Shown here piece by piece: positions 1 through 64,000 of a stretch of DNA of 64,000 nt. How positions within the stretch are numbered: the first letter of the stretch is position 1; each line of letters starts with the position of its first letter. Where the stretch lies: positions 62,001 through 126,000 of the forward strand of contig NZ_JAMPKJ010000007.1 in the NCBI RefSeq assembly GCF_039962115.1, written 5' to 3'. Source of the stretch: Funiculus sociatus GB2-C1 (GTDB lineage Bacteria; Cyanobacteriota; Cyanobacteriia; Cyanobacteriales; FACHB-T130). Under the pieces are notes generated by a model. The model saw only the letters and a list, made by a program, of their open reading frames with translations. It was not told the DNA's origin and searched no databases. A program made the position numbers and the translations under genes.

Positions 1-1
1 T

Positions 2-1330
2 TTATTCGAGTTTAAAAATCACAGCTTAACAGTGGCTTCTGCTCCCAATGTTGGTTTTCAAGGTAGAATTTGGGCATCAAAACAAGCAGAGTGGATAGAA
101 GATGTTTTTATAGAAAAAGACCTATTTATTCGGTATCCTCAAATTGTTAAGTTTGGCTTAAAATCTAGTTTTGGTGTTCCTATTATACTCGATGATGAAG
201 TATTAGCAATTTTAATTTTTTTCAACAAAAATTTTGCGACCATCAATTCCCGAATTATAAATTTAGTAGCCGCAGTTGCGACACAGTTGGCTTCTCTAAT
301 TCAACGCAAGCAAACTGAAGAAATACTGCGAATTACGCAAGAACGCTATCACAGTATTGTTGAAAATGCGGTAGAGGGTATCTACCAAACTACACCTTGT
401 GGACGTTACCTGAGTGCCAATCTAGCACTAGCAAAAATTTACGGTTACGACTCTCCGGCAGATTTGATGACAAGTCTCGAAAATGTCGAACAGCAGCTTT
501 ATGTAGACCCTAATCGGCGGCGCGATTTTAGGGAAGCAATGGAAGTAAACCATGCTGTACTAGGATTTGAATCTCAAGTTTACCGCAAAGACGGCAAGAT
601 TATTTGGATTTCTGAAAATGCTCGTGCAGTGCGTGACTCTAAAGGAAAGCTACTCTACTACGAAGGAACAGTTTCAGACATTACCGCCCGAAAAATAGCC
701 CAACAACAAACCGACAAACTCCTATTAAATATCTTGCCAAAGCCTATTGCTGAACGGTTACAAAAAAAACACCAGGTAATTGCTGATAGCTTTTCGGATG
801 TTAGTGTCATGTTTGCCGATTTGGTAGGTTTTACTGATTTTGCTTCTAACCAAAGTCCCACCGAATTAGTAGAAATTTTGAATCATATTTTTAGTGATTT
901 CGACTTATTATCTAAACAACACGGACTGGAAAAAATTAAAACAATTGGGGACGCTTACATGGTAGTTGGAGGACTACCAATACCCCGATTAGATCATGTT
1001 GAAGCAACCGCGCAAATGGCACTAGATATGCAAGCTGCTCTTGCTAGATTCAACGCCCAAAGCAACGATAATTTTCGTCTGCGTATTGGTATTAATATCG
1101 GCCCGGTAGTAGCTGGGGTTATTGGTTTGAGTAAATTCAGCTACGATCTCTGGGGTGATACAGTTAATGTTGCTTCTCGTATGGAGTCAAGCGGTATTCC
1201 CGGTGAAACTCAGGTAACGGCAACAGTTTATGAGCGGTTAAAGGAGAAATTTATTTTTCAAGAACGAGGGACTGTACTAATTAAAGGTAAAGGGGAAATG
1301 AAAACTTACTTTCTTCGGGGTCGAAAGTAA
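2..1330 (+). CDS. Adenylate cyclase with GAF and PAS domains (5' end outside window)
   Basis: Class III nucleotide cyclase making cAMP. The frame is open to the left edge, so the GTG at 32 is probably internal and the true start lies upstream. Order (counted from 32): end of a GAF domain (about 1-95), a PAS domain (about 100-225), then the catalytic domain (about 245-430). The catalytic part shows the first metal Asp in FADLVGFTDF, the second in KTIGDAYMVVGG, and LWGDTVNVASRM. The Lys in EKIKTIGD and the Asp in YDLWGD are the pair that specifies adenine in this family, favouring adenylate over guanylate cyclase. No membrane segment is visible in the part seen. It is followed by a diguanylate cyclase on the same strand about 230 bp downstream; co-transcription is uncertain. 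Confidence 0.9.
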   Translation, partial: LFEFKNHSLTVASAPNVGFQGRIWASKQAEWIEDVFIEKDLFIRYPQIVKFGLKSSFGVPIILDDEVLAILIFFNKNFATINSRIINLVAAVATQLASLIQRKQTEEILRITQERYHSIVENAVEGIYQTTPCGRYLSANLALAKIYGYDSPADLMTSLENVEQQLYVDPNRRRDFREAMEVNHAVLGFESQVYRKDGKIIWISENARAVRDSKGKLLYYEGTVSDITARKIAQQQTDKLLLNILPKPIAERLQKKHQVIADSFSDVSVMFADLVGFTDFASNQSPTELVEILNHIFSDFDLLSKQHGLEKIKTIGDAYMVVGGLPIPRLDHVEATAQMALDMQAALARFNAQSNDNFRLRIGINIGPVVAGVIGLSKFSYDLWGDTVNVASRMESSGIPGETQVTATVYERLKEKFIFQERGTVLIKGKGEMKTYFLRGRK

Positions 1331-1385
1331 CTTTAGAAGAATTAATCTAGGATATGTAATTCGTAGGTTGGGCTGAGCCATAGGG

Positions 1386-1462
1386 AAACCCAACCATTTA
1401 TTAGATGATGTTGGGTAAAGTTTTTAATTAGAAACCCAACTGTTTATTAGATGATATTGGGT
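1386..1462. repeat. Direct pair of palindromic AAACCCAAC...TTGGGT units
   Basis: Two copies of a roughly 31-nt unit (1386-1416 and 1432-1462) lie 46 nt apart between the two cyclase genes. Each contains TTTATTAGATGAT flanked by CCCAAC and TTGGGT, so each can fold into a small hairpin. The unit looks like one of the short dispersed palindromes common in cyanobacterial spacers. No protein is encoded here. Confidence 0.55.
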
Positions 1463-1558
1463 TTCGTTCCTCAAACGCCACGCCCCTCAACGTGGGGAAC
1501 ACAGGGGAGGAGGTGGCTTCCCAACCTATTTATTATTACCTATTACCATAAAAAACTT

Positions 1559-3085
1559 ATGAAGCAGGGGCAGCATTTTAAATCTAAAGCTAACATATTA
1601 GTCGTAGACGATACACCTGAAAATATTACTTTATTAACTCAAATTTTGTCGAGTCAGGGGTATAAAGTGCGAGTTTCTCCTAATGGGAAACTGGCTCTTG
1701 AATCTGTCCGTTCAAGTCCTCCTGATTTGATTTTACTTGATATCAAAATGCCAGGCATGGATGGATATGAAGTTTGCCAGCGCCTAAAAGCTTCCAAGCA
1801 AACTTGTGATATCCCGACGATATTTATTAGTGCTTTGGATGCAAACTTTGATAAAGTGACTGCGTTTATGTTGGGTGCGGTGGATTACATCACAAAACCT
1901 TTTGAATATGTCGAGGTTTTGGCACGCATTGAAAATCAATTGCGTTTGCGGCGGTTTCAGTTAGAGTTGCAAGCCCAAAATGCCCAATTGCAACTTTTGT
2001 TGACTACGACTCAAGCAATTAGTGAAGCTACTGATGTGGAAGAGGCATTAGAAGCGATTTTGGCAAACGTTTGTCAAACTATTGGTTGGGATTTCGGGGA
2101 AGCTTGGATTCCAAATGAGGAGGGAACTGTAATAGAATACAGTGGCGCTTGGTATGCCAGCGATGTCCTATTGAATAAATTTCGACAGCAAAGCGAAACG
2201 TTTGGCTTTGCTCTGGGCGAGGGACTTGCCGGACGGGTTTGGCTTTCTCAACAACTGGAATGGATAGCAGATGTTTCGCGGGAGAACAATCGGATTTTTC
2301 GTCGTAGTGGAATTGCTGCGGAAGCGGGACTCAAAGGTGCGCTGGGAATTCCGATTGGGTTCGCGAAGCGGCGCGGATGCACTATCGGGCATCAAGTTCT
2401 GGCAGTATTAGTGTTTTTCCAAAGGCATGAAATGGCACCGGATGAGCGATCGCTTTCCCTGGTTAATGCGATCGCAACCCAATTTGGTTCGATGATTCAG
2501 CACAAAAAAGCAGAAGCGGCTCTCAGACAGGCAAACTTGGAATTAGAACGCCTTGCCAGTATAGATGGCTTAACCCAGCTTGCCAATCGTCGTCGTTTTG
2601 ATGACTATCTCTTCCACGAATGGAAACGGGCAGCACGGGAACAACAGCCTTTATCCTTAATTTTGTTCGATGTAGACTATTTCAAACGATACAACGATTG
2701 TTATGGGCATCAGTCCGGCGATGATTGCTTGCAACAGTTGGCTAAAGCCGCAAGCCGTGCAGTTAAGCGTCCAGCAGACTTGGTGGCTCGCTATGGTGGC
2801 GAAGAGTTTGCGGCAATCTTGCCTAATACCTCTGCTCAGGGAGCAACCGCAGTGGCGCAGGCAATTCGCCTGGAGGTGCAACAACTTAAACTACCCCACG
2901 CTCAATCAAAGGTGAGCGACTACGTTACCCTAAGTTTGGGTGTTTCTAGCGCCATTCCTACTGAGGATTGTTTGCCGGAAATTTTAATTGCTATGGCGGA
3001 TGAGGCACTTTATCAGGCAAAAAACCAGGGACGCGATCGCATTATTTTGAAAGCGGCGCGAACATCATTGACGAACAATCCTTGA
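1559..3085 (+). CDS. Response regulator with REC-GAF-GGDEF domains, diguanylate cyclase
   Basis: Predicted to make cyclic-di-GMP under phosphorelay control. From the ATG at 1559 (508 aa): REC domain about 11-128 with acidic VVDD, phospho-acceptor Asp in LILLDIKMPG and the conserved Lys in YITKPF; GAF domain about 150-320; GGDEF domain about 340-500 with YGGEEF. An RxxD motif (RPAD) sits five residues before GGEEF, the position of the product-inhibition I-site. The frame continues upstream to 1451, but that stretch reads through spacer repeats and is unlikely to be translated. Odd feature: near 2358-2390 the GAF domain carries about ten extra residues (GFAKRRGC) whose DNA (TTCGCGAAGCGGCGCGGATG) looks like a mobile cyanobacterial palindrome. 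No cognate kinase is adjacent. Confidence 0.9.
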   Translation: MKQGQHFKSKANILVVDDTPENITLLTQILSSQGYKVRVSPNGKLALESVRSSPPDLILLDIKMPGMDGYEVCQRLKASKQTCDIPTIFISALDANFDKVTAFMLGAVDYITKPFEYVEVLARIENQLRLRRFQLELQAQNAQLQLLLTTTQAISEATDVEEALEAILANVCQTIGWDFGEAWIPNEEGTVIEYSGAWYASDVLLNKFRQQSETFGFALGEGLAGRVWLSQQLEWIADVSRENNRIFRRSGIAAEAGLKGALGIPIGFAKRRGCTIGHQVLAVLVFFQRHEMAPDERSLSLVNAIATQFGSMIQHKKAEAALRQANLELERLASIDGLTQLANRRRFDDYLFHEWKRAAREQQPLSLILFDVDYFKRYNDCYGHQSGDDCLQQLAKAASRAVKRPADLVARYGGEEFAAILPNTSAQGATAVAQAIRLEVQQLKLPHAQSKVSDYVTLSLGVSSAIPTEDCLPEILIAMADEALYQAKNQGRDRIILKAARTSLTNNP

Positions 3086-3104
3086 GCCTTCTTGGCAGTG
3101 ATCG

Positions 3105-3704
3105 CTATATGGACGAAGATTTGTGTTCAACAGTTGACTCAGCGGCGATCGCGCGGTTCGACGATGGCAGCGCCTGAGTTGTTACCACATGAGCAGCATT
3201 GTCACCGTAGGCAGATGTCCCCACATTGCCTTTGATATGCTGCATTAGACTCGCCATTTCTATAGCATTCATGGCATAATTCCAGCCATTATTATTTTTG
3301 ATACCTGCCCGTTCCAAGGCTTGCTGCATAGTATCCACTGTCAGGATGCCAAAAATTATCGGCACCCCAGTTTGAAACCCAGCGGCGGCAATTCCCTTAG
3401 AGACTTCCGAGGCAACATAATCAAAGTGGGGAGTTTGACCCCGGATGACTGCGCCCAGGCAAATTATGGCATCGTATCGGCGCGAGAGCGCCAACTGGTT
3501 AGCCACCAGAGGCACCTCGAAACTACCAGGCACCCAAACATAGTCAACTTGAGTGCCTTCAGGATTGACATCAATGCCGTGGCGCTTCAGACAATCTTGG
3601 CAACCCTCTAGCAGTTTGGTTGTCACCATGTCGTTAAAGCGACCAATGACGAGCGCAAACCGTAGGGATTGAGTCTGAGTAAACGTTCCCTCGAAAACTG
3701 CCAT
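3105..3704 (-). CDS. ribH: 6,7-dimethyl-8-ribityllumazine synthase
   Basis: Penultimate enzyme of riboflavin synthesis; condenses 5-amino-6-ribitylaminouracil with dihydroxybutanone phosphate in the cytoplasm. Family landmarks are clear: GRFN near residue 21, [23 protein letters not shown] with the catalytic His, and the C-terminal [18 protein letters not shown]. At 199 aa it is longer than the usual 155-165 aa; the extra 35-40 residues form a low-complexity C-terminal tail that looks non-catalytic. It lies upstream of psbZ on the opposite side of a short repeat-filled spacer, and both are on the minus strand. Start ATG at 3704. Confidence 0.95.
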
Positions 3705-3725
3705 GTTTTTAAATATGAGCTTTTT

Positions 3726-3763
3726 GTCTGTGGTCTGTGGTCTGTGGTCTGTGGTCTGTGGTC
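3726..3763. repeat. Heptanucleotide tandem repeat (GTCTGTG)x5
   Basis: Five perfect copies of GTCTGTG (3726-3760) plus GTC, immediately upstream of ribH and downstream of psbZ. The spacer also carries related words (GTGACCACTGACCACTG) on the far side. The seven-base period is shared with other, unrelated repeats in this window. Confidence 0.85.
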
Positions 3764-3830
3764 ACTCATCAGTTATCTGTAAGCGTTGGAACGTTTCCGT
3801 GACCACTGACCACTGAATTAAGTGTGACTT

Positions 3831-4019
3831 TTAAACTACAAAAAAGCTCAGCCCCCCGGTCAGAAGTACCAAAGCAATCCAGGCACCAGAACCGAGGACA
3901 ATAAGCCGTTTTGACTGATCCCAGTTCTGAGGCGAGGCATAGGCGACTGGGACACCAATGACCATAATGAATGACAACAAAACTAAAGCACCTAGTACCA
4001 ACTGAAATAAAATTGTCAT
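3831..4019 (-). CDS. psbZ: Photosystem II reaction centre protein Z
   Basis: Small thylakoid membrane subunit of photosystem II (Ycf9), at the PSII periphery near CP43. From the ATG at 4019 the protein has 62 aa, exactly the family length. It has two membrane spans (about 3-25 and 40-60) separated by [14 protein letters not shown], typical of PsbZ. The frame extends five codons upstream (MGEEE), but the internal ATG matches the conserved MTILFQ N-terminus. It is followed by ribH on the same strand. Confidence 0.95.
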
Positions 4020-4161
4020 CTCTTCTTCTCCCAAGACAGCGACGGACTGGCTAAAATTAACCGCGATTAGTAGTACCGTATCAAAAAAAGGCTCTCATGC
4101 AAAAGGCTCTGATGCAAAAAAGAAACATACGTATTGGTCATTGGGAAAGGACTAAGGACTA

Positions 4162-4323
4162 TTGGTGTCAACTTAACGTTAGCTTGGCGGTTGAAACCGC
4201 AGTTATATAAACGAAACCCGCCTGCGCGGGTTCTAAGAATCTTGATCAGAGCGTTAGCCAAGGCAGGCGGACTTCGTTTTTGTAGCCGCGAATTCGATTC
4301 GCCAGGGGTTAAGTTGACACCAA
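4162..4323. mobile_element. MITE-like element, copy 1, with perfect 16-bp terminal inverted repeats
   Basis: A 162-bp non-coding block bounded by TTGGTGTCAACTTAAC (4162-4177) and its exact reverse complement (4308-4323). Inside are three small stem-loops: GCGGTT-GA-AACCGC, AACCCGC-CTGC-GCGGGTT and one around GCGAATTC. A diverged copy in inverse orientation lies at 20424-20586. No transposase is encoded, so any movement would need enzymes in trans. The flanks are ACTAAGGACTA-type heptamer repeats, so a target duplication cannot be told apart. It fills most of the psbZ-to-4380 spacer; the remainder (4324-4379) is degenerate heptamers. Confidence 0.8.
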
Positions 4324-4379
4324 TGGACTAAGGACTAATGCCTAATGACTAAGGGCTATTGACTATTAACTATTAAGTA

Positions 4380-7184
4380 ATGATTATGCACCTAATTTTG
4401 TGCCACACTACAGCGGATTTTGACGCTTTAGCAGCAGCTGTGGGGCTAACGAGCCTTTCTCCGGGAGCGAAGATAGTGCTGACTGGCGGAAGTCATCCAG
4501 CAGTGCGGGATTTTTTGGCGTTGCATCGGGATGAGTATGCGTTGATAGAAAGACGGTCTGTGCGTCCGGAACAGATTCGGTCGATAACAGTGGTGGATAC
4601 TCAAAAGCGCGATCGCATTGGTAAAGCCGCCGAATGGCTCGATTTACCAGATTTGGCGGAAGTTGTCGTCTATGACCATCACCAAGACATTGAAAGCGAT
4701 ATTCCCGCCACTAGCACCTATATCGATCGGGTAGGAGCCACGACGACTTTAATTGTAGAACAGCTAAAGCAGGCAGAAATTCAGCTTTCCGCCTCAGAAG
4801 CGACGGTGATGGCTTTGGGGATTCACGTTGATACTGGTTCGCTGACTTATGAGGGAACGACAGCCAGAGATGCGATCGCATTAGCTTGGTTGATGGAACA
4901 AGGGGCAAGTTTGTCGGTAATCGCCCAGTACGTCGATCCCGGCTTGTCTCCCCAATTGCAGGAATTATTCGCTTCGGCGCTGGACAACTTGCAATCAACT
5001 GTTGAGGACTATAAAGTTTCCTGGGTGCTGCTGCAAACTGCTGACTTTGTGCCTGGATTGTCAAGCATTGCCTCTCGACTTATTGATATTACCGAAAGTG
5101 ATGCTTTGTTGCTAGCAGCTACGTTTCCAGTAGGAGATGCTGGTGAAGAAAGATTGACTGTGATTGGGCGATCGCGTATTGAAGGCACCAATCTTAATGA
5201 ATTGTTCCAACCGTTGGGCGGTGGCGGACATTCTCAAGCTGCATCGGTGACAACTCGCGGAGTCGATCCCCAAGCAACTCTCGAACGGTTAGTAAATGAA
5301 CTTATCGCGCAAATTCCCCAGCCACCTACAGCACGGGAATTAATGTCATCGCCAGTCCGGACGATTCGCCCTGACACCACAATTGAGCAAGCTCAGCGTA
5401 TTTTATTACGTTACGGGCATTCTGGTCTGTGTGTGGTAGAAGCTCAACACGAGAGTCAAAGACTGGGGGAAACTCCAATCCCCAATCCCCAATCCCCAAT
5501 CCCCAATCCCCAATCCCCAATCCCCCTAGTAGGAATTATTTCCCGGCGAGATATCGATCTGGCACTGCATCACGGCTTTAGTCATGCACCAGTCAAAGGC
5601 TACATGACTACGAATTTAAACACGATTACCCCGGATACGTCGCTGCCAGAGATTGAGTCCATCATGGTGACTTACGATGTCGGACGCTTGCCAGTGTTAG
5701 ATAATGGGCAGTTAGTGGGAATTGTCACGCGCACCGATGTTTTGCGCCAATTGCACCAAGATAGGACTGAGGAACCAGGGCTGAAGGGTGAGTACAATAA
5801 AACACTCAACACTCAAGAGGCAATATATCGCGTCTCTACATCATTCAGCACTCAGTTACGCGATCGCCTTGCGCCTCCTCTCTGGGAATTCCTCGCCAAA
5901 GCGTCCGAACAAGCTCAAAAACGCGGTTGGCATTTATACCTTGTCGGCGGTGCCGTGCGAGATTTATTACTAGCCGATCCTGATGAAACTTTGTTGCTGT
6001 CAGATATCGACATGGTGGTTGATGGCTTCCACCGTTCCGCTGATGTCGGTGCTGGTGTGGAACTAGCTAAGGCACTCCAAAATACTTACCCAGAGGCGCG
6101 TCTGGAAGTCCACGGTCAATTTCAAACTGCGGCGCTGTTGTGGCACCTCGATCCAGTGTTAGACTCTCTCTGGGTGGATATCGCCACGGCGCGGACAGAG
6201 TTTTATCCTTACCCGGCGGCGAATCCAGAAGTTGAGGCTAGTTCGATTCGCCAAGACTTGTATCGGCGGGATTTCACTATCAATGCTTTAGCTGTGAGAC
6301 TTACGTCACCTCGTGCAGGTGAATTGTTGGATTTTTTTGGCGGTTTGCGGGATTTGCGATCGCGTCAAATTCGCGTTCTCCACGCCAATAGTTTTATCGA
6401 AGATCCTACCCGAATTTATCGTGCGGTGCGGTTTGCGGTGCGGCTAGGATTTCAGATGGAAACCCAGACGGAACGCTATATCCGCTATGCGTTGGACAGT
6501 GGAATTTACGAGCGATCGCTTATCGAAAATAGTAAAGCACCCGCCCTACAAACACGGCTTAAGGCAGAGCTGAAATACATCTTACAGGCTCCCTACTGGA
6601 AAGGGGCTTTAAAGTTACTGGGCGATCTAGAAGCACTCAAGTGCCTGCATTCTACCCTAGAACTAGATCACCAGTTGTGGAAGCAAGTGCGTTTACTAGA
6701 GCGGTGTTTGCGTCGCTTCGACCCAGAGAAAACCCTTGACCATTGGCAGATGCGGCTGGAAGTTTTAATTGCTCACCTTGCGCCGGAATATCGCCCGAAA
6801 GTCGCCAAAAATCTCCAGCTACCCGATGACAGTATCAAGCGGCTACAACAGCTGGATCTGGATCAAGCTAATGTCGCGGAATCTTTGCCAGCGTGCATTC
6901 ACCCCAGCGAAATTACGCGAGTGCTGAAGCAATACGGCTTGCCAACTTTGATTTTAATTGCTGTGCAGAGTCAGCGTCCGATCCGGCGACTTATTTGGAA
7001 ATATTTGACCCAATATGCTCATATACAGCCGCCGTTGAATGGTAACGACCTGAAGGCATTGGGCTACAAGCCGGGGCGCGAGTTCAAGCAAATGCTGGAT
7101 CATCTCTTAGCGGCAACTCTCGACGGAGAAATACGCGATCGCGCTGATGCCGAAAGTTTCCTTGCAAAGTATTATCCACTTTAA
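4380..7184 (+). CDS. DHH phosphoesterase / CBS / tRNA nucleotidyltransferase fusion
   Basis: A 934-residue multidomain protein. Residues 1-150 are a DHH domain (DFDALAAA at about 13-20, VVDT, YDHH at 98-101). A DHHA1-like part follows with [10 protein letters not shown] near 279-288, as in nanoRNase/oligoribonuclease families. About 320-460 are two CBS domains ([22 protein letters not shown]), usually adenylate sensors. About 515-900 are a class II CCA-adding/poly(A) polymerase module with [11 protein letters not shown] and the catalytic pair in [10 protein letters not shown]. Similar fusions occur in cyanobacteria and other phyla; such enzymes add C/CCA or A to tRNA ends. Which base it adds cannot be read here. 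The first CBS domain is interrupted by an in-frame heptamer array. A perfect hairpin follows the stop. Confidence 0.9.
5476..5526 (+). repeat. CCCCAAT heptamer array inside a coding region
   Basis: About seven tandem CCCCAAT units, in frame within the CBS region of the DHH-CBS-CCA protein, encoding a PIPNPQS repeat. The same heptamer occurs in spacers nearby and in frame in priA, so it is an inserted mobile or expanding repeat rather than part of the fold. Confidence 0.9.
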
Positions 7185-7231
7185 AGCCACACCAAAGCCG
7201 GGTAGATTTGTCGGAAAAAATAAAAGGTCAC

Positions 7232-7268
7232 AATTATAAGTTAAAAATCCTTCCTTTAACTTATAATT
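7232..7268 (+). terminator. Perfect 14-bp hairpin after the CCA-fusion gene
   Basis: AATTATAAGTTAAA (7232-7245) pairs with TTTAACTTATAATT (7255-7268) across a 9-nt loop, about 50 nt after the stop codon. It is AT-rich with T-rich sequence beyond it. It could terminate transcription or be a palindromic heptamer-type repeat. Confidence 0.5.
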
Positions 7269-7336
7269 CTTAATTTTTAATATATAATCGCTTTGCTTGG
7301 CGGTAGCATAGTTGGGAACACCGTAACAATTACTTA

Positions 7337-8761
7337 ATGAACTTAACGGCTGGCGCAGTCCTGAAGAACGGTAAATATATTCTTGACACCCCCCTGGGCC
7401 AAGGTATCTTTGGGATTACCTACCGGGCGACTCATGTCAAATCAGGGCAAACGGTCGTCATCAAAACCCTCAATGAGAGCCTATGGACTCATCCCAATTT
7501 TGAGCGATTTAGGCAGCAATTTGAGAGTAGCGCCCGTCGCCTTGCTAAAGTCAAGCATCCTCACCTAGTTAGGGTTCTCGACCTTTTTCAAGAATCCCGA
7601 CAGTCTTTTATCGTAATGGAGTACATCGAGGGGCAGACTCTGGCGGAAATCACAGATATTAAGCCACTGCCAGAAGAAAAAGCCATAGACTATATTCGTC
7701 AAATTGGCGATGCCCTGAGTTTAGTCCACAAAGCAGGTTTACTGCACCGGGATATCAAACCGCAAAACATCATCCGTCGTCAGGATACTGATGATGTGGT
7801 GCTGGTAATTGGTATTGCCGAAGAGCTTACACCAGGAATGATCCAAACTCACGCCAGCTTGGTGAGTCCTGGTTATGCCGCAATTGAACAGTATTTTCCC
7901 AAGAAAAAGCGTACTCCAGCAACAGATATTTATGCTTTAGCGGCAACTCTGTATTGCTTGCTGACAGGGGAACCCCCAATTCCGGCATCGTTAAGAGAGA
8001 AAATTCCTCTGCCAGATTTGCGACAGTTGCAACCAAATCTGGGCGAAGAAGCGATCGCTGCCCTTGGGAGTGGCTTGGAAATGAAAGCCGAATCTCGTCC
8101 CCAAACGGTAGAAAATTGGCTTGCGCTGCTGCCTTCTATCAGTATCCCAGAGATTCCCCCAATACCCGTCCGGCCTCAGCCAGCCCCCAGTCCCCAGTCC
8201 CCAGTCCCCAGTTCCCAGCCCCCAGCCCCACAGAAGCAGAAGCAAGAACAAGATATTACCAAAGGGGTGAACTGGAATTTAAGCCCAAAATTGGCAGGGA
8301 AATCCCGCCCCTACAAAACACAAGTCAGCACAGCCCCGAAAAAATCCAAAACTCCAGTAAAGACGAAGCGCCCCATCGCCCCAGTCAAACTGAAAATATC
8401 CTTACCGAATGTTAAACCTCAAGAGGCAATTCATCGCCTATCTACAAAACTCAGTAAGGTAAAGATTACCCCAGCCCTACCAAACTTAAAACCGCTAAAG
8501 CTCACCCCACCCAAGACGTTAATGATGACAGCTGCGATCGCTACCTGTGCTGGTGCTGGGTTTGGCTTGGCAATTCGCTATCACGCCGCCATATCACCCG
8601 GTTCTTCTATCCTACACACCGAGCAATCCTTTCCCGCCCGCAACGACTGGCCGATCTCAGATATCCCTGAGCCTACTCCTCAAAATAGCTTGCTATCACC
8701 GCCATCTGCTATTGTCATCCCAGTGGCACCCGCTCCAGTGACACTGCCACCTGAGCTGTAA
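7337..8761 (+). CDS. Ser/Thr protein kinase-like protein with degenerate DFG motif
   Basis: Hanks-type kinase fold (about 14-265), a long Pro/Lys-rich linker and one membrane span (about 394-416) with an extracytoplasmic tail. The glycine loop (GQGIFG), the Lys in VVIKTL (K43) and HRDIKPQN (about 137-144) are present. However, the Mg-binding DFG Asp is missing: the position reads VIG (157-159) where relatives read DFG before IA. The activation-segment APE also reads AIE in GYAAIEQY. It may therefore be a weakly active kinase or a pseudokinase. The linker includes CCCCAGT-type heptamers (about 8187-8226). It begins a cluster with an ABC1 kinase and a PP2C phosphatase on the same strand. Confidence 0.85.
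   Translation: MNLTAGAVLKNGKYILDTPLGQGIFGITYRATHVKSGQTVVIKTLNESLWTHPNFERFRQQFESSARRLAKVKHPHLVRVLDLFQESRQSFIVMEYIEGQTLAEITDIKPLPEEKAIDYIRQIGDALSLVHKAGLLHRDIKPQNIIRRQDTDDVVLVIGIAEELTPGMIQTHASLVSPGYAAIEQYFPKKKRTPATDIYALAATLYCLLTGEPPIPASLREKIPLPDLRQLQPNLGEEAIAALGSGLEMKAESRPQTVENWLALLPSISIPEIPPIPVRPQPAPSPQSPVPSSQPPAPQKQKQEQDITKGVNWNLSPKLAGKSRPYKTQVSTAPKKSKTPVKTKRPIAPVKLKISLPNVKPQEAIHRLSTKLSKVKITPALPNLKPLKLTPPKTLMMTAAIATCAGAGFGLAIRYHAAISPGSSILHTEQSFPARNDWPISDIPEPTPQNSLLSPPSAIVIPVAPAPVTLPPEL
8187..8226 (+). repeat. CCCCAGT heptamers encoding part of a Pro-rich linker
   Basis: About five tandem, partly degenerate CCCCAGT units in frame within the kinase linker (SPQSPVPSSQPPAP). They are C-rich on the coding strand, like the insertions in the CCA-fusion gene and priA. 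Confidence 0.75.
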
Positions 8762-8829
8762 CCTCAGCTATAGGTAGTATTGAGAGCAATCAAGTTATAA
8801 TTTGTAACGGACGCACATTAAAATTTTCC

Positions 8830-9156
8830 ATGAATAATCCTGTAGTTCATGCCTTTTTTGTTGGCAGAGCAGTGGCGGAAGCAGTTAACGAGCAGGTAGA
8901 GAACGCTCTCACCAATGCTTTTTCGGAAATTGGTAAATTTGATGCCGAACAACGAGAGTCTCTGCGGCAATTTACCATAAAAGTCACCGAACGCTCGGAT
9001 GCTCAAATGGAAACTGTCATGCGGGGGCGAACCACTACAACCATTGTGCCGCAGGGTAGCCAGCCTGTAGATTTGCAAGCGACAATTGATGAACTCAGAG
9101 CAGAAGTTGCTCGTTTCCGTTCCGAGTTACAGCGCTATCGCAGCCGTTCTGTGTGA
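8830..9156 (+). CDS. Conserved cyanobacterial small protein (DUF6825-like)
   Basis: A 108-aa soluble protein starting MNNPVVHAFFVGRA, with an amphipathic helical N-terminal half (KFDAEQRESLRQFT) and a C-terminal coiled-coil-like helix (TIDELRAEVARFRSELQRYR). I recall this layout from a widespread cyanobacterial family of unknown function, possibly DUF6825; the family number is from memory. No catalytic motif is visible. It lies between the degenerate kinase and the ABC1 kinase on the same strand, 68 and 137 bp away. Confidence 0.75.
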   Translation: MNNPVVHAFFVGRAVAEAVNEQVENALTNAFSEIGKFDAEQRESLRQFTIKVTERSDAQMETVMRGRTTTTIVPQGSQPVDLQATIDELRAEVARFRSELQRYRSRSV

Positions 9157-9293
9157 ATGTGTAGCACAGGCATCTCGCCTGTGTGTTCTGAGTAAAAATT
9201 CAGTTTTGTTGGTTGTTAATTATCCAAATCAAAACTCAAAACTCCATTTCTGTGCGCCAAGACCTTTAATAAACCAAGTTTTTAGGAATCCGA

Positions 9294-11051
9294 GTGTCAG
9301 CCTATCCTAGTGACCCTGTGAAATCCAAGGCAAAAGCGGCTGTTGTGACAAGTAAACAGCGGGCTGTCGGTAAAGCCCACACGGATCAGGCTTACCGATG
9401 GAGTAGCGATCGCTATTCCCGCCAACGCCGCTTTGTAGACATTTGGGGCTTTGTTTTAAGCCTCATGTTTAGAATCTGGCGCTACAACAAATCTTGGAGC
9501 TATCCCGGCGGAATCACCGAGGCAAAACAAGCCCAAAGACGCACAGCGCAAGCAATCTGGATTCGAGAAACTTTCTTGGATTTAGGCCCGACTTTCATTA
9601 AAGTCGGGCAGCTGTTCTCTACCAGGGCCGATTTGTTCCCCTCAGAATATGTAGAGGAACTTTCCAAGCTGCAAGATAAAGTACCCGCTTTTAGCTACGA
9701 ACAAGCAGTAGCGATTGTTGAAAAGGATTTAGGGAAAAAAATTCCAGAGCTTTACAAAAGTTTTGACCCAATTCCCCTCGCCGCAGCTAGTCTGGGGCAA
9801 GTACACAAAGGAACTCTACATAGCGGCGAAGAAGTCGTAGTCAAAGTACAGCGTCCAGCATTGCGGCAGCTGTTTAACATTGATTTGCAAATCCTCAAAG
9901 GAATTGCCCGTTTCTTTCAAAATCATCCAGAGTGGGGCCGGGGCCGCGACTGGTTGGGAATCTATGAAGAGTGCTGCCGAATTCTCTGGGAAGAAATTGA
10001 TTACCTAAATGAAGGCAGTAACGCCGATACATTTCGTCGTAACTTTCGCGGCTATGATTGGGTAAAAGTACCGCGTGTCTATTGGCGGTATACGTCTCCA
10101 CGGGTAGTGACTTTGGAGTATATTCCGGGGATTAAAATTAGCCACTATGAAGCCTTAGAAGCAGCTGGACTAGACAGGAAGGAACTCGCTCAAATGGGCG
10201 CAAGAGCTTACCTGCAACAACTCCTCAACGACGGGTTTTTTCACGCCGACCCGCACCCAGGGAATATAGCAGTAAGTGCCGAAGGTTCCTTGATTTTCTA
10301 TGACTTCGGGATGATGGGACGCATCAAGTCCAACATCCGCGAACAACTAATGGAAACGCTTTTTGGCATTGCCCAAAAAGATGCTGACAGAGTAGTAACA
10401 TCTCTGGTCGAACTGGGGGCTTTAGCGCCAACAGACGATATGGGGCCAGTACGGCGCTCGGTTCAGTATATGCTGGATCACTTCATGGATAAGCCGTTTG
10501 AAAACCAATCAGTAGCTGCCATTAGCGAAGACCTCTATGAAATTGCCTACGACCAACCGTTTCGCTTCCCAGCAACTTTCACCTTTGTGATGCGAGCGTT
10601 CTCTACTTTAGAAGGTGTAGGAAAGGGCTTAGACCCAGAATTTAACTTTATGGAGGTTGCAAGACCTTTTGCAATGCAGATTATGACAGAGAGTAATGGA
10701 AGCGATCGCAACAGTTTTCTCAATGAACTGGGGCGTCAAGCAGCTCAAGTCAGCAGTTCAGCTTTGAGTTTGCCCCGGCGCATTGAAGATACGATTGAAA
10801 AATTAGAGCGCGGCGACCTGCGAATTCGGGTGCGATCTATAGAATCAGACCGAATTATGCGGCGGATGAGCAGTATTCAGCTCTTAACCAACTATACTTT
10901 ACTAATCAGTGCTTTCACCCTGTCAGCCACCATCCTATTCGTTAATGGTCATGTCGGGCTGGCGGTGGCAGTTATTCTGGTTTCAGTGGCTCTGGGGTTT
11001 GTCCTGATCCGCCAGCTCATGCGCCTCGACCGATTTGATCGTATGTTTTGA
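9294..11051 (+). CDS. ABC1/AarF/UbiB family atypical kinase
   Basis: A 585-aa member of the UbiB/ABC1 family, atypical kinases or ATPases linked to quinone and lipid metabolism in bacteria and plastids. The diagnostic KxGQ motif is in KVGQLFSTRADLFP, the Ala-rich loop in AAASLGQVHKG, the Lys in VVVKVQRP, and the catalytic region in FHADPHPGNI and YDFGMMG. A hydrophobic C-terminus (about 525-570) contains one or two membrane segments. The start is GTG at 9294 with AGGA about 9 nt upstream; no earlier ATG fits. Substrate unknown. It is followed after 39 bp by a PP2C phosphatase, suggesting co-expression. Confidence 0.92.
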   Translation: MSAYPSDPVKSKAKAAVVTSKQRAVGKAHTDQAYRWSSDRYSRQRRFVDIWGFVLSLMFRIWRYNKSWSYPGGITEAKQAQRRTAQAIWIRETFLDLGPTFIKVGQLFSTRADLFPSEYVEELSKLQDKVPAFSYEQAVAIVEKDLGKKIPELYKSFDPIPLAAASLGQVHKGTLHSGEEVVVKVQRPALRQLFNIDLQILKGIARFFQNHPEWGRGRDWLGIYEECCRILWEEIDYLNEGSNADTFRRNFRGYDWVKVPRVYWRYTSPRVVTLEYIPGIKISHYEALEAAGLDRKELAQMGARAYLQQLLNDGFFHADPHPGNIAVSAEGSLIFYDFGMMGRIKSNIREQLMETLFGIAQKDADRVVTSLVELGALAPTDDMGPVRRSVQYMLDHFMDKPFENQSVAAISEDLYEIAYDQPFRFPATFTFVMRAFSTLEGVGKGLDPEFNFMEVARPFAMQIMTESNGSDRNSFLNELGRQAAQVSSSALSLPRRIEDTIEKLERGDLRIRVRSIESDRIMRRMSSIQLLTNYTLLISAFTLSATILFVNGHVGLAVAVILVSVALGFVLIRQLMRLDRFDRMF

Positions 11052-11090
11052 TTACTGTAAAGTAAAGTTGCTGACGCCAGCAGATCATTT

Positions 11091-11825
11091 ATGATATGTC
11101 GCTTCACGGGACTCTCCGATCCGGGACTTGTTCGTTCCGTAAACCAGGATGATTACCACATCGATCCTGATGGGAAATTTTTCATTGTTGCTGATGGCAT
11201 GGGAGGACACGCAGGAGGCCAAGAGGCGAGTCAAATCGCTACTCACACCATTCATACCTATTTGAATGAGCATTGGCATTCAAGTGAGTCTTCTCAAGCT
11301 TTATTAGAAAAAGCCTTTTTCGAGGCGAATCAAGCCATAATTCAGGATCAAGACGATCATCCAGAGCGCTCAGACATGGGTACGACGGGCGTAGTGGTGG
11401 TTTTCCGGGAAAATCAGTCCTGGGTAGCTCATATTGGGGACTCTCGCCTTTATCGGCTCCGAAGCTCCAAGCTAGAGCAAATTACTGAGGATCATACCTG
11501 GGTAGCGCGAGCGATGAAAGCGGGGGAATTGACCCCAGAACAAGCTAAGATGCACCCCTGGCGTCACGTTTTGTCCCAGTGTCTAGGTCGTAAGGATTTG
11601 CGCCAGATTGATATCCAACCGATGGATGTGCAAGCGGACGACAAGCTGCTGCTGTGTAGTGACGGACTTACCGAAGAACTTTCGGATAATCTGATTGGGA
11701 CTTACCTTAAATTGCCCTCCTTGGAAAAGGCAGCCGAGAACCTCGTTCAGGCGGCTAAAGATAAAGGGGGTAGAGACAATATCACCGTGGTGATTGTGGC
11801 ACTTGGCCCCTCAAGCGGTGATTAG
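11091..11825 (+). CDS. PP2C-family Ser/Thr protein phosphatase
   Basis: Mn/Mg-dependent phosphatase of 244 aa, the size of bacterial stand-alone PP2C catalytic domains (PphA/Stp type). Metal-binding motifs are intact: SVNQDD near 16-21, VADGMGGHAGG, CSDGLTEELSDN and GGRDNITVVIV. It should reverse Ser/Thr phosphorylation by kinases of the same cluster, or act on P-II or other substrates as PphA does; the partner is not visible. Soluble, no membrane segment. Start ATG at 11091. An unusually long perfect hairpin follows the stop. Confidence 0.93.
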   Translation: MICRFTGLSDPGLVRSVNQDDYHIDPDGKFFIVADGMGGHAGGQEASQIATHTIHTYLNEHWHSSESSQALLEKAFFEANQAIIQDQDDHPERSDMGTTGVVVVFRENQSWVAHIGDSRLYRLRSSKLEQITEDHTWVARAMKAGELTPEQAKMHPWRHVLSQCLGRKDLRQIDIQPMDVQADDKLLLCSDGLTEELSDNLIGTYLKLPSLEKAAENLVQAAKDKGGRDNITVVIVALGPSSGD

Positions 11826-11862
11826 TCCTTAGTCAGCTACCTATAACTAGAGCTAACGGCTA

Positions 11863-11902
11863 CGAACAAATGACTGAGTAGATTTACTCAGTCATTTGTT
11901 CG
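11863..11902 (+). terminator. Perfect 18-bp hairpin downstream of the PP2C gene
   Basis: CGAACAAATGACTGAGTA (11863-11880) and its exact reverse complement (11885-11902) are separated by a 4-nt loop (GATT), 37 nt after the stop. There is no strong T-run, so besides termination it may stabilise the 3' end or be a mobile palindrome. Confidence 0.6.
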
Positions 11903-11944
11903 TATTGAGCAATTTTGCCTTTGACAACTTGATAAAACTACATC

Positions 11945-11985
11945 AGCCCTGGAGTTAAAGTCTCCGGGCTGGTTTTCATTCTTTT
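11945..11985 (+). terminator. Intrinsic-terminator-like hairpin with T-rich tail
   Basis: AGCCCTGGAG pairs with CTCCGGGCT (one bulge) around TTAAAGT, followed by GGTTTTCATTCTTTT. It would stop transcription from the PP2C gene before nblA. The rest of the spacer up to 12146 is the nblA leader; I see no clear promoter consensus in it. Confidence 0.55.
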
Positions 11986-12146
11986 GGTATAACAGAAGTA
12001 CACACGAAGAGAGATGGGCATTTTGTCAAATAATTGTTATCTTTCGTAATAAGAGCAGAAACAAAACCTGTTCGCCCCCGTCAAGCTTTACTACTTCGGT
12101 GCTTCATCTACTAAACAACACACTCACTCTAAAGTTGGAGTTAGCT

Positions 12147-12344
12147 ATGAACCAGCCTATACAACTGTCTCTAGAACAACAATTCAGTATTCGCTCTTTT
12201 GAAACTCAGGTGGAGAATATGAGCCGGGAACAGGCTCAGCACTTCTTGGTCAAGCTCTACGAACAAATGATGATGCGCGAAGCGACATACAAGCATCTTC
12301 TAAAGCACCAATGGGGCTTAGAGCCAAATGCTCAATTTGAGTAG
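12147..12344 (+). CDS. nblA: Phycobilisome degradation protein NblA
   Basis: Small adaptor (65 aa) that binds phycobiliproteins and directs them to Clp protease during nutrient starvation. The sequence MNQPIQLSLEQQFSIRSF, then MSREQAQHFLVKLYEQMM and KHQWGL near the end, is the classical NblA signature. The ATG at 12147 is chosen over an upstream in-frame codon at 12099 because it matches the family N-terminus and has GGAG 6 nt upstream. It stands alone with about 320-bp and 380-bp spacers, fitting independent stress control. clpS, encoding a Clp adaptor, lies 25 kb away. Confidence 0.95.
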   Translation: MNQPIQLSLEQQFSIRSFETQVENMSREQAQHFLVKLYEQMMMREATYKHLLKHQWGLEPNAQFE

Positions 12345-12724
12345 AGCATCTCGTGTCGCAGTAGGCGACCTCCGTCTCTTGCTTTGTTCCAAGAAGGAAA
12401 GAAGCTGGGGATGCCGGGGCGTCAACTTTAGTTCAAGTTTCGATAAAGCGTATCTTTTAAAACTGTTTACCGTTAAAACTGCTACTTATTTTATTTGCTG
12501 AAGTACAAGATTAGATTTTTTGATTAGTTTGTTCAATTACGCACTTCAGCAAGAAAATATTCCGGTCTGGAATTTGGAAGTTGCTTAATTTACACCAATT
12601 TTTTAGCTAAAAACTCAAACAGTGTTGGTTAGTTTGAGGTAACGAAACTAAAACCTAAACGCATTTTTGAGTGCTGGGTAACAAAGGCGCACAGGCCCAA
12701 CCTACAATTATTTTTAACTTTTTA
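12345..12724. other. Spacer between nblA and a convergent kinase gene
   Basis: About 380 bp, AT-rich and non-coding. A short AGGCCCAACCTAC word near 12692-12704 resembles the palindromic AACCCAAC units near 1.4 kb. I see no RNA gene or other signal. Confidence 0.5.
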
Positions 12725-14263
12725 TCATCCTGATATATCTGAAGAATAATCTGATGTTTGAATAGATTCAAGCTTGATCAGAATCTTCGGCTTTAGCTTC
12801 TCGAACTCCTGCTTGAGAAGACTTTTACTCATCTGCGGTTGGGCTGCTGATACTAAAGTCTGACTGGTATTCGCCCATTCTTGCAGCATTTGGCGTTGCA
12901 GAGGGGCAATCGTGGAGGTCATCACATTAGCACAGCGAGGGGGTTCTTCTAGGGCAAAGAATAAAATACGGTAGCACCCGCTTTCGCCTAACTGTCGCAC
13001 CATTTGCTGACCCATCGGGGTTTTTAAATCTAGGTAGCAAGAGAGCCAACGCGGGCCAAGTTCGCGGTTGTAGAGGGCGGTAATCCACAGCAGCATTGGA
13101 TGGGGAGACATCAAAAACAGAAACTGGTTGTAGCGGGTGCTGATGACACGATTGTGAATTTCTTGTTTATGCAGCATTACCCAGAGGGTTGCTAAACTCT
13201 CTTGGCTAGTGCGAAGCAGATGGGGAAATACAATTTCTGCAATGGGTTTGTTCTTGGGCCAGGAAGTTAAGCGACAGACTTCATCAGCTGAGGGTAGATT
13301 CTTGGGTTTAGCCTCAGCGACAACTGGTAGTTTGGATAAAACTGCACCGATGCGCTGACCAAGTTGCCGACCTTGACCAAAGCGTTGTTCTAAAGGTTGT
13401 AATGCTTGTAAGACTTGAGCGGCGGTTTGCGGGCGATCGCTTGGTGCTTTGGATAGACAGCTAAGTACCAAATTTTCTAATGCCTTTGGCAATTTCAGAT
13501 CGGGGTTAACGGACTCAAAGCTTCGAGGGGGCATGAAGTGATGGGCTTTGTACCAACCGCCAAATGAGTGAGTTTCTGCCATTAAGGGCATTTCACCTGT
13601 GAGCATTTCAAACATCATCACGCCCAGACTGTAAATATCAGAGCGATTATCGAGTTCTCTACCTTCCATTTGTTCGGGAGAACAATACGCCAGAGTACCC
13701 ATAAATGAGTTGGTCTGAGAACTATCTGATTGGAGTAGTTTGGCGATGCCAAAATCCAAAATCTTGACCAATTCACCTAAAGTGGTGTCTTGAACGATGG
13801 AAATATTGCTCGGCTTAATATCCCGATGAATAATTGGGCAGAGTTCGCCATCTAAAAGGATGCCTTGGTGAGCGCGTTGTAACCCTAAACAAATTTGGCG
13901 AGTTGTATTTAAAAACCTCGGCACGGATAGGGGACGATCTCTGAGAACGTCGCTAAGGCTATCTCCTTGCAGAAATTCCATCACGTAGAACGGGATTTCT
14001 GTTTCGTCTACGCCATAATCTCTAACTCGGACAATGTGTATGCTTTGTTCTCCTAATACAGCGCAGATAGTGGCTTCTCGCTCGAAGCGATCGCGCATTT
14101 TTTGATTCAGCAGTGTCTGGGAGAGAAACTTGACGGCTACGGTGACACCTCCCAGTAACATATCTTTGGCTTGATAAACTCTGCCCATTGCGCCTTTACC
14201 TACCAACTCCACGAGTTGATAGCGATTAGCGAGTAAGCGACCATTGTTGGGATCTGGCGTCAT
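12725..14263 (-). CDS. Ser/Thr protein kinase with C-terminal extension
   Basis: A 512-aa Hanks-type kinase with complete catalytic motifs: GKGAMGRVY (about 22-30), VAVKFL, IIHRDIKPSN, ILDFGIAK and YCSPEQMEG, then DIYSLGVMMFEML. The kinase domain spans about 14-290. The C-terminal 200 residues (about 310-512) are soluble with no recognised domain; they probably regulate the kinase or bind a substrate. No membrane span. It is monocistronic on the minus strand, convergent with nblA. Upstream is a repeat-filled spacer with no obvious promoter. Confidence 0.92.
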   Translation of the reverse strand: MTPDPNNGRLLANRYQLVELVGKGAMGRVYQAKDMLLGGVTVAVKFLSQTLLNQKMRDRFEREATICAVLGEQSIHIVRVRDYGVDETEIPFYVMEFLQGDSLSDVLRDRPLSVPRFLNTTRQICLGLQRAHQGILLDGELCPIIHRDIKPSNISIVQDTTLGELVKILDFGIAKLLQSDSSQTNSFMGTLAYCSPEQMEGRELDNRSDIYSLGVMMFEMLTGEMPLMAETHSFGGWYKAHHFMPPRSFESVNPDLKLPKALENLVLSCLSKAPSDRPQTAAQVLQALQPLEQRFGQGRQLGQRIGAVLSKLPVVAEAKPKNLPSADEVCRLTSWPKNKPIAEIVFPHLLRTSQESLATLWVMLHKQEIHNRVISTRYNQFLFLMSPHPMLLWITALYNRELGPRWLSCYLDLKTPMGQQMVRQLGESGCYRILFFALEEPPRCANVMTSTIAPLQRQMLQEWANTSQTLVSAAQPQMSKSLLKQEFEKLKPKILIKLESIQTSDYSSDISG

Positions 14264-14297
14264 AGTTAGGCTCCTAAAACGCGGAGCATCTGTCGGG

Positions 14298-14344
14298 GAG
14301 GGATTGGGGACTGGGGATTGGGGATTGGGGACTGGGGATTGGGG
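14298..14344. repeat. GGGGATT/GGGGACT heptamer array in the spacer 14264-14687
   Basis: Six to seven tandem GGGGATT or GGGGACT units upstream of the kinase gene. The rest of this 424-bp spacer is AT-rich and non-coding, with a degenerate CACACTTTATACTT duplication at about 14624-14652. No gene is seen. Confidence 0.8.
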
Positions 14345-14687
14345 AGAAGATCAATTACCAATTCCCAATTTCTAATCCAAAATGCTATAACGGCTTTTAC
14401 CAAAAACCAGGAAGTTTCAAGTCTTAACGACAGAACTTACACCGCATCATTTATTTGCCCTAATCCCTATAGGTAAGGAGGCGAGGGCGTAAATTCTAAA
14501 AGATGAAAGCTTAAGGGCGAAGCCTCAAGTCTATAAAATGAAACGGTTATGAGTTTCTAGACAAAGAGCGAGGAAAAACTAGAGGTGGAAATTTACTGGT
14601 TGATATTTCATACTTTAATATTTCACACTTTATACTTCACACTTTATACTTTTTGCTGACTGCCCGCACCCCAAAGCGAGTGAGCGA

Positions 14688-15282
14688 TTAAGAATAGTTT
14701 GATTCTGGCAGACGCTCTAGGGTACCCTCCATCGTGCTGGTTAAAAAATGACCTGCCATGATGCCACTGGATAGGTAGTAGGTGTTGTCGCTCATCCTGT
14801 GCAGGGTTTCAAAGCCACTGCGCCGTTGGCGATCGCCTAATACCCAGTAGCGCTGAACAATGGATTCTGGCGTAACCCAGCCCTCGCCTTCAACGCGACC
14901 TAAGACATTGTGCTGTAGGACAAAGGTATATTGGCGATCGCCTGCATCAAAACGCCCGCGATACTGCAAAGAAATTTCCTGGCGATCGGTACTAGGAAAG
15001 CTCAGCATTGTCACCATTGTGAACCAATTTTCTCTACCCCAAGCTACTAAGGTTCTGCCTCTCACGGTGATTGGCATCTCGTTGCGCTCCAGCCAAGTTC
15101 CCTGTAGCCTCCAGCGTCCTGCCTCCATTAAAAACGTGTGACCCACGCTTGTCTACCTTGCTGCCTATATGAAACACCGCCAGGAACTATTCTTCCGTTG
15201 CAGGCAATACGGTTGGGATCGGGCGTGGGTTCAGGGAAGAGTGGGAGAGTGGGAGAATTTTTGAACTCAACCTCTGATCACT
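14688..15282 (-). pseudogene. Broken gene for a conserved protein of unknown function (frameshift, 5' end lost)
   Basis: The main open part (14688-15146, 152 aa) begins LMEAGRWRLQGTWLERNE and is rich in beta-strand-like segments; I do not recognise the family. Just upstream, in another minus-strand frame (about 15132-15280), lies coding-like sequence reading PTPDPNRIACNGRIVPGG, then RQAWVTRF, ending in a stop where the main frame continues LMEAG. One extra T in the T-run at about 15128-15132 would join them. Before that the frame runs into CCCACTCT-type repeats (about 15236-15258) and a stop, and no start codon is found. This looks like a gene frameshifted in a homopolymer with its 5' end replaced by repeats, or a sequencing error plus an upstream lesion. 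Confidence 0.55.
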
Positions 15283-15527
15283 CTCATCCCATGATGCCAC
15301 CACCTCTAGATATCCAAATTAACCCTATTGCCGTTCCCGGATAAAATTAGATTAAAAGCGGCAAGTAAATTTAGTATAACCGGACTATTGTGACGAATAA
15401 TCCCATATACTTTTGTGGCTTTATGCCCTCGCTGATTTTAGTATTATTACTCACGAGAGCGAAGAACTGGGATTGTACAGACGCAATAAATCGCGTCTGT
15501 TGTTTTGAGTTTTGAATTAATAATTCC
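15283..15527. other. Spacer with a hairpin at 15477-15500
   Basis: Non-coding. ACAGACGC (15477-15484) pairs with GCGTCTGT (15493-15500), followed on the plus strand by TGTTTTGAGTTTT, a weak terminator-like signal. Nothing else is recognised. Confidence 0.45.
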
Positions 15528-16739
15528 TCACCTTGCGTCTTTTGAGTTGTGGGGAAGATGGACATCGCCCAACAGCACTGCTTTCTTAGCACCTGTGACT
15601 TGGGGAAGGTTGCCGGGAATTCCTAGATTACGCCAGTATGCTAAAACGGCGAAGGCGATCGCTTCTTTAAAATCGGCATTCACACCAGCTTCATCCGTTG
15701 TTAACACCGGAACAGGCTCCAGAGTTGCTTGTAGGCGTTGCTTTAAGTAAAGATTGCGGCTGCCGCCACCACACAATAACACCTCGTCGGGCATCCGAGG
15801 CAGAAAAGTCCGGTAGCTGTGGACAATTGACGCAGCGGTGAGTTCAGTCAGCGTTGCCAACAAGTCAGCGGTACTAAGCTCATAAGCCGAAGCGTCTGCT
15901 ATACAGTGTTGTAGATATTCAAAGCTAAATAGCTCTCGACCCGTAGATTTGGGGGGTGACTGCTGGAAGTAGTCTTGGCTTAGCCATTGGTCAACCAACG
16001 CCTTACAGGGAGTACCTGTTGCCGCCCACGCACCGTCTTGATCGTAGGTTTTGCTTCCATTGGTAAAATGCTGCACCGTTAAGTCTAGAAGCGCATTTCC
16101 CGGCCCGGTGTCCCAGCCTCGGATGTCTTCTAGCCAGTTGCCCTGACGCGCTGGTAGATAAGCGACATTACCGATACCGCCGATATTTTGGACACATCGG
16201 TGCTTGTCGGGGTGGCTCAATAAATAAGCATCTACTGCTGGCACCATAGGCGCACCTTGTCCACCGACGGCAATATCCGCAGCCCGGAAATTATTTACAG
16301 TTGGAATGCCTGTCAGATGGGCAATTAAGGCACCCCGACCTAATTGCAGACTGTACCCCATTTTGGATTTGGGATTTGGGATTTTTTTTAATCCAGAATC
16401 TAAAATCGGCAATTCCAAATCGTCTGTGGGCGGGCGGTGGTAAACATTTTGGCCATGGGAGCCAATTAATTCGGCGGTCGGGTTGCCGTTTTGGATGTTT
16501 TGGGCGGCTTGTGCAAAAACGTATGCGATCGCATCATCTAATTGGGCAAATTCTGCCATTGACAAAGATGCTCCGCCACAAACTTCTAGAATTTGCTTGG
16601 ACAAAGCATCTGGATAAGGATAGGTAGCTCCAGCTAACAAAGTCACTTCTATATCCAAGTCTTTACCAGAAATTTCCACTAAAGCAGCATCAATACCATC
16701 CACTGATGTGCCGCTTATCAAACCAATTACGCGCATCAT
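15528..16739 (-). CDS. anmK: Anhydro-N-acetylmuramic acid kinase
   Basis: Recycles cell-wall sugar by hydrolysing and phosphorylating 1,6-anhydro-MurNAc to MurNAc-6-phosphate. Clear family motifs: [15 protein letters not shown] at the N-terminus, [36 protein letters not shown] and [12 protein letters not shown] near the C-terminus (ASKHA fold). At 403 aa it is slightly long: residues about 105-127 (DNA about 16358-16425) hold an insertion ([14 protein letters not shown]) encoded by AATCCCAAATCCC-type low-complexity repeat just before YSLQLGRG, where relatives are continuous. The frame is kept. Start ATG at 16739 or the adjacent ATG at 16736. Confidence 0.93.
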
Positions 16740-16883
16740 TTAAGCAATAAGAACTGAAATATCTTTTTAATTTTCCCTACTCGCTGTGCCAAATTCAAAT
16801 TAATTTTATCTACTTGTAATGAAAACTATATTCTAGAAATGTGCAATATTAATTGGTAAACCGCTACATCCAGAGGGCAGCCC

Positions 16884-17612
16884 ATGACCTCAGCCGAGAC
16901 ACCATTTGCCGTCGGTTTCACCCTTCCCGACCACACTCAGTTACCAGAGTCGGATGGCACATTTGTGAAAAACTTACAAGAACATCCTCAGAGCATTCTA
17001 CTGACAGACTCTATAGAGCCAGTCTTAGTGCAACTGCATCCCGATAGTCAATACTGCATCGGTCAAGATAGCGGTATCTATTGGCGGATAACAGAACCCC
17101 CAGAAAGAGGAGCAGAAGCACCAGACTGGTTTTATGTGCCGAATGTCCCGCCAACTTTGAATGGTAAAGTGCGGCGTTCTTATGTCTTGTGGCAAGAATA
17201 CGTTGCACCTCTGATTGTGCTGGAGTTTGTCTCAGGGGATGGTTCCCAAGAACGAGACAGAACGCCGATAACTGGCAAATTTTGGGTTTACGAGCAGGCG
17301 ATTCGCGTTCCCTTCTATGGCATCTATGAAGTAAATCTGGCACGAGTGGAAGTGTACCAATTAATTAACGGGCGCTATCATGTGATGCAGCCTAACGAGC
17401 GCGGACACTATCCCATCGAGCCTTTAGGGGTAGAATTGGGCATTTGGCAGGGTCAATATATGAATATGGAACTCCCGTGGTTGCGTTGGTGGGATCACGA
17501 AGGGAAGCTCCTGCTCACAGGGTGGGAGCGTAACCAACTGGCAGAAGAACGCGCTGAACGCTTGGCAGAAAGGTTAAGAGCAATGGGCGTTAATCCCGAC
17601 GAGCTAACTTAG
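16884..17612 (+). CDS. Uma2-family (DUF820) putative endonuclease
   Basis: A 242-aa protein of the Uma2/DUF820 family, a PD-(D/E)XK nuclease-like fold greatly expanded in cyanobacteria and of unknown function. The conserved core is seen in APDWFYVPNVP, PLIVLEFVSGDGSQE (acidic residue before GDGS) and the basic/aromatic GKFWVYEQAI. The C-terminus is a charged helix (QLAEERAERLAERLRAMG), typical of the family. It is divergent from anmK and convergent with priA. No toxin partner or transposase lies beside it. Confidence 0.88.
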   Translation: MTSAETPFAVGFTLPDHTQLPESDGTFVKNLQEHPQSILLTDSIEPVLVQLHPDSQYCIGQDSGIYWRITEPPERGAEAPDWFYVPNVPPTLNGKVRRSYVLWQEYVAPLIVLEFVSGDGSQERDRTPITGKFWVYEQAIRVPFYGIYEVNLARVEVYQLINGRYHVMQPNERGHYPIEPLGVELGIWQGQYMNMELPWLRWWDHEGKLLLTGWERNQLAEERAERLAERLRAMGVNPDELT

Positions 17613-17675
17613 GGGATTGGTAATTGGAAATAGCTAGGAGTTAAGAGTTAATAACTTCTAACTTTCCATCACCCA

Positions 17676-20279
17676 TCACATCAAATTCAGTGGGTCAACA
17701 TCAATTGTCAAGCTGACAGAGGACGGGCAAAGAAGACGCAATTGATTAAAATCTGGCAAATGTGGCAGCGAATCCGGCGCAAACTTCAGCATAATTTGCC
17801 ATCTGTATCGATTCGCCACCCGTAAGATACTAGCGGGTGCTGGCCCTAATATCTCGTAACCAGTGCTATCCTCATCTTTCTGAGTAAGCGTTGCTGCCAA
17901 CATTTCGGCAGTTTCCTGAACTTGCGCGGCATCAGTGCTGCTTAGCCGCAATAGAATTAAACGCCCGTAGGGGGGATAGTTCAGCGCCTCTCGTTGTTGT
18001 AATTCTGTCTCGATAAAAGACTGGTACTCGTGACGGCGTACTGCCTGAATTACTTGATGCTCTGGGGTGTAAGTTTGAATAATTACTCGACCGGGGTCAT
18101 TGCCTCGACCAGCACGACCTGCAACTTGTGTCAAGGTTTGAAATGCTCTTTCTGAAGCTCGGTAGTCGGGTAGATTTAGCAAACCATCGGCAGCGACAAC
18201 TCCCACGAGTGTCACCTGAGCTAAATCTAGGCCTTTGGTAAGCATTTGAGTCCCCACTAACAAATCGGCTTCCCCATTAGCAAAGCGGGTCAGCAGGGTT
18301 CGGTGAGCACCTTTGGTGCGGGTGGTGTCGCTATCGAATCGGATGAAACGCAATTGGGGGAAAGCTTGCGCTAATTCTTGGGCGACTCGCTGGGTACCGC
18401 TGCCGAAAAATTTCAGGTAGGGGGAACCGCATTCGGGACAGGATTGAGGATGCGATCGCACAAAGTTACAGTAGTGACATCGTAACAATTCCGCCGCATC
18501 CTCATGGGTGTGGTGATACGCCAGAGAAACATCGCAGTGCGGACACTCCACCACATACCCACAACTGCGACAAGAAACAAAGGTACTGTGTCCCCGCCGA
18601 TGGATAAATAAAATCCCCTGCTGTCCTCGTTCTTGCAGTTGTTGCAGTCCCTCAGTCAGCGACCGACTAAAAATGGATCGATTCCCCTGCTGCAACTCAG
18701 AGCGCATATCTACTACTTCTACAGGTGGTAGCGGACGCGATTGAATGCGTTCTGGTAATGAGAGGTAATGGGTGATTGGGGATTGGGGATTAGGGATTGG
18801 GGATTGGGGATTGGGGCTTCCCTCAATCCCAGACTCTCGGCTGAACCCCTGGTTAATATTCACCCAGGTTTCTAAAGAGGGTGTGGCGGAACCTAAAAGT
18901 AGGGGGCAATTTTCCAACTCAGCACGCCAAGTAGCGACGGTGCGGGCGTGGTAGGTTGGCGCTGGTTGGTCTTGCTTAAAGCTGGAGTCGTGTTCTTCAT
19001 CTAAGATTATCAGCCCCAGTCGCGGTAAGGGGGCAAAGATGGCTGAACGGGTGCCAATTACTACTTGAGCTGCACCTGCGAGCATTTGCCGCCAAGTATC
19101 ATAACGTTCGCCATCGGAAAGGGCGCTGTGATAAACGCAGACTTTATTGCCAAAACGGGCGCGGAATCGGTCGGTTAGCTGAGGCGTAAGACCAATTTCT
19201 GGCACTAGAACGAGTGCTGATTGCCCTGATTCTAAGATGGGCGCGATCGCTTGTAAATATACCTCTGTCTTCCCGCTCCCCGTCACCCCATGCAACAGCA
19301 CCTCAGCAAACCCAGATAAATTTGTGATAACTTCCAATGCCTGAGCTTGGTCATTTGTCAACTCTTTCGGTTGATCCTCAGCTAAAGCGGGTTCTGCTGC
19401 ACTCCGCAACATCTCCCGCTCTTGAATTACAACGCAACCTTTTTGCTCCAGGGTCTTGACAGTGGATGAACTGGCGTTGCAAATTTGCAGCAACTCTGTC
19501 AGCCATAAATCACCGCCGCGTCTTCGCAGCACTTCCAAAATTTCTCGTTGGCGTTGTGTCACATCCATCGGGAAGACATCCACAACTAGCGTTACTGCTT
19601 TCTGTAACTTTGGGCGTCCTTTTCTTGGCGGTTCTAGGTAACTTTCTACCAAGTTATTCCGCAATAACTCCCGTACTGCTCGATATGCTCCTCTGACTTG
19701 ACGTTGCAGGTAGGCGAAACTATAGTCTCCAGCACTTTGAGCTTGCAGGATTTCTAGAATTTGGCGAGCCAGTGGACTAAGGTATTGGGGATTGGGGATT
19801 GGGGATTGGGGATTGGGGATTGGGAAATCTCCCTTGTCTTTTTTAATAAGGCGGATTCTTCGCTGCGATCGCCCTAGCAATCCTGGTGGCAATGCTACCC
19901 GAATCACTTGAATTAACTGAGTATAGTAATATTCAGCTACTCGGTTGAGCAGCTGCCAGTAGCTAGGCGGGAAAAACCCAGCACTGACCACATCCTCAAC
20001 ATCCTTTATTTTGGCGCTATTCAGTTCCGGTGGTGGTGCGTCTTTTATGCGGATAGCGATCGCTCCCAGCACCTGCGCCCCAAACGGCACACTCAGAATA
20101 TCCCCCGGCTGCACTTGCAACTCACTTGGCAAGCGGTACGTATACAATTTCTTTTGCGCTTCTGCCTCTGGACAATCTACCAGCACTTCAACCCACCGAT
20201 TCTCTGGAGAACCAGACTGGTAGGACGCTCTACTCTCCAGCGCACTGCCTTGTAGCACGAAATTGGGATTTGACGACAT
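17676..20279 (-). CDS. priA: Primosomal protein N' (replication restart helicase PriA)
   Basis: 3'-5' superfamily 2 helicase that reloads the replisome at stalled forks. Features in order: N-terminal DNA-binding region, Walker A HGVTGSGKTEVY, DEEH box (ILDEEHDSS), cysteine pairs CRSCGYVVECPHC and CHYC...CPECG binding two zincs, GSGTQRVAQEL, and motif VI QVAGRAGRG. The ATG at 20279 (867 aa) is chosen because AGGTGGAGGGG lies just upstream; an in-frame TTG at 20324 is less likely. The protein is longer than the usual 730-850 aa partly because of two in-frame heptamer insertions encoding PNPQSPI repeats, at about residues 152-165 and 487-502. Both sit between conserved motifs, so activity may be kept. 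Confidence 0.95.
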   Translation of the reverse strand: MSSNPNFVLQGSALESRASYQSGSPENRWVEVLVDCPEAEAQKKLYTYRLPSELQVQPGDILSVPFGAQVLGAIAIRIKDAPPPELNSAKIKDVEDVVSAGFFPPSYWQLLNRVAEYYYTQLIQVIRVALPPGLLGRSQRRIRLIKKDKGDFPIPNPQSPIPNPQYLSPLARQILEILQAQSAGDYSFAYLQRQVRGAYRAVRELLRNNLVESYLEPPRKGRPKLQKAVTLVVDVFPMDVTQRQREILEVLRRRGGDLWLTELLQICNASSSTVKTLEQKGCVVIQEREMLRSAAEPALAEDQPKELTNDQAQALEVITNLSGFAEVLLHGVTGSGKTEVYLQAIAPILESGQSALVLVPEIGLTPQLTDRFRARFGNKVCVYHSALSDGERYDTWRQMLAGAAQVVIGTRSAIFAPLPRLGLIILDEEHDSSFKQDQPAPTYHARTVATWRAELENCPLLLGSATPSLETWVNINQGFSRESGIEGSPNPQSPIPNPQSPITHYLSLPERIQSRPLPPVEVVDMRSELQQGNRSIFSRSLTEGLQQLQERGQQGILFIHRRGHSTFVSCRSCGYVVECPHCDVSLAYHHTHEDAAELLRCHYCNFVRSHPQSCPECGSPYLKFFGSGTQRVAQELAQAFPQLRFIRFDSDTTRTKGAHRTLLTRFANGEADLLVGTQMLTKGLDLAQVTLVGVVAADGLLNLPDYRASERAFQTLTQVAGRAGRGNDPGRVIIQTYTPEHQVIQAVRRHEYQSFIETELQQREALNYPPYGRLILLRLSSTDAAQVQETAEMLAATLTQKDEDSTGYEILGPAPASILRVANRYRWQIMLKFAPDSLPHLPDFNQLRLLCPSSVSLTIDVDPLNLM
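18774..18814 (-). repeat. Heptamer array inside priA (second insertion)
   Basis: About six GGGGATT units on the plus strand (CCCCAAT on the coding strand), in frame, encoding [13 protein letters not shown] just after the ATP-binding half of PriA. Confidence 0.88.
19785..19823 (-). repeat. Heptamer array inside priA (first insertion)
   Basis: About five GGGGATT units (CCCCAAT on the coding strand), in frame, encoding [13 protein letters not shown] in the N-terminal region before YLSPLARQ. Confidence 0.88.
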
Positions 20280-20380
20280 ACTCTTTCCCCTCCACCTTGG
20301 CAGTCGGATGCCATCACCCGGCAAACCCCTTCCTGGCGCTTACTGTAACCAGTTAATTTTAGCTGGCTGTTGACCTTTCA

Positions 20381-20423
20381 GGGATTGGGGATTGGGAACT
20401 GGGGATTGGGGATTGGGGATTGG
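20381..20423. repeat. GGGGATT heptamer array next to MITE-like copy 2
   Basis: Five to six GGGGATT/GGGAACT units directly abut the element at 20424. They are the same heptamer as in priA about 570 bp away. Confidence 0.8.
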
Positions 20424-20586
20424 GAAAAGTCAACTTAAGCCCCGGCGAATGAATTCGCGGCTACAAAAACCAAATCCGCCTGCCTTGGCTAACGGAAAAT
20501 CAAGACTTTTGAAACCCTCGCACCATCGGGGTTTTGTCTGTATAGCTGCGGTTTTAACCGCCAAGCTCTTCTTAAATTGACATCAA
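20424..20586. mobile_element. MITE-like element, copy 2 (inverse orientation)
   Basis: A 163-bp block matching the reverse complement of 4162-4323 over its whole length. Shared blocks include GCGGCTACAAAAAC, CCGCCTGCCTTGGCTAAC and GCGGTTTTAACCGCCAAGCT. The terminal inverted repeats are diverged here (GTCAACTTAAG versus TTAAATTGAC). The central hairpin keeps a GGGTTT/AAACCC stem although its loop differs from copy 1. Non-coding. Confidence 0.8.
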
Positions 20587-20595
20587 TGAGTCTTA

Positions 20596-20668
20596 TTTAA
20601 TCCCTAGTCCCCAGCCCCTATTCCCTAGCCCCTAGTCCCCAGCGCCTAGTCCCTAACCCCCAGTCCTA
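20596..20668. repeat. Degenerate CCCCTAG/CCCCAGT heptamers
   Basis: About ten imperfect C-rich heptamers (CCCCTAGT, CCCCAGC and similar) follow MITE-like copy 2. Confidence 0.7.
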
Positions 20669-21213
20669 AGTAAATTTGCTACCCTCTATCTATCATGCAA
20701 AGAGCGCATGTGTGTTTTTCTCCCTATTGATAGAGAGCGAAGCTAATAATTATATGAGATCCTGTTGGCATAACCAATTAAATTTTAAAAACTTTTAGAA
20801 TCGCTTAGTTACAACAGGAGGCAGCAAAACTATCAAAAATCCCAAACATAAGCATTTGCTATAAGTTATTTCAAGGAATTTTATCCACGACGTGAAAGCT
20901 AAAGGCAACCGTCTGATAGACTAAAGCTTTACCTTCATTTCTCCTGATTTTTTATCCGAATCTCCACCAAATCTAAAGGAATTATATATTCTGTAATCAG
21001 GAGAACAATCAGAAAAGAATATTTTGGTAGCCTAAAAAAGCAATTTGCTTTCTCAACAGGTGGGAAAAAGACATTTTGATTGTTTCAATACTGGTAGCTG
21101 ATTTGCTTAAGTCATTATCAGATAAACGAACAACAAAAATAGCAGAGAAGTAAAAAGGAGAAATAAAAATTGAGCCTTGATTCTTTGCTTATAGAGCTTG
21201 TCTTCAGTCCGTC
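20669..21213. other. Long leader region of the sigma factor gene
   Basis: About 545 bp, AT-rich and non-coding. AAGGAG at about 21153-21158 is followed by AAATAAAAATTGAGCC and no ATG at the right distance, so it is probably not the ribosome binding site of the gene starting at 21214. The length suggests a regulated leader or distal promoter, but I cannot identify one with confidence. Confidence 0.4.
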
Positions 21214-22410
21214 ATGGATATGTACAAAGAGAGCAATCATCTAAACACACTCGCTTTATCCAATACCGACTCAGACCTTGTTATGAATATTGCTGAACTG
21301 AACCCAAGTGACGCTCTGGAATCTATATCTGATAACGATTTTGCAGATATTCCCCAACACCATCTAGAGGAATCTGATGAAATAGGCAGTGTCGAAGCTG
21401 AAATCTCAGAGGAAGTGGATAAATTAGCGGCTGGTCGCCCTTCCGGCTACCGCAAAACCGTTTCCGACGACACAGTGGGAGCTTTCTTTAAAGAGATGGC
21501 ACGCTATCCACTTCTGAAACCAGAGGAAGAAGTAGAGTTAGCGCATCGCGTCCAATTTTTAGTAAAAATAGAGGCGCTTCAAGAAAAATTGCAAGAGGAG
21601 TTGGGACGCAAGCCTACAAAGGCAGAAATAGCAGCAGCAGATGGCATGACGGAAAGGCAGCTTGAGCATCACCTTTATCGCGGTAGAGTAGCGAAAAGGA
21701 AGATGATTCGCTCAAACCTGCGCTTGGTTGTTTCTATTGCTAAACGTTATTTAAATCGGGGCGTTCAATTTCTGGATTTGATTCAGGAAGGCGCACTCGG
21801 ATTAAACCGCGCGACGGAAAAATTCGACCCAGACAAAGGTTATAAGTTTTCTACCTATGCCTATTGGTGGATTCGTCAAGCAATTACCCGGACAATTGCG
21901 AATGATGCTCGGACAATTCGCTTGCCAATCCACATTGTTGAGAAGCTGAATAAACTCAAAAAAGCGCAGCGGGAATTAAAGCAAGAATTGCACCGCAATC
22001 CGACAGAAGAGGAAATGGCGAAGGCTCTAGAAATTGAGCCAAATCAGTTGCGGCAGTTGTTGCAGTTGCGGAGGCGATCGCTTTCTCTAAATCATCGCAT
22101 AGGTAAGGGTGAAGAAACCGAACTGATGGATCTTCTGGAAGATGGTGATAACCAATCTCCTGAAGAACAAATGAGCGAAGCGATGATGCGTCAGGAAATT
22201 TGGGAAGTCTTAGGAGACGTTCTCACAGAGCGCGAAAAAGATGTCATCTCTCTGCGGTATGGTTTAACTAGCAGCGAACCCTACACATTAGAAGAAGTCG
22301 GCTGTTTGTTCAATCTTTCCCGCGAACGAGTGCGTCAGATTCAAAGCAAAGCAATGCGGAAACTGCGCCGTCCTCAAGTCGCTAAACGCTTGAAAGGCTG
22401 GCTTAGTTAA
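21214..22410 (+). CDS. RNA polymerase sigma factor, group 2 (RpoD/SigA family)
   Basis: A 398-aa non-essential-type sigma-70 factor. Region 1.2 reads VGAFFKEMARYPLL; region 2 contains NLRLVVSIAKRYLNRGVQFLDL and FSTYAYWWIRQAITRTIAND (2.3/2.4); region 3 reads RLPIHIVEKLNKLKKAQREL; region 4 has YTLEEVGCLFNLSRERVRQI, the -35 binding helix. It lacks the long region 1.1 of principal SigA and has an acidic 60-residue N-terminus. The VGAFFKEMARYPLL form resembles SigC-type cyanobacterial factors, but I do not assign a letter. A 20-bp perfect hairpin follows the stop. Confidence 0.92.
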   Translation: MDMYKESNHLNTLALSNTDSDLVMNIAELNPSDALESISDNDFADIPQHHLEESDEIGSVEAEISEEVDKLAAGRPSGYRKTVSDDTVGAFFKEMARYPLLKPEEEVELAHRVQFLVKIEALQEKLQEELGRKPTKAEIAAADGMTERQLEHHLYRGRVAKRKMIRSNLRLVVSIAKRYLNRGVQFLDLIQEGALGLNRATEKFDPDKGYKFSTYAYWWIRQAITRTIANDARTIRLPIHIVEKLNKLKKAQRELKQELHRNPTEEEMAKALEIEPNQLRQLLQLRRRSLSLNHRIGKGEETELMDLLEDGDNQSPEEQMSEAMMRQEIWEVLGDVLTEREKDVISLRYGLTSSEPYTLEEVGCLFNLSRERVRQIQSKAMRKLRRPQVAKRLKGWLS

Positions 22411-22468
22411 GTTAATAGCTAATAGCTAATGGTAATTTACAATTAGCTATTAGCTATTAGCTATTAAC
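22411..22468 (+). terminator. 20-bp perfect inverted heptamer repeat after the sigma gene
   Basis: GTTAATAGCTAATAGCTAAT (22411-22430) is the exact reverse complement of 22449-22468; both arms are tandem AGCTAAT heptamers. It begins right at the sigma stop codon and ends two bases before the next ATG. It probably acts as a 3' stem-loop, though without a T-run. Confidence 0.65.
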
Positions 22469-22470
22469 AA

Positions 22471-22992
22471 ATGATCAATGATTTGAATTTGCGCCCAGCT
22501 ACTCCAGCTGATGTGCCAGTGCTGTTTCGCTTGATTGAGAGGCTGGCAGAGTATGAAAAACTATCTCATGCTGTCACTGGCAATGCTAACGACCTGAAAG
22601 AACACTTATTCGGCTCTAAACCCTATGTGGAGGCGATTATAGCTGAATATAATGGGCAAGCGGTCGGGTTTGCCCTGTTTTTTCATAACTATTCGACGTT
22701 TCTCACCAAGCCGGGAATTTATCTGGAAGACTTGTTTGTTCTCCCCGCATATCGTCGTCAAGGTATTGGTAAACAGATTTTTAGCTATTTGGCAAAGCTT
22801 GCAGTTGACCGTGGCTGCGGCCGGATGGAGTGGAGCGTGCTGGATTGGAATCAACCCGCGATCGCTTTCTATGAGCGCATTGGTGCAGATGTCTTACCCG
22901 ACTGGCGGATTTGCCGAGTGGCTGGCGAATCCCTCACCAACCTAGCATCTGCACCATTAACCTCTTCTGCCAGTGACGTAGGCAGCCGTTAG
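22471..22992 (+). CDS. GNAT N-acetyltransferase, diamine/spermidine acetyltransferase-like
   Basis: A 173-aa GNAT-fold enzyme using acetyl-CoA. Shown by RPATPADVPVLFRLIERLAE, YLEDLFVLPAYRRQGIGKQI (motif A, CoA pyrophosphate loop R/Q-x-x-G-x-G/A) and WNQPAIAFYERIGA (motif B). The LAEYEKL...YLEDLFV layout resembles eukaryotic-type diamine acetyltransferases; substrate unproven. The last 15-20 residues (ASAPLTSSASDVGSR) are unlike the family and are encoded by sequence that also reads, on the other strand, as the end of a pstB relic, so the C-terminus may have been extended by fusion to foreign DNA. Confidence 0.88.
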   Translation: MINDLNLRPATPADVPVLFRLIERLAEYEKLSHAVTGNANDLKEHLFGSKPYVEAIIAEYNGQAVGFALFFHNYSTFLTKPGIYLEDLFVLPAYRRQGIGKQIFSYLAKLAVDRGCGRMEWSVLDWNQPAIAFYERIGADVLPDWRICRVAGESLTNLASAPLTSSASDVGSR

Positions 22993-23168
22993 AGGGTGCT
23001 GTGGGGATGCAAATATCTGGGTAACTGAACCGGATTCGATCAATTGTCCAGCGCCATTTTGAACCCAAAATAGCGCCACACCATCAGCAATGCGCTTTGC
23101 CTGTGCCAGATTATGGGTGACGATTAAATCCTCTACCACTTCACTAGAAAGCGGATCGAGGACACAGC
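22957..23168 (-). pseudogene. Relic of a phosphate ABC transporter ATPase (PstB-like), C-terminal part
   Basis: Reads LDPLSSEVVEDLIVTHNLAQ, then AKRIADGVALFWVQNGAGQL and PQHPLTAAYVTGRRG: the D-loop, H-loop (VTHN) and C-terminal end of a PstB-like ABC ATPase. Walker A, signature and Walker B are absent, and about 15 residues usually found between the D-loop helix and VTHN are missing, so there is both 5' loss and an internal deletion. It overlaps the 3' end of the GNAT gene by 36 bp on the opposite strand. Confidence 0.7.
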
Positions 23169-23169
23169 C

Positions 23170-23196
23170 GTCTGACGGGGTTGTCCCCCGTCAGAC
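23170..23196. repeat. Perfect 11-bp palindrome GTCTGACGGGG / CCCCGTCAGAC
   Basis: Stem 23170-23180 and 23186-23196 around a 5-nt loop, exactly between the PstB-like and PstA-like relics. It looks like a small mobile palindrome sitting at the deletion point. Confidence 0.7.
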
Positions 23197-23340
23197 TTAC
23201 GTTACCCAAATTCGTGATTGCCGAAAACGCTCGGCTAACCAAGAAGATATTACCGCATTAATTAGTAATAGAAAGCTTACTAATACTAGGGCGGAGGCGT
23301 AGGCATTTGATTTCACTAATCTGCATGGACGAGCGCCCGG
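23197..23340 (-). pseudogene. Relic of a phosphate ABC transporter permease (PstA-like), C-terminus
   Basis: A minus-strand frame ending with TAA at 23197-23199 reads SNAYASALVLVSFLLLINAV, then ISSWLAERFRQSRIWVT: the last membrane segment and cytoplasmic tail typical of PstA permeases. No longer homologous frame is seen upstream. Placed before the PstB-like relic in transcription order, it matches pstA-pstB operon order, so a pst operon once stood here. Confidence 0.6.
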
Positions 23341-23530
23341 AATGAATGATTGACTCTGGCATTCGATCTATGTAACCCCTGGTAAAGATTAAAGCAGCTA
23401 TTCCGGGAAAAGGGTTGGGGGTTAGGTTTCTAATAGCAGGTTGACAAAAACAGTGTACTATGTGTATCTAATAGAGAATTAGTGGTATGAGATTGCTAAA
23501 CGCGATCGCTCTCTTAAAAAAACACTTATT
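23341..23530. other. Spacer between the pst relics and the histidine kinase gene
   Basis: Non-coding as far as I can read, with one HIP1 site (about 23501-23510). Possibly further decayed transporter sequence. Confidence 0.35.
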
Positions 23531-26161
23531 TTAAACTCTAATCGGAATCTTTATCGCCAATTCAGCCCCTTTTCCGGGTACAGAAATACACTCTAAATTT
23601 CCCTTATGTTTTTCAACAATAATTTGGTAGCTAATCGCTAAGCCAAGCCCAGTCCCTTTACCAACAGTTTTCGTGGTGAAGAAAGGATCGAATAGTCTTT
23701 GCTTAACCTCTGGTGTAATACCTAAACCATTGTCTATAATCCGGATTTCTACTTGATTGCGGTCTACAACCTTGGTGCAAATCCAGATAGTGCCGGGATC
23801 GTCTTTAATTTCTTCTAGCGATCGCTTACGGTTGTACTCATCTAGAGAATCAATCGCATTCGTGAGTAAATTCATAAATACTTGATTGATTTGTCCGGCA
23901 TAGCACTCGACCAAGGGCAATTCGCCATATTCTTTAATCACCTGAATTTCAGGATGCCCCGGTTTATTTTTGAGTTGATTTTGCAAAATCACTAGCGTAC
24001 TATCAATGCCCTCGTGAATATCAACTTCTTTCATGTCCGCTTCATCCAAACGAGAAAAGTTTCTTAGAGAAAGAACAATTTGACGTATACGCTCAGCTCC
24101 CACTCTCATAGAGGACAAGATTTTCTGAAAGTCCTCGGTCAGGTAGTTAAGCTCAATGTCTTCAATATGCGTTTGAATTTCCGGGGCAGGATCGGGGTAG
24201 TGCTGCTGATACAAATCCAGCAATTGCAATAAATCTTGCAGGTATTCATTCGCAGGGGTAACATTGCCATAGATGAAGTTAACCGGATTATTAATTTCAT
24301 GGGCTACGCCAGCCACTAATTGACCCAAACTAGACATTTTTTCCGTTTGAATCAATTGGGTTTGAGTTTGTTTTAACTCGTATAATGTTTGTTCCAACTC
24401 TTTAGCTTTGTCTCGGTATTTAGCTTCAGCTTTTTGAATTTTTTCAAATAAACGAGCATTTTCCCAAGCCGTGGCGATTTGTCCAGCCAAAGTGTTGAAT
24501 GTATCGAGATCGGTTTGGCTGAAGCGATCGCTTTGGTAATCTTGGATATTAAGCACCCCCAAAAGCGTGCCACGACTGATCAGCGGGATTGCTACCTCGG
24601 AACCCCCTTGACCAGGTTGTAATTCTTTTTCTGTCAATAGATTACTGATATCATCCACCCAGACAGGTTGGTGTGTTCTGGCGGCATGAGCGACAATAGA
24701 GCGATCGCACTCCAGCGAGATATAGGCACTTTCGTCTTGCCTGAGTATATCGTAACTGCCAGAATCAGCCCACCTAACCAGTTTGCTGTTTGTTTGATCT
24801 AATAGATATATCTGAACATAGTGTAAACCAAAGCGATTTTGCATCAAGGCGATCGCTTCCCGCAATAGCAGTTCCGGGTCTAGGATCGCTTTCGACAGTT
24901 CGCTGACGGCAACCGTAACGTGTTGACTGACTTCCAGTTCGCGGGTACGCTCTTCTAAGCCTTGAAGCAATTTACCGACTTGTTCTGCCATCCCATTGAA
25001 ACTCAAAGCTAGCACCCCAATTTCATCCTTTGATTTGATAGAAGTACGAGCATTGAGGTTGCCAGCAGTGAATTGAGTCACTGTCCCAGCCAGATTAATC
25101 AACGGCTGAGTCAGGAGCTCTCCGATCGTAATCGCCGCGATAATGACTAAACCTGCAATGATCGCAGCCAGCAACAGCGTGTCGCGGATTTGGGCTTCGA
25201 TAGGCGCGAGAAATACCGATTGAGGCTGGACGAAAACCACAAACCACGGCTGCGTCTTTAGCTTGGTAACTGCTGCTGCGTTCGGCTCGTTGTTTGTAGA
25301 GGATAAGGCAGTTGTAAAGTAAGGGGATGTTGCAGCGTTATCTAGACCTTGCTCAAAAGCAGGCAAATTTGTCGAGAAGTCTGCCGTTTTACCCTTCGGC
25401 AACCGTCCTTCTGCTTGTAGAGCTTTCACTTTAGCTGGTGGGAGTGGTGTTACCGATTTAAAATTTAACTCAGGTGCTTTGCTGTGAGCTAAACGGATAT
25501 GGTTTTCGTCCAGCAAAATCGCAAAAGATGCGCTTCCTCTCACTAGGTCGGTATTTTGGCTAACCAATCGCTGAATCACGGCAGCCTTATAACAGATATG
25601 CAAGACACCAATAATATTTCCAGAGGCATTCCGTACCGGACTACTGAAGTACAAACTGACCTCATTAGTCGTTGGGGAAAACTCGATGGGCGAGACATAG
25701 GGTAAGCCAGTTTTAAACGGTCGTTCAAAGTAATCTCGGTCAGATTTATCTATACCAATATCTGGTGTATACGTATCAATGACAGCTCGCCCCTGGCGAT
25801 CGAGCAGCGCGTATGATGAGATATTCAACGTATCTTTACGGCTGAGCGATCGCAAAGCGCCCTCGACTTCTGAAGCGATACTTTGTCTCTGGTTAGCAGG
25901 TAAACTTAAATACTTCGCTAAGACTGGCAACTGAGCTTCAACCCGGACAGCATCTAGATTAGAGGAGATAAAGGCATCTATACTCAGGGCCGTTTGGGAG
26001 GCAGATGTTAGGAGGGTTTGATTGGCATTTTTTGTCAGCTCCTTTTGCATGGTTCGCTGATTCAAGAATGCCAGTACTAGCAAGGGGAGGAGCGCCACAC
26101 CCAAGAAAGAAAAGATCAGCTTAGTGCGTAGGGTATAAAGTTGGAACTGTTTCACAGTCAA
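23531..26161 (-). CDS. Membrane histidine kinase: dCACHE-HAMP-GAF-HisKA-HATPase
   Basis: An 876-aa sensor kinase. Membrane span 1 at about 13-33, periplasmic double-CACHE sensor about 35-315 (DRQGRAVIDTYT, DYFERPF), span 2 about 328-350, HAMP about 348-400, GAF about 425-570, coiled coil 575-608, phospho-acceptor His621 in AGVAHEINNP, and an ATPase domain with NLLTNAIDSLDEYN, IIDNGLGI and GKGTGLGLAISYQI. Its start (TTG, MTVKQF) overlaps the stop of the upstream binding-protein gene by 4 nt (TTGA), so the two are translationally coupled. An alternative GTG start lies two codons in. It is last in a five-gene run with four substrate-binding lipoproteins, suggesting those proteins present ligands to this kinase. 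No response regulator follows. Confidence 0.93.
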   Translation of the reverse strand: MTVKQFQLYTLRTKLIFSFLGVALLPLLVLAFLNQRTMQKELTKNANQTLLTSASQTALSIDAFISSNLDAVRVEAQLPVLAKYLSLPANQRQSIASEVEGALRSLSRKDTLNISSYALLDRQGRAVIDTYTPDIGIDKSDRDYFERPFKTGLPYVSPIEFSPTTNEVSLYFSSPVRNASGNIIGVLHICYKAAVIQRLVSQNTDLVRGSASFAILLDENHIRLAHSKAPELNFKSVTPLPPAKVKALQAEGRLPKGKTADFSTNLPAFEQGLDNAATSPYFTTALSSTNNEPNAAAVTKLKTQPWFVVFVQPQSVFLAPIEAQIRDTLLLAAIIAGLVIIAAITIGELLTQPLINLAGTVTQFTAGNLNARTSIKSKDEIGVLALSFNGMAEQVGKLLQGLEERTRELEVSQHVTVAVSELSKAILDPELLLREAIALMQNRFGLHYVQIYLLDQTNSKLVRWADSGSYDILRQDESAYISLECDRSIVAHAARTHQPVWVDDISNLLTEKELQPGQGGSEVAIPLISRGTLLGVLNIQDYQSDRFSQTDLDTFNTLAGQIATAWENARLFEKIQKAEAKYRDKAKELEQTLYELKQTQTQLIQTEKMSSLGQLVAGVAHEINNPVNFIYGNVTPANEYLQDLLQLLDLYQQHYPDPAPEIQTHIEDIELNYLTEDFQKILSSMRVGAERIRQIVLSLRNFSRLDEADMKEVDIHEGIDSTLVILQNQLKNKPGHPEIQVIKEYGELPLVECYAGQINQVFMNLLTNAIDSLDEYNRKRSLEEIKDDPGTIWICTKVVDRNQVEIRIIDNGLGITPEVKQRLFDPFFTTKTVGKGTGLGLAISYQIIVEKHKGNLECISVPGKGAELAIKIPIRV

Positions 26162-27159
26162 TTTACCTTTTGTAATTGCTGTACAAAGGACGGCTCGATC
26201 AGTTTTTGAATATCTAGTGCAGCGTTTAGCCCTCCAGTGCGAGTATAGAAGTCGGCGTAGAATTTGGCTGTATGATACAGCGACTCGGATGTAGAACCGG
26301 GAGTAAAGGCTTTTAAATTGTCTTGCAAAGTGTATAACTGGACTCCATCGGTGGAAACTTCTTCAGGTTTGAGGTTTAGTTTTTTGGCAATCAGTGCATT
26401 ACTTTCTTCTGGATGAGCCTTCCAGTAATCTTGGGCTTGGAACCAAGCTCGGATAAATGCTTGTATTTGAAGAGGGCGATCGCGTACTACCGAAGTGCGA
26501 AATGCGATGACATTCGGAAGCAATCCAGGTGTTTGCTTAGTGCTAAGTAGCACCTTTGCCCCGGCTTTAACCGCTTGCCCTGTGTAGGGTTGCCACGTAT
26601 TTCCAGCTTGAATGTCACCACTTTGTAAACCCGCTGGAACCGATTCTGGTTCTACATTGACGAGAGTCACGTCATTAGTGGTGAGGTGATTTTTGTGCAG
26701 CAAGGTGCTGATAAATAATTCTCCAAAATCACCTAATTTCGTGCCGATTCGCTTGCCTTTTAAGTCCTTCATACTTTTAATATCGCGCTGCACCACCAAA
26801 ACGTCCGCACCCGCTGATTGATCCGTCACCTGAGTAATCTGCACGTCAGGGTTTTTCCCAATAATGTTGATGATGCTACCCAAAGAGGTAGCGATCCCGT
26901 CGGTTCTGTCAGCACTGAAGGCAGAGATTGATTCTATGTAGTTTTCTATATAGACGGGTTCAACTTTCACCCCTTGAGCCGTGAAGAAACCTTTTTCGTA
27001 AGCGATCGCTATCGGAAAATTTCCAGGCCACAGATTGTAGATAACTCTCAGGGTCGGAAGCTCGCTTCGGGAACTAACAGTTGTCGTACTATTACAGGAG
27101 GTGATGAGTACAATGCTTAACAAGAAAAGAGATAGAAAGCGAAAAAATCGAGATTTCAT
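26158..27159 (-). CDS. Substrate-binding lipoprotein SBP-1 (NMT1/SsuA/NrtA-like)
   Basis: A 333-aa periplasmic binding protein of the NMT1/THI5-SsuA-TauA class. The ATG at 27159 gives a lipoprotein signal peptide with lipobox LITSC; nine further upstream codons are unlikely to be used. The core reads YNLWPGNFPIAIAYEKGFF, SAGADVLVVQRDIKS, LKGKRIGTKLGDFGELF and RAWFQAQDYW. Relatives bind nitrate, taurine, alkanesulfonates or thiamine precursors; the ligand here is not predictable. No permease or ATPase accompanies it. It overlaps the histidine kinase start by 4 nt and is fourth in order of transcription in the array. Confidence 0.9.
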   Translation of the reverse strand: MKSRFFRFLSLFLLSIVLITSCNSTTTVSSRSELPTLRVIYNLWPGNFPIAIAYEKGFFTAQGVKVEPVYIENYIESISAFSADRTDGIATSLGSIINIIGKNPDVQITQVTDQSAGADVLVVQRDIKSMKDLKGKRIGTKLGDFGELFISTLLHKNHLTTNDVTLVNVEPESVPAGLQSGDIQAGNTWQPYTGQAVKAGAKVLLSTKQTPGLLPNVIAFRTSVVRDRPLQIQAFIRAWFQAQDYWKAHPEESNALIAKKLNLKPEEVSTDGVQLYTLQDNLKAFTPGSTSESLYHTAKFYADFYTRTGGLNAALDIQKLIEPSFVQQLQKVN

Positions 27160-27206
27160 ACAGACCGATTGATTTTGTAACGGCATGGGAGTATATTAAT
27201 TAAGTG

Positions 27207-28208
27207 TCAGTTTCCCGATTGCAACTGCTGTACAAAAGAGGGATTAATCAGTTTTTGAATATCTGGTGTAGTGCTTAGCCCCCCGGTGCGAATCGAGAAG
27301 TCGGCATACAATTTGGTGGTATGGTACAACGACTCTTCTGTGGAGCCGGGAGTAAACGCCTTTAAGTTTTCTTTCAAGGTGGAAAGCTGAATGTTATCGG
27401 TTGAAACGGTCTCAGGTTTAATCTTCAGCCGCTTAGCAATCAGTGCTTTGCTTGCTTGGGGATTTGCTTTCCAGTAATCTTGGGCTTGGAACCAAGCTCG
27501 GACAAATGCTCTTATCTGTCCAGGGCGATCGCGTATTATATTGCTGCGAAACACAATGACATTCGGAATCAACCTAGGCGTTTGCTTACTGGTAAATAGT
27601 ACCTGCGCTCCGGCTTTCACTGCCTCTAATGTGTAGGGATACCAAGTTTGTCCGGCTTGAATATCACCGCTTTTTATGTGTGCTGGAATCGCTTCTCCTT
27701 CTATATCGACTAGCGTCACGTCATCGGTAGTAAGACCATTGCTCTCCAGCATCTTGACAACAAACAATTCTCCGTAGTCGCCTAACTTCACGCCGATTCG
27801 CTTGCCCTTCAAGTCAGCCACACTTTTAATATTGCGTTGCACCACTACGGTGTCAGCACCAGCCGATTGATCCGTCACCAGCACAATCTGCACCTCTGAG
27901 TTTTTCTCAATAATGCTCATCAGGCTACCCAAAGCCAGGGTAATCCCATCGTATTTGCCAGCACTGAAATCAGAGATAGACTGTAGATAGTTTTCTGAAT
28001 ACACAGGTTCAACTTTCACCCCACCAGCCGCCAGGAACCCTTTTTCTTGAGCGATCGCTATCGGAAAATACCCAGGCCACAGAGTGTAAACAACTTTCAA
28101 AGGCGGACTTTCTGGGCGGGAAGTCACCGTTGTTGTACGATTGCAAGCTGTAATGAGTAAAATGCTCAACAGAAAAAAAGATACAAAACGAAGAAATCGA
28201 GATTTCAT
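27207..28208 (-). CDS. Substrate-binding lipoprotein SBP-2
   Basis: A 333-aa paralogue with lipobox LITAC and the same two-lobe pattern (YTLWPGYFPIAIAQEKGFL; SAGADTVVVQRNIKS; GVKLGDYGELFVVKMLESNG). Its last 180 residues are almost identical to SBP-3, at DNA level too, while the N-terminal lobes differ, indicating a recent duplication or gene conversion. It lies 47 bp before SBP-1 and 51 bp after SBP-3 on the same strand. Divergent N-lobes with a shared C-lobe could mean altered ligand choice on a common scaffold (inference). Confidence 0.9.
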   Translation of the reverse strand: MKSRFLRFVSFFLLSILLITACNRTTTVTSRPESPPLKVVYTLWPGYFPIAIAQEKGFLAAGGVKVEPVYSENYLQSISDFSAGKYDGITLALGSLMSIIEKNSEVQIVLVTDQSAGADTVVVQRNIKSVADLKGKRIGVKLGDYGELFVVKMLESNGLTTDDVTLVDIEGEAIPAHIKSGDIQAGQTWYPYTLEAVKAGAQVLFTSKQTPRLIPNVIVFRSNIIRDRPGQIRAFVRAWFQAQDYWKANPQASKALIAKRLKIKPETVSTDNIQLSTLKENLKAFTPGSTEESLYHTTKLYADFSIRTGGLSTTPDIQKLINPSFVQQLQSGN

Positions 28209-28259
28209 TCAGACCTGCATTGATGCGTGTGAGTAAATGTAATCATATTGGCTTTTGTG

Positions 28260-29261
28260 TCAACTTCCCGATTGCAACTGCTGTATAAATGAAGGAACAA
28301 TCAGTTTTTGAATATCTGGTGCAGTGCTTAGCCCCCCGGTGCGAATCGAGAAGTCGGCATACAATTTGGTGGTATGGTACAACGACTCTTCTGTGGAGCC
28401 GGGAGTAAACGCCTTTAAGTTTTCTTTCAAGGTGGACAGCTGAATGTTATCGGTTGAAACGGTCTCAGGTTTAATCTTCAGCCGCTTAGCAATCAGTGCT
28501 TTGCTTGCTTGGGGATTTGCTTTCCAGTAATCTTGGGCTTGGAACCAAGCTCGGACAAATGCTCTTATCTGTCCAGGGCGATCGCGTATTATATTGCTAC
28601 GAAACACAATGACATTCGGAATCAACCTAGGCGTTTGCTTACTGGTAAATAGTACCTGCGCTCCGGCTTTCACTGCCTCTAATGTGTAGGGATACCAAGT
28701 TTGTCCGGCTTGAATATCACCGCTTTTTATGTGTGCTGGAATCGCTTCTCCTTCTATATCGACTAGCGTTACGTCATCGGTAGTAAGACCATTGCTCTCC
28801 AGCATCTTGACAACAAACAATTCTCCGTAGTCGCCTAACTTCACGCCGATTCGCTTGCCCTTCAAGTCAGCCATACTTTTAATATCCCGATGCACCACTA
28901 CGGTGTCAGCACCAGCCGATTGATCGGTTTCCAAGACAATGTGGATATCTGGGTTTTTCCCAATGATGCTCATCACACCACCCAATGTTACGATGATGCC
29001 ATCATATTTACCTGCACTAAAATCAGAAACAACCCCTAAATAGTTTTCTGAATACACAGGTTCAACTTCCACCCCCTGTTCTGCGAAAAATCCTTGTTCT
29101 GAAGCTATTTCCATCGGGAAATATCCAGGCCACAGATTGTAGGCAATTCGCAGGGGTGGAAGCTCAGGCTTAGAGGTTATAGAGGTTCTACCATTGCAGG
29201 CTGTAACCAGCACAATGCTGAGCAATAAAAGAGACACAAAGCGGAAAAATTGAAATTTCAT
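28260..29261 (-). CDS. Substrate-binding lipoprotein SBP-3
   Basis: A 333-aa paralogue from the ATG at 29261 (MKFQFFRFVSLLLLS, lipobox LVTAC). The frame extends 26 codons further upstream, but that part overlaps the end of SBP-4 and precedes the signal peptide, so it is not used. The N-terminal lobe (YNLWPGYFPMEIASEQGFF; IVTLGGVMSIIG) differs from SBP-2, whereas the stretch from ADLKGKRIGVKLGDYG to FSIRTGGLST is identical in amino acids. Same family and same ligand uncertainty as its neighbours. Confidence 0.9.
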   Translation of the reverse strand: MKFQFFRFVSLLLLSIVLVTACNGRTSITSKPELPPLRIAYNLWPGYFPMEIASEQGFFAEQGVEVEPVYSENYLGVVSDFSAGKYDGIIVTLGGVMSIIGKNPDIHIVLETDQSAGADTVVVHRDIKSMADLKGKRIGVKLGDYGELFVVKMLESNGLTTDDVTLVDIEGEAIPAHIKSGDIQAGQTWYPYTLEAVKAGAQVLFTSKQTPRLIPNVIVFRSNIIRDRPGQIRAFVRAWFQAQDYWKANPQASKALIAKRLKIKPETVSTDNIQLSTLKENLKAFTPGSTEESLYHTTKLYADFSIRTGGLSTAPDIQKLIVPSFIQQLQSGS

Positions 29262-29310
29262 ATTAAATGACTTTTGATGTTTAAATGCATGAAATAATGC
29301 TATTTTTTTG

Positions 29311-30309
29311 TCATTTTCCTGCCTGCAACGGCTGCACAAAAGAAGGATTAATCAGTTTTTGAATATCTGGGGCAGTGGTTAGCCCTCCGGTGCGAATATA
29401 GAAGTCAGCGTACAATTTTGCGGTATGGTACAACGACTTGGTTGTAGAACCGGGAGTAAACGCTTTTAAGTTGTCTTTTAAGGTGTACAACTTGACACCC
29501 TCAGTAGAAACTTCTTCGGGTTTGATGGAGAGCGTTTTCGCAATCAGTGCTTTACTTTCTTCGGGATTTGCCTGCCAATAGTCTTGAGCTTGAAACCAGG
29601 CGCGAATAAATGCTTGAACGTCTTTTGGGCGATCGCGTACTACCGAGGTGCGAAACACAATTACACTTGAAATTAAACCGGGTGTATCCTTACTGCTGAA
29701 TAATACTCGCCCTCCAGATTGGGTAACTTCAGATAGGTACGGTTCCCAAGTATGTCCTGCTTGAATATCACCGCTCTTAAAACGTGCTGGAACCGATTCT
29801 CCTTCTACGTTGACTAGGGTTACATCATCGGTAGTCAAACCATGTTGCTGGAGCATTTCGCTCACAAATAATTCTCCTTCGCCTAACCTGACTCCGAGCC
29901 GCTTGCCTTTCAAGTCAGCGACACTTTTAACATCCGGGCGAGCTACAATTGAGTCCGAACCAGCCGATTCATCAGTTGCGATCGCAATCTGCACATCTGG
30001 GTTTTTCCCAATAATGCTCATCAGGCTACCTACTGTGAGGGCGACTCCATCATATTTTCCAGCAGCGAACTCAGACACCGAATCTAAAAAGTTTTGGATA
30101 TAGACGGGTTTGACTTTCACCCCTTGAGCCGTGAAGAATTCTTTTTCAGATGCGATCGCTATCGGAAACAGTCCAGGCCACAGATTGTAGCCGACTTCCA
30201 AGGGCGGCTGTTCTGGGCGGGAAGTTACGATTGTCGTACCATTGCAAGCTGTGACGAGTACCAGGCTTAGCAAGAAAAGGGACGCAAAGCGGAGAAGTCG
30301 AGATTTCAT
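29311..30309 (-). CDS. Substrate-binding lipoprotein SBP-4 (first gene of the array)
   Basis: A 332-aa paralogue with signal peptide and lipobox LVTAC (MKSRLLRFASLFLLSLVL). The core motifs are YNLWPGLFPIAIASEKEFF, SAGSDSIVARPDVKS and RAWFQAQDYWQANPEESK. It is the most diverged of the four: the loop after GVRLGEGELF is one residue shorter and the hinge reads SGGRVLFSSKDTPGL. It stands first in the direction of transcription, so the operon promoter should lie in the spacer beyond 30309. Confidence 0.9.
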   Translation of the reverse strand: MKSRLLRFASLFLLSLVLVTACNGTTIVTSRPEQPPLEVGYNLWPGLFPIAIASEKEFFTAQGVKVKPVYIQNFLDSVSEFAAGKYDGVALTVGSLMSIIGKNPDVQIAIATDESAGSDSIVARPDVKSVADLKGKRLGVRLGEGELFVSEMLQQHGLTTDDVTLVNVEGESVPARFKSGDIQAGHTWEPYLSEVTQSGGRVLFSSKDTPGLISSVIVFRTSVVRDRPKDVQAFIRAWFQAQDYWQANPEESKALIAKTLSIKPEEVSTEGVKLYTLKDNLKAFTPGSTTKSLYHTAKLYADFYIRTGGLTTAPDIQKLINPSFVQPLQAGK

Positions 30310-30798
30310 AAAACTAAATTTGTGACTGAACTAGAGTCCTACTGCCTTTCGCAGTTAATCTAATAGGATGGCGATTCTTAACTCCTGCGCTTGTCTTGGG
30401 GATTGATCGCTGTCCAGAACGCTTGGTGACGTTTCCCTCCGCTGAGCCAAGAGTTGAGTGATGCGCTAAGAAGGCTACCGCCTCCGGTTCCTTTCTTAGA
30501 GTTCCCAATTTTGTCTAAGATTTAACGGTGGTATTGTATATCTGTGGTTGATGGTGTTGGTATCAATGCAGGTCAATTAGTTTACAAGTGAATCCACAAT
30601 TGCAAAACACCTTTGCCTTGCGATTACGGTCTGGTGTATGAGATAACGCGACTTGGTATAAGTAGATTAAGCACAAATCAATATAAAATCCCTCGAACAA
30701 GCGCGAGTGCAGCCCTTGAGGTAAGCGATTTTTCTTGAGTTGAACAAATAACTCTACTCAACCAGTCCATCCATTTAAAATTCAGGGGGAATGGCCTA
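30310..30798. other. Divergent spacer upstream of the SBP array
   Basis: About 490 bp between divergent genes; it should hold the promoter of the binding-protein/kinase operon. A 64-codon minus-strand frame (30314-30508) is open but has no recognisable motif; a role as a small gene or a transposon remnant is unproven. No clear promoter boxes, tRNA or repeat array are seen. Confidence 0.4.
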
Positions 30799-31005
30799 AT
30801 GACCATTTGGGTAAACGAACAAATCGATCCGTCTGGTATGATCCATGCTTGCATTGCCTGTTGTAATGAGGAGCAGGCAAAAGATTGTCATGATTCCTAT
30901 AAACAGAACTTGACTGAAGTTCAAAAATGTGCAGGTTGGATTGCTAGATTGCGGACAGTTGATTCTTGGGACGAAGTGCCAGTTAACGCCCTAAAGCTAG
31001 ATTAA
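30799..31005 (+). CDS. Small cysteine-containing protein of unknown function
   Basis: A 68-aa soluble protein, MTIWVNEQIDPSGMIHAC, with five cysteines, four of them in the first third (HACIACC and KDC), suggesting a metal site or redox role (inference). GGGGGAA about 12 nt upstream supports the ATG at 30799. Ends VPVNALKLD. I do not recognise a named family. It stands alone with large spacers on both sides. Confidence 0.65.
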   Translation: MTIWVNEQIDPSGMIHACIACCNEEQAKDCHDSYKQNLTEVQKCAGWIARLRTVDSWDEVPVNALKLD

Positions 31006-31336
31006 TAATCGATGAAAGCTCTTGTTGATTAGCTCTTTCGTCAGCGGTGTGCGTCGGATCATCTGGAGTTTGGCAAATAAATTTGCCAAATAATCTGGAA
31101 AACTGCGACTTCAGTTGTAGATAAATTTGGCTCTTCTGACTTTGTGGCGATAAACAAAAGTGATTACTGATGTCATGCCGCTCCTGAGAAGTTAGGTATT
31201 TCTTGTTACTGTTTTTACCATAACTTCAGTAAAGCCAAACAGTTGTTGCTTACGCGAATTGCAAGTTCAGCGTAGTGTAAAATTTAGCTTTGTAAAACTC
31301 ACTTTTTGACGCTCTTAAGCGCATCTATTACACACC
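31006..31336. other. Spacer with a tight palindrome at 31069-31090
   Basis: TTTGGCAAAT (31069-31078) and ATTTGCCAAA (31081-31090) form a perfect 10-bp inverted repeat with only 2 nt between, more like a protein-binding operator than a terminator. Otherwise nothing is recognised. Confidence 0.4.
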
Positions 31337-31903
31337 ATGATCCAAAAACATTCTCGATTTGGTGCCACACTCCTTTTACTATCTGGCACACTAGCATTTA
31401 CCACTGTTGCCTATAACAGTTATGGGGACACCTCTGAAAAAGTTTTAGCAGCTGCTTTAGACTCATCTCTAAATGAACGTCCCGCAAGCACAAACCAATT
31501 GGCTCAAAGAAGAGAGCGTTTGGAACAAAGAAGGAACCAACAGATATTTGAAGTTCCAATTATAGGACGGCAGTCGGGAATACCCGTAGTTGAAGTTACT
31601 TTTAACAACAGGCGTAGATTCCCGATGATGGTAGATACTGGAGCAAGTGTAACAATAATTACCCCACAGATGGCAAATCAAATAGGGTTTCGCAAGACTG
31701 GTACAACACGAGTAAAAGTAGCTAATGGTGAGACTATTGAAGTACCAGTAGGACGTGTATCTTCTATTGACGTAGGCGGTGCTGTAATAGAAGATTTTAC
31801 AGTTTTAGTAGCCGGAGCGCCACTTTTAGGACAAAACTTTTTCAGCGGTTATAACGTGACGATGCGGCAAAACATGATTGTGTTTAGAGAACGGCGGAGG
31901 TAA
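31337..31903 (+). CDS. Exported retropepsin-like aspartic protease family protein
   Basis: A 188-aa protein with an N-terminal hydrophobic signal segment (ATLLLLSGTLAFTTVAY), an Arg/Gln-rich linker (LAQRRERLEQRRNQQ) and a single aspartyl-protease-like domain (about 72-185). The active-site motif is MMVDTGASVTIITPQMA, followed by VEVTFNNRR-type strands and the GAPLLGQNFFSGY region that ends such domains. Single-domain enzymes must dimerise, like retropepsin. Substrate unknown; acts outside the cytoplasm. The stop codon is followed directly by an AGGTAAA heptamer palindrome. Confidence 0.88.
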   Translation: MIQKHSRFGATLLLLSGTLAFTTVAYNSYGDTSEKVLAAALDSSLNERPASTNQLAQRRERLEQRRNQQIFEVPIIGRQSGIPVVEVTFNNRRRFPMMVDTGASVTIITPQMANQIGFRKTGTTRVKVANGETIEVPVGRVSSIDVGGAVIEDFTVLVAGAPLLGQNFFSGYNVTMRQNMIVFRERRR

Positions 31904-31955
31904 AAGGTAAAAGGTAAAAGGTAAAAAAGTCCTTCTTTTTACCTTTTACCTTTTA
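31898..31955 (+). terminator. AGGTAAA heptamer palindrome downstream of the protease gene
   Basis: Four tandem AGGTAAA units, then AAAGTCCTTC, then their reverse complement (TTTTACC units). This forms a long AT-rich stem directly after the stop. It has the same architecture as the GCTAAT palindromes after other genes, with a different sequence. Confidence 0.6.
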
Positions 31956-31986
31956 TTAGCCAAAAATTGAAAAAAGATTTTGTTTA

Positions 31987-32169
31987 CTATTGCACTTTTA
32001 AGCCAGAAACGCGGGTAACTTGACAAGGAGCGATGATTTCTAAATCTTTGACGGCAGGTTGAGCATCATAGAGGAGAGCATTTAAGAAACTGATCAGAAG
32101 CTTCTTACTTTGCGGAGAACCAAAGATTTTCTTGAAAGCATAATCAGTTTTAGGATTAATGAAGGACAT
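31987..32169 (-). pseudogene. N-terminal fragment of an Rpn/PD-(D/E)XK transposase-like nuclease
   Basis: MSFINPKTDYAFKKIFGSPQ, then LISFLNALLYD and LEIIAPCQV match the N-terminus of the Rpn family of recombination-promoting nucleases (PD-(D/E)XK family transposases), normally 250-310 aa. After 60 residues the frame ends at a stop where relatives continue into the catalytic core, and no continuation is found in the 80 bp downstream. A decayed remnant. Confidence 0.75.
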
Positions 32170-32203
32170 AATTGGTAATTAGTAATTGGCCACAAGCTTA
32201 ATT

Positions 32204-33292
32204 TTAAGTGTGTTTAGGTGGGCGGAACTTGCGGGAACTGATGGGAATAAGAATTTGACTGAGCATTCGCAATTGTTCAGCCGTACCCATGCAAATTAGT
32301 AAATCTTTAGGCATTAATTGAGTTTCCCCAGTGGGGCCGCCAATAAGAGTGCCATCAGCGCGACGAATCGCGAGAACTAAAGCACCAGATTGCGATCGCA
32401 ACCTCGCTTCCCTTAAAGATTGCCCAACAACCGGACAACTTTGGGGATCGATCAGAAACTCTTCCATATAAAAAGCCCGATCTGTCCCTGTGAGAATCCC
32501 ATCCACAAAATCCATCACCTGGGGTCTAAGGGCAGCAGCAGCCATGCGTCTACCGCCAGTAATATAAGGAGAAACAACAGCATCAGCCCCAGCGCGTTGC
32601 AACTTTTGTACAGCTTCTTCCGTACTAGCACGCGCGATCGCGCGAATTTGCGGATTCAGCGTTTTTGCCGAAAGCACCGTATAAAGATTTTCCGCATCCG
32701 AAGGTAACGCCGCCACCAAACAAATCGCCCGCTCAATTCGTACCCGATGCAGAGTATCATCCAGAGTAGCATCGCCCTGTACGGCAATATAACCCAGCCC
32801 CTGAGACTCCTCTACTTGCTCTGGCTGAGAGTCAATAATCACAAACGGAATTCCCTCGGCAGCAAATTCTACAGCAATGTGCCGCCCGGTGCGACCAAAT
32901 CCACAAAGGATGTAATGTTCATTTAAGGAATCCACCAAACGCCTCCGTTGCCTCAGTAGTATTCCTTCTTGAAAGTAGCCTTGGATCAGGGCTTCTGTAA
33001 ACCGATTGACGATATAACCAATGCTGACCACACCCATCAAAATCAGGGTAATGGTAAACAGCCGACCGCGATCGCCTAAAGGATTAGTTTCCCCATACCC
33101 CACAGTTGCCAAGGTGATCACAGTCATATATGCTGCGTCTGACCACGACCAGCCCTCAACCAGCTTATACCAGAGAGTGCCGCCGAGGGCTACGCCGCCG
33201 AGAGCGATCGTCCCGCCAATTAGCTCTTGGCGGATACGTCGATATTTTTGTTCAAGTGCTGTCCGAGAATCGCGTACAGTTCCTGTACTCAC
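32204..33292 (-). CDS. Potassium channel with RCK (TrkA-N/TrkA-C) regulatory domains
   Basis: A 362-aa two-transmembrane K+ channel. Span 1 at about 24-45, selectivity filter in ITLATVGYGETNP, span 2 about 77-97, then a cytoplasmic RCK domain with Rossmann fingerprint ILCGFGRTGRHIA and DATLDDTL, and a TrkA-C domain (about 275-355). This MthK-like layout forms tetramers gated by a cytoplasmic ring; ligand (nucleotide or Ca) unknown. It is divergent from a second TrkA-type gene about 100 bp away and near a CPA1 antiporter, making a K+/H+ homeostasis neighbourhood. Confidence 0.93.
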   Translation of the reverse strand: MSTGTVRDSRTALEQKYRRIRQELIGGTIALGGVALGGTLWYKLVEGWSWSDAAYMTVITLATVGYGETNPLGDRGRLFTITLILMGVVSIGYIVNRFTEALIQGYFQEGILLRQRRRLVDSLNEHYILCGFGRTGRHIAVEFAAEGIPFVIIDSQPEQVEESQGLGYIAVQGDATLDDTLHRVRIERAICLVAALPSDAENLYTVLSAKTLNPQIRAIARASTEEAVQKLQRAGADAVVSPYITGGRRMAAAALRPQVMDFVDGILTGTDRAFYMEEFLIDPQSCPVVGQSLREARLRSQSGALVLAIRRADGTLIGGPTGETQLMPKDLLICMGTAEQLRMLSQILIPISSRKFRPPKHT

Positions 33293-33393
33293 TTAGGTCA
33301 AAATAGGGGTAAAAAAAATGAGGATTCCATCGCAGGATAACTGTTCCCAACTTGTAAAGTGAAACATAAAGTCAACATTCGTAGAGATCAACT

Positions 33394-34071
33394 ATGTACG
33401 TACTCATTGGCGGAGCCGGACTTGTTGGGTTGGATTTGGCGGAACGGCTAGTAGAGCTGGGGCATACCGTCGCCGTAATTGATATCGATCCGAGTGCCTG
33501 CCGTTATGCCCGCGAAGAAGTCGGCGCAATGGCTTTTGAAGGCAGTGCTGTCAGTACCGAAGTGCTATTAGAAGCCGGGATTCACAAAGCTGATGCCGTA
33601 GCAGCCGTTCTCCGGCACGATGCCTTAAATCTAGCAATGGTCACTCTCGCTAAACACTACGGCGTTTCCCATATTGTGAGTCGAATGCGCCACCGTGATT
33701 TTGCCGAACCTCTACGCCTTGTCGGGGCTTCTCATATCATCAGTACCGTCGATTTAGGAGTTTCCACAATGGTGAATGCGATTGAGTATCCTGAAGTAGA
33801 ATCAATGATGCACTTTGAGCAGGGTCAAATAGAAGTTTTAAAACTCTCGATTCCAGAAAAGTGCTATGTTGTCGGTCTTACCGTTGCTGAAATCGCTCAA
33901 GAACCCCAATTTCCTACAGGCTCTTTAATTATTGGTTATCAATCCCATCCCCACATGGATTTAGAGATTCCCAACGGGAGTACAGTGTTAGAACCGGGAG
34001 CGACGATATTAATGGTGACGAAGCCAGGGTCATTACATCAAGCCATTGATTTTATCAACGGTTGTACCTAA
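33394..34071 (+). CDS. TrkA-family potassium uptake regulatory protein
   Basis: A 225-aa soluble protein with an N-terminal NAD-binding fold (YVLIGGAGLVGLDLAERL, then AVIDIDPSACRYA) and a C-terminal TrkA-C domain (about 140-220). Such KtrA/TrkA proteins gate K+ transporters or channels by nucleotide binding. No Ktr/Trk membrane subunit is adjacent; possible partners are the neighbouring channel or antiporter. Start ATG at 33394. Its stop codon overlaps the stop of the convergent antiporter gene (34068-34071). Confidence 0.9.
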   Translation: MYVLIGGAGLVGLDLAERLVELGHTVAVIDIDPSACRYAREEVGAMAFEGSAVSTEVLLEAGIHKADAVAAVLRHDALNLAMVTLAKHYGVSHIVSRMRHRDFAEPLRLVGASHIISTVDLGVSTMVNAIEYPEVESMMHFEQGQIEVLKLSIPEKCYVVGLTVAEIAQEPQFPTGSLIIGYQSHPHMDLEIPNGSTVLEPGATILMVTKPGSLHQAIDFINGCT

Positions 34072-35711
34072 TCATCTTCTAGTTTCATCAGTTGTTCATC
34101 AATCGTTTTTATCCGCCCTTGCACAATTCCCTCAGAGAGAATTCGCTGCCGAATTGCCTCATTCAACGCTCCTTTTTCTGCCAATAGCAATCGTCGTCTA
34201 ATGGCGTCAAGTTTCGAGCGATCGCCTTCAACTAATTGTCCCGGACGACGATTATAAAGATTCCGCAGCGCTTTTTCTGCCCCTGCCACTCGTACCTGAT
34301 ATGCGGCTCGGATTTCTTCGTAAACACTTTTTGGCAAAACCCCTTTTTTCAATAGACTATCCAGTTCATCTTGAGCCGCCTTAGAAGCAATCAACTGAGC
34401 TTGCAATTCCTCAACCTGCTGGCGAGAATCTGAGAACTGAGATAACTGCAACCGCCGTACAAACCAAGGTAAACTTACCCCCTGCCCAACGAGAGATATC
34501 AGCACCGCACCAAACACTAAAGCGATCAACTGCTCTCGCCCCGGTAGTGTTGTAGGTAAACTGAGGGCAAGAGCCATTGAAAGAGAGCCTTTGATGTTAC
34601 CTAAAAACAGGACGTGCTGCCAACGGAATGGAATCGGACGGTCAAACAAACGTACCCCAGCCAACAGAGGATAGACAGTGAGAACTCGCGCGATTTGGTA
34701 GGCTAAAACGGCAAGCAGAACCGCTGGCAAAGTCCTCCAGAAGGTCACTGGATTTATTTCTACACCAATCAGCAGAAAAATAAAAGTATTGACCGCAAAA
34801 CTGGCATAGTCCCAGAAACTCAACAACGCAATTCGTTCGGAAGCAGACGTGCTGCGAGAAAGCCCAATGTTCCCGAAAATTAATCCAGCCACAACCACAG
34901 CCACAGCACCAGATACCCCCAAAGATTGCCCAATCTGAAAGGTTCCTAATGCAACTGCAACTGTCAGTAAGAGACTGCTAAGCGGATCGTGTAAACGAAT
35001 AAATACAGGTATGCTTAAGTAGCCCAAGACTAAGCCGACGATACTGCCTCCCACGGCAACAAATAACAGTTGTTGGATTCCTTCTAATATCGTGAGCGAA
35101 CCTGTCGAATACACTGTCAGAATCAGGTTAAATGAAACTAGGGCGGCAGCATCATTGAATAGGGTTTCTCCTTCAACGATCGTCGAAAGCCGGGAGGGTA
35201 CAGGTATCTCCTTAAAAACGGCAATCATTGAAACCGTATCAGTGTTTGCGAGAATGACTCCAATTAGTAGCGCCGGTATCCAAGCTAGCCCCAGTCCAAA
35301 TTTCAACAGAACGGCAATAATCCCAGAGGAAAGTATAGCCCCTGGGCCAGCTAAGAGGGCAATTGGTTTAAACGTGCTTCGGAGACGGCTAACATCTGTA
35401 TTGATGCCAGCTTCAAAGATGAGGATTGGCAGAAAAAGATTCAAAACCAGAGAAGGATCTAGTCCAATCCGACGAGAAAATAGCTCGGTAATCGGCAAAC
35501 CTGCCAACACTAAACCCGTGACGTAGGGAACGCGAAGCCGTTGCGTCACCAGGGCAACAACTGTGGCAATTAGCAGGAGAATAATCAGAATCGGGACTAA
35601 CTCTGCAATGTTTGCTTGAGGCTGCTGGTTTGTTTCGTTAAGATTAGCGAGAATAAACGGCTGCGGAAAGCACCAGACGGGGGGGTTCGCTAAGGATAAA
35701 AGACGCATCAT
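34068..35711 (-). CDS. Cation:proton antiporter (CPA1, NhaP-like)
   Basis: A polytopic Na+(K+)/H+ exchanger. From the ATG at 35711 it has 547 aa, about 12 membrane helices (about 37-420) and a 150-aa soluble C-terminal helical tail (QQVEELQAQLIASKAAQDEL). CPA1 landmarks: ANTDTVSMIAVFKE and EGETLFNDAAALVSF with the transport-site acidic residues (ND), and LFLGNIKGSLSMALAL. The frame extends 41 codons upstream, but that part is Cys/Arg-rich and lacks family character. It is arranged tail-to-tail with the TrkA-like gene. Confidence 0.9.
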   Translation of the reverse strand: MMRLLSLANPPVWCFPQPFILANLNETNQQPQANIAELVPILIILLLIATVVALVTQRLRVPYVTGLVLAGLPITELFSRRIGLDPSLVLNLFLPILIFEAGINTDVSRLRSTFKPIALLAGPGAILSSGIIAVLLKFGLGLAWIPALLIGVILANTDTVSMIAVFKEIPVPSRLSTIVEGETLFNDAAALVSFNLILTVYSTGSLTILEGIQQLLFVAVGGSIVGLVLGYLSIPVFIRLHDPLSSLLLTVAVALGTFQIGQSLGVSGAVAVVVAGLIFGNIGLSRSTSASERIALLSFWDYASFAVNTFIFLLIGVEINPVTFWRTLPAVLLAVLAYQIARVLTVYPLLAGVRLFDRPIPFRWQHVLFLGNIKGSLSMALALSLPTTLPGREQLIALVFGAVLISLVGQGVSLPWFVRRLQLSQFSDSRQQVEELQAQLIASKAAQDELDSLLKKGVLPKSVYEEIRAAYQVRVAGAEKALRNLYNRRPGQLVEGDRSKLDAIRRRLLLAEKGALNEAIRQRILSEGIVQGRIKTIDEQLMKLEDD

Positions 35712-35990
35712 CTGATTTAGCTGATTGGTACAAACGAACGTGAGGAGCGATCGCAGCTTGTACTTCCCCAAAATCACCCTTTTCGGGGAGCAAATTGGAC
35801 AAAGTGCAATGCTCACGGTCAATCGTAGGCTCAACCCGGAGTCGTGTGGACGATGTTAACCGTCTCAGCTAACCTTTCGCAAGTAAGCCTGTTTCTGTTT
35901 TCTCAGCATTTATAGTTCTCTTTAAACACAACTTTTTGAAAATTCCCTTTAAGATTGCCAAATAAGGATAAAAAATTTTAGGAGTAAGCA

Positions 35991-37271
35991 GTGAGTCTAG
36001 AAACTCTGGTTGAAAATCCCTCAATTCCGGCAGAGTCAGGTGTGTCTGTTCCGTATGATCCAGAAGGCTTTGACACCTCCGTGATGAGTACCTACGGGCG
36101 CTATCCTCTAGCTTTAGAACGGGGTGCGGGTTGCCGCCTATGGGATACCGAGGGGCGCGAATATTTGGACTTTGTTGCCGGAATTGCCACTTGTACCCTC
36201 GGACACGCTCACCCAGCCTTGGTGGAAACCGTAACGCGGCAAATTCAGACGCTGCACCATGTCTCTAACTTGTATTACATCCCGGTGCAAGGGGAATTGG
36301 CAAAATGGCTAATTGAGCATTCTTGTGCAGATCGGGTGTTTTTCTGCAATTCTGGGGCTGAAGCAAACGAGGGGGCAATCAAACTGGCTCGGAAATACGC
36401 CCACACGGTCAAAGGGATACAAAAGCCGATTATTTTGACTGCTCACGCCAGCTTCCACGGGCGCACGTTGGCGACGATTACCGCCACAGGTCAACCGAAG
36501 TATCAGAAAAATTTTGCCCCGTTGATGCCGGGATTTTTCTACGTGCCTTACAACGATATTGGGGCGATCAAGAATGCGATCGCTACCCTCGACGAAGGCG
36601 ATCAAAACGTCACCGCAATTATGCTGGAAGCTTTGCAGGGAGAAGGTGGCGTGCGTCCCGGCGATGTCGAATACTTCCAAGAATTGCGGAAAATCTGCGA
36701 TGACAACGACATCTTGCTGATTTTAGATGAAGTGCAAGTCGGGATGGGTCGCAGCGGCAAATTCTGGGGATATGAAAATCTGGGAATTGAGCCGGATATC
36801 TTCACTTCTGCTAAAGGATTAGGCGGCGGCATCCCGATTGGTGCCACAATGTGCAAGAAGTTCTGCGATGTCTTCCAGCCGGGAGATCATGCCAGCACCT
36901 TTGGCGGAAACCCTTTTGCCTGTGCTGTGGCTTTAACTGTTTGTCAAACCTTAGAGAAAGAAAATCTGCTTGCTAATGTGCAAGAACGCGGCGAACAGTT
37001 AAGGGCCGGGTTGAAAGCGATCGCATCTAAATATCCCGACCAAATTAGCGAAGTGCGCGGTTGGGGTTTAATTAACGGTATGGAATTAAATACCGAAACT
37101 CAGCTAACGAGTGCTGATGTCCTCAAAGAAGCGATCGCTAACGGTGTGTTACTCGTCCCCGCAGGCCCCAAAGTAATCCGCTTTGTGCCGCCGCTAATTG
37201 TATCAGCTCAAGAAATAGACCAAGCCTTGCAAGCAGTTGAAAAAGCAATGGCAATTATAACTAACGGCTAA
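35991..37271 (+). CDS. argD: Acetylornithine aminotransferase
   Basis: PLP enzyme of arginine synthesis (426 aa) interconverting N-acetylglutamate semialdehyde and N-acetylornithine. Motifs: NSGAEANEGAIKLARKY, HGRTLATITATGQ, LILDEVQVGMGRSG with the PLP-binding Asp, SAKGLGGGIPIGA with the Schiff-base Lys, and STFGGNPFACAVA. The GTG start at 35991 is supported by AGGAG 6 nt upstream. A GCTAAT heptamer palindrome separates it from convergent clpS. Confidence 0.95.
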   Translation: MSLETLVENPSIPAESGVSVPYDPEGFDTSVMSTYGRYPLALERGAGCRLWDTEGREYLDFVAGIATCTLGHAHPALVETVTRQIQTLHHVSNLYYIPVQGELAKWLIEHSCADRVFFCNSGAEANEGAIKLARKYAHTVKGIQKPIILTAHASFHGRTLATITATGQPKYQKNFAPLMPGFFYVPYNDIGAIKNAIATLDEGDQNVTAIMLEALQGEGGVRPGDVEYFQELRKICDDNDILLILDEVQVGMGRSGKFWGYENLGIEPDIFTSAKGLGGGIPIGATMCKKFCDVFQPGDHASTFGGNPFACAVALTVCQTLEKENLLANVQERGEQLRAGLKAIASKYPDQISEVRGWGLINGMELNTETQLTSADVLKEAIANGVLLVPAGPKVIRFVPPLIVSAQEIDQALQAVEKAMAIITNG

Positions 37272-37277
37272 AGGCTA

Positions 37278-37320
37278 ATAGCTAATGGCTAATTGTTTAT
37301 TAGCCATTAGCTATCTTTTT
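37278..37320. terminator. Heptamer palindrome between convergent argD and clpS
   Basis: ATAGCTAATGGCTAAT (37278-37293) pairs exactly with ATTAGCCATTAGCTAT (37299-37314), followed by CTTTTT. It is suited to end argD transcription and, read from the other strand, to lie just past the clpS stop. Confidence 0.7.
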
Positions 37321-37643
37321 CACGCCGCTTCCAGAGGAGCCATAGTTAACCCAGCGCGAGAAAGTTGCTCGTGGTAAAGTTCTGCTTGCTCTTGGGGGCC
37401 AACCCAAACGAGTGCTTGACCTTCAAAGTGGACTTCGTAGGTGTGTTCCCAAGCGCGATCGCTCGTCATCTGGGGAATATACTTCACCAAGCACTCGTGA
37501 ACGTGTTCAAACGTATTGAAATCATCGTCCAAAACGATGACTTTGTAATTGGGATATTGTTTGCGGACAACTTGACTAGACCGTTCAGGAGCTTGAATTG
37601 GTGCAGAGGCGATCGCGTCAACCGCTGAAAGTCTGCTAGTCAT
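37320..37643 (-). CDS. clpS: ATP-dependent Clp protease adaptor ClpS
   Basis: Adaptor (107 aa) that hands N-degron substrates to ClpC/ClpA. The core YKVIVLDDDFNTFEHVHECL contains the ligand-pocket DDD and N residues; AWEHTYEVHFEGQALVWVG and EQAELYHEQLSRAGL complete the fold. Residues 1-32 are a variable tail. Cyanobacteria often have two ClpS proteins; this one has the usual features of the canonical form, but I cannot classify it firmly. Convergent with argD. Confidence 0.93.
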   Translation of the reverse strand: MTSRLSAVDAIASAPIQAPERSSQVVRKQYPNYKVIVLDDDFNTFEHVHECLVKYIPQMTSDRAWEHTYEVHFEGQALVWVGPQEQAELYHEQLSRAGLTMAPLEAA

Positions 37644-37820
37644 AAGGCAGTTTCCGAAAATACTTTAACAAAATTAACTTACAGCTATTTATCTCATTTT
37701 AACGATTTATTACACAAATCCCGCAAACCAAAGCCTAACCTCCCCCAACTTCTAAGCTGGCGACGCTTCGGGTAATACGTCCCGCACCACCCTTGTCTGA
37801 CATTTTAAATTTTTAATCCC

Positions 37821-38429
37821 TTAAAAGCGCCCTACTAAATCCTGTTGAAGTACCTGTACAGAGCCAATCGCTATCTGAATCAGAGGCCACCCCACCAAAC
37901 AGATCGACGCCGCCCAAACCGTAGTAATATCTAAACCTTGGCGTACTGCAACAATAACAGCCAGCAAACTCCAGACAGATAGCCCCAACTCAATACCCCG
38001 CCCCAGCAAAGGAATCAACGTTAAGAAGTTCAGCACTTGGGGAGCATAGGCAAAGCCAATCGGAATCAACAAATCCCCAAACGCTACGTGATTCGGCTTT
38101 AGCCAATCCCCGATCTTGGAGATAGTTAGAGTCCAAAAATAATAGCCTGCCATGACGCTGATGCCATCTATCAAAAGTGCAACAACTAGCACAGGAAGCG
38201 ATGCCCGATTAATTAATAAAATGACTGCACTGCCCAAAGCGTGAGACACTGCGGCGAAAATCACCATCGTGCGGGCTATGCGATTCGTTGTTGGATTATT
38301 GGGAGCATTTTCATAAAAATTTGCATCCAAAGAGAGAGCCTTCCAAAGCGTCTTTCCAAAACTGCCTTTTGATTTCTGGTCACTCACGTTGAATCCCTGC
38401 GATCGCAATTGCTGACAACTTGATAGCAT
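37821..38429 (-). CDS. YIP1-family membrane protein
   Basis: A 202-aa protein with a soluble N-terminus and about five membrane spans (about 50-72, 78-100, 118-140, 147-168, 175-195). The pattern ALSLDANFYENAPN...TMVIFAAVSHALGSA and DLLIPIGFAYAPQVLNFL resembles bacterial Yip1-domain proteins of unknown function. A later ATG (at about residue 55) would cut the soluble part, so the first is kept. Divergent from the next gene. Confidence 0.75.
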   Translation of the reverse strand: MLSSCQQLRSQGFNVSDQKSKGSFGKTLWKALSLDANFYENAPNNPTTNRIARTMVIFAAVSHALGSAVILLINRASLPVLVVALLIDGISVMAGYYFWTLTISKIGDWLKPNHVAFGDLLIPIGFAYAPQVLNFLTLIPLLGRGIELGLSVWSLLAVIVAVRQGLDITTVWAASICLVGWPLIQIAIGSVQVLQQDLVGRF

Positions 38430-38509
38430 ACAGTTTCAGACAGCAGATTACAAAAAAAAGTTCAACCTTTGCGGCATGATAATGAAATCAGGTAACTAGA
38501 CATTCTTGA

Positions 38510-39517
38510 ATGCTGCAACTAATTGGGCGGATACTTCTATGGCTTCGGGGTGGAACCTTAAGGTTATTGATCCTAGCGGGATTCATCCTCCTAATTTGGG
38601 GAATCATATCGCCTGTGGGAACACTGATGTGGTGGCTAGGGCAAGGGGCTGAAACTGTAGGATTGAAGAAAAACCAGCCCTATACCCTGCCACCTAACAA
38701 TGCGGTAACTTCTGTTGTTAAATCTTCCCAAATAAATTGTTACATTGTTTATCTTTCAGGAGTGGGAGATTTTTCTGCTAATGAATTAACTCCCGGAGAA
38801 GAAGAGTTTCTAGACCGGATAGTTAAAATTAATCCCAACTGCGTAGCCGTAGGGGATGTTTTCCCCTACTCAGCAGCTAATAAAAGTTTAGGAGGTCAGC
38901 GAGTGCTAGCGCCCCTATGGAACTTTGCTAATAAGGCAGATGGTTTGTTTGGAATAGCAAACGTGCTGATCAAAATTCGCAATATCTGGCGATTCGCAAT
39001 CTCAGCCGATCCTCGTTATGGCGAGGTTTATAATCAGGGGATTGCCGATGCCATCATCGAACGGATGAATGCGAAGTATCCTATCGCACAGGTTCAGAAT
39101 AAACCTTTTAAAATTATTCTCGCTGGTACGAGTGGCGGTGTAGAAGTTTCCTTGGGTGCCGCTAGCTATCTTAACAAGTGGCTAGATGCAAAAATTATTA
39201 TAGTTTCGATTGGTGGCGTGTTTAATGGCAGAACTGGCTTTAGTGCCAGCGAACATTTCTACCATCTGCGAGGCCGTCGAGATTGGGTTGAAGATATAGG
39301 CGGCATTATTTTCCCGTCGCGCTGGCTGTGGAACGTTGGCAGCGAATATAATCAAGCTCGTCTGCGAGGCAAGTATACAGCTAGTATCAGCGGCCCCCAC
39401 ACCCACGATGGCCCAGAAGGCTATTTTGGTCAAGAAATTGCCCAGGAAAATGACATCACCTATGTGGAGTTAACCCTAGAAGAAATTAATCAATTGCCAA
39501 TTTGGTCTGAAAAGTAG
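38510..39517 (+). CDS. Membrane-anchored alpha/beta-hydrolase-like protein, unknown function
   Basis: 335 aa: an N-terminal membrane segment (about 13-45), then a large soluble domain. A nucleophile-elbow-like GTSGGVEVSLGAASYL follows a hydrophobic strand (FKIILA), with Ser in G-T-S-G-G, an acidic region and HTHDGPEGYFG near the end offering a possible His, so a serine hydrolase fold is likely but unproven. I do not recognise a named family. Heptamer repeats (GCTAATG) begin right after the stop. Confidence 0.7.
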   Translation: MLQLIGRILLWLRGGTLRLLILAGFILLIWGIISPVGTLMWWLGQGAETVGLKKNQPYTLPPNNAVTSVVKSSQINCYIVYLSGVGDFSANELTPGEEEFLDRIVKINPNCVAVGDVFPYSAANKSLGGQRVLAPLWNFANKADGLFGIANVLIKIRNIWRFAISADPRYGEVYNQGIADAIIERMNAKYPIAQVQNKPFKIILAGTSGGVEVSLGAASYLNKWLDAKIIIVSIGGVFNGRTGFSASEHFYHLRGRRDWVEDIGGIIFPSRWLWNVGSEYNQARLRGKYTASISGPHTHDGPEGYFGQEIAQENDITYVELTLEEINQLPIWSEK

Positions 39518-39580
39518 CTAATGGCTAATCGCTAATGGCTAATGGTAATTCTTCAATTAGCCACTAGCAATCATTAATGA
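39518..39580. repeat. GCTAATG heptamers with inverted partner
   Basis: AGCTAATGGCTAATCGCTAATGGCTAATGG followed by CAATTAGCCACTAGC: an imperfect palindrome of the same family as those after the sigma and argD genes. Confidence 0.65.
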
Positions 39581-39724
39581 GCCTTTGTTTGGTTTCGGTT
39601 GCCTCAACCTAACCTAGAATTAGGCTACAAAAGTGGGTTTATAACTTTAGAGGGGTAGAAATTTCCTTTAATAACTCTTCTAATTATGAAAGATAGACTC
39701 CTCAATTTATATAAGACCATTTAA

Positions 39725-40270
39725 ATGTCCGAGCCATTACTGGTCGTTGATGTGCAACCCGGTTTCATCAACGAATTCACGCATCACATCCCACAACGCA
39801 TCGCCCGCGCGATCGCGCGATCGCACTATACACCGCTTTTGTTTACTCGGTTTATCAACTCGGAAAATGGGCCATATAGTCGCTTCCTCGACTGGGACGG
39901 CTGCAACCACGAACCAGACACAAACATTGTCCCGGAACTCGAAACTTTTGCAGAAGAAGACCTCATTTTTTCCAAGTCGGGACTATGCGGGCTGCCGGAT
40001 TCTTTGGCAGACTATCTCTCAAAGCAGGATATTAAGCGCATCTTCATCGTCGGTATCGATACCGATATGTGCGTGTTAAAAATTGCAATGGATCTTTTTG
40101 ACATCAGCGTAGAACCAATTATACTAACCGATTGCTGCGCTAGTACGGCAGGCTTGCAAGCTCACTTGGCAGGGTTAGCGGTACTCAGCCGCAATATCGG
40201 TGCTATGCGGCTGCGGGAAGCTGGTGTCAGCGATGGGTGGTTGGCTGCGCCTGTAGAAACGGCAAAATAA
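39725..40270 (+). CDS. Isochorismatase-like cysteine hydrolase
   Basis: A 181-aa cysteine hydrolase of the isochorismatase/nicotinamidase superfamily. Catalytic triad candidates are the Asp in LLVVDVQPGF, the Lys in IFSKSGLCGL and the Cys in GIDTDMCVLKIAMDLF. The substrate is an amide or enol ether; which one cannot be read. Two HIP1 octamers overlap tandemly near 39807-39825. Start ATG at 39725. The downstream spacer is packed with heptamers and a MITE-like element. Confidence 0.9.
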   Translation: MSEPLLVVDVQPGFINEFTHHIPQRIARAIARSHYTPLLFTRFINSENGPYSRFLDWDGCNHEPDTNIVPELETFAEEDLIFSKSGLCGLPDSLADYLSKQDIKRIFIVGIDTDMCVLKIAMDLFDISVEPIILTDCCASTAGLQAHLAGLAVLSRNIGAMRLREAGVSDGWLAAPVETAK

Positions 40271-40292
40271 TTGCTAATTGCTAATTGCTAAT

Positions 40293-40384
40293 ATAGCAAT
40301 CCTAATTGGTTTGTAAAAAAACGAACCGCCGAGGCACTCTAAAAAGAAAAAGAAAGAATTTTATGCCTCAGATAGGATTGCTAT
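40293..40384. mobile_element. 92-bp MITE-like element with 10-bp terminal inverted repeats
   Basis: Bounded by ATAGCAATCC (40293-40302) and GGATTGCTAT (40375-40384), with GAACCGCCGAGGCACTCT inside. I recall similar ATAGCAATCC...ACCGCC-AGG elements as dispersed repeats in cyanobacterial spacers. Non-coding. It sits between two heptamer arrays (TTGCTAA before, TTAGCCA after). Confidence 0.7.
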
Positions 40385-40403
40385 TTTAATAAAAAACAAT
40401 TAG

Positions 40404-40447
40404 CCATTAGCCATTAGCCATTAGCCATTAACCATTAGCCATTAGCA
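40404..40447. repeat. Tandem TTAGCCA heptamers
   Basis: Six TTAGCCA units (one variant TTAACCA), ending just past the stop codon side of the FAD oxidoreductase gene. Reverse complement of the GCTAATG family. Confidence 0.85.
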
Positions 40448-40451
40448 AATA

Positions 40452-42476
40452 TTACTTCCACTCTTCCCAATTCTGGTTAAAAATTGAGGTATCTGGAAAA
40501 GTAATTGGGTTGCTATTTTTCTGCAAACGACGTTTGAGCGCTTCTAATTGCGGTTCCGGACGAGGCAGTTCATCTACTAGCTGATAAGGCATTATTCCGT
40601 TTTCCAAGGCAAAAGCGGCTGTTGTTCCCGCAGCTGCACCAGCTGACCATTCAAAGGAATGCACCCGATAGGCGGCGGCGGCGATGTGGCTGGTAGCAAT
40701 ACTTTTCCCAGCGACTAACATATTGTCGATTTTTTGGGGAATTAATGCTCTGAGTGGAATTTGGAACGGATACGCTTGTCCTGCACCCCGCCGTTCGCCC
40801 TCACGTTCTTTGTTGCCTGGAGTTTCTGCGGGACTCATAGTCATGCAAGGATGGAAGTCAATCGCATAGTGACCAATACCGATAGAATCCGGGTAAATCG
40901 TGGAACGACTGCGCCGCATGATTTGATCTAGAGGCTTGGTGCCTGCGATCGCACTTGCTGCTTCAAAACCAGCCAATGCTGCCCGTAAACTACGATAAGT
41001 TTGTGGTGAGAGAGTATTGCGGTAATATTCATCGTTGTAGTCGCGGCGAGAAATATCAATTTCCCACAAGGTAAAGCCTTGGGGATGTCCCCAACCAGGC
41101 CGTCCAATAATCCGCCGTCCTTCCCGCATATATGGGTACTTAGACAAGCCATGTGCTGTTCCCATCGGGGAATCTAGCCCACTCAAATAGCGATTATTTG
41201 GTTGCGGCTGCTTAACGTTTGCGCCTAGTTGAGAATCAGTAGTTCCGGCTACCAACCAATGGAAATATCCCAAGGCATTTTCTTCGCCTTTACGGAGGGT
41301 TTCTGTCCGCAGTCCTCCCATCCACCCTCCGGGCTGTAGCTGTCCGCTAGCTTGCAATTGATCGCGGCTGTAAATTAGGTTATCTTCGGCAGTTCCAGGG
41401 CGGTAGTCGTTACCCCAAGTCCAGTTCTGCATTGAGATGTCGCCAGGTGCTGGTGCGCTATAAGTAACGCCCCCGAATTTGGTTTGTTGTCCCTCTTTCG
41501 GACTCCAAATGCGGCGATAAGTAAAGACAAGCCCAAAGTCCGCCAATCGCTGTAATTCATAGCTGTAGTAAGGCGCATATTGTTGGTAAAACGACGGCGG
41601 AGTGTGGGCTTGCGGTTCTTTAGTTGCCTCCATCGCAAAGGTGTAGGTAAAGCCTTGGGTGCAGTAGCGATCGCCTGTTTCGCTAGAGGACGATGGTTCT
41701 AGGTAAGATCGGGGGTCGATACCTAGCCGATAGGGAACGTCCGCCAAGCCTATCAGTTCCCCGGTTTCCGTTGCATCAACTACATACCAATCAGGGGCTG
41801 TTCCCCCGGTTTGCTTTTTCCGCTGCTGGGGTACGAAGCGGACAATACTTTTTTCAAACTGAGGGGAGTTTTCGTAGCGATAGGAATCTTCGATGGTTTG
41901 AGACAGCGGTGAAGTGTTTAGCCGTGGTGCGCCTTTAACGGGACGATGCTGGATAGCGATCGCGCCTTGAATCAGTTTCCCACTTTGGTTGATGTCTAGT
42001 TCCTTAACCACCGTCGAGGGAAACCATTTCAGCGTACCTTTTCCCCGTCTGGCGGCATCTTTTAACTGATTGAAGAGTATGTTATGAGCATCTTTGGGCA
42101 AAAAGCAGGATTCGCTTACCCAACAGTCGCCTGGGTTGAGTTCTCCATATTTACTCTTGATCCGCTGCCGCAAATCCAAGTAACCGCGAGAATAAAATAG
42201 CTGCTGGCGCTGGGTGGGGCGTTCATCTAGTGCCGAAGTTCCTTGGGCGGAAATCTGTCCGCCTACCCAGTCGGTAATCTCAGTTAAGCAAACTGTTCGC
42301 CCGGATAGCAAGGCTTCATATGCTGTTGCGGCACCGGAAAGTCCGCCGCCCGCAACCAAAATTTCACATTCTACAGTTTGGTCTGGGCTTCTGGGTGGCG
42401 CGGCCAAGGCGACTGGAACGACTGATTCTAGGAAAGTTAAGCCGATAGTGAGGCTAAGGAGCGATCGCTTCATCAT
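40452..42476 (-). CDS. Exported FAD-dependent oxidoreductase
   Basis: A 674-aa protein with a signal peptide (RSLLSLTIGLTFLESVVPVALAA) followed by an FAD-binding Rossmann motif (ECEILVAGGGLSGAATAYEAL, shown as EILVAGGGLSGAATAYEAL) and a second flavin segment near the C-terminus (NMLVAGKSIATSHIAAAAYR). It matches the FAD-dependent oxidoreductase family (PF12831-like) found in many environmental bacteria; substrate unknown. The export signal suggests a periplasmic or lumenal role. It is divergent from the DUF4142 gene, with heptamers behind it. Confidence 0.85.
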   Translation of the reverse strand: MMKRSLLSLTIGLTFLESVVPVALAAPPRSPDQTVECEILVAGGGLSGAATAYEALLSGRTVCLTEITDWVGGQISAQGTSALDERPTQRQQLFYSRGYLDLRQRIKSKYGELNPGDCWVSESCFLPKDAHNILFNQLKDAARRGKGTLKWFPSTVVKELDINQSGKLIQGAIAIQHRPVKGAPRLNTSPLSQTIEDSYRYENSPQFEKSIVRFVPQQRKKQTGGTAPDWYVVDATETGELIGLADVPYRLGIDPRSYLEPSSSSETGDRYCTQGFTYTFAMEATKEPQAHTPPSFYQQYAPYYSYELQRLADFGLVFTYRRIWSPKEGQQTKFGGVTYSAPAPGDISMQNWTWGNDYRPGTAEDNLIYSRDQLQASGQLQPGGWMGGLRTETLRKGEENALGYFHWLVAGTTDSQLGANVKQPQPNNRYLSGLDSPMGTAHGLSKYPYMREGRRIIGRPGWGHPQGFTLWEIDISRRDYNDEYYRNTLSPQTYRSLRAALAGFEAASAIAGTKPLDQIMRRSRSTIYPDSIGIGHYAIDFHPCMTMSPAETPGNKEREGERRGAGQAYPFQIPLRALIPQKIDNMLVAGKSIATSHIAAAAYRVHSFEWSAGAAAGTTAAFALENGIMPYQLVDELPRPEPQLEALKRRLQKNSNPITFPDTSIFNQNWEEWK

Positions 42477-42909
42477 TTGGGCTATATTGCAGCTTCCATG
42501 TAAATTTAACTAGCTCTGTGACGCTACCACTCCGAAATTGTTCAATGCAAGCTTTTCGCTACACAAGAGCGTCTTTGTCACTTGGATATTGCCCAAGCAC
42601 TGCTTTTAAAGGTTTTTTTGATTTCGCCTTTTGATAAACCTTCATCTATCTATAGTTAGGTGTTTAATAGTTATCTTTAGAATTAAGTTTTAGTTTTAAT
42701 TTGTAAACACACATACCTAAAGAAAGAGGGAATTTATCAAAAGTAAAGCATCATTAACAATAGATGGTTGACTGCTCAGATGTTCCTCCTAGTCTGGGTA
42801 GAAAACAAAAAAATGGCGCTTTAAAACCGTCCTAAAATTGTTAGTCTCTCACCAGATTAATTAATGTATTAGGACACATATAAACTCAGAAAGGTAAGGA
42901 ACTTTGACA
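42477..42909. other. Divergent spacer, FAD oxidoreductase / DUF4142 gene
   Basis: About 430 bp, AT-rich and non-coding. It must hold promoters for both genes; I see no convincing consensus. AAAGGTAAGGA at about 42889-42899 is the ribosome binding site of the DUF4142 gene. Confidence 0.45.
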
Positions 42910-43800
42910 ATGATTAGACGGGCAACAGCAACTGCCGCCCTGGTGGCAGCCGGATTATTTGCGTCTTTGGGTTACTCAGCCGTAGCTCAAACAAGCCGAC
43001 CCACATCGCCAGCACCTGGGATGTCACCAGCGCCTGGAATGTCGCCAGCACCTGGAATGTCACCAGCACCTGGAATGTCACCAGCACCTGGGATGTCACC
43101 AGCACCTGGGATGTCACCAGCACCTGGAATGTCGCAAAGAAACGGCCAACTTAGCGCCTTAGACAGGCAATTTGTTATCGATGCTGCTCACGGGGGAATA
43201 GCAGAAGTACAACTTGGGCAACTGGCGTTACGAAAGTCAACGAACGCTGAGGTAAAGCAGTTCGCACAGCGGATGATTGACGAGCATACGCGAGCCAATA
43301 AAGAACTTATGAGCTTGGCTGCCCAGAAGGGTATCACTCCTCCAACCACTCCCGGGCCAAAATATGAAGCAGCAATGATGCAGCTTCAGCAGTTGTCTGG
43401 AGAGAATTTCGATAAAGCCTATATGATGGAGGGCGGGCTTAACGGTCACATGGAAAGTCAGGCTGTGTACCAGCGTCAAGTGCTGCTGGGACAAGATCCG
43501 GATCTGAGAACTTTTGCTGCTAGGATTTTGCCAAGGGTGCAGGGCCATTTGCAAATGGCGGCGACGATGACACGCAACACATTTGCTGGAAGAAACGATG
43601 ATACCCCTGCAAGACCGGGTATGCAGATGAACCGTGGAACCCAGACGACTCCTGGGACGCAGATGAACCGTGGAACCCAGACGACTCCTGGGACGCAGAT
43701 GAACCGTGGAACCCAGATGACTCCTGGGACGCAGATGAACCGTGGAACCCAGATGACTCCTGGGACGCAGATGACTCCTGGGACACAGATGAACCAGTAG
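42910..43800 (+). CDS. Secreted DUF4142 protein with two peptide minisatellites
   Basis: A 296-aa protein with a signal peptide (TATAALVAAGLFASLGYSAVA), seven SPAPGM units (about 33-74), a central four-helix DUF4142 domain (about 80-220: DRQFVIDAAHGGIAEVQLG, QFAQRMIDEHTRANKEL) and a C-terminal tail of MNRGTQTTPGTQ units. DUF4142 is a ferritin-like helical domain of unknown function, often periplasmic and stress-related. The ATG at 42910 is chosen over a TTG at 42904 because of the AAGGTAAGGA site upstream. A HIP1-containing hairpin follows. Confidence 0.88.
   Translation: MIRRATATAALVAAGLFASLGYSAVAQTSRPTSPAPGMSPAPGMSPAPGMSPAPGMSPAPGMSPAPGMSPAPGMSQRNGQLSALDRQFVIDAAHGGIAEVQLGQLALRKSTNAEVKQFAQRMIDEHTRANKELMSLAAQKGITPPTTPGPKYEAAMMQLQQLSGENFDKAYMMEGGLNGHMESQAVYQRQVLLGQDPDLRTFAARILPRVQGHLQMAATMTRNTFAGRNDDTPARPGMQMNRGTQTTPGTQMNRGTQTTPGTQMNRGTQMTPGTQMNRGTQMTPGTQMTPGTQMNQ
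43006..43131 (+). repeat. 18-nt minisatellite, seven copies (SPAPGM)
   Basis: Seven tandem copies of TCACCAGCACCTGGAATG with few substitutions; in frame, six residues each. Confidence 0.95.
43627..43797 (+). repeat. 36-nt minisatellite, about four and a half copies (MNRGTQTTPGTQ)
   Basis: Units starting ATGAACCGTGGAACCCAG recur at 43627, 43663, 43699 and 43735, then a partial copy up to the stop. Near identity suggests recent expansion. Confidence 0.92.
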
Positions 43801-43815
43801 CATCGGGCAATAACT

Positions 43816-43859
43816 AAAGAGCGATCGCATTTTCCTTTGGGAGAGTGCGATCGCTCTTT
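43816..43859 (+). terminator. Hairpin with HIP1 arms after the DUF4142 gene
   Basis: AAAGAGCGATCGCA (43816-43829) pairs with TGCGATCGCTCTTT (43846-43859). The stem contains GCGATCGC on both sides and is followed by GCTAGATTTTG. Probable terminator. Confidence 0.7.
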
Positions 43860-44037
43860 GCTAGATTTTGAGGAAGGAGCGATCGCGAAGCGTATGTATG
43901 CAAGCGCTACTTGCTCATCGCTATTGTAGATTTTGCCGCAAGACACGATAGGGTTTGAGATGGCACAGTAAATCGCCTAGAATTTGGCTATATAAATTTT
44001 TATAGCTCTATTCAGTTACTACAACTAGGCTAACCCG

Positions 44038-45384
44038 ATGGTTCCACTTCCTCCCAATCGTGCTACGACTCTTAAAGCTGCGTATCGGGTTTGTGATGTA
44101 CGCCCGCTAGAAGGTGAAAACATCCAGCGATACTATGTTCACCTATCAACGGTACGGAAAACTCAGGCGGTTGAAGATGTTAGCACCATTTTAGACTTTC
44201 AAGAAGCTGGAGAATTTACTACACTTTTATTTACAGGGCATAGAGGCTGCGGTAAGAGTACAGAGCTGAGACGCATTAAGAGTCGATGGGAATCTGATTA
44301 TCGGGTGATTTACTTAGAATCAGATGAAGAAATTGATATTAACGATGCTCGTTATACAGATTTGTATTTGGTGATTATCAAGCTTGTTGAGTATGAATTA
44401 CGCACTTTGGGTTTAAAGTTTGATGCTCAACTTCTAAATAGCTTTGAGTCCTGGTTTAAAGATATTACTGAGGAGACGGAAACAACTATAGAAAACTCTG
44501 TTGGTATAGAAACAACAGCAGAAGCCGGTGCAGAAATTCCTTTTATTGCTAAATTATTAGCTAAAATAACTGCTCAAATTAAAGGTTCTGAAAAGAAAAA
44601 GATATCAATTAGAGAAGCTCTAGAAAGAGATATTTCTCGCCTCAAAAGTGATATTAATCTTTTAGTGATTGATGGTTATAAAAAATTACGAACTAAATTT
44701 CCGCATTCCAAAGGATTTTTGATAATTTTTGACAATTTAGATCGAGTACCACCGAATGTTGGCAATCATTTGTTTTTTGATTATGCAGCACAGTTGCAAG
44801 AACTACACTGCACGATTATCTACACGGTACCTATTTCTATACTTTATTCAGAAAAAAACTTAAATAACGTTTTCGATAAACCCAACATTGTGCCAATGGT
44901 AAATATTTATGAATTTGAACGCGATCGCGTAGATTTAGACTATAACCAAAAAGCACTAGACGCGGTTGCCAGTTTGATTGAGCATCGAGTCGAAATTGAG
45001 GCTGTATTTGAATCCCGCGAACCCTTACTAAATTTGGCAAAAGCCAGCGGTGGTCATGTCCGCCAGTTAATGCAGATGATGCGAACTGCTTGCCAAACTG
45101 CTAGCACTCGCGGTCACAATAAAATTACGGTTGAAGATGTCACCTATGCAGTTAAACAGGAACAATTTAATTTTGAGCGGGTTATTCCTACAGAACACTA
45201 TCCTCTCTTAGCACAAGTTTGCATAAATAAAGATATTAATAAAGACGAAATAGGGCAATTGATGCTGTTTAATACATCTGTTTTAGAATATAACGGCAAC
45301 AATCGGTGGAACTACGTTAACCCAGTGATTAAGCAAATAGATGCCTTCCAAAAAGCTCTTAAACAAGGTCTCCAATATCCTTAA
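44038..45384 (+). CDS. P-loop ATPase of unknown function, partner of the TPR gene
   Basis: A 448-aa AAA/STAND-like NTPase. Walker A GHRGCGKST at 67-75; Walker B with FLIIFDNLDRVP at 227-238; a charged insertion in between (EETETTIENSVGIETTAEAG, about 145-190). The C-terminal part has GGHVRQLMQMMRTACQTAS, sensor-2-like, then a winged-helix-like end with IGQLMLFNTSVLEYN. No membrane span. Its last 44 nt overlap the start of the downstream TPR gene, so the products are probably made together. I know similar cyanobacterial ATPases but no established function. A defence or signalling role is inference from the ATPase-plus-TPR layout. Confidence 0.85.
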   Translation: MVPLPPNRATTLKAAYRVCDVRPLEGENIQRYYVHLSTVRKTQAVEDVSTILDFQEAGEFTTLLFTGHRGCGKSTELRRIKSRWESDYRVIYLESDEEIDINDARYTDLYLVIIKLVEYELRTLGLKFDAQLLNSFESWFKDITEETETTIENSVGIETTAEAGAEIPFIAKLLAKITAQIKGSEKKKISIREALERDISRLKSDINLLVIDGYKKLRTKFPHSKGFLIIFDNLDRVPPNVGNHLFFDYAAQLQELHCTIIYTVPISILYSEKNLNNVFDKPNIVPMVNIYEFERDRVDLDYNQKALDAVASLIEHRVEIEAVFESREPLLNLAKASGGHVRQLMQMMRTACQTASTRGHNKITVEDVTYAVKQEQFNFERVIPTEHYPLLAQVCINKDINKDEIGQLMLFNTSVLEYNGNNRWNYVNPVIKQIDAFQKALKQGLQYP

Positions 45385-47101
45385 TGCTTACCTGAAGTTA
45401 TCTGAATTAGCTTCAAATTTCAATAGTTTTATTTCTATAAATCAGCAGCAATTATCTGAACTATTGACATTTATAGATTTTGCAGAAGGTTTTATAATTG
45501 GGTTTATAGAAATTAACTTTTCAAAAGATTTAGATACTTTGATGGAAGCACTCAAAAAGCATCCTAAATTCAAAGATATTCAGTTTGAGTTGCTAAATTT
45601 TAACAACCCGGAACTGCGCTTTTTGAGAGATGCAATAATCCAAAGGCTTCCAAATATAAATATTGACCCTGAGAAAAAATTAGTTTTAATCCTGCAAGGG
45701 TTAGAAAAATCAATTGGGATTTTTGGGGAATACCCACCCGTGCTACAGGATCTCAACTTTGTTCGGGATTCCTTTACTAAGAGCGTCCCTCATCCTATTC
45801 TTTTTTGCTTACCAGATTATGCGATTACTCGTCTAGCTAAATTTGCACCTGATTTTTGGGCGTGGAAATCAGGCGTTTTTCATTTTAATACAGTTCAATC
45901 TACTAAAGATGATGCCCTTTTCAAAACTCTCCACTCTGATAAAATACTCCATGAATTAGAGTTCACTGAAAAGCAAGAACGAATTGATTTGTTACAGAGA
46001 CTTTTGATGGAATACAGTCCTTCTGGCTGTCATGAAAAAGAAGAAAATTTACAGACACAAATGCAAATTTTGACTCAGTTAGGAGAGGCTTATCACAGCC
46101 GAGGTGAATTCACAAAAACGGCAGAATGCTTAGAAAAAGCACTTAAATTAGTAAATAAAAATGAGGATTTAAAGAATGAAAAAGCTACTGTTCTGTATAA
46201 ATTAGGAGCTGCCTACGCCCTTCATAATCAAGATGAGCAAGCGATCGCCCTTATAGAACAGTCACTCTTAATTGCCAGGGAAGCTGGCAATCGCCTGCTT
46301 GAAGTCATAATTCTATATAATCTGGGCAAGGCTTACTCTTTGTTAGAGCAGTACCAGCAAGCTATTGAGTCTTATCAGCAGTCCTTAGCAATTGCAAGGG
46401 AAATCGGTACTCGCAAAATTGAAGGTATAACTCTCAATGATCTCGGCGGTGTTTACAATGCCCTAGAGCAGTACCAGCAGGCAATTGAGTTTTATCAGCA
46501 GTGCTTGGCAATTGCACGAGAAATCGGCGATCGTAAATTTGAAGTCATAACTCTCAATGATCTCGGCGGTGTTTACAATGCCCTAGAGCAGTACCAGCAG
46601 GCAATTGAGTTTTATCAGCAGTGCTTGGCAATTGCACGAGAAATCGGCGATCGTAAAATTGAAGGTATAACTCTCAATGATCTCGGTGGTATTTACAATG
46701 CCCTAGAGCAGTACCAGCAAGCCATTGAGTTTTATCAGCAGTGCTTGGCAATTGCACGAGAAATCGGCGATCGTGAATTAAAAGCCATAACTCTCAATAA
46801 TCTGGGCGGTGTTTACAATGCTCTAGAGCAGTACCAGCAAGCCATTGAGTTTTATCAGCAGTCTCTCGAACTGTACAAATTACTCGACAATCATCAAGCT
46901 CAGGCATTAGTGTTTTTGCTGATTGGGTTGTTATTGGCGTATGAACAGGGAGATTTCACCACAGCGCTAACCTACTTGCAGGAATCTTTAGCAGTTTTTC
47001 AACAACTCACGTCTCCAGGTGTAGAGAAGGTTAGGCAAATCATTGCTGATGTGCAGCAGATGGCGGATGCCCAAGGAAATTCTATTAGCGGTAATACATA
47101 A
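45341..47101 (+). CDS. TPR-repeat protein coupled to the ATPase gene
   Basis: A 586-aa soluble protein. Residues about 1-225 form a globular domain with strand-helix alternation (IGFIEINFSKDLDTLMEAL; KLVLILQGLEKSIGIFG; HPILFCLPDYAITRLAKFA) that looks like a NTPase-like fold without Walker A. Residues about 243-560 are seven or eight TPRs, several of the form YQQAIEFYQQCLAIAREIGD. Four to five central repeats are nearly identical at DNA level with an exact 120-nt period. The ATG at 45341 overlaps the ATPase stop by 44 nt; no strong ribosome binding site is seen. TPRs suggest protein-ligand recognition, with the ATPase as partner (inference). Confidence 0.85.
   Translation: MPSKKLLNKVSNILNAYLKLSELASNFNSFISINQQQLSELLTFIDFAEGFIIGFIEINFSKDLDTLMEALKKHPKFKDIQFELLNFNNPELRFLRDAIIQRLPNINIDPEKKLVLILQGLEKSIGIFGEYPPVLQDLNFVRDSFTKSVPHPILFCLPDYAITRLAKFAPDFWAWKSGVFHFNTVQSTKDDALFKTLHSDKILHELEFTEKQERIDLLQRLLMEYSPSGCHEKEENLQTQMQILTQLGEAYHSRGEFTKTAECLEKALKLVNKNEDLKNEKATVLYKLGAAYALHNQDEQAIALIEQSLLIAREAGNRLLEVIILYNLGKAYSLLEQYQQAIESYQQSLAIAREIGTRKIEGITLNDLGGVYNALEQYQQAIEFYQQCLAIAREIGDRKFEVITLNDLGGVYNALEQYQQAIEFYQQCLAIAREIGDRKIEGITLNDLGGIYNALEQYQQAIEFYQQCLAIAREIGDRELKAITLNNLGGVYNALEQYQQAIEFYQQSLELYKLLDNHQAQALVFLLIGLLLAYEQGDFTTALTYLQESLAVFQQLTSPGVEKVRQIIADVQQMADAQGNSISGNT
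46321..46870 (+). repeat. 120-nt tandem repeats encoding TPRs
   Basis: Units begin at 46321, 46441, 46561, 46681 and 46801 (last partial). Each encodes one 40-residue helix-turn-helix pair, with GAGCAGTACCAGCA at the same offset in every unit. Confidence 0.93.
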
Positions 47102-47190
47102 GGTTGAGGAAGTAAGCGATCGCGGTTTACCAAAAGTCTTTTTTTAAGCTAGTAAATCTGGATCTACACCGATCGCTTCGCTATTATTTG

Positions 47191-47529
47191 CTACTGCACT
47201 AAGCGAAAAATCAACGGGTAACGGTAGGGTTTATTAGGATTGCTGAGAACCTTGACAAGAGCGATAATTGGCATCACAAAACTTGCAATGCCTAGCAAAA
47301 TAAACAGTGGTATACCGATTACGATAAAACTCAGCATCAGACAAATGGCTGAATAAATATAAAGATTGATGTGAAAGTTGAGGGATTCTCTGGCGTTCTC
47401 TTTGACCACTGGATCATCGATGATGAACAATATTGCAATGGGTATGCCGATAGATACGATAGTGGAACTCAAAAAGATTGCTCCATGACATAGCCCAGAT
47501 AAAAGCTTCCGTCGATCTAAGTCACTCAT
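47191..47529 (-). CDS. DUF4870 membrane protein
   Basis: A 112-aa protein with three membrane spans (about 10-35, 52-75, 76-100). The conserved VKENARESLNFHINLYIY and the C-terminal pattern are typical of DUF4870/Tic20-like small membrane proteins. The ATG at 47529 (MSDLDRRKLLSGLCH) is preferred over one five codons upstream. Function unknown; convergent with the TPR gene. Confidence 0.88.
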   Translation of the reverse strand: MSDLDRRKLLSGLCHGAIFLSSTIVSIGIPIAILFIIDDPVVKENARESLNFHINLYIYSAICLMLSFIVIGIPLFILLGIASFVMPIIALVKVLSNPNKPYRYPLIFRLVQ

Positions 47530-47597
47530 GCCACTGCCTCTCATCTACGAAATGCGATCGCACTTCGATAGTAGCCTTTCAAAACTTTGGTTTGGCA

Positions 47598-49307
47598 TCA
47601 GTCTCTCGGACGATAATTATTTCGCCAGAAGGTGTTGAGTAACCACGCGATCGCGCCCCCAATCAACAAAAATGGTGTTAACCAATCACCCCAACGCACA
47701 TACAAAGTTTCCGTTTGTCTGCGGTAAATTGTATGTGCGTGAATCTCATAGGTATTCATTCTAGAAATCCACTGAGTTCTGCCGTGGGGATCTATGACGC
47801 CAGAAAATCCAGTATTCGTAGCGCGGACAGCCCAGCGATCAGTTTCAATCGCCCTCATCAAATCTTGGGCATGATGTTGACCCATCATCGTTGAGGTGTA
47901 ATGAGCATCGTTAGACGCTGTAAGAATAAATTGCCCACCCGCAGCTGCTTGATGTCGGAAAAGTTCGGGGAAGGCGGAGTCATAACAAATCCCGATGATG
48001 GCACTACCAAAAGGTGTATTAAATATTTGGTTTTGTTTACCATGAATTAGCTGAGCATCTAAAGGGGAAAGTTTATCAATAATCTTTCCTAAAAATTGCT
48101 CGAAGGGAATATATTCTCCCAAAGGCACCAGTTTAACTTTGTCGTATTGGCTGAAAATTTCACCTTTGCCAGTGATAGTAAATAAGCTATTTGTCAGGTT
48201 ATTTCCCTGTTTACCAAATCCTCCCACCCAGGCAACGACACTGTTTTCCTTAATAGCTGAGTAGAAGGAACTGCCAACTCTTTCTGGTTGATTCCATACG
48301 AAGGGCAATGCGGTTTCTGGGATTATAACTGCATCAACTTCTGGTGCTAAAGCTTTATAACCGCTGGTGTATCCTTCTATAGCACGCTCCCAACCAGCCC
48401 GATCAAATTTAATTTTATTAGGAATATTTCCTTGAATAATTCCTACTTTTAATGCTGCTGCTGGCGGTTTAAGTAGGGGACGGCTGTACAATCCAAATCC
48501 TATGAGATGCAATCCTACAAATATTCCAACCGCAATAGCTAAATAGCCTGGGTGGAGAAGAAACCTTCCAGGCGCAGAAGATATAGAGGAAGAGGTAGAA
48601 TTAGTTTTTTCTTGGCGTTGTTTGCGGTTAATGAAGGCTTCCGCAATTAAGCCATTTATTGCGACGATTGCTGCTGTTACTGTGTTGGGGCCTGAGATTT
48701 GACCGAGGTGTAAAATTGCCAGATTGTGAGGGCTTTGGGTGAAGGAAAGGGAAGTCCACCACAAGCTTCCGGAACCCCAAAGACTTTCAAGTCCGCACCA
48801 CAAAGCTGTTCCAATTAGAACACGAAGTAAAGCAGAAATTTTTGAGTTTCGATTAATCCAAGCTTGACAAGTTGCCCAAGTTGTAACTAATGCGGCTCCC
48901 CAAAGGGTGATAAAAGTCCAGCAGAAGAATGCGATCGCTAAACTCGCCAGCCACGGAACTCCTAACCACGTCATCGGGTGAATCCCGGTAATCCAAAATA
49001 AAGCTACGCCGTGATAGCCGATTCCCCAAAGTAAAGGCAAAAGGAGATCCGCCCAACCCCCCTTAAAAAGAGGGGCTGCAAAAGGTAAAAGAAAGAATTT
49101 TCGTTTCTTTTGCTCTTTTACTTCTAACTTTTTCCGTTCTTCGACAACCAAAACCCACAGGGGCGCTAAGGCAATCCAAGCAAAAAACCACGCACCTACT
49201 GGTGCGGTGGTTAACCCCATCAAGATACCACTAGCTAAGGCAATGAGTGAACGCCAAGAAATGCGCTTTGTCAAAGCAGGAGGAAGGCGAAATATGTTTA
49301 ACATCAT
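47598..49307 (-). CDS. lnt: Apolipoprotein N-acyltransferase
   Basis: Membrane enzyme (569 aa) transferring the third acyl chain to lipoprotein N-termini. N-terminal half with about six spans, then a nitrilase-type periplasmic domain with catalytic Glu in VIIPETALPFVWN, Lys in KVKLVPLGEYIPFE and Cys in IIGICYDSAFPELFR, and a C-terminal anchor span. It may act on the four SBP lipoproteins in this window. It begins 21 bp after the gyrA stop on the same strand, so co-transcription is likely. Confidence 0.94.
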   Translation of the reverse strand: MMLNIFRLPPALTKRISWRSLIALASGILMGLTTAPVGAWFFAWIALAPLWVLVVEERKKLEVKEQKKRKFFLLPFAAPLFKGGWADLLLPLLWGIGYHGVALFWITGIHPMTWLGVPWLASLAIAFFCWTFITLWGAALVTTWATCQAWINRNSKISALLRVLIGTALWCGLESLWGSGSLWWTSLSFTQSPHNLAILHLGQISGPNTVTAAIVAINGLIAEAFINRKQRQEKTNSTSSSISSAPGRFLLHPGYLAIAVGIFVGLHLIGFGLYSRPLLKPPAAALKVGIIQGNIPNKIKFDRAGWERAIEGYTSGYKALAPEVDAVIIPETALPFVWNQPERVGSSFYSAIKENSVVAWVGGFGKQGNNLTNSLFTITGKGEIFSQYDKVKLVPLGEYIPFEQFLGKIIDKLSPLDAQLIHGKQNQIFNTPFGSAIIGICYDSAFPELFRHQAAAGGQFILTASNDAHYTSTMMGQHHAQDLMRAIETDRWAVRATNTGFSGVIDPHGRTQWISRMNTYEIHAHTIYRRQTETLYVRWGDWLTPFLLIGGAIAWLLNTFWRNNYRPRD

Positions 49308-49328
49308 TCATCCTTCCTCCTTCATGGT

Positions 49329-51875
49329 TTATTCTTCTGGAACTTCTTCCTCATCACCAGTAGAGGGGGGAACTAAAGCCGCCGCCGCGATCGCATCATC
49401 CTCATCAAGTCGTTGCACTCTCACCCCTGTTGCCATTCTTGATTGCAGGGAAATCGCATCTGTTGCTTGACGGATGATAATGCCTCGGCTTGTCACCATC
49501 ATTAGCTCATCACCTTCATTGATCGTTCGCAGAGCAGCTAGTTTATCGTTAGGCTTGCGGAACTTAGTAGCAACTAATCCCATCCCAGCGCGATTTTGCA
49601 GCCGGAATTGACCAACTGGCACCCGTTTCCCATATCCGCCTGTTGTAATTACTAGCACCCACGGCCCGTTACCGTTGAGGATGGGAGCGTCTTCCGCTGG
49701 TTCCGCTTCTTCAATCTCCGCTATTTTGGCGACTACTTGACTTGGCAGTATATCCATGCCTATCAGTTCATCTCCAGTGCGGAGAGCCATTGCTCTGACT
49801 CCGCGAGTAGCGCGACCCAAGGGACGCAGTTGCTCGTGATTAGTGCGGAAGTGAATTGCCATGCCTTGGCGCGATCCGATGATGATGCTATCATCCACTC
49901 TAGCGCGTCGCACCCACCGCAATTGATCTCCCTCTTCTAAGGAGATGGCGATTAAGCCATTGGAGCGGATGTTACTGAAAGCAGCTAATTCTGTCTTTTT
50001 GATGTAGCCGCCTTTAGTTAGCATTACCAGGTATTCTTCCCGGCTAAATTCGCTCACCGACACGATTGAGGTAATTTTTTCGTCGCGGGGGATGGGCAGC
50101 ATTTGCACGATGGGGATACCCCGTGCTGTGCGAGAAGAAGCTGGGATTTGGTAAGCTTTGAGGCAGTAGACAACCCCGCGATCGCTAAAGAATAAAACGC
50201 TATCGTGGTCACAGCAGGTGAGGAAATGTTCAACCCCATCATCCTCTTTCATGCCAGTACCTTTTTTACCTCTGGTGTTGCGGCTTTGCGCTTCAAAGGT
50301 GTTAACTGGCATCCGCTTGAGATAACCTTGTTCTGTTAGCAGAATCAAGGCTTTTTCGTTGGCGATTAAGTCGGTGTCGTCAATTTCACCTTCCGCGTGT
50401 TCGATGACGGTGCGGCGAGGTGTCGCGTGGACGGTTTTGATTTCCGTCACCTCGGTTTGGATGATTTCTAAGATACGTTCGCGACGTGCCAAAATATCTT
50501 GCAAATCGGCAATCTGCGCTTGTAACTCATCGTGTTCTAAGCGAATTTTCTCAGCTTCCAGTGCAGTTAGTCGCCGCAACTGCATCTGTAAAATTGCATC
50601 CGCTTGCGCCTCAGAAAGCCCGTAGTTGTCAATCATCTGCGTCTTTGCCGTTGGTGTGTCGGCGGCGCGGCGGATCAACTCAATCATCTCATCTAGGTGC
50701 AACAAGGCAATCAGTAACCCTTGCAGCAGATGATCTCTTTCTTCTGCTTTCCGCAGTTCGTAGCGGGTGCGGCGGGTGATGCACTCAATCCGGAAATCTA
50801 GGAAAACAGTGAGGAACTGTCTGATTGTGAGCGTTTGGGGTTCCCCATTCACCAGCGCCAGCATATTCGCCCCAAAGTTGGCTTGCAGGGGCGTTTGCTT
50901 GTACAAGTTATTGAGGACAACGCGGGGATAAGCGTCTCGCTTGAGTTCGATCACGATTCTCATCCCATCGCGATCGCTTTCATCCCGAATATCTGCAATT
51001 CCTTCCAGCTTCTTATCATTCACCATGTCGGCGATTTTCTCAATCAACGCTGCCTTATTCGTTTGGTAAGGCAACTGAGTGATAATAATCGCTTCCCGAT
51101 CCGGTCGTCCCCGATGTTCAATGGTGTCTATTTCAGCGACACCCCGCATCGTAATCGATCCGCGCCCAGTTGTATAAGCTTCCTTAATCCCAGATACTCC
51201 CAGAATCTGCGCTCCTGTGGGAAAATCTGGCCCCGGAATATACTGCATCAACTGGAGGTCGGTAATTTCTGGATTCTGGATTAGCGCCATTAACCCATCA
51301 ATCAACTCTCCCAGATTGTGCGGTGGAATGTTCGTTGCCATCCCCACCGCAATACCACTGGAACCATTGAGCAACATTTGGGGAATGCGCGACGGTAATA
51401 CCAGCGGTTCTTGCTGGGAACCATCGAAGTTATCCCCAAAATCTACAGTTTCCGACTCAATATCCTGTAAAAGGGCGGCACCTGTGAGGGATCTTAGGCG
51501 GCATTCAGTGTATCGCATTGCCGCGGGCGGATCGTTGTCAACTGAACCAAAGTTGCCGTGTCCGTTAATCAGGGGGTCGCGCATGGAGAAATCCTGCGCC
51601 ATCCGTACCAAAGCATCGTATACCGCAGTATCACCGTGGGGGTGGTATTTACCCAGCACTTCTCCCACCACCCTTGCACACTTGCGGAAAGGACGATCGT
51701 GGGTAAGCCCCAGTTCGTGCATTGCGTAGAGAATGCGACGATGTACGGGTTTCAGACCATCCCTGGCATCTGGCAGCGCCCTACCGACAATTACGCTCAT
51801 TGCGTATTCCAGGTAAGACCGGGACATCTCATTCCCTAAATCCGTTGGGATAATCCGCTCCTGGGAAGTGGTCAT
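49329..51875 (-). CDS. gyrA: DNA gyrase subunit A
   Basis: Breakage-reunion subunit of gyrase (848 aa from the ATG at 51875; a 16-codon upstream extension lacks family character). N-terminal winged-helix region [20 protein letters not shown], catalytic Tyr in [10 protein letters not shown] near residue 125, tower and coiled coil, and a C-terminal beta-pinwheel of six blades ([19 protein letters not shown] and similar). The GyrA box, QRRGGKG in E. coli, reads as the variant NTRGKKGTG, as I recall for cyanobacterial GyrA. An acidic tail ends the protein. Confidence 0.95.
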
Positions 51876-52207
51876 ACTATGAAAAAGCTCCAAAAATGTA
51901 GAAGAATGGCAGATAATACGCAAAAAATTGCGATTATTTCAGCCTTAATTCTAAAGAATGACAAATTATATGAAAATTTTATCACATTTTGGCTTTTATT
52001 GGGCGTTAGTCATTGACAATTGGTGTGTCGAAAAACTCCTCCCCAACCCTCCCCGAAACAGGAACCGAACAGGATTATCTTACGTCCGCTGTGCGTGCGG
52101 GGAATGAGGGTTTTTATTGATTGGTCGCTATGGCGAGAAAAGTGATCAGCCTAATGCGCGATCTCATACTGACAAAGCAATAGCTGCTGATGAATATTGA
52201 CCAATGA
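51876..52207. other. Spacer upstream of gyrA
   Basis: About 330 bp, AT-rich near gyrA; includes CTCCCCAACCCTCCCCGAAACAGG (too degenerate for a repeat call). No RNA gene is seen. It should include the gyrA-lnt promoter, which I cannot place. Confidence 0.35.
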
Positions 52208-52780
52208 CTATTCTGCGATCGCTTCTTGTTGAGTCTTGAGTTGAGAAGCAATCAAAGGTGCTTTGGGTGCGAGAAAGAAGCCAATCAAACTAGCGAACAA
52301 GATTGGCGTTAAAGGGCTGATATTGGCAAGTTTCGTCAGCAATAAAGTGGTACTTATCGGTGTTCGCGTCACTGCTGCGTTTAACGCTGCCATTGTGCAA
52401 ATCATGGCTAGAGAAGGATTGAGTGCGGGAATTAAAATTGCGATCGCTTTCCCCAAACACGCACCTGTAAAAAACAGAGGGATGATAAACCCACCCCGCC
52501 AACCTCCAGTGACAGTAACGCCGATCGCAGCCATCTTTGCCAAAGTTAGAGTAAAGAGGAAAACAGCAGAAAAGTTACCCACCAAGACGGTATCTAACTC
52601 TTCGTGTCCAAAATAACGAGTTAGGGGGAAAGATACCGCTAAGATGCCCAATCCCAGACCTGCGAGTGTGGTGCGGAGATAAATCGGGCCAGCGATGCGG
52701 GCAAAGATGCGATCGCAGCCGCGAAAAATTGCCATAAACACCCATGCAGCGATCGCCCCAATCATCCCGTACAGGATAGC
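52208..52780 (-). pseudogene. C-terminal remnant of a ClC chloride channel/transporter
   Basis: About 185 residues match the second half of a ClC protein: GGWRGGFIIPLFFTGACLGK (the GxFxP anion site) and MAALNAAVTRTPISTTLLL. Full-length ClC proteins have 400-450 aa; here the upstream frame stops at a TAG just before AILYGMIGAIAAW, and the first half is absent from the window. The remnant has no other frameshift, so the loss may be recent. Confidence 0.8.
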
Positions 52781-52978
52781 CTAGGCAAAATCATCAATGT
52801 TGTTTAGAGTGTACCGAGGAAAATGCCAAGTCGCTGCAATACCCAAGCGTGTAATCCCTGGATTTATTGAATCTAAGGATATCAAAGATTTCAATTTAAG
52901 CCTCAAGGTAGTGGGTGCCTTACCAGAGGCAAGCTTAAGCTGAAACAGAGAAATGCAAATAGAAGCCTGAAATTAGCT

Positions 52979-53218
52979 ATGAGCGCACAAGAAGAAAACA
53001 TGAACGAACAAGACAAAGAATTAGAGCCAGAAGTCAAAGAAGCGATCGCTAAAATTAAACAGCCTCCATCAATCAACGAAACTCTGATGGAAGAAGATCC
53101 ACAATACCTGATCAATAACCCGGCTGTGGCACCGCAAATGCAATCGCTTAACGACCCAGGCGGAACAGATATGATAGACAATATTTATAAACAAGATTTA
53201 TCGGAGGAAGACAAATAA
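52979..53218 (+). CDS. Small acidic protein of unknown function
   Basis: A 79-aa strongly acidic soluble protein (MSAQEENMNEQDKELEPEVK; ending LSEEDK) without hydrophobic segments or cysteines. No family recognised. An internal ATG at 53000 is an alternative start. The reverse strand is also open for 92 codons, so coding is not certain; the plus-strand composition looks more protein-like. It sits 54 bp before the HDAC-like gene. Confidence 0.5.
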   Translation: MSAQEENMNEQDKELEPEVKEAIAKIKQPPSINETLMEEDPQYLINNPAVAPQMQSLNDPGGTDMIDNIYKQDLSEEDK

Positions 53219-53271
53219 TTAGGATAGATACAATGCCAAAAAGCATCAATGCTGCCTAATTTTCTCCGACT

Positions 53272-54189
53272 ATGCTGCCAGTAATCTACTCGGATGACTT
53301 TCTCAATCACAACACTGGACGATTTCACCCCGAAAGACCAGCACGCCTAACAGCAATTGTACAAGCAATAAATGCTGCTCCTTGGGCATCTCAAATTGAT
53401 TGGCAGCTGCCGACACCAGTGAAAGATAGGGCGATCGCGCCTATATTACAACAAGTTCACACTCAAGATCACATCGAGAGAGTCCAGCGTATCGCCGAAA
53501 ACGGCGGCGGACACTTGGACGGCGATACCCTGGTTTCCCCCCAGAGTTACGATGTCGCCTTATTAGCCGTGAGTGCGTGGCTGGATGGAGTGGATAGGGT
53601 ACTCGAAACCGGAAACCCAGCCTTTGTGCTAGCGCGTCCCCCTGGACATCATGCCGAGAGAATCGCCGGGATGGGGTTTTGCTTGTTCTCGAATGCCGCG
53701 ATCGCAGCTTACCACGCCCTTGAACAACCAGGAATCAACCGCGTTGCCATCCTCGACTGGGACGTTCATCACGGCAACGGTACGCAAGATATTGTCGAAA
53801 CCCATCCCAAAATTGCCTACTGTTCCCTGCATCAATATCCTTGCTATCCCGGCACTGGAAAAGCCTCTGAACGAGGAAACTACAACAACGTACTAAATTT
53901 ACCATTACCTCCCGGCAGCGCGATCGCTGATTATAAACCGCGTTTTGAACAAAAAATCCTGCCTTTTTTAACCGACTTTCAGCCAGATTTGTTGATTGTC
54001 AGTGCAGGCTACGACGCAAATGCAGACGATCCGTTAGCCAGCATTAACTTGAAACCGCAAGATTTTGGCGTATTCACAGATTATTGTCTGCAAGTAACTC
54101 GTCGCATCCTTTTTGGTCTTGAAGGCGGTTATGATCTCTCGGCACTATCTGAGTCTGTCCTAGCGACTATCGAAAGGTGCTTGGTATAG
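53272..54189 (+). CDS. Histone-deacetylase-family hydrolase (acetoin utilisation/APAH type)
   Basis: A 305-aa zinc-dependent deacetylase fold. Motifs: HPERPARL, RPPGHHAE (His-His catalytic pair), AILDWDVHHGNGTQDI (zinc Asp/His), LIVSAGYDANADDPLA (second zinc Asp) and GLEGGYDLSAL. Bacterial members remove acyl groups from small amines or proteins; the substrate here is open. Starts ATG at 53272. A hairpin with T-run follows. Confidence 0.93.
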   Translation: MLPVIYSDDFLNHNTGRFHPERPARLTAIVQAINAAPWASQIDWQLPTPVKDRAIAPILQQVHTQDHIERVQRIAENGGGHLDGDTLVSPQSYDVALLAVSAWLDGVDRVLETGNPAFVLARPPGHHAERIAGMGFCLFSNAAIAAYHALEQPGINRVAILDWDVHHGNGTQDIVETHPKIAYCSLHQYPCYPGTGKASERGNYNNVLNLPLPPGSAIADYKPRFEQKILPFLTDFQPDLLIVSAGYDANADDPLASINLKPQDFGVFTDYCLQVTRRILFGLEGGYDLSALSESVLATIERCLV

Positions 54190-54249
54190 AAGGAAAAGGA
54201 AAACATTCTCCTTCCTCTGGTTCCCAGTCTCAGCCTTTACCTTTGCTCT

Positions 54250-54288
54250 CGTTCCTGGGCTGTGTGGCCTGGGAACGCTTTTTTTTGA
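54250..54288 (+). terminator. Intrinsic terminator after the HDAC-like gene
   Basis: CGTTCCTGGGC (54250-54260) pairs, with two wobble positions, with GCCTGGGAACG (54267-54277), followed by CTTTTTTTTG. The rest of the spacer to 54566 is non-coding. Confidence 0.75.
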
Positions 54289-54566
54289 GACGAAAGTTAG
54301 TAACGAGATGGTATAAAAGTGCAAAGCCTCTCTTCGATGCTGCTTTAGGAAAGCACTCCCTTGGTAGTTCACCTCAGTGTTTTTACGTAGTTTATAGCTA
54401 GCTTATATTACCTTTACTTCTCAGGCAGTCAAGTCTTAGCCGTATAATTACGGGGAAATTTTTTGGCTTGAAGCAGAATCTAGTGATCTTTCTGAGGAAA
54501 TTCATAGCCAAGGTGTGGAGTAATAAGGGAAGATAAACAACAGCCCAAAGCTGAAAAGACGAACCA

Positions 54567-54731
54567 ATGACTACCTACATTACCTTTGAAACCGCACTTC
54601 GGATTATTGAAAACGCCTATCTAGTTTCAGCAGGATTGCTGCTGGCGGGTTCATACATCGGTTTGACAGCCATCGAAAAGATGGAAAAATCTGACGACAA
54701 TTTCCCAACACGGCAATTCGGTTCTCGCTAG
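54567..54731 (+). CDS. Small single-span membrane protein (54 aa)
   Basis: MTTYITFETALRIIENAYLV followed by a hydrophobic helix (SAGLLLAGSYIGLTAIEKME) and a polar tail. Size, one transmembrane helix and the acidic patch after it resemble small thylakoid subunits; NdhP of the NDH-1 complex is one possibility, untested. No strong ribosome binding site is seen, only a purine-rich GAAAAGACG about 10 nt upstream. It stands alone. Confidence 0.6.
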   Translation: MTTYITFETALRIIENAYLVSAGLLLAGSYIGLTAIEKMEKSDDNFPTRQFGSR

Positions 54732-55010
54732 ACAGTTCTCACCGTATTTGACAGTTGAGTTGTACGCACTCAACACTCGCGTCGCACTCAACGGTTACAG
54801 ATTTTCGGAATCGTCAGCATTGACCGTGTAGAACACGCTAATACCCACTTCGGGTAAGAAGACTGCGATGAGTTTGTTCCATTGTCCCGATTTTACAAGT
54901 GATGTTGATTAAAAACTCAGATTAGACTTACTCCACAGTACCTGGGACTCAACATTGATAAGTATTCACCAGTAGAGACAACAACTACCCCTAACCAGGG
55001 GTTTTTTTTT
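54732..55010 (+). ncRNA. Candidate small RNA region ending in an intrinsic terminator
   Basis: No coding frame. Short complementary blocks (TACCC-ACTTC-GGGTA near 54840-54856; repeated ACTCAAC words) precede a textbook terminator, CCCCT-AACC-AGGGG plus nine or ten T (54988-55010), which follows no gene closer than 250 bp. Either it ends the small membrane-protein transcript or a separate small RNA. I do not recognise a known RNA family. Confidence 0.35.
54988..55010 (+). terminator. Intrinsic terminator with T-run
   Basis: CCCCT (54988-54992) and AGGGG (54997-55001) around AACC, then a run of T to 55010. Confidence 0.8.
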
Positions 55011-55014
55011 AACT

Positions 55015-55075
55015 AAGGGGGTTGGGGGCTGGGGACTGGGGGCTGGGGACTGGGGATTAGGGACTAGGAACTATG
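55015..55075. repeat. GGGGACT/GGGGGCT heptamer array
   Basis: About seven GGGGNCT/GGGGATT units in the spacer before the 55328 gene, same family as the arrays near 14.3 and 20.4 kb. The remaining spacer to 55327 is AT-rich and non-coding. Confidence 0.8.
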
Positions 55076-55327
55076 AACTAGGTAAGACTTTTTCCCAATT
55101 CCCAATTCCCTTCTCGCTCAGGAAGCTTTGACATTTATGCCAATCTATGCACTAAGCGATCGCTTCTGCCGTCAAAGGCTACTGTTTGCTTTTTTAGGTC
55201 GAATTATAAACAGGGTTCATATAATTATAGAAAAAAAACTTTTCTTTACATCCATCTAACGGAATATTTACGTCTTTCTTTGGGTATACTTGGCAGAACT
55301 GCGAAAACAATCAGGAAGAAAACTCAA

Positions 55328-55711
55328 ATGGCAGAAATGAACTGTTTAGAGTTGGAACAAGAAATTGGCAAGATGGCTGCGGCAATGATGACCCGTAACA
55401 GCCAGATAGGGGAAGACCTAATCGCCAATCTCAAAACTCAGATGACGCTTGAAGATGTAGCTGGTGTGATGCTGGTGAGTATTGAGCGTTTGATGTGGTT
55501 TGACACCGAATCAGTTATCTGGACTATAAAACATCTGATTCCTAGCGATGTTATGCAACAAATCCGCAGAATTACTTCAGTCGCTGTCTGCAAGCAGTTG
55601 ATTGGCAAAGGATTCACGCCAGGAAAAGATTTTAGTGTCAGTGCTACAGGCAAACTGCTCCTCAACCAGAACGCTAAAACAGCAATATTACCTCTGGCGA
55701 CAATAGAGTAA
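55328..55711 (+). CDS. Conserved-looking protein of unknown function
   Basis: 127 aa from the ATG at 55328 (MAEMNCLELEQEIGKM); a 16-codon extension upstream is less likely. Mainly helical, with EDVAGVMLVSIERLMWF and a C-terminal beta-like segment (GKDFSVSATGKLLLNQNAK). Two cysteines, no membrane span. Not recognised. It is isolated between repeat-rich spacers. Confidence 0.6.
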   Translation: MAEMNCLELEQEIGKMAAAMMTRNSQIGEDLIANLKTQMTLEDVAGVMLVSIERLMWFDTESVIWTIKHLIPSDVMQQIRRITSVAVCKQLIGKGFTPGKDFSVSATGKLLLNQNAKTAILPLATIE

Positions 55712-55991
55712 TTTCAGGCGCTCTTGGATGCCGCCAGACGAACTTAATCAGAGAGAGAACACAGGCATAGTTTTTCGCGCGTCCTCGGCATCATGTAGAG
55801 ACGAGTACAGGTTGGGCGGCATAATTCCCTTGCTAACTGCATTTCTTGCACAAATAGTCTGTTTGTAACAAAAATGTTGTGAGGAGGATCACTTAAAGAA
55901 AAGATAGGTATCACACCCCTCACACGGTTTTAATCACTTCCGTATATAAAGAAATGTATAAAACTAAAAATAGAAGATTCTGTGACCTACG

Positions 55992-56495
55992 ATGCCAGAC
56001 AAAGCTCTCGTCCCCATCGCGATCGCTCAACCCACAGAAATCTTAAATCAGTTGAAGAGTGGGCAACTGCTTAAGGTCAACGGTTTTCCTGGTAGTGCTT
56101 TAATCATCTGCCATCGGCATCATGCGGAAATGGCAGGCCCAGGCGCAGCTGTTGGCAGTTTGTTTGATATCAATTGCCGTCGGGTAATCCCCATCGGCAA
56201 TCCGTCTGTGGTTTACCCAGAGTCTCTTGCAGAACGTCAAAAAGCTTATGTCATCCGGCAGCAATGGATTCGCTTGAATCAAAAAGCGATGGAGCATTGC
56301 GTACCGTTGCACCGTGCCGTGGCGATTTTAAGGCTATTTGAGAGATACTTTGGACCCGAAGCAACTATCCAAATGCCGGATGAAATTTTGGCTCAGTTGG
56401 TAGGAGTTTTCCCAAAAACAATCCAGATGGCGCGTCTGGCTACTCAGAATCGATGCGAGAGTAGAAAGCAGGATTCTAGGCTAGTGAAAGTTTGA
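55992..56495 (+). CDS. Protein of unknown function with possible C-terminal HTH
   Basis: 167 aa. N-terminal part (LVPIAIAQPTEILNQLKSGQ, then VNGFPGSALIICHRHHAE) may bind a ligand; the C-terminal helices (AVAILRLFERYFGPEA; MPDEILAQLVGVFPKTIQMA) resemble a helix-turn-helix with a recognition helix, as in Crp-type regulators but without a clear cyclic-nucleotide site. A DNA-binding role is inference. Start ATG at 55992. C-rich/G-rich heptamers follow the stop (about 56500-56558). Confidence 0.6.
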   Translation: MPDKALVPIAIAQPTEILNQLKSGQLLKVNGFPGSALIICHRHHAEMAGPGAAVGSLFDINCRRVIPIGNPSVVYPESLAERQKAYVIRQQWIRLNQKAMEHCVPLHRAVAILRLFERYFGPEATIQMPDEILAQLVGVFPKTIQMARLATQNRCESRKQDSRLVKV

Positions 56496-56562
56496 GGAAA
56501 ATTGGGAATTGGGGATAGGGGATTGGGAATTGGAAAGAATCTTACCCAGTCCCCAGCCCTAG

Positions 56563-56664
56563 TTAAATCAGCTTGATGGCGCGAAGACCGAAAAATAGCG
56601 CTAAAGCTGCACCAAAGGCAGCACCCAAAATCAAAATGTAAGCGATCGCAGCAGAGATATCCAT
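56563..56664 (-). CDS. petL: Cytochrome b6f small subunit PetL-like (33 aa)
   Basis: A 33-residue single-span peptide, MDISAAIAYILILGAAFGAA followed by LALFFGLRAIKLI. The FGLR-x-x-K ending after one hydrophobic helix is the pattern I associate with PetL, which stabilises the cytochrome b6f dimer. It is too short for routine gene callers. Start ATG at 56664; upstream TAGG is a weak ribosome site. The identification rests on pattern recall; another small photosynthetic subunit cannot be excluded. Confidence 0.65.
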   Translation of the reverse strand: MDISAAIAYILILGAAFGAALALFFGLRAIKLI

Positions 56665-56759
56665 TTTTCGCGTTAACCTAATATCGACTATGAACTATTG
56701 AATCATCAACTGGAGTAGAATACAGCCGACAAGCGATCGCTCTTTGATGGGGAAGACTT

Positions 56760-57857
56760 ATGGAATCGGTTATTGGGGTTAATTTACCACAGGAATCTTA
56801 CGAGATTGCGATCGCATCTGGCAATCTGGCAAAACTCGGCGACAGAATGATCTCGCTAAACCTGGGTAAGAAAGTATTAGTCGTTTCTAACCCGGTAATT
56901 TTTCAATATTACGGGGAAGTGGCGATCGCATCCCTCAAAGAAGCTGGTTTTGAAGTCGCACAAATTACTCTCCCAGCTGGGGAAAGCTACAAAACTCTCG
57001 ACTCACTACAAAAAATCTACGACGCTGCCTTAGAAAATCGTTTAGAACGTTCCTCAACTATGGTAGCTTTGGGCGGCGGCGTAATTGGCGATATGACTGG
57101 CTTTGCCTCTGCCACTTGGTTGCGCGGGATTAACTTTGTGCAAGTACCGACAACGCTGTTGGCGATGGTTGATGCGTCAATTGGGGGGAAAACGGGAGTT
57201 AATCATCCCCAAGGGAAGAATTTAATTGGTGCTTTCCATCAACCGCGAGAAGTTTTAATCGATCCAGAAGTGCTGAAAACCTTGCCAGTGCGCGAGTTTC
57301 GGGCTGGAATCGCAGAAGTGATTAAGTACGGGATTATCTGGGATGCAGAATTATTTTCTCAGATGGAGCGATCGCAATATCTCGACTGTCTGGACAATCT
57401 AGACCCAGGTTTATTACAAGAAATCCTGACTCGCTCTTGCCAAGCCAAAGCTGATGTAGTAAGCAAAGATGAAAAAGAAGCTGGACTCAGAGCAATTCTC
57501 AACTACGGTCACACCATCGGTCATGCAGTCGAAAGCTTAACCGAATACCGCGTAGTTAATCACGGTGAAGCTGTAGCTATTGGCATGGTAGCAGCGGGTG
57601 AAATTGCCGTAACCCTACAGATGTGGGATAAGTTAGCCTCAGAGCGTCAAAACGCCTTAATCCAAAAAGCCGGATTACCTACTGCGTTACCACCAGGACT
57701 AGATATTGAAGCAATTGTAGACGCTCTCTCGACCGATAAAAAAGTTAAAGCCGGAAAAGTGCGCTTTGTCCTCCCGACGCAAATTGGAGCAGCAATTGTA
57801 ACCGACCAAGTGCCACGGGATGTGATAAAACAAGTGCTGCAACAAATGAGTAGCTAA
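56760..57857 (+). CDS. aroB: 3-dehydroquinate synthase
   Basis: Second step of the shikimate pathway, NAD- and metal-dependent cyclisation of DAHP. 365 aa with [39 protein letters not shown] (active-site Lys/Asn), [10 protein letters not shown] and metal ligands in [12 protein letters not shown] and [11 protein letters not shown]. Start ATG at 56760. It may be co-transcribed with the glycosyltransferase 28 bp downstream. Confidence 0.96.
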
Positions 57858-57885
57858 TACAAATTACCAATTACCACTATTTGAT

Positions 57886-59169
57886 ATGACTCACTATGGC
57901 ATCATCTGTCCTACAGCAACAGGACACCTCAACCCAATGACCACTTTAGGACGCGAACTGCTTTCTCGCGGTCATCGCGTCACTGTCTTCGGGATTGAGG
58001 ATGCCCAACCCAAGGCACTTGCAGCCGGATTGGACTTTTGGGCAATTGGAGAATCCGAGTTCCCACACGGGATAACTAAGCAATCTTTGGGAGAACTGGG
58101 GAAACTAAGCGGACTCGCTGCCTTGCGCTATACCATCAGTCTGATCCAACAGAGTGCTGCTATGCTGCTTCAGGAGGCTCCGGCAGCCCTCAAAGTAGCA
58201 GGCGTAGAAGCATTGTTAGTAGACCAAATTTCATATGGGGGAGGGACGGTAGCAGAATTCCTAGAGATTCCTTTCATTACTGTGTGCAGCGCCATGATGG
58301 TTAATCAAGAAGACGGCGTTCCCCCATTTTCTTCACCTTGGAGTTATAACACTGCATTGTGGGCGCGTCTGCGGAACAAAGCAGCTTACAATCTATTCAA
58401 TCGCATCACTAAGCCAGTCCGAGACGTGATAAGCGAGTATCGCCAAAGGTGGAATTTACCCCTCTACTTTCACTCGAACGATCAATACTCGCAACTAGCG
58501 CAATTGAGTCAACAGCCAGCTGAGTTTGAATTCCCAAGGCAGAATTTACCTAAAGTCTTTCATTTTACTGGCCCATATCACAATCCAGCCAGCCGAGAAC
58601 CTGTATCTTTTCCCTTTGAAAAGTTAACGGGAAAACCCTTCATTTACGCCTCTATGGGAACTGTACAAAATCGCCTGCTGGATATTTTCCGCGATCTTGC
58701 CGCAGCTTGTGAAGGATTGGATGCTCAGTTAGTGCTTTCTTTGGGTGGTTCAACTAGCCCAGAATCGCTCCCAGGACTGCCTGGTTCACCCTTGGTTGTA
58801 GAATATGCACCCCAACTAGAATTACTACAAAACGCCGCCCTGACGATTACCCATGCAGGCATGAATACTACTTTGGAATCTTTGAGTAATGGGGTGCCAA
58901 TGGTAGCGATTCCAATTGCCAACGATCAGCCGGGAGTAGCAGCGCGTATAGCTTGGACGGGTTGTGGCGAAGTTGTGCAGTTGTCTCGGTTGAGCGTTCC
59001 CAAGTTACGAGCAGCTATACAACGGGTGCTGACTCAAGATTCTTACAAGCAGAATGCTACCAGGTTACAAGCAGCGATTCACCGTGCTGGAGGAGTTCGT
59101 CGAGCTGCCGATATTATTGAACAGGCTATATCTACAGGAAAGCCTGTTCTTCGTGATGCTAACGGTTGA
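57886..59169 (+). CDS. Glycosyltransferase family 1 (UGT/MGT-like)
   Basis: A 427-aa GT-B enzyme transferring sugar from a nucleotide donor. N-terminal PTATGHLNPMTTLGRELLSRGHRV with the candidate catalytic His, and a C-terminal donor-site signature (EYAPQLELLQNAALTITHAG, then MNTTLESLSNGVPMVAIP and NDQPGVAARI). The form resembles macrolide/zeaxanthin glycosyltransferases, so a carotenoid or lipid acceptor is possible but unproven. No membrane segment. Confidence 0.9.
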   Translation: MTHYGIICPTATGHLNPMTTLGRELLSRGHRVTVFGIEDAQPKALAAGLDFWAIGESEFPHGITKQSLGELGKLSGLAALRYTISLIQQSAAMLLQEAPAALKVAGVEALLVDQISYGGGTVAEFLEIPFITVCSAMMVNQEDGVPPFSSPWSYNTALWARLRNKAAYNLFNRITKPVRDVISEYRQRWNLPLYFHSNDQYSQLAQLSQQPAEFEFPRQNLPKVFHFTGPYHNPASREPVSFPFEKLTGKPFIYASMGTVQNRLLDIFRDLAAACEGLDAQLVLSLGGSTSPESLPGLPGSPLVVEYAPQLELLQNAALTITHAGMNTTLESLSNGVPMVAIPIANDQPGVAARIAWTGCGEVVQLSRLSVPKLRAAIQRVLTQDSYKQNATRLQAAIHRAGGVRRAADIIEQAISTGKPVLRDANG

Positions 59170-59568
59170 CCTTCCTAAATATCACATTTGTCTCGTTTCT
59201 AGGGTGAGGCTGGGAACGCATACATAGAATATCTAGGCTCTACTCCCATACACTACTTCATCAGAATGCTCACACTGTAAAGGAATTCCCATGCAGAGCA
59301 TAGAAGTTAGGAGGTGTGGGGTGTCAAGGTGCACGTCTTTTTTTTATCGTTTGATGCTTAACATAAATTTATTTAAATTAACAGCTTGTTACTTTAGTTA
59401 GTTAAGGTATATATTCATATTGTAAGTATTTATTCCTAAGACGTCACTTTTTAGTTCAGTCAATTAAGGAAAATTTTACGGGACAAGTACAGGTAGCCAA
59501 AGCAAGTACCTGCCATACGCAACCTGAAACCCCTGGTATACCCCTCAATCTTGCGTAGGTTCTAGATA
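59170..59568. other. Spacer upstream of ndhD
   Basis: About 400 bp, non-coding. Contains CTAGGGTGAGGCTGGGAACG, a diverged relative of the CCTGGGAACG hairpin at 54250. Must include the ndhD promoter; none can be assigned. No RNA gene seen. Confidence 0.4.
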
Positions 59569-61149
59569 ATGAACGCACAATTCCCGTGGATAACCACTAT
59601 TGTTCTGCTGCCCTTACTAGCTTCTTTTGCCATCCCGGTACTACCTGATAAAGAAGGCAAAACTGTTCGCTGGTACGCCCTTGGGGTAGCGTTTGTAGAC
59701 TTTGCCCTGATGGTTTATGCCTTTTGGTATCACTACGACCTAAATAACCCAGGCTTTCAACTGGTAGAAAACTACGCCTGGGTACCGCAACTGGGACTGA
59801 ACTGGTCAATGGCGGTCGATGGGTTGTCAATGCCACTAATTGTCTTAACTGGCTTAGTCACCACCCTAGCTATATTTGCGGGTTGGAAAGTTACCAAAAA
59901 GCCGCGCTTGTTTTACTTCCTGATGCTGGTGATGTTAAGCACGCAGATTGGTGTCTTTGCCGCCCAGGATATGCTCTTATTCTTCATGATGTGGGAACTG
60001 GAGTTAGTGCCAGTGTACCTGCTGATCTCCATCTGGGGCGGAGAAAAGCGCCGATATGCAGCCACCAAGTTTATCCTCTACACCGCCTTGGCGTCTGTAT
60101 TCATTCTGGTATCAGACTTCTTGATGGCATTTTCAGGCGATACAGTCACCTTTGACATGGCGGCGCTAGCAGCCAAGCATTACCCCAAAGCATTAGAATT
60201 AGCCGCTTATGCTGGATTCTTGATTGCCTTTGGTGTCAAACTGCCGATTTTCCCCCTCCACACTTGGCTACCAGATGCCCACGGCGAAGCTTCAGCCCCC
60301 GTATCGATGATTTTGGCTGGGGTGTTGCTGAAAATGGGCGGCTATGCGCTGATTCGCATGAACATGGAAATGCTACCCAATGCCCATGCTTACTTCGCGC
60401 CAGTGCTAGTAATTCTGGGCATGGTTAACATTATCTACGGCGCTTTGACCGCTTTTGCCCAAACCAATCTGAAACGGCGGTTGGCTTATTCTTCAATTTC
60501 CCACATGGGCTTTGTGCTGATTGGTATCGCCTCGTTCACAGATTTGGGTTTGAATGGTGCGGTGCTGCAAATGGTTTCCCACGGCTTAATTGCGGCGGCG
60601 TTATTCTTCCTCTCAGGCGTTACCTACGACCGCACCCACAGCTTGATGATGGATAAAATGGGGGGACTTGCCAAACAAATGCCCAAGGTGTTTGCCTTGT
60701 TCACAGTGGGTTCGATGGCTTCCCTAGCGTTACCGGGAATGAGCGGTTTTGTGGGCGAACTGACGGTATTTTTAGGCTTGACGACAAGCGATGTTTACAG
60801 CCCCATTTTCAAAGTTGTGGTGGTGCTGCTGGCGGCGGTGGGATTGATTCTTACACCAATGTATTTACTGGATTTGCTGCGTCAAGTATTCTACGGGCAG
60901 TCTAATCCAGAATTGGCGACATTAGTGGCGATGGATGCTAAGCCTCGCGAAGTGTTTATCACTGCTTGCTTGTTAATTCCCATCATCGGAATTGGTTTGT
61001 ATCCCAAGGTGGCGACTCAAACCTATGATGTTAAGACTGTTGCAGTTGCAGCGCAGGCGCGTAATGTGCTGACGCTGGTTGCCCAAAAACAAGCACCTCT
61101 GTATTCTCAAGCTTTAGTGGCACCGAAGCTACCTGGTGCGGTTGATTAA
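59569..61149 (+). CDS. ndhD: NAD(P)H-quinone oxidoreductase chain 4 (NdhD, likely D1)
   Basis: Proton-pumping antiporter-like subunit of the photosynthetic NDH-1 complex in thylakoids. 526 aa with about 14 membrane helices; [16 protein letters not shown] has the conserved Glu and [14 protein letters not shown] the next helix; [20 protein letters not shown] and the discontinuous helices with [17 protein letters not shown] identify the family. The length and the [14 protein letters not shown] motif favour NdhD1 over CO2-uptake-type NdhD3/D4; this cannot be proved here. An intrinsic terminator follows. Confidence 0.94.
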
Positions 61150-61182
61150 GTTTCCTTCCTGGCTGGAAATTAAACTTAATTT

Positions 61183-61214
61183 AAGGAGCCTGATCGTTTA
61201 AGGCTCCTTTTTGG
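61183..61214 (+). terminator. Intrinsic terminator of ndhD
   Basis: AAGGAGCC (61183-61190) pairs with GGCTCCTT (61202-61209), then TTTTGG. It lies 33 nt after the stop. Confidence 0.85.
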
Positions 61215-61259
61215 TTTTATTGTGGGTATGCAAATGTTAGGAAAAAGCAGGGATTATGG

Positions 61260-61418
61260 CTATTTTCTGACAATAACCCATATTGCATGGATAATCCCTG
61301 GTACATAACCTAGAAAAGTCAAAACGAGATTAATCCAAAAGTCTGTGCCAATCCCTACTTGCAAGAAAACTCCAAGAGGTGGAATAAAAATGGCTATGAG
61401 TATGCGGAAAAAATCCAT
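61260..61418 (-). CDS. YqaE/Pmp3-family small membrane protein
   Basis: 52 aa, two membrane helices: MDFFRILIAIFIPPLGVFLQ and FWINLVLTFLGYVPGIIHAI. This is the full-length Pmp3/YqaE (UPF0057) signature, associated with salt and membrane-potential stress. The ATG at 61418 is preceded by GGAGGGTATT, an excellent ribosome binding site, and is preferred over a 16-codon upstream extension. The IS element begins 110 bp upstream and could have separated it from its promoter. Confidence 0.93.
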   Translation of the reverse strand: MDFFRILIAIFIPPLGVFLQVGIGTDFWINLVLTFLGYVPGIIHAIWVIVRK

Positions 61419-61597
61419 AATACCCTCCGTATAAGAGTTATGGTTGATACTTTTCAACAGTAGCATCGATACTGGGCTGAGCCATCTCTATTGAGATAGA
61501 AAAGCAGCTCTAAGCAATTAAAACTAAGGGCATTGCTGAAAGAGTAATGTTTCTCCCTGTAAAATGGATAAGCTAGGGTATACTTCTTTGTCTGAAT

Positions 61598-61939
61598 TTG
61601 GCTGAAATGAATTGCCCCAACTGTAACGCAACAGAGGTTTCTAAGAATGGTCATCGTAAAGGGCGGCAATGCTACAAATGCAAGCACTGTGGTCGCCAGT
61701 TCCTGGAGCATTACCGCCCCTGGCAGTATTCCAACGATGTCAAACAACTCTGTCTCAAAATGTACCTCAACGGCATGGGACTACGAGGTATCGAACGAGT
61801 TACCGAGATCCACCATACAACTGTGATGCACTGGATTCGAGAGGCTGGACATCAACTGCGCGATGCCCCAGAATCTGAAGAAATTCCAGAGGTAACTGAG
61901 CTGGACGAACTGCTTTTCCTTTGTGGGGAACAAGCGTAA
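61598..61939 (+). CDS. IS1-family transposase, N-terminal frame (InsA-like)
   Basis: 113 aa: a zinc ribbon (MNCPNCNATEVSKNGHRKG...CYKCKHCGRQF) and a helix-turn-helix (GLRGIERVTEIHHTTVMHWI), the DNA-binding half of IS1 transposase. The frame ends just after ELDELLFLCGEQA; relatives that are one frame continue ELxTFVGNKRNK into the catalytic half, which here lies in the next frame. Ten instead of nine bases between the shared codons indicate a +1 shift, at CTTTTCCTTTG. Confidence 0.88.
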   Translation: MAEMNCPNCNATEVSKNGHRKGRQCYKCKHCGRQFLEHYRPWQYSNDVKQLCLKMYLNGMGLRGIERVTEIHHTTVMHWIREAGHQLRDAPESEEIPEVTELDELLFLCGEQA

Positions 61940-62297
61940 CAAGCTGTGGATTTGGACCGCAGTCAATCACAACCAAGCGGGAATTTTGGCCTGGGTGATA
62001 GGCGACCGCAGTGGTGCCACCTTCAAGTGTTTGTGGAGTCTTGTCAAATGCTGGCAATGTTTCTTTTATGTTATCGATGGCTGGAAGGTATATCCCATGT
62101 TCATTGAGGAGGGTGATCAAATTGTCAGCAAGACCTACATGACGAGGGTTGAGGGAGAGAATACTCGTTTGCGGCATTACCAGGCACGGCTGCACCGTAA
62201 AACCTTGTGCTACTCCAAGTCAGTTGAGATGTTGAAGTGTTCCCTCCGCTTGCTGCTCCACTATTTGAAATATCGGACAGTTTCTTTGCTAGCCTAG
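61923..62297 (+). CDS. IS1-family transposase, catalytic frame (InsB-like)
   Basis: 124 aa from GTG at 61923: VGNKRNKLWIWTAVNHNQAG, YFYV-like FFYVIDGWKVYPMF and EGDQIVSKTYMTRVEGENTR, then YSKSVEMLKCSLRLLLHYL. The D-D-E-type catalytic core of IS1 transposases is present in this frame together with the preceding one. Full-length enzyme needs a +1 frameshift from 61598-61939, either programmed or an inactivating mutation. Confidence 0.85.
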   Translation: MGNKRNKLWIWTAVNHNQAGILAWVIGDRSGATFKCLWSLVKCWQCFFYVIDGWKVYPMFIEEGDQIVSKTYMTRVEGENTRLRHYQARLHRKTLCYSKSVEMLKCSLRLLLHYLKYRTVSLLA

Positions 62298-62328
62298 TTC
62301 ATTCCTCTTTCAGCAACGCCAAACTAAG

Positions 62329-62675
62329 AAATTAAAAATTAAAAACTGTAAAAGCCAGTGGTCGCTTTTCCCTTCGGGCGCTTATTGAAGGTAAATTAAA
62401 TACCCGACAGCCGAGCGATGCCATAAAATAAATGTTGTGGATGGCTGGTGAAGTAAAAAAGTATAAATATTAGTTATAATAATGAACTTTTTCGCTGGTA
62501 GAGGGTCGTCATTTTAGGTGAGTGGCGCGATCGCAAAATATGAAGTTATCCTGTTGACAAATTAAGGTGGCGATCGCATTGGATATCATTTCAGGATATC
62601 CGGTTAACTCGAACGGTCATTTTTATGAGTAATTCTGCTGTTAGAGCAGCCTGGTTCAAGCGAGTGAGGGGTGCA
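62329..62675. other. Spacer between the IS and the sensor gene
   Basis: About 350 bp, AT-rich, with two HIP1-like sites. The IS copy sits at its left side. GAGGGG at 62665-62670 is the probable ribosome binding site of the sensor gene. No other feature seen. Confidence 0.4.
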
Positions 62676-64000
62676 ATGATAAATGACCTTGACCAGCTCT
62701 TAGAGGACTCCCAACAACGCTTGCAGGAGTTGTGGCAGTATACCCAAGAGTTATCGGAGTCGCAAAAGCAGCCGCTAGTGGAAGTTCTAGAGAAATTATC
62801 CAGCCAACTGCAAGAAATGCAAGTAGTGACACGCTACCAATTGCGCCAAAGAAGATTGGCTACCAACACTCGTGTAGAACTCGTCGCACAAGGACAGCAT
62901 TATCAATCTGATCGGGAGTTACATCGTCAAGCGGATTCCGATGATCCAATAGTAGCGATCGCGTCGAGTAATGATATTGGCTACCTGGTGACAAATCCAC
63001 AAGGGGTAATTCTAGAAGCCAATCGGACAGCAGCACAATTGTTGGACAATTCTCAGGAGTGCCTGCTGGGTAACTCTTTAGTGGAGTTTGTCGCCGCCGA
63101 TGCTCGTGGTGACTTTCATGCTCAGCTTAGCGCATTGCAACAAGGGGCGGTTGTCAAAAATTGGGAAATCGGCTTAGCCAAAGCCCAAGGCGAACTGTTT
63201 ACTGGTGTATTAAGTGTGGAGCCAGTGCGCCAAGTGCAGCAACCTCATCAGGTGGTGGGATTGCGCTGGTTCCTGCAAGATATTACTGAGACTAAATACA
63301 ATCCGGTGGTTTGTCTTAACCAAAGAAAGCTGGAGTGCGTCCAAGAAGATTTAGAAAACTTGCTTGCAGAATCCCTAGAACCGGAAGGCGAACTAGCGGA
63401 TGTAACAGAGTGCCAAGCGCCCCACAATATGTTACTTCGCCAAACCCTTTTGCGTCGCACTTGGGCGCTACAACAGGCGCTCAAGTTTGAAGCAATGCTT
63501 AAACTTATTACCGACAAATTGCGCGATACTCTCGATGAAAACCAGATTTTGCAAACCGCCGTACAGGAATTAACTCTGGTGCTGGGTGTTGAAGGCTGCG
63601 ATACAGCTTTATACAATGCTGATCACACGGCGACTATTACCCATGAGTACACAATAGGATTGCCGTCCGCTCTAGGGGAAGTCGTATCAATTGCCCACTT
63701 GTTTGCCGAAGATACTCAATTGTTGCAAGGTGCGTATTTCCAGTTTTGTTACTTAGTGCCAGGGATTCGCGGACAAGTGGCTATCTTAGCTTGTCCGATT
63801 TTTGATAACCAAGGGGTGTTGGGGGATCTGTGGTTATACAAGCGGCACGAAGAGGCTTTTAACGAGTTAGAAATCAGATTAGCGCAGCAAGTCGCTTCTG
63901 GGTGCGCGATCGCAATTCGCCAAGCTCGACTTTACCAAGCAACTCGAAGCCAAGTAGTAGAACTGGAAAAACTCACTCGCCTCAAAGATGACTTCTTAAG
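62676..64000 (+). CDS. PAS-GAF sensor protein, probable histidine kinase (3' end outside window)
   Basis: The frame stays open to the right edge. The ATG at 62676 (MINDLDQLLEDSQQRLQELW) has GAGGGG 5-6 nt upstream; an in-frame ATG at 62625 is an alternative. Order: N-terminal helical region (about 1-80), a PAS domain (about 105-215: GYLVTNPQGVILEANRTAAQ), a second helical linker, and a GAF domain (about 295-430: ILQTAVQELTLVLGVEGC). The visible end reads LEKLTRLKDDFL, the usual junction to a HisKA dimerisation domain (LKDDFLSTVSHELR in relatives), so a hybrid or plain histidine kinase is likely. Soluble as far as seen. Confidence 0.85.
   Translation, partial: MINDLDQLLEDSQQRLQELWQYTQELSESQKQPLVEVLEKLSSQLQEMQVVTRYQLRQRRLATNTRVELVAQGQHYQSDRELHRQADSDDPIVAIASSNDIGYLVTNPQGVILEANRTAAQLLDNSQECLLGNSLVEFVAADARGDFHAQLSALQQGAVVKNWEIGLAKAQGELFTGVLSVEPVRQVQQPHQVVGLRWFLQDITETKYNPVVCLNQRKLECVQEDLENLLAESLEPEGELADVTECQAPHNMLLRQTLLRRTWALQQALKFEAMLKLITDKLRDTLDENQILQTAVQELTLVLGVEGCDTALYNADHTATITHEYTIGLPSALGEVVSIAHLFAEDTQLLQGAYFQFCYLVPGIRGQVAILACPIFDNQGVLGDLWLYKRHEEAFNELEIRLAQQVASGCAIAIRQARLYQATRSQVVELEKLTRLKDDFL

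Follow-up and report, generated by a model that had tools for sequence, protein, structure and literature searches.

What do four binding proteins do when they are encoded in a row directly upstream of one sensor kinase, with no importer beside them? The question is raised by a locus in the window, i.e., the 64,000-nt stretch of Funiculus sociatus GB2-C1 DNA analyzed here. Judging from sequence and gene neighborhood, we consider it likely that the lipoproteins are periplasmic co-receptors, with ligand-loaded binding proteins (SBPs) acting on the neighboring receptor.

Genes of the array

Four paralogous NMT1/SsuA-type lipoprotein genes on one strand, proposed in a first-pass annotation of this DNA, are borne out by the open reading frames (ORFs) and their Pfam matches, and the domain matches of the gene that follows agree with its description there as a dCACHE-HAMP-GAF histidine kinase. 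The features are as follows.

29311-30309, minus strand: SBP copy 1 (type A), an NMT1/SsuA-like lipoprotein of 332 aa
28260-29261, minus strand: SBP copy 2 (type B), a lipoprotein; probable ATG start at 29261, longer TTG ORF to 29339
27207-28208, minus strand: SBP copy 3, a lipoprotein and chimera; distinct N-terminal part, then a tract common with copy 2
approximately 27248-27848, minus strand: homogenized stretch of copy 3, corresponding to about 28301-28901 in copy 2
26158-27159, minus strand: SBP copy 4 (type C), a lipoprotein; probable ATG start at 27159, longer ORF to 27186
23531-26161, minus strand: dCache-HAMP-GAF histidine kinase; start TTG at 26161 or GTG at 26155
24932-26161, minus strand: kinase gene half that encodes the transmembrane, dCache, and HAMP parts; signs of between-genus exchange
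23531-24840, minus strand: GAF-HisKA-HATPase half of the kinase gene; ancestry changes near nt 1320 of the gene
22958-23164, minus strand: decayed ABC ATPase remnant, PstB-like via its longer FACHB-40 counterpart; no SBP partner

The mechanically listed minus-strand ORFs run from 30309-29311, 29339-28260, 28208-27207, and 27186-26158 for the SBPs and from 26161-23531 for the kinase; translation of copies 2 and 4 probably does not begin at these longer starts. If each copy is taken to begin at its conserved Met-Lys, the SBPs are separated by 49, 51, and 47 nt, in keeping with the spacing of about 50 bp annotated at first. The annotated 4-nt overlap between the last SBP and the kinase stands with the TTG start of the kinase and falls with the GTG start two codons downstream, which puts 2 nt between the genes; two relatives (L043 and L045) have this same gap. 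Between 22900 and 31000 no terminator-like site was found on the minus strand, and promoter-like sites occur at chance level only.

All four copies carry a lipobox cysteine, exceed the Pfam cut-offs for NMT1 and NMT1_2 by a wide margin, and score 141-152 bits against NCBIfam SsuA_fam, just under its curated cut-off of 163.5; copies 2 to 4 are 67-69% identical to copy 1. Their matches are to NMT1, NMT1_2, and Phosphonate-bd only, with no TctC-family match at E <= 0.001. The kinase matches dCache_1, HAMP, GAF, HisKA (partially, at 612-634), and HATPase_c (1.4e-22), and HEINNP occurs in its sequence. The nearest solved chains to the SBPs (SsuA, TauA, and THI5-like) are too distant to give them a ligand name. 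Among solved structures the sensor profile has no match at E <= 0.01, and two single-chain structure models have mean pLDDT values (42.8 and 53.2) that are too low for use.

Importers, sensors, and the probable partner of the binding proteins

The initial statement that no permease or ATPase lies in the run holds for intact genes but not for the remains of an ABC ATPase, some 69 codons at 23164-22958, downstream of the kinase. Trichocoleus sp. FACHB-40 has a longer piece of the same ATPase, PstB-like by NCBIfam, and the genomes G011 and G039 have an entire pst-type operon at this position (NCBIfam was run on G011). Being the end of such an operon (phosphate-type), the remnant was rejected as a partner of the SBPs.

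With respect to importers elsewhere, the SBPs could serve a distant ABC importer (e.g., the NitT/TauT-type one of C59), with the kinase a mere operon neighbor that senses a ligand of its own and thereby regulates uptake. Most solved relatives in the SsuA/NMT1 families, to which the SBPs belong, are importer SBPs, and this fits the explanation, as does the presence in the genome of a permease and an ATPase of the NitT/TauT class. We nevertheless regard it as very unlikely, since all eight NitT/TauT-like permease genes matched in the genome (C59 permease as query, E <= 0.001) have their own SBP alongside, receptor-clade SBPs track the sensor across genomes, importer-linked SBPs form a separate group in the tree, and the GGDEF or cyclase outputs found on related sensors would not be an expected need of an uptake operon. 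A permease/ATPase pair elsewhere that uses these binding proteins, which the first-pass annotation had named as counterevidence, was thus sought and not found; neither a cognate pair beside the array nor an orphan NitT/TauT permease in the genome was detected. In 20 control regions, a non-random choice among the better matches of about 30%, SBPs about 31% identical to those of the array have a permease directly behind them in all 20, and the ATPase comes next in 18 and one small ORF later in 2. Within five genes of the sensors, BLAST with one permease revealed no NitT-type permease, some of these loci ending at contig ends.

A search for the sensor yielded 59 homologous sensors in 388 genomes of the order, with at most five candidates scored in each genome; L037 and L038 were excluded as duplicates of L040 and L045, and the 26% sensor of the window's own genome (L103) stands outside the 59. 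An SBP gene, in some cases in pieces, lies directly upstream on the same strand in 54 of the 59 loci (43 NMT1, 11 SBP_bac_1, and 5 without an SBP, the last including L091 at a contig end). The upstream gene exceeds 300 aa in 41 of the 43 NMT1 loci and is full length in 6 of the 11 SBP_bac_1 loci; in the remaining five SBP_bac_1 and two NMT1 loci the adjoining SBP is broken or truncated (one beside unread bases), and the two NMT1 loci have intact copies further upstream. The gap to the sensor is at most 9 nt in 32 of the 43 NMT1 cases. Most relatives have a single SBP per receptor, indicating that four copies are not a defining feature of the system.

The association is kept beyond close relatives, across several families of the order. 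A phylum-wide draw found the sensor in 16 of 386 genomes, all of this same order, so that a frozen ancestral operon accounts for part of the conservation, and the genomes compared are phylogenetically non-independent. A search of plasmids gave no sensor match at E <= 1e-20. Among 120 genomes, 15 have a receptor-clade SBP (E <= 1e-80) and the same 15 have the sensor (E <= 1e-90), both being missing in the other 105, at thresholds set after the lists were inspected. In G004 the two are on different contigs and both are retained. Three related genomes (G310, G345, and G227) keep a sensor-cyclase without a receptor-clade SBP at E <= 1e-20, having only importer-like matches of about 30%, which indicates that the sensor can persist without the SBP. 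In the window's own genome, 1 of 14 dCache_1 matches, namely, the window kinase, lies within 10 kb of a match to PF09084, the only profile used for this SBP list, which misses NMT1_2-only proteins.

The same sensor is joined to five outputs (kinase, hybrid kinase, GGDEF, class III cyclase, and SpoIIE), most of them called from BLAST matches to representatives that had been tested with Pfam. On the sensor tree the output changes more readily than the gene upstream, with at least seven changes versus four (the cut receptors L062 and L100 carry no output label), and the adjacency of SBP and sensor outlasts the changes of output domain. Together with the adjacency in 54 of 59 loci and the co-occurrence, these changes support the original reading that the lipoproteins are probably coupled to the kinase and not to an importer. 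Since a binding protein is kept beside the receptor while the output changes, and no importer accompanies it, chemical detection for signaling rather than uptake is the most likely function.

In the mechanism that we propose, each SBP would be tethered by a lipid anchor, as suggested by its lipobox, and would close around a small ligand; the closed SBP would then dock on the periplasmic dCache domain of the adjoining receptor, and HAMP would relay the signal to the cytoplasmic output, which at this locus consists of GAF and a histidine kinase. In relatives, the same input would reach a hybrid kinase, a diguanylate cyclase, a class III nucleotide cyclase, or a SpoIIE phosphatase. Tandem copies may let one receptor take several ligand-loaded partners, as an OR gate, or different versions of a single ligand. 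Export of the SBPs and the topology of the receptor are predictions from their sequences; docking, its dependence on ligand, the use of more than one ligand, and the direction of the response are predictions of the model. That SBPs activate receptors is a principle already described, and adjacency is no proof of contact, as AgtS and AruS of Pseudomonas aeruginosa did not bind SBPs encoded nearby (PMC11113362).

The SBPs might also act as ligand buffers or decoys, with dCache binding the same ligand directly and the SBPs tuning its local concentration without docking. We placed by eye on the sensors what we take to be the canonical dCache amino-acid motif (Arg, Trp-Tyr): position 144 is Y in all 48 sensors outside the SBP_bac_1 group and position 145 is F in 46, and position 142, that of the Arg, has R in 10 of them and Q in 21. 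At most, the counts at position 142 would speak against an amino-acid-type pocket. Conversely, survival of the sensor without an SBP in three genomes agrees with a buffering role, two unrelated SBP families at the same position fit it as well as they fit docking, and dCache domains can bind ligands themselves, as parts of one report describe (PMC8846402). We judge this explanation improbable and retain the co-receptor reading.

Turnover and exchange of copies

Array content turns over among close relatives. The first SBP at the FACHB-40 locus matches copy 1 with 93% identity. When copies 2 and 3 are compared in steps of 60 nt, their identity is 60-82% up to about nt 360 and 93-100% from there to about nt 960, and dS between them drops from 0.855 (codons 1-125) to 0.024 (codons 131-315). 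A copy from another genus (G039) shows 93% DNA identity to copy 4, and the type C copy of FACHB-40 shows 84%. The dCache half of the kinase gene shows a dS of 0.438 to FACHB-40 and 0.270 to G011, and the GAF-HisKA-HATPase half (codons from 24811) shows 0.096 and 1.044, respectively. Copy 4 and the sensor half have a common near relative in another genus and the kinase half follows the species; the SBPs and the sensor half show signs of between-genus exchange that are absent from the kinase half.

The extra copies could be recombination by-products of a tandem repeat, with one SBP that matters and others of no special role. Consistent with this, most relatives carry one SBP, some copies elsewhere are broken (the fourth of G087 and the second of G204), and partial homogenization is seen between copies 2 and 3 of the array. 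All window copies are intact, however, and dN/dS values of 0.15-0.33 in 13 whole-gene comparisons indicate purifying selection on the copies compared. Types A-D persist as distinct lineages in at least two genera, and the copy types differ at importer-invariant positions more often than expected (8/12 versus 88/287, P = 0.02; L104, with two rows, and one L123 row were dropped here yet kept in the tree, and L044_4411 is an array copy at a contig end and not an importer row). We therefore find the by-product explanation unlikely. That the four copies bind different ligands is weakly suggested by this excess at importer-invariant positions.

More tentatively, and with somewhat less than even confidence, we suggest that the locus is an exchangeable recognition cartridge, in which the array and the periplasmic receptor half recombine between genera and are joined to each lineage's cytoplasmic output. 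Specificity would then be exchanged in one block, and gain and loss of cassettes together with gene conversion would diversify it, in the manner of recognition loci elsewhere.

Significance and known systems

Most bacterial receptors respond to signals that have yet to be identified, as stated in part of one account (PMC11113362). A binding protein that stays constant beside one sensor type, with the output and once the SBP family changing, offers a direct route to such signals via ligand screens on small soluble SBPs. If the co-receptor reading is true, binding proteins have been recruited away from transport, and sensing specificity is traded between genera separately from the kinase. A word search of the open-access PMC literature, which misses synonyms, found no paper on SBP-coupled receptors in cyanobacteria.

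Chemoreceptors such as Trg are served by two SBPs and thus resemble the window in that several SBPs address one receptor; unlike here, Trg is a chemotaxis receptor, its SBPs are importer SBPs, and the genes are not in an array. The SBP family and receptor domain of NspS-MbaA are other than those of the window array, and ArtI of Salmonella, unlike the NMT1 lipoprotein array, is part of an ABC importer. Tandem paralogous arrays, some near histidine kinase genes, are known for the orphan TTT (TctC-family) SBPs of Rhodoplanes, which, in the portions of the study that treat them, differ in SBP family, in their genome-wide expansion (434 genes), and in having no constant receptor partner (PMC5994714). 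In NspS-MbaA of Vibrio and Sinorhizobium, the presence of polyamines is signaled to a membrane-bound c-di-GMP enzyme via a periplasmic binding protein; the system appears in the relevant passages with one SBP and no tandem array (PMC8967002, PMC9993111, and PMC5646818). The response of the dCache_1 diguanylate cyclase STM1987 depends genetically on ArtI, a putative periplasmic binding protein, according to sections of its report (PMC8846402). In BctC-BctE and similar SBP-activated sensor kinases, the histidine kinase is contacted at its periplasmic domain by an SBP that carries its ligand, as is predicted for the array; in the corresponding parts of that work, BctC belongs to the BctCBA transporter, whereas the window has none (PMC9602780). 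Genes of characterized SBP-kinase couples are adjacent or close in 10 of 11 cases, as tallied in part of the account cited above (PMC11113362), and the array and its kinase share this arrangement.

The binding-protein array and the importer question

Four paralogous lipoprotein genes are arranged in tandem on the minus strand of the window, and the gene of a dCache-HAMP-GAF histidine kinase comes after the last of them. All four binding proteins (SBPs) match Pfam NMT1_2 and, at E 4e-22 to 7e-21, NMT1, with the NCBIfam SsuA_fam match falling under the curated cut-off; each has a lipobox cysteine, and identity to copy 1 is 67-69%. Counted from the conserved Met-Lys starts of the SBP copies, the intergenic gaps are 49, 51, and 47 nt, and the kinase start codon is either a TTG that gives a 4-nt overlap with the last SBP gene or a GTG 2 nt past its end. 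Thirteen whole-gene SBP comparisons lie in the purifying range (dN/dS 0.15-0.33).

30309-23531, minus strand: array of SBP copies 1-4 and histidine kinase
26161-24932, minus strand: sensor half of the kinase gene (transmembrane, dCache, HAMP)
24840-23531, minus strand: kinase half (GAF-HisKA-HATPase)
23164-22958: end of an ABC ATPase, recognizable as a remnant

A scan of the array run for a permease found none. The ATPase remnant has a longer counterpart in Trichocoleus sp. FACHB-40, the nearest named relative, whose best NCBIfam match is PstB (243 bits, partial, under cut-off). At the same place G011, from another genus, has PstS, PstC, PstA, and PstB-like genes, with PstC and PstA above cut-off and the other two just under, and G039, likewise from another genus, has pst-type genes by homology. 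Two relatives carry a PHY and GAF histidine kinase between receptor and pst-type operon (L041:9857-12763, tested with Pfam; L042:4924-7827, 95% identical), and at that place the window has neither this kinase nor an intact pst-type operon.

Searching the whole genome with the NitT/TauT-type permease C59 (E <= 0.001) returned eight permease-like stretches, all of which adjoin an SBP:

C59 (once), C70 (twice): an SBP adjoining each
C8, C9, C12: adjoining NMT1_2 proteins
C23: adjoining SBP_bac_11 protein
C30: adjoining OpuAC protein

Conservation of the SBP-sensor pair

The sensor half, searched against 388 genomes of the order (E <= 1e-45), was found at 59 places in 52 genomes, the window counted, and all 59 were read; in a separate phylum draw of 386 genomes it occurred in 16, every one from the same order. 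An NMT1 gene lies next upstream on the same strand in 43 of the 59 loci, at a gap of <= 9 nt in 32 of them. This adjoining gene exceeds 300 aa in 41/43 and is short in L048 and L062, each with an intact copy farther upstream. A SBP_bac_1 gene takes the upstream position in 11 loci, all with more distant sensors (36-41%); its product, labeled by Pfam on one representative and by >= 76% identity for the others, is unrelated to the NMT1 type and has a twin-arginine-like start, and the gene is full length in six loci and in pieces in five. No upstream SBP is seen in five loci, comprising three cyclase receptors, one kinase (G004), and one locus at a contig end; in G004, two receptor-clade SBPs sit elsewhere in the genome, away from its sensor kinase. 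Where SBPs are present, there are one to four per receptor.

The loci differ further in several respects. On a distant branch (L093-L102), a homologous sensor goes with a Tat-type SBP_bac_1 protein, and the pair occurs twice in one stretch of L094. Three related genomes (L065, L066, L067) keep a dCache-cyclase receptor without a clade SBP, with a receiver-kinase gene at the SBP's place. The G098 array seemingly lies on two contigs (L043 start, L044 end). The cut falls within an SBP gene, whose matches cover residues 3-221 and 233-331, and is probably an assembly break in repeats. In one family (L046, L048, L050), a sugar-type ABC importer operon lies upstream, divergent from the SBP array; its SBP_bac_1 protein and MalF/UgpA-like permease were tested in L048, and an ATPase signature is seen in L050. 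The receptor may act on this operon.

Of 120 genomes, 15 contain the SBP (E <= 1e-80), and exactly these carry the sensor (E <= 1e-90). At these thresholds, which were placed at visible gaps, both are absent from the remaining 105, five of which possess just the distant, SBP_bac_1-paired type of sensor. The corresponding Fisher value (2e-19) ignores relatedness of the genomes. In an SBP tree built by a quick method, one branch (support 75) parts 24 importer-linked SBPs from 64 array- or receptor-linked ones, with two lone G004 SBPs grouping with the latter on long branches. The lipobox pattern is found in 64/64 array- or receptor-linked and 20/21 importer-linked rows compared, and 38 of 96 importer-invariant positions drop below 60% agreement in the receptor group. 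A permease directly follows the SBP in all 20 fetched importer-type regions; the ATPase adjoins the permease in 18 of them, and in two a single small ORF intervenes.

Output domains and proposed ligand reading

dCache_1 and HAMP are joined to five outputs (GAF-HisKA-HATPase, HisKA-HATPase-receiver, GGDEF, PAS with Guanylate_cyc, and SpoIIE), assigned by Pfam on representatives and by BLAST to these for the remaining sensors. The sensor tree implies at least seven output changes versus at least four upstream-partner changes, three of these four at loci without SBP; several of its branches have low support and it includes three long rows, so that seven is a count on one tree. A receiver-GGDEF protein comes after one hybrid-kinase form (Pfam), with the motif seen after other such forms. 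In three of five SpoIIE-type loci (L058:8335-8850, L070, L072), the receptor is followed by a small protein whose start is almost identical among them, and that of L058 matches helix-turn-helix families.

In the simplest account, the dCache domain would receive its ligands from the lipid-anchored SBPs. The amino-acid motif of dCache domains includes an Arg; at the position placed by eye as its counterpart, 10/48 sensors outside the SBP_bac_1 group have R and 21/48 have Q, so that the Arg is not generally kept. This pattern is consistent with a dCache domain reading an SBP rather than a free amino acid, and does not prove it. The nearest solved relatives of the SBPs are SsuA, TauA, and THI5-like chains, at a similarity too low to name a ligand.

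Exchange of the array and comparison with known systems

By sequence type (A-D), array order is A-B-B'-C in the window, A-B-C-D in FACHB-40, A-B-D in G011, and A-C in G039. SBP copy 3 is a chimera: its dS to copy 2 is 0.855 over codons 1-125, comparable to the distance of other paralogues, and 0.024 over codons 131-315. The kinase gene is a mosaic, with ancestry switching at about nt 1320, between HAMP and GAF. Between the window and FACHB-40, classed as the same species, dS is 0.02-0.08 for five flanking genes, 0.10 for the GAF-kinase half, and 0.44 for the sensor half. Against the other genus, the sensor half shows 0.27 (G011) and 0.20 (G039), versus 1.04 and 1.18 for the kinase half, and SBP copies show 0.11-0.31. 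Flanking genes give 1.46 (GNAT, G011), 1.36 (GNAT, G039), 0.81 (channel, G039), and, for a TrkA-like gene, just 0.23 (G039), so that exchange reaches beyond the array. Copy 4 tracks the sensor half (DNA 93% to G039, 84% to FACHB-40) and copy 1 tracks species (DNA 95%). Since the FACHB-40 sensor half is also near G011 (dS 0.41), either lineage could be the recipient.

Word searches of the open literature returned no receptor family keeping SBP and sensor together while output and SBP family vary, and no SBP arrays exchanged along with a sensor half. SBP-activated kinases and c-di-GMP enzymes are already described: in the sections of PMC11113362 consulted, 10 of 11 characterized kinase couples have adjacent or close genes, two loci are given at which no SBP binding was seen, and the introduction names proteobacteria, firmicutes, and archaea, cyanobacteria being absent there. 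Parts of two further papers describe a dCache diguanylate cyclase dependent on ArtI (PMC8846402) and orphan SBP arrays of the TctC family (PMC5994714).
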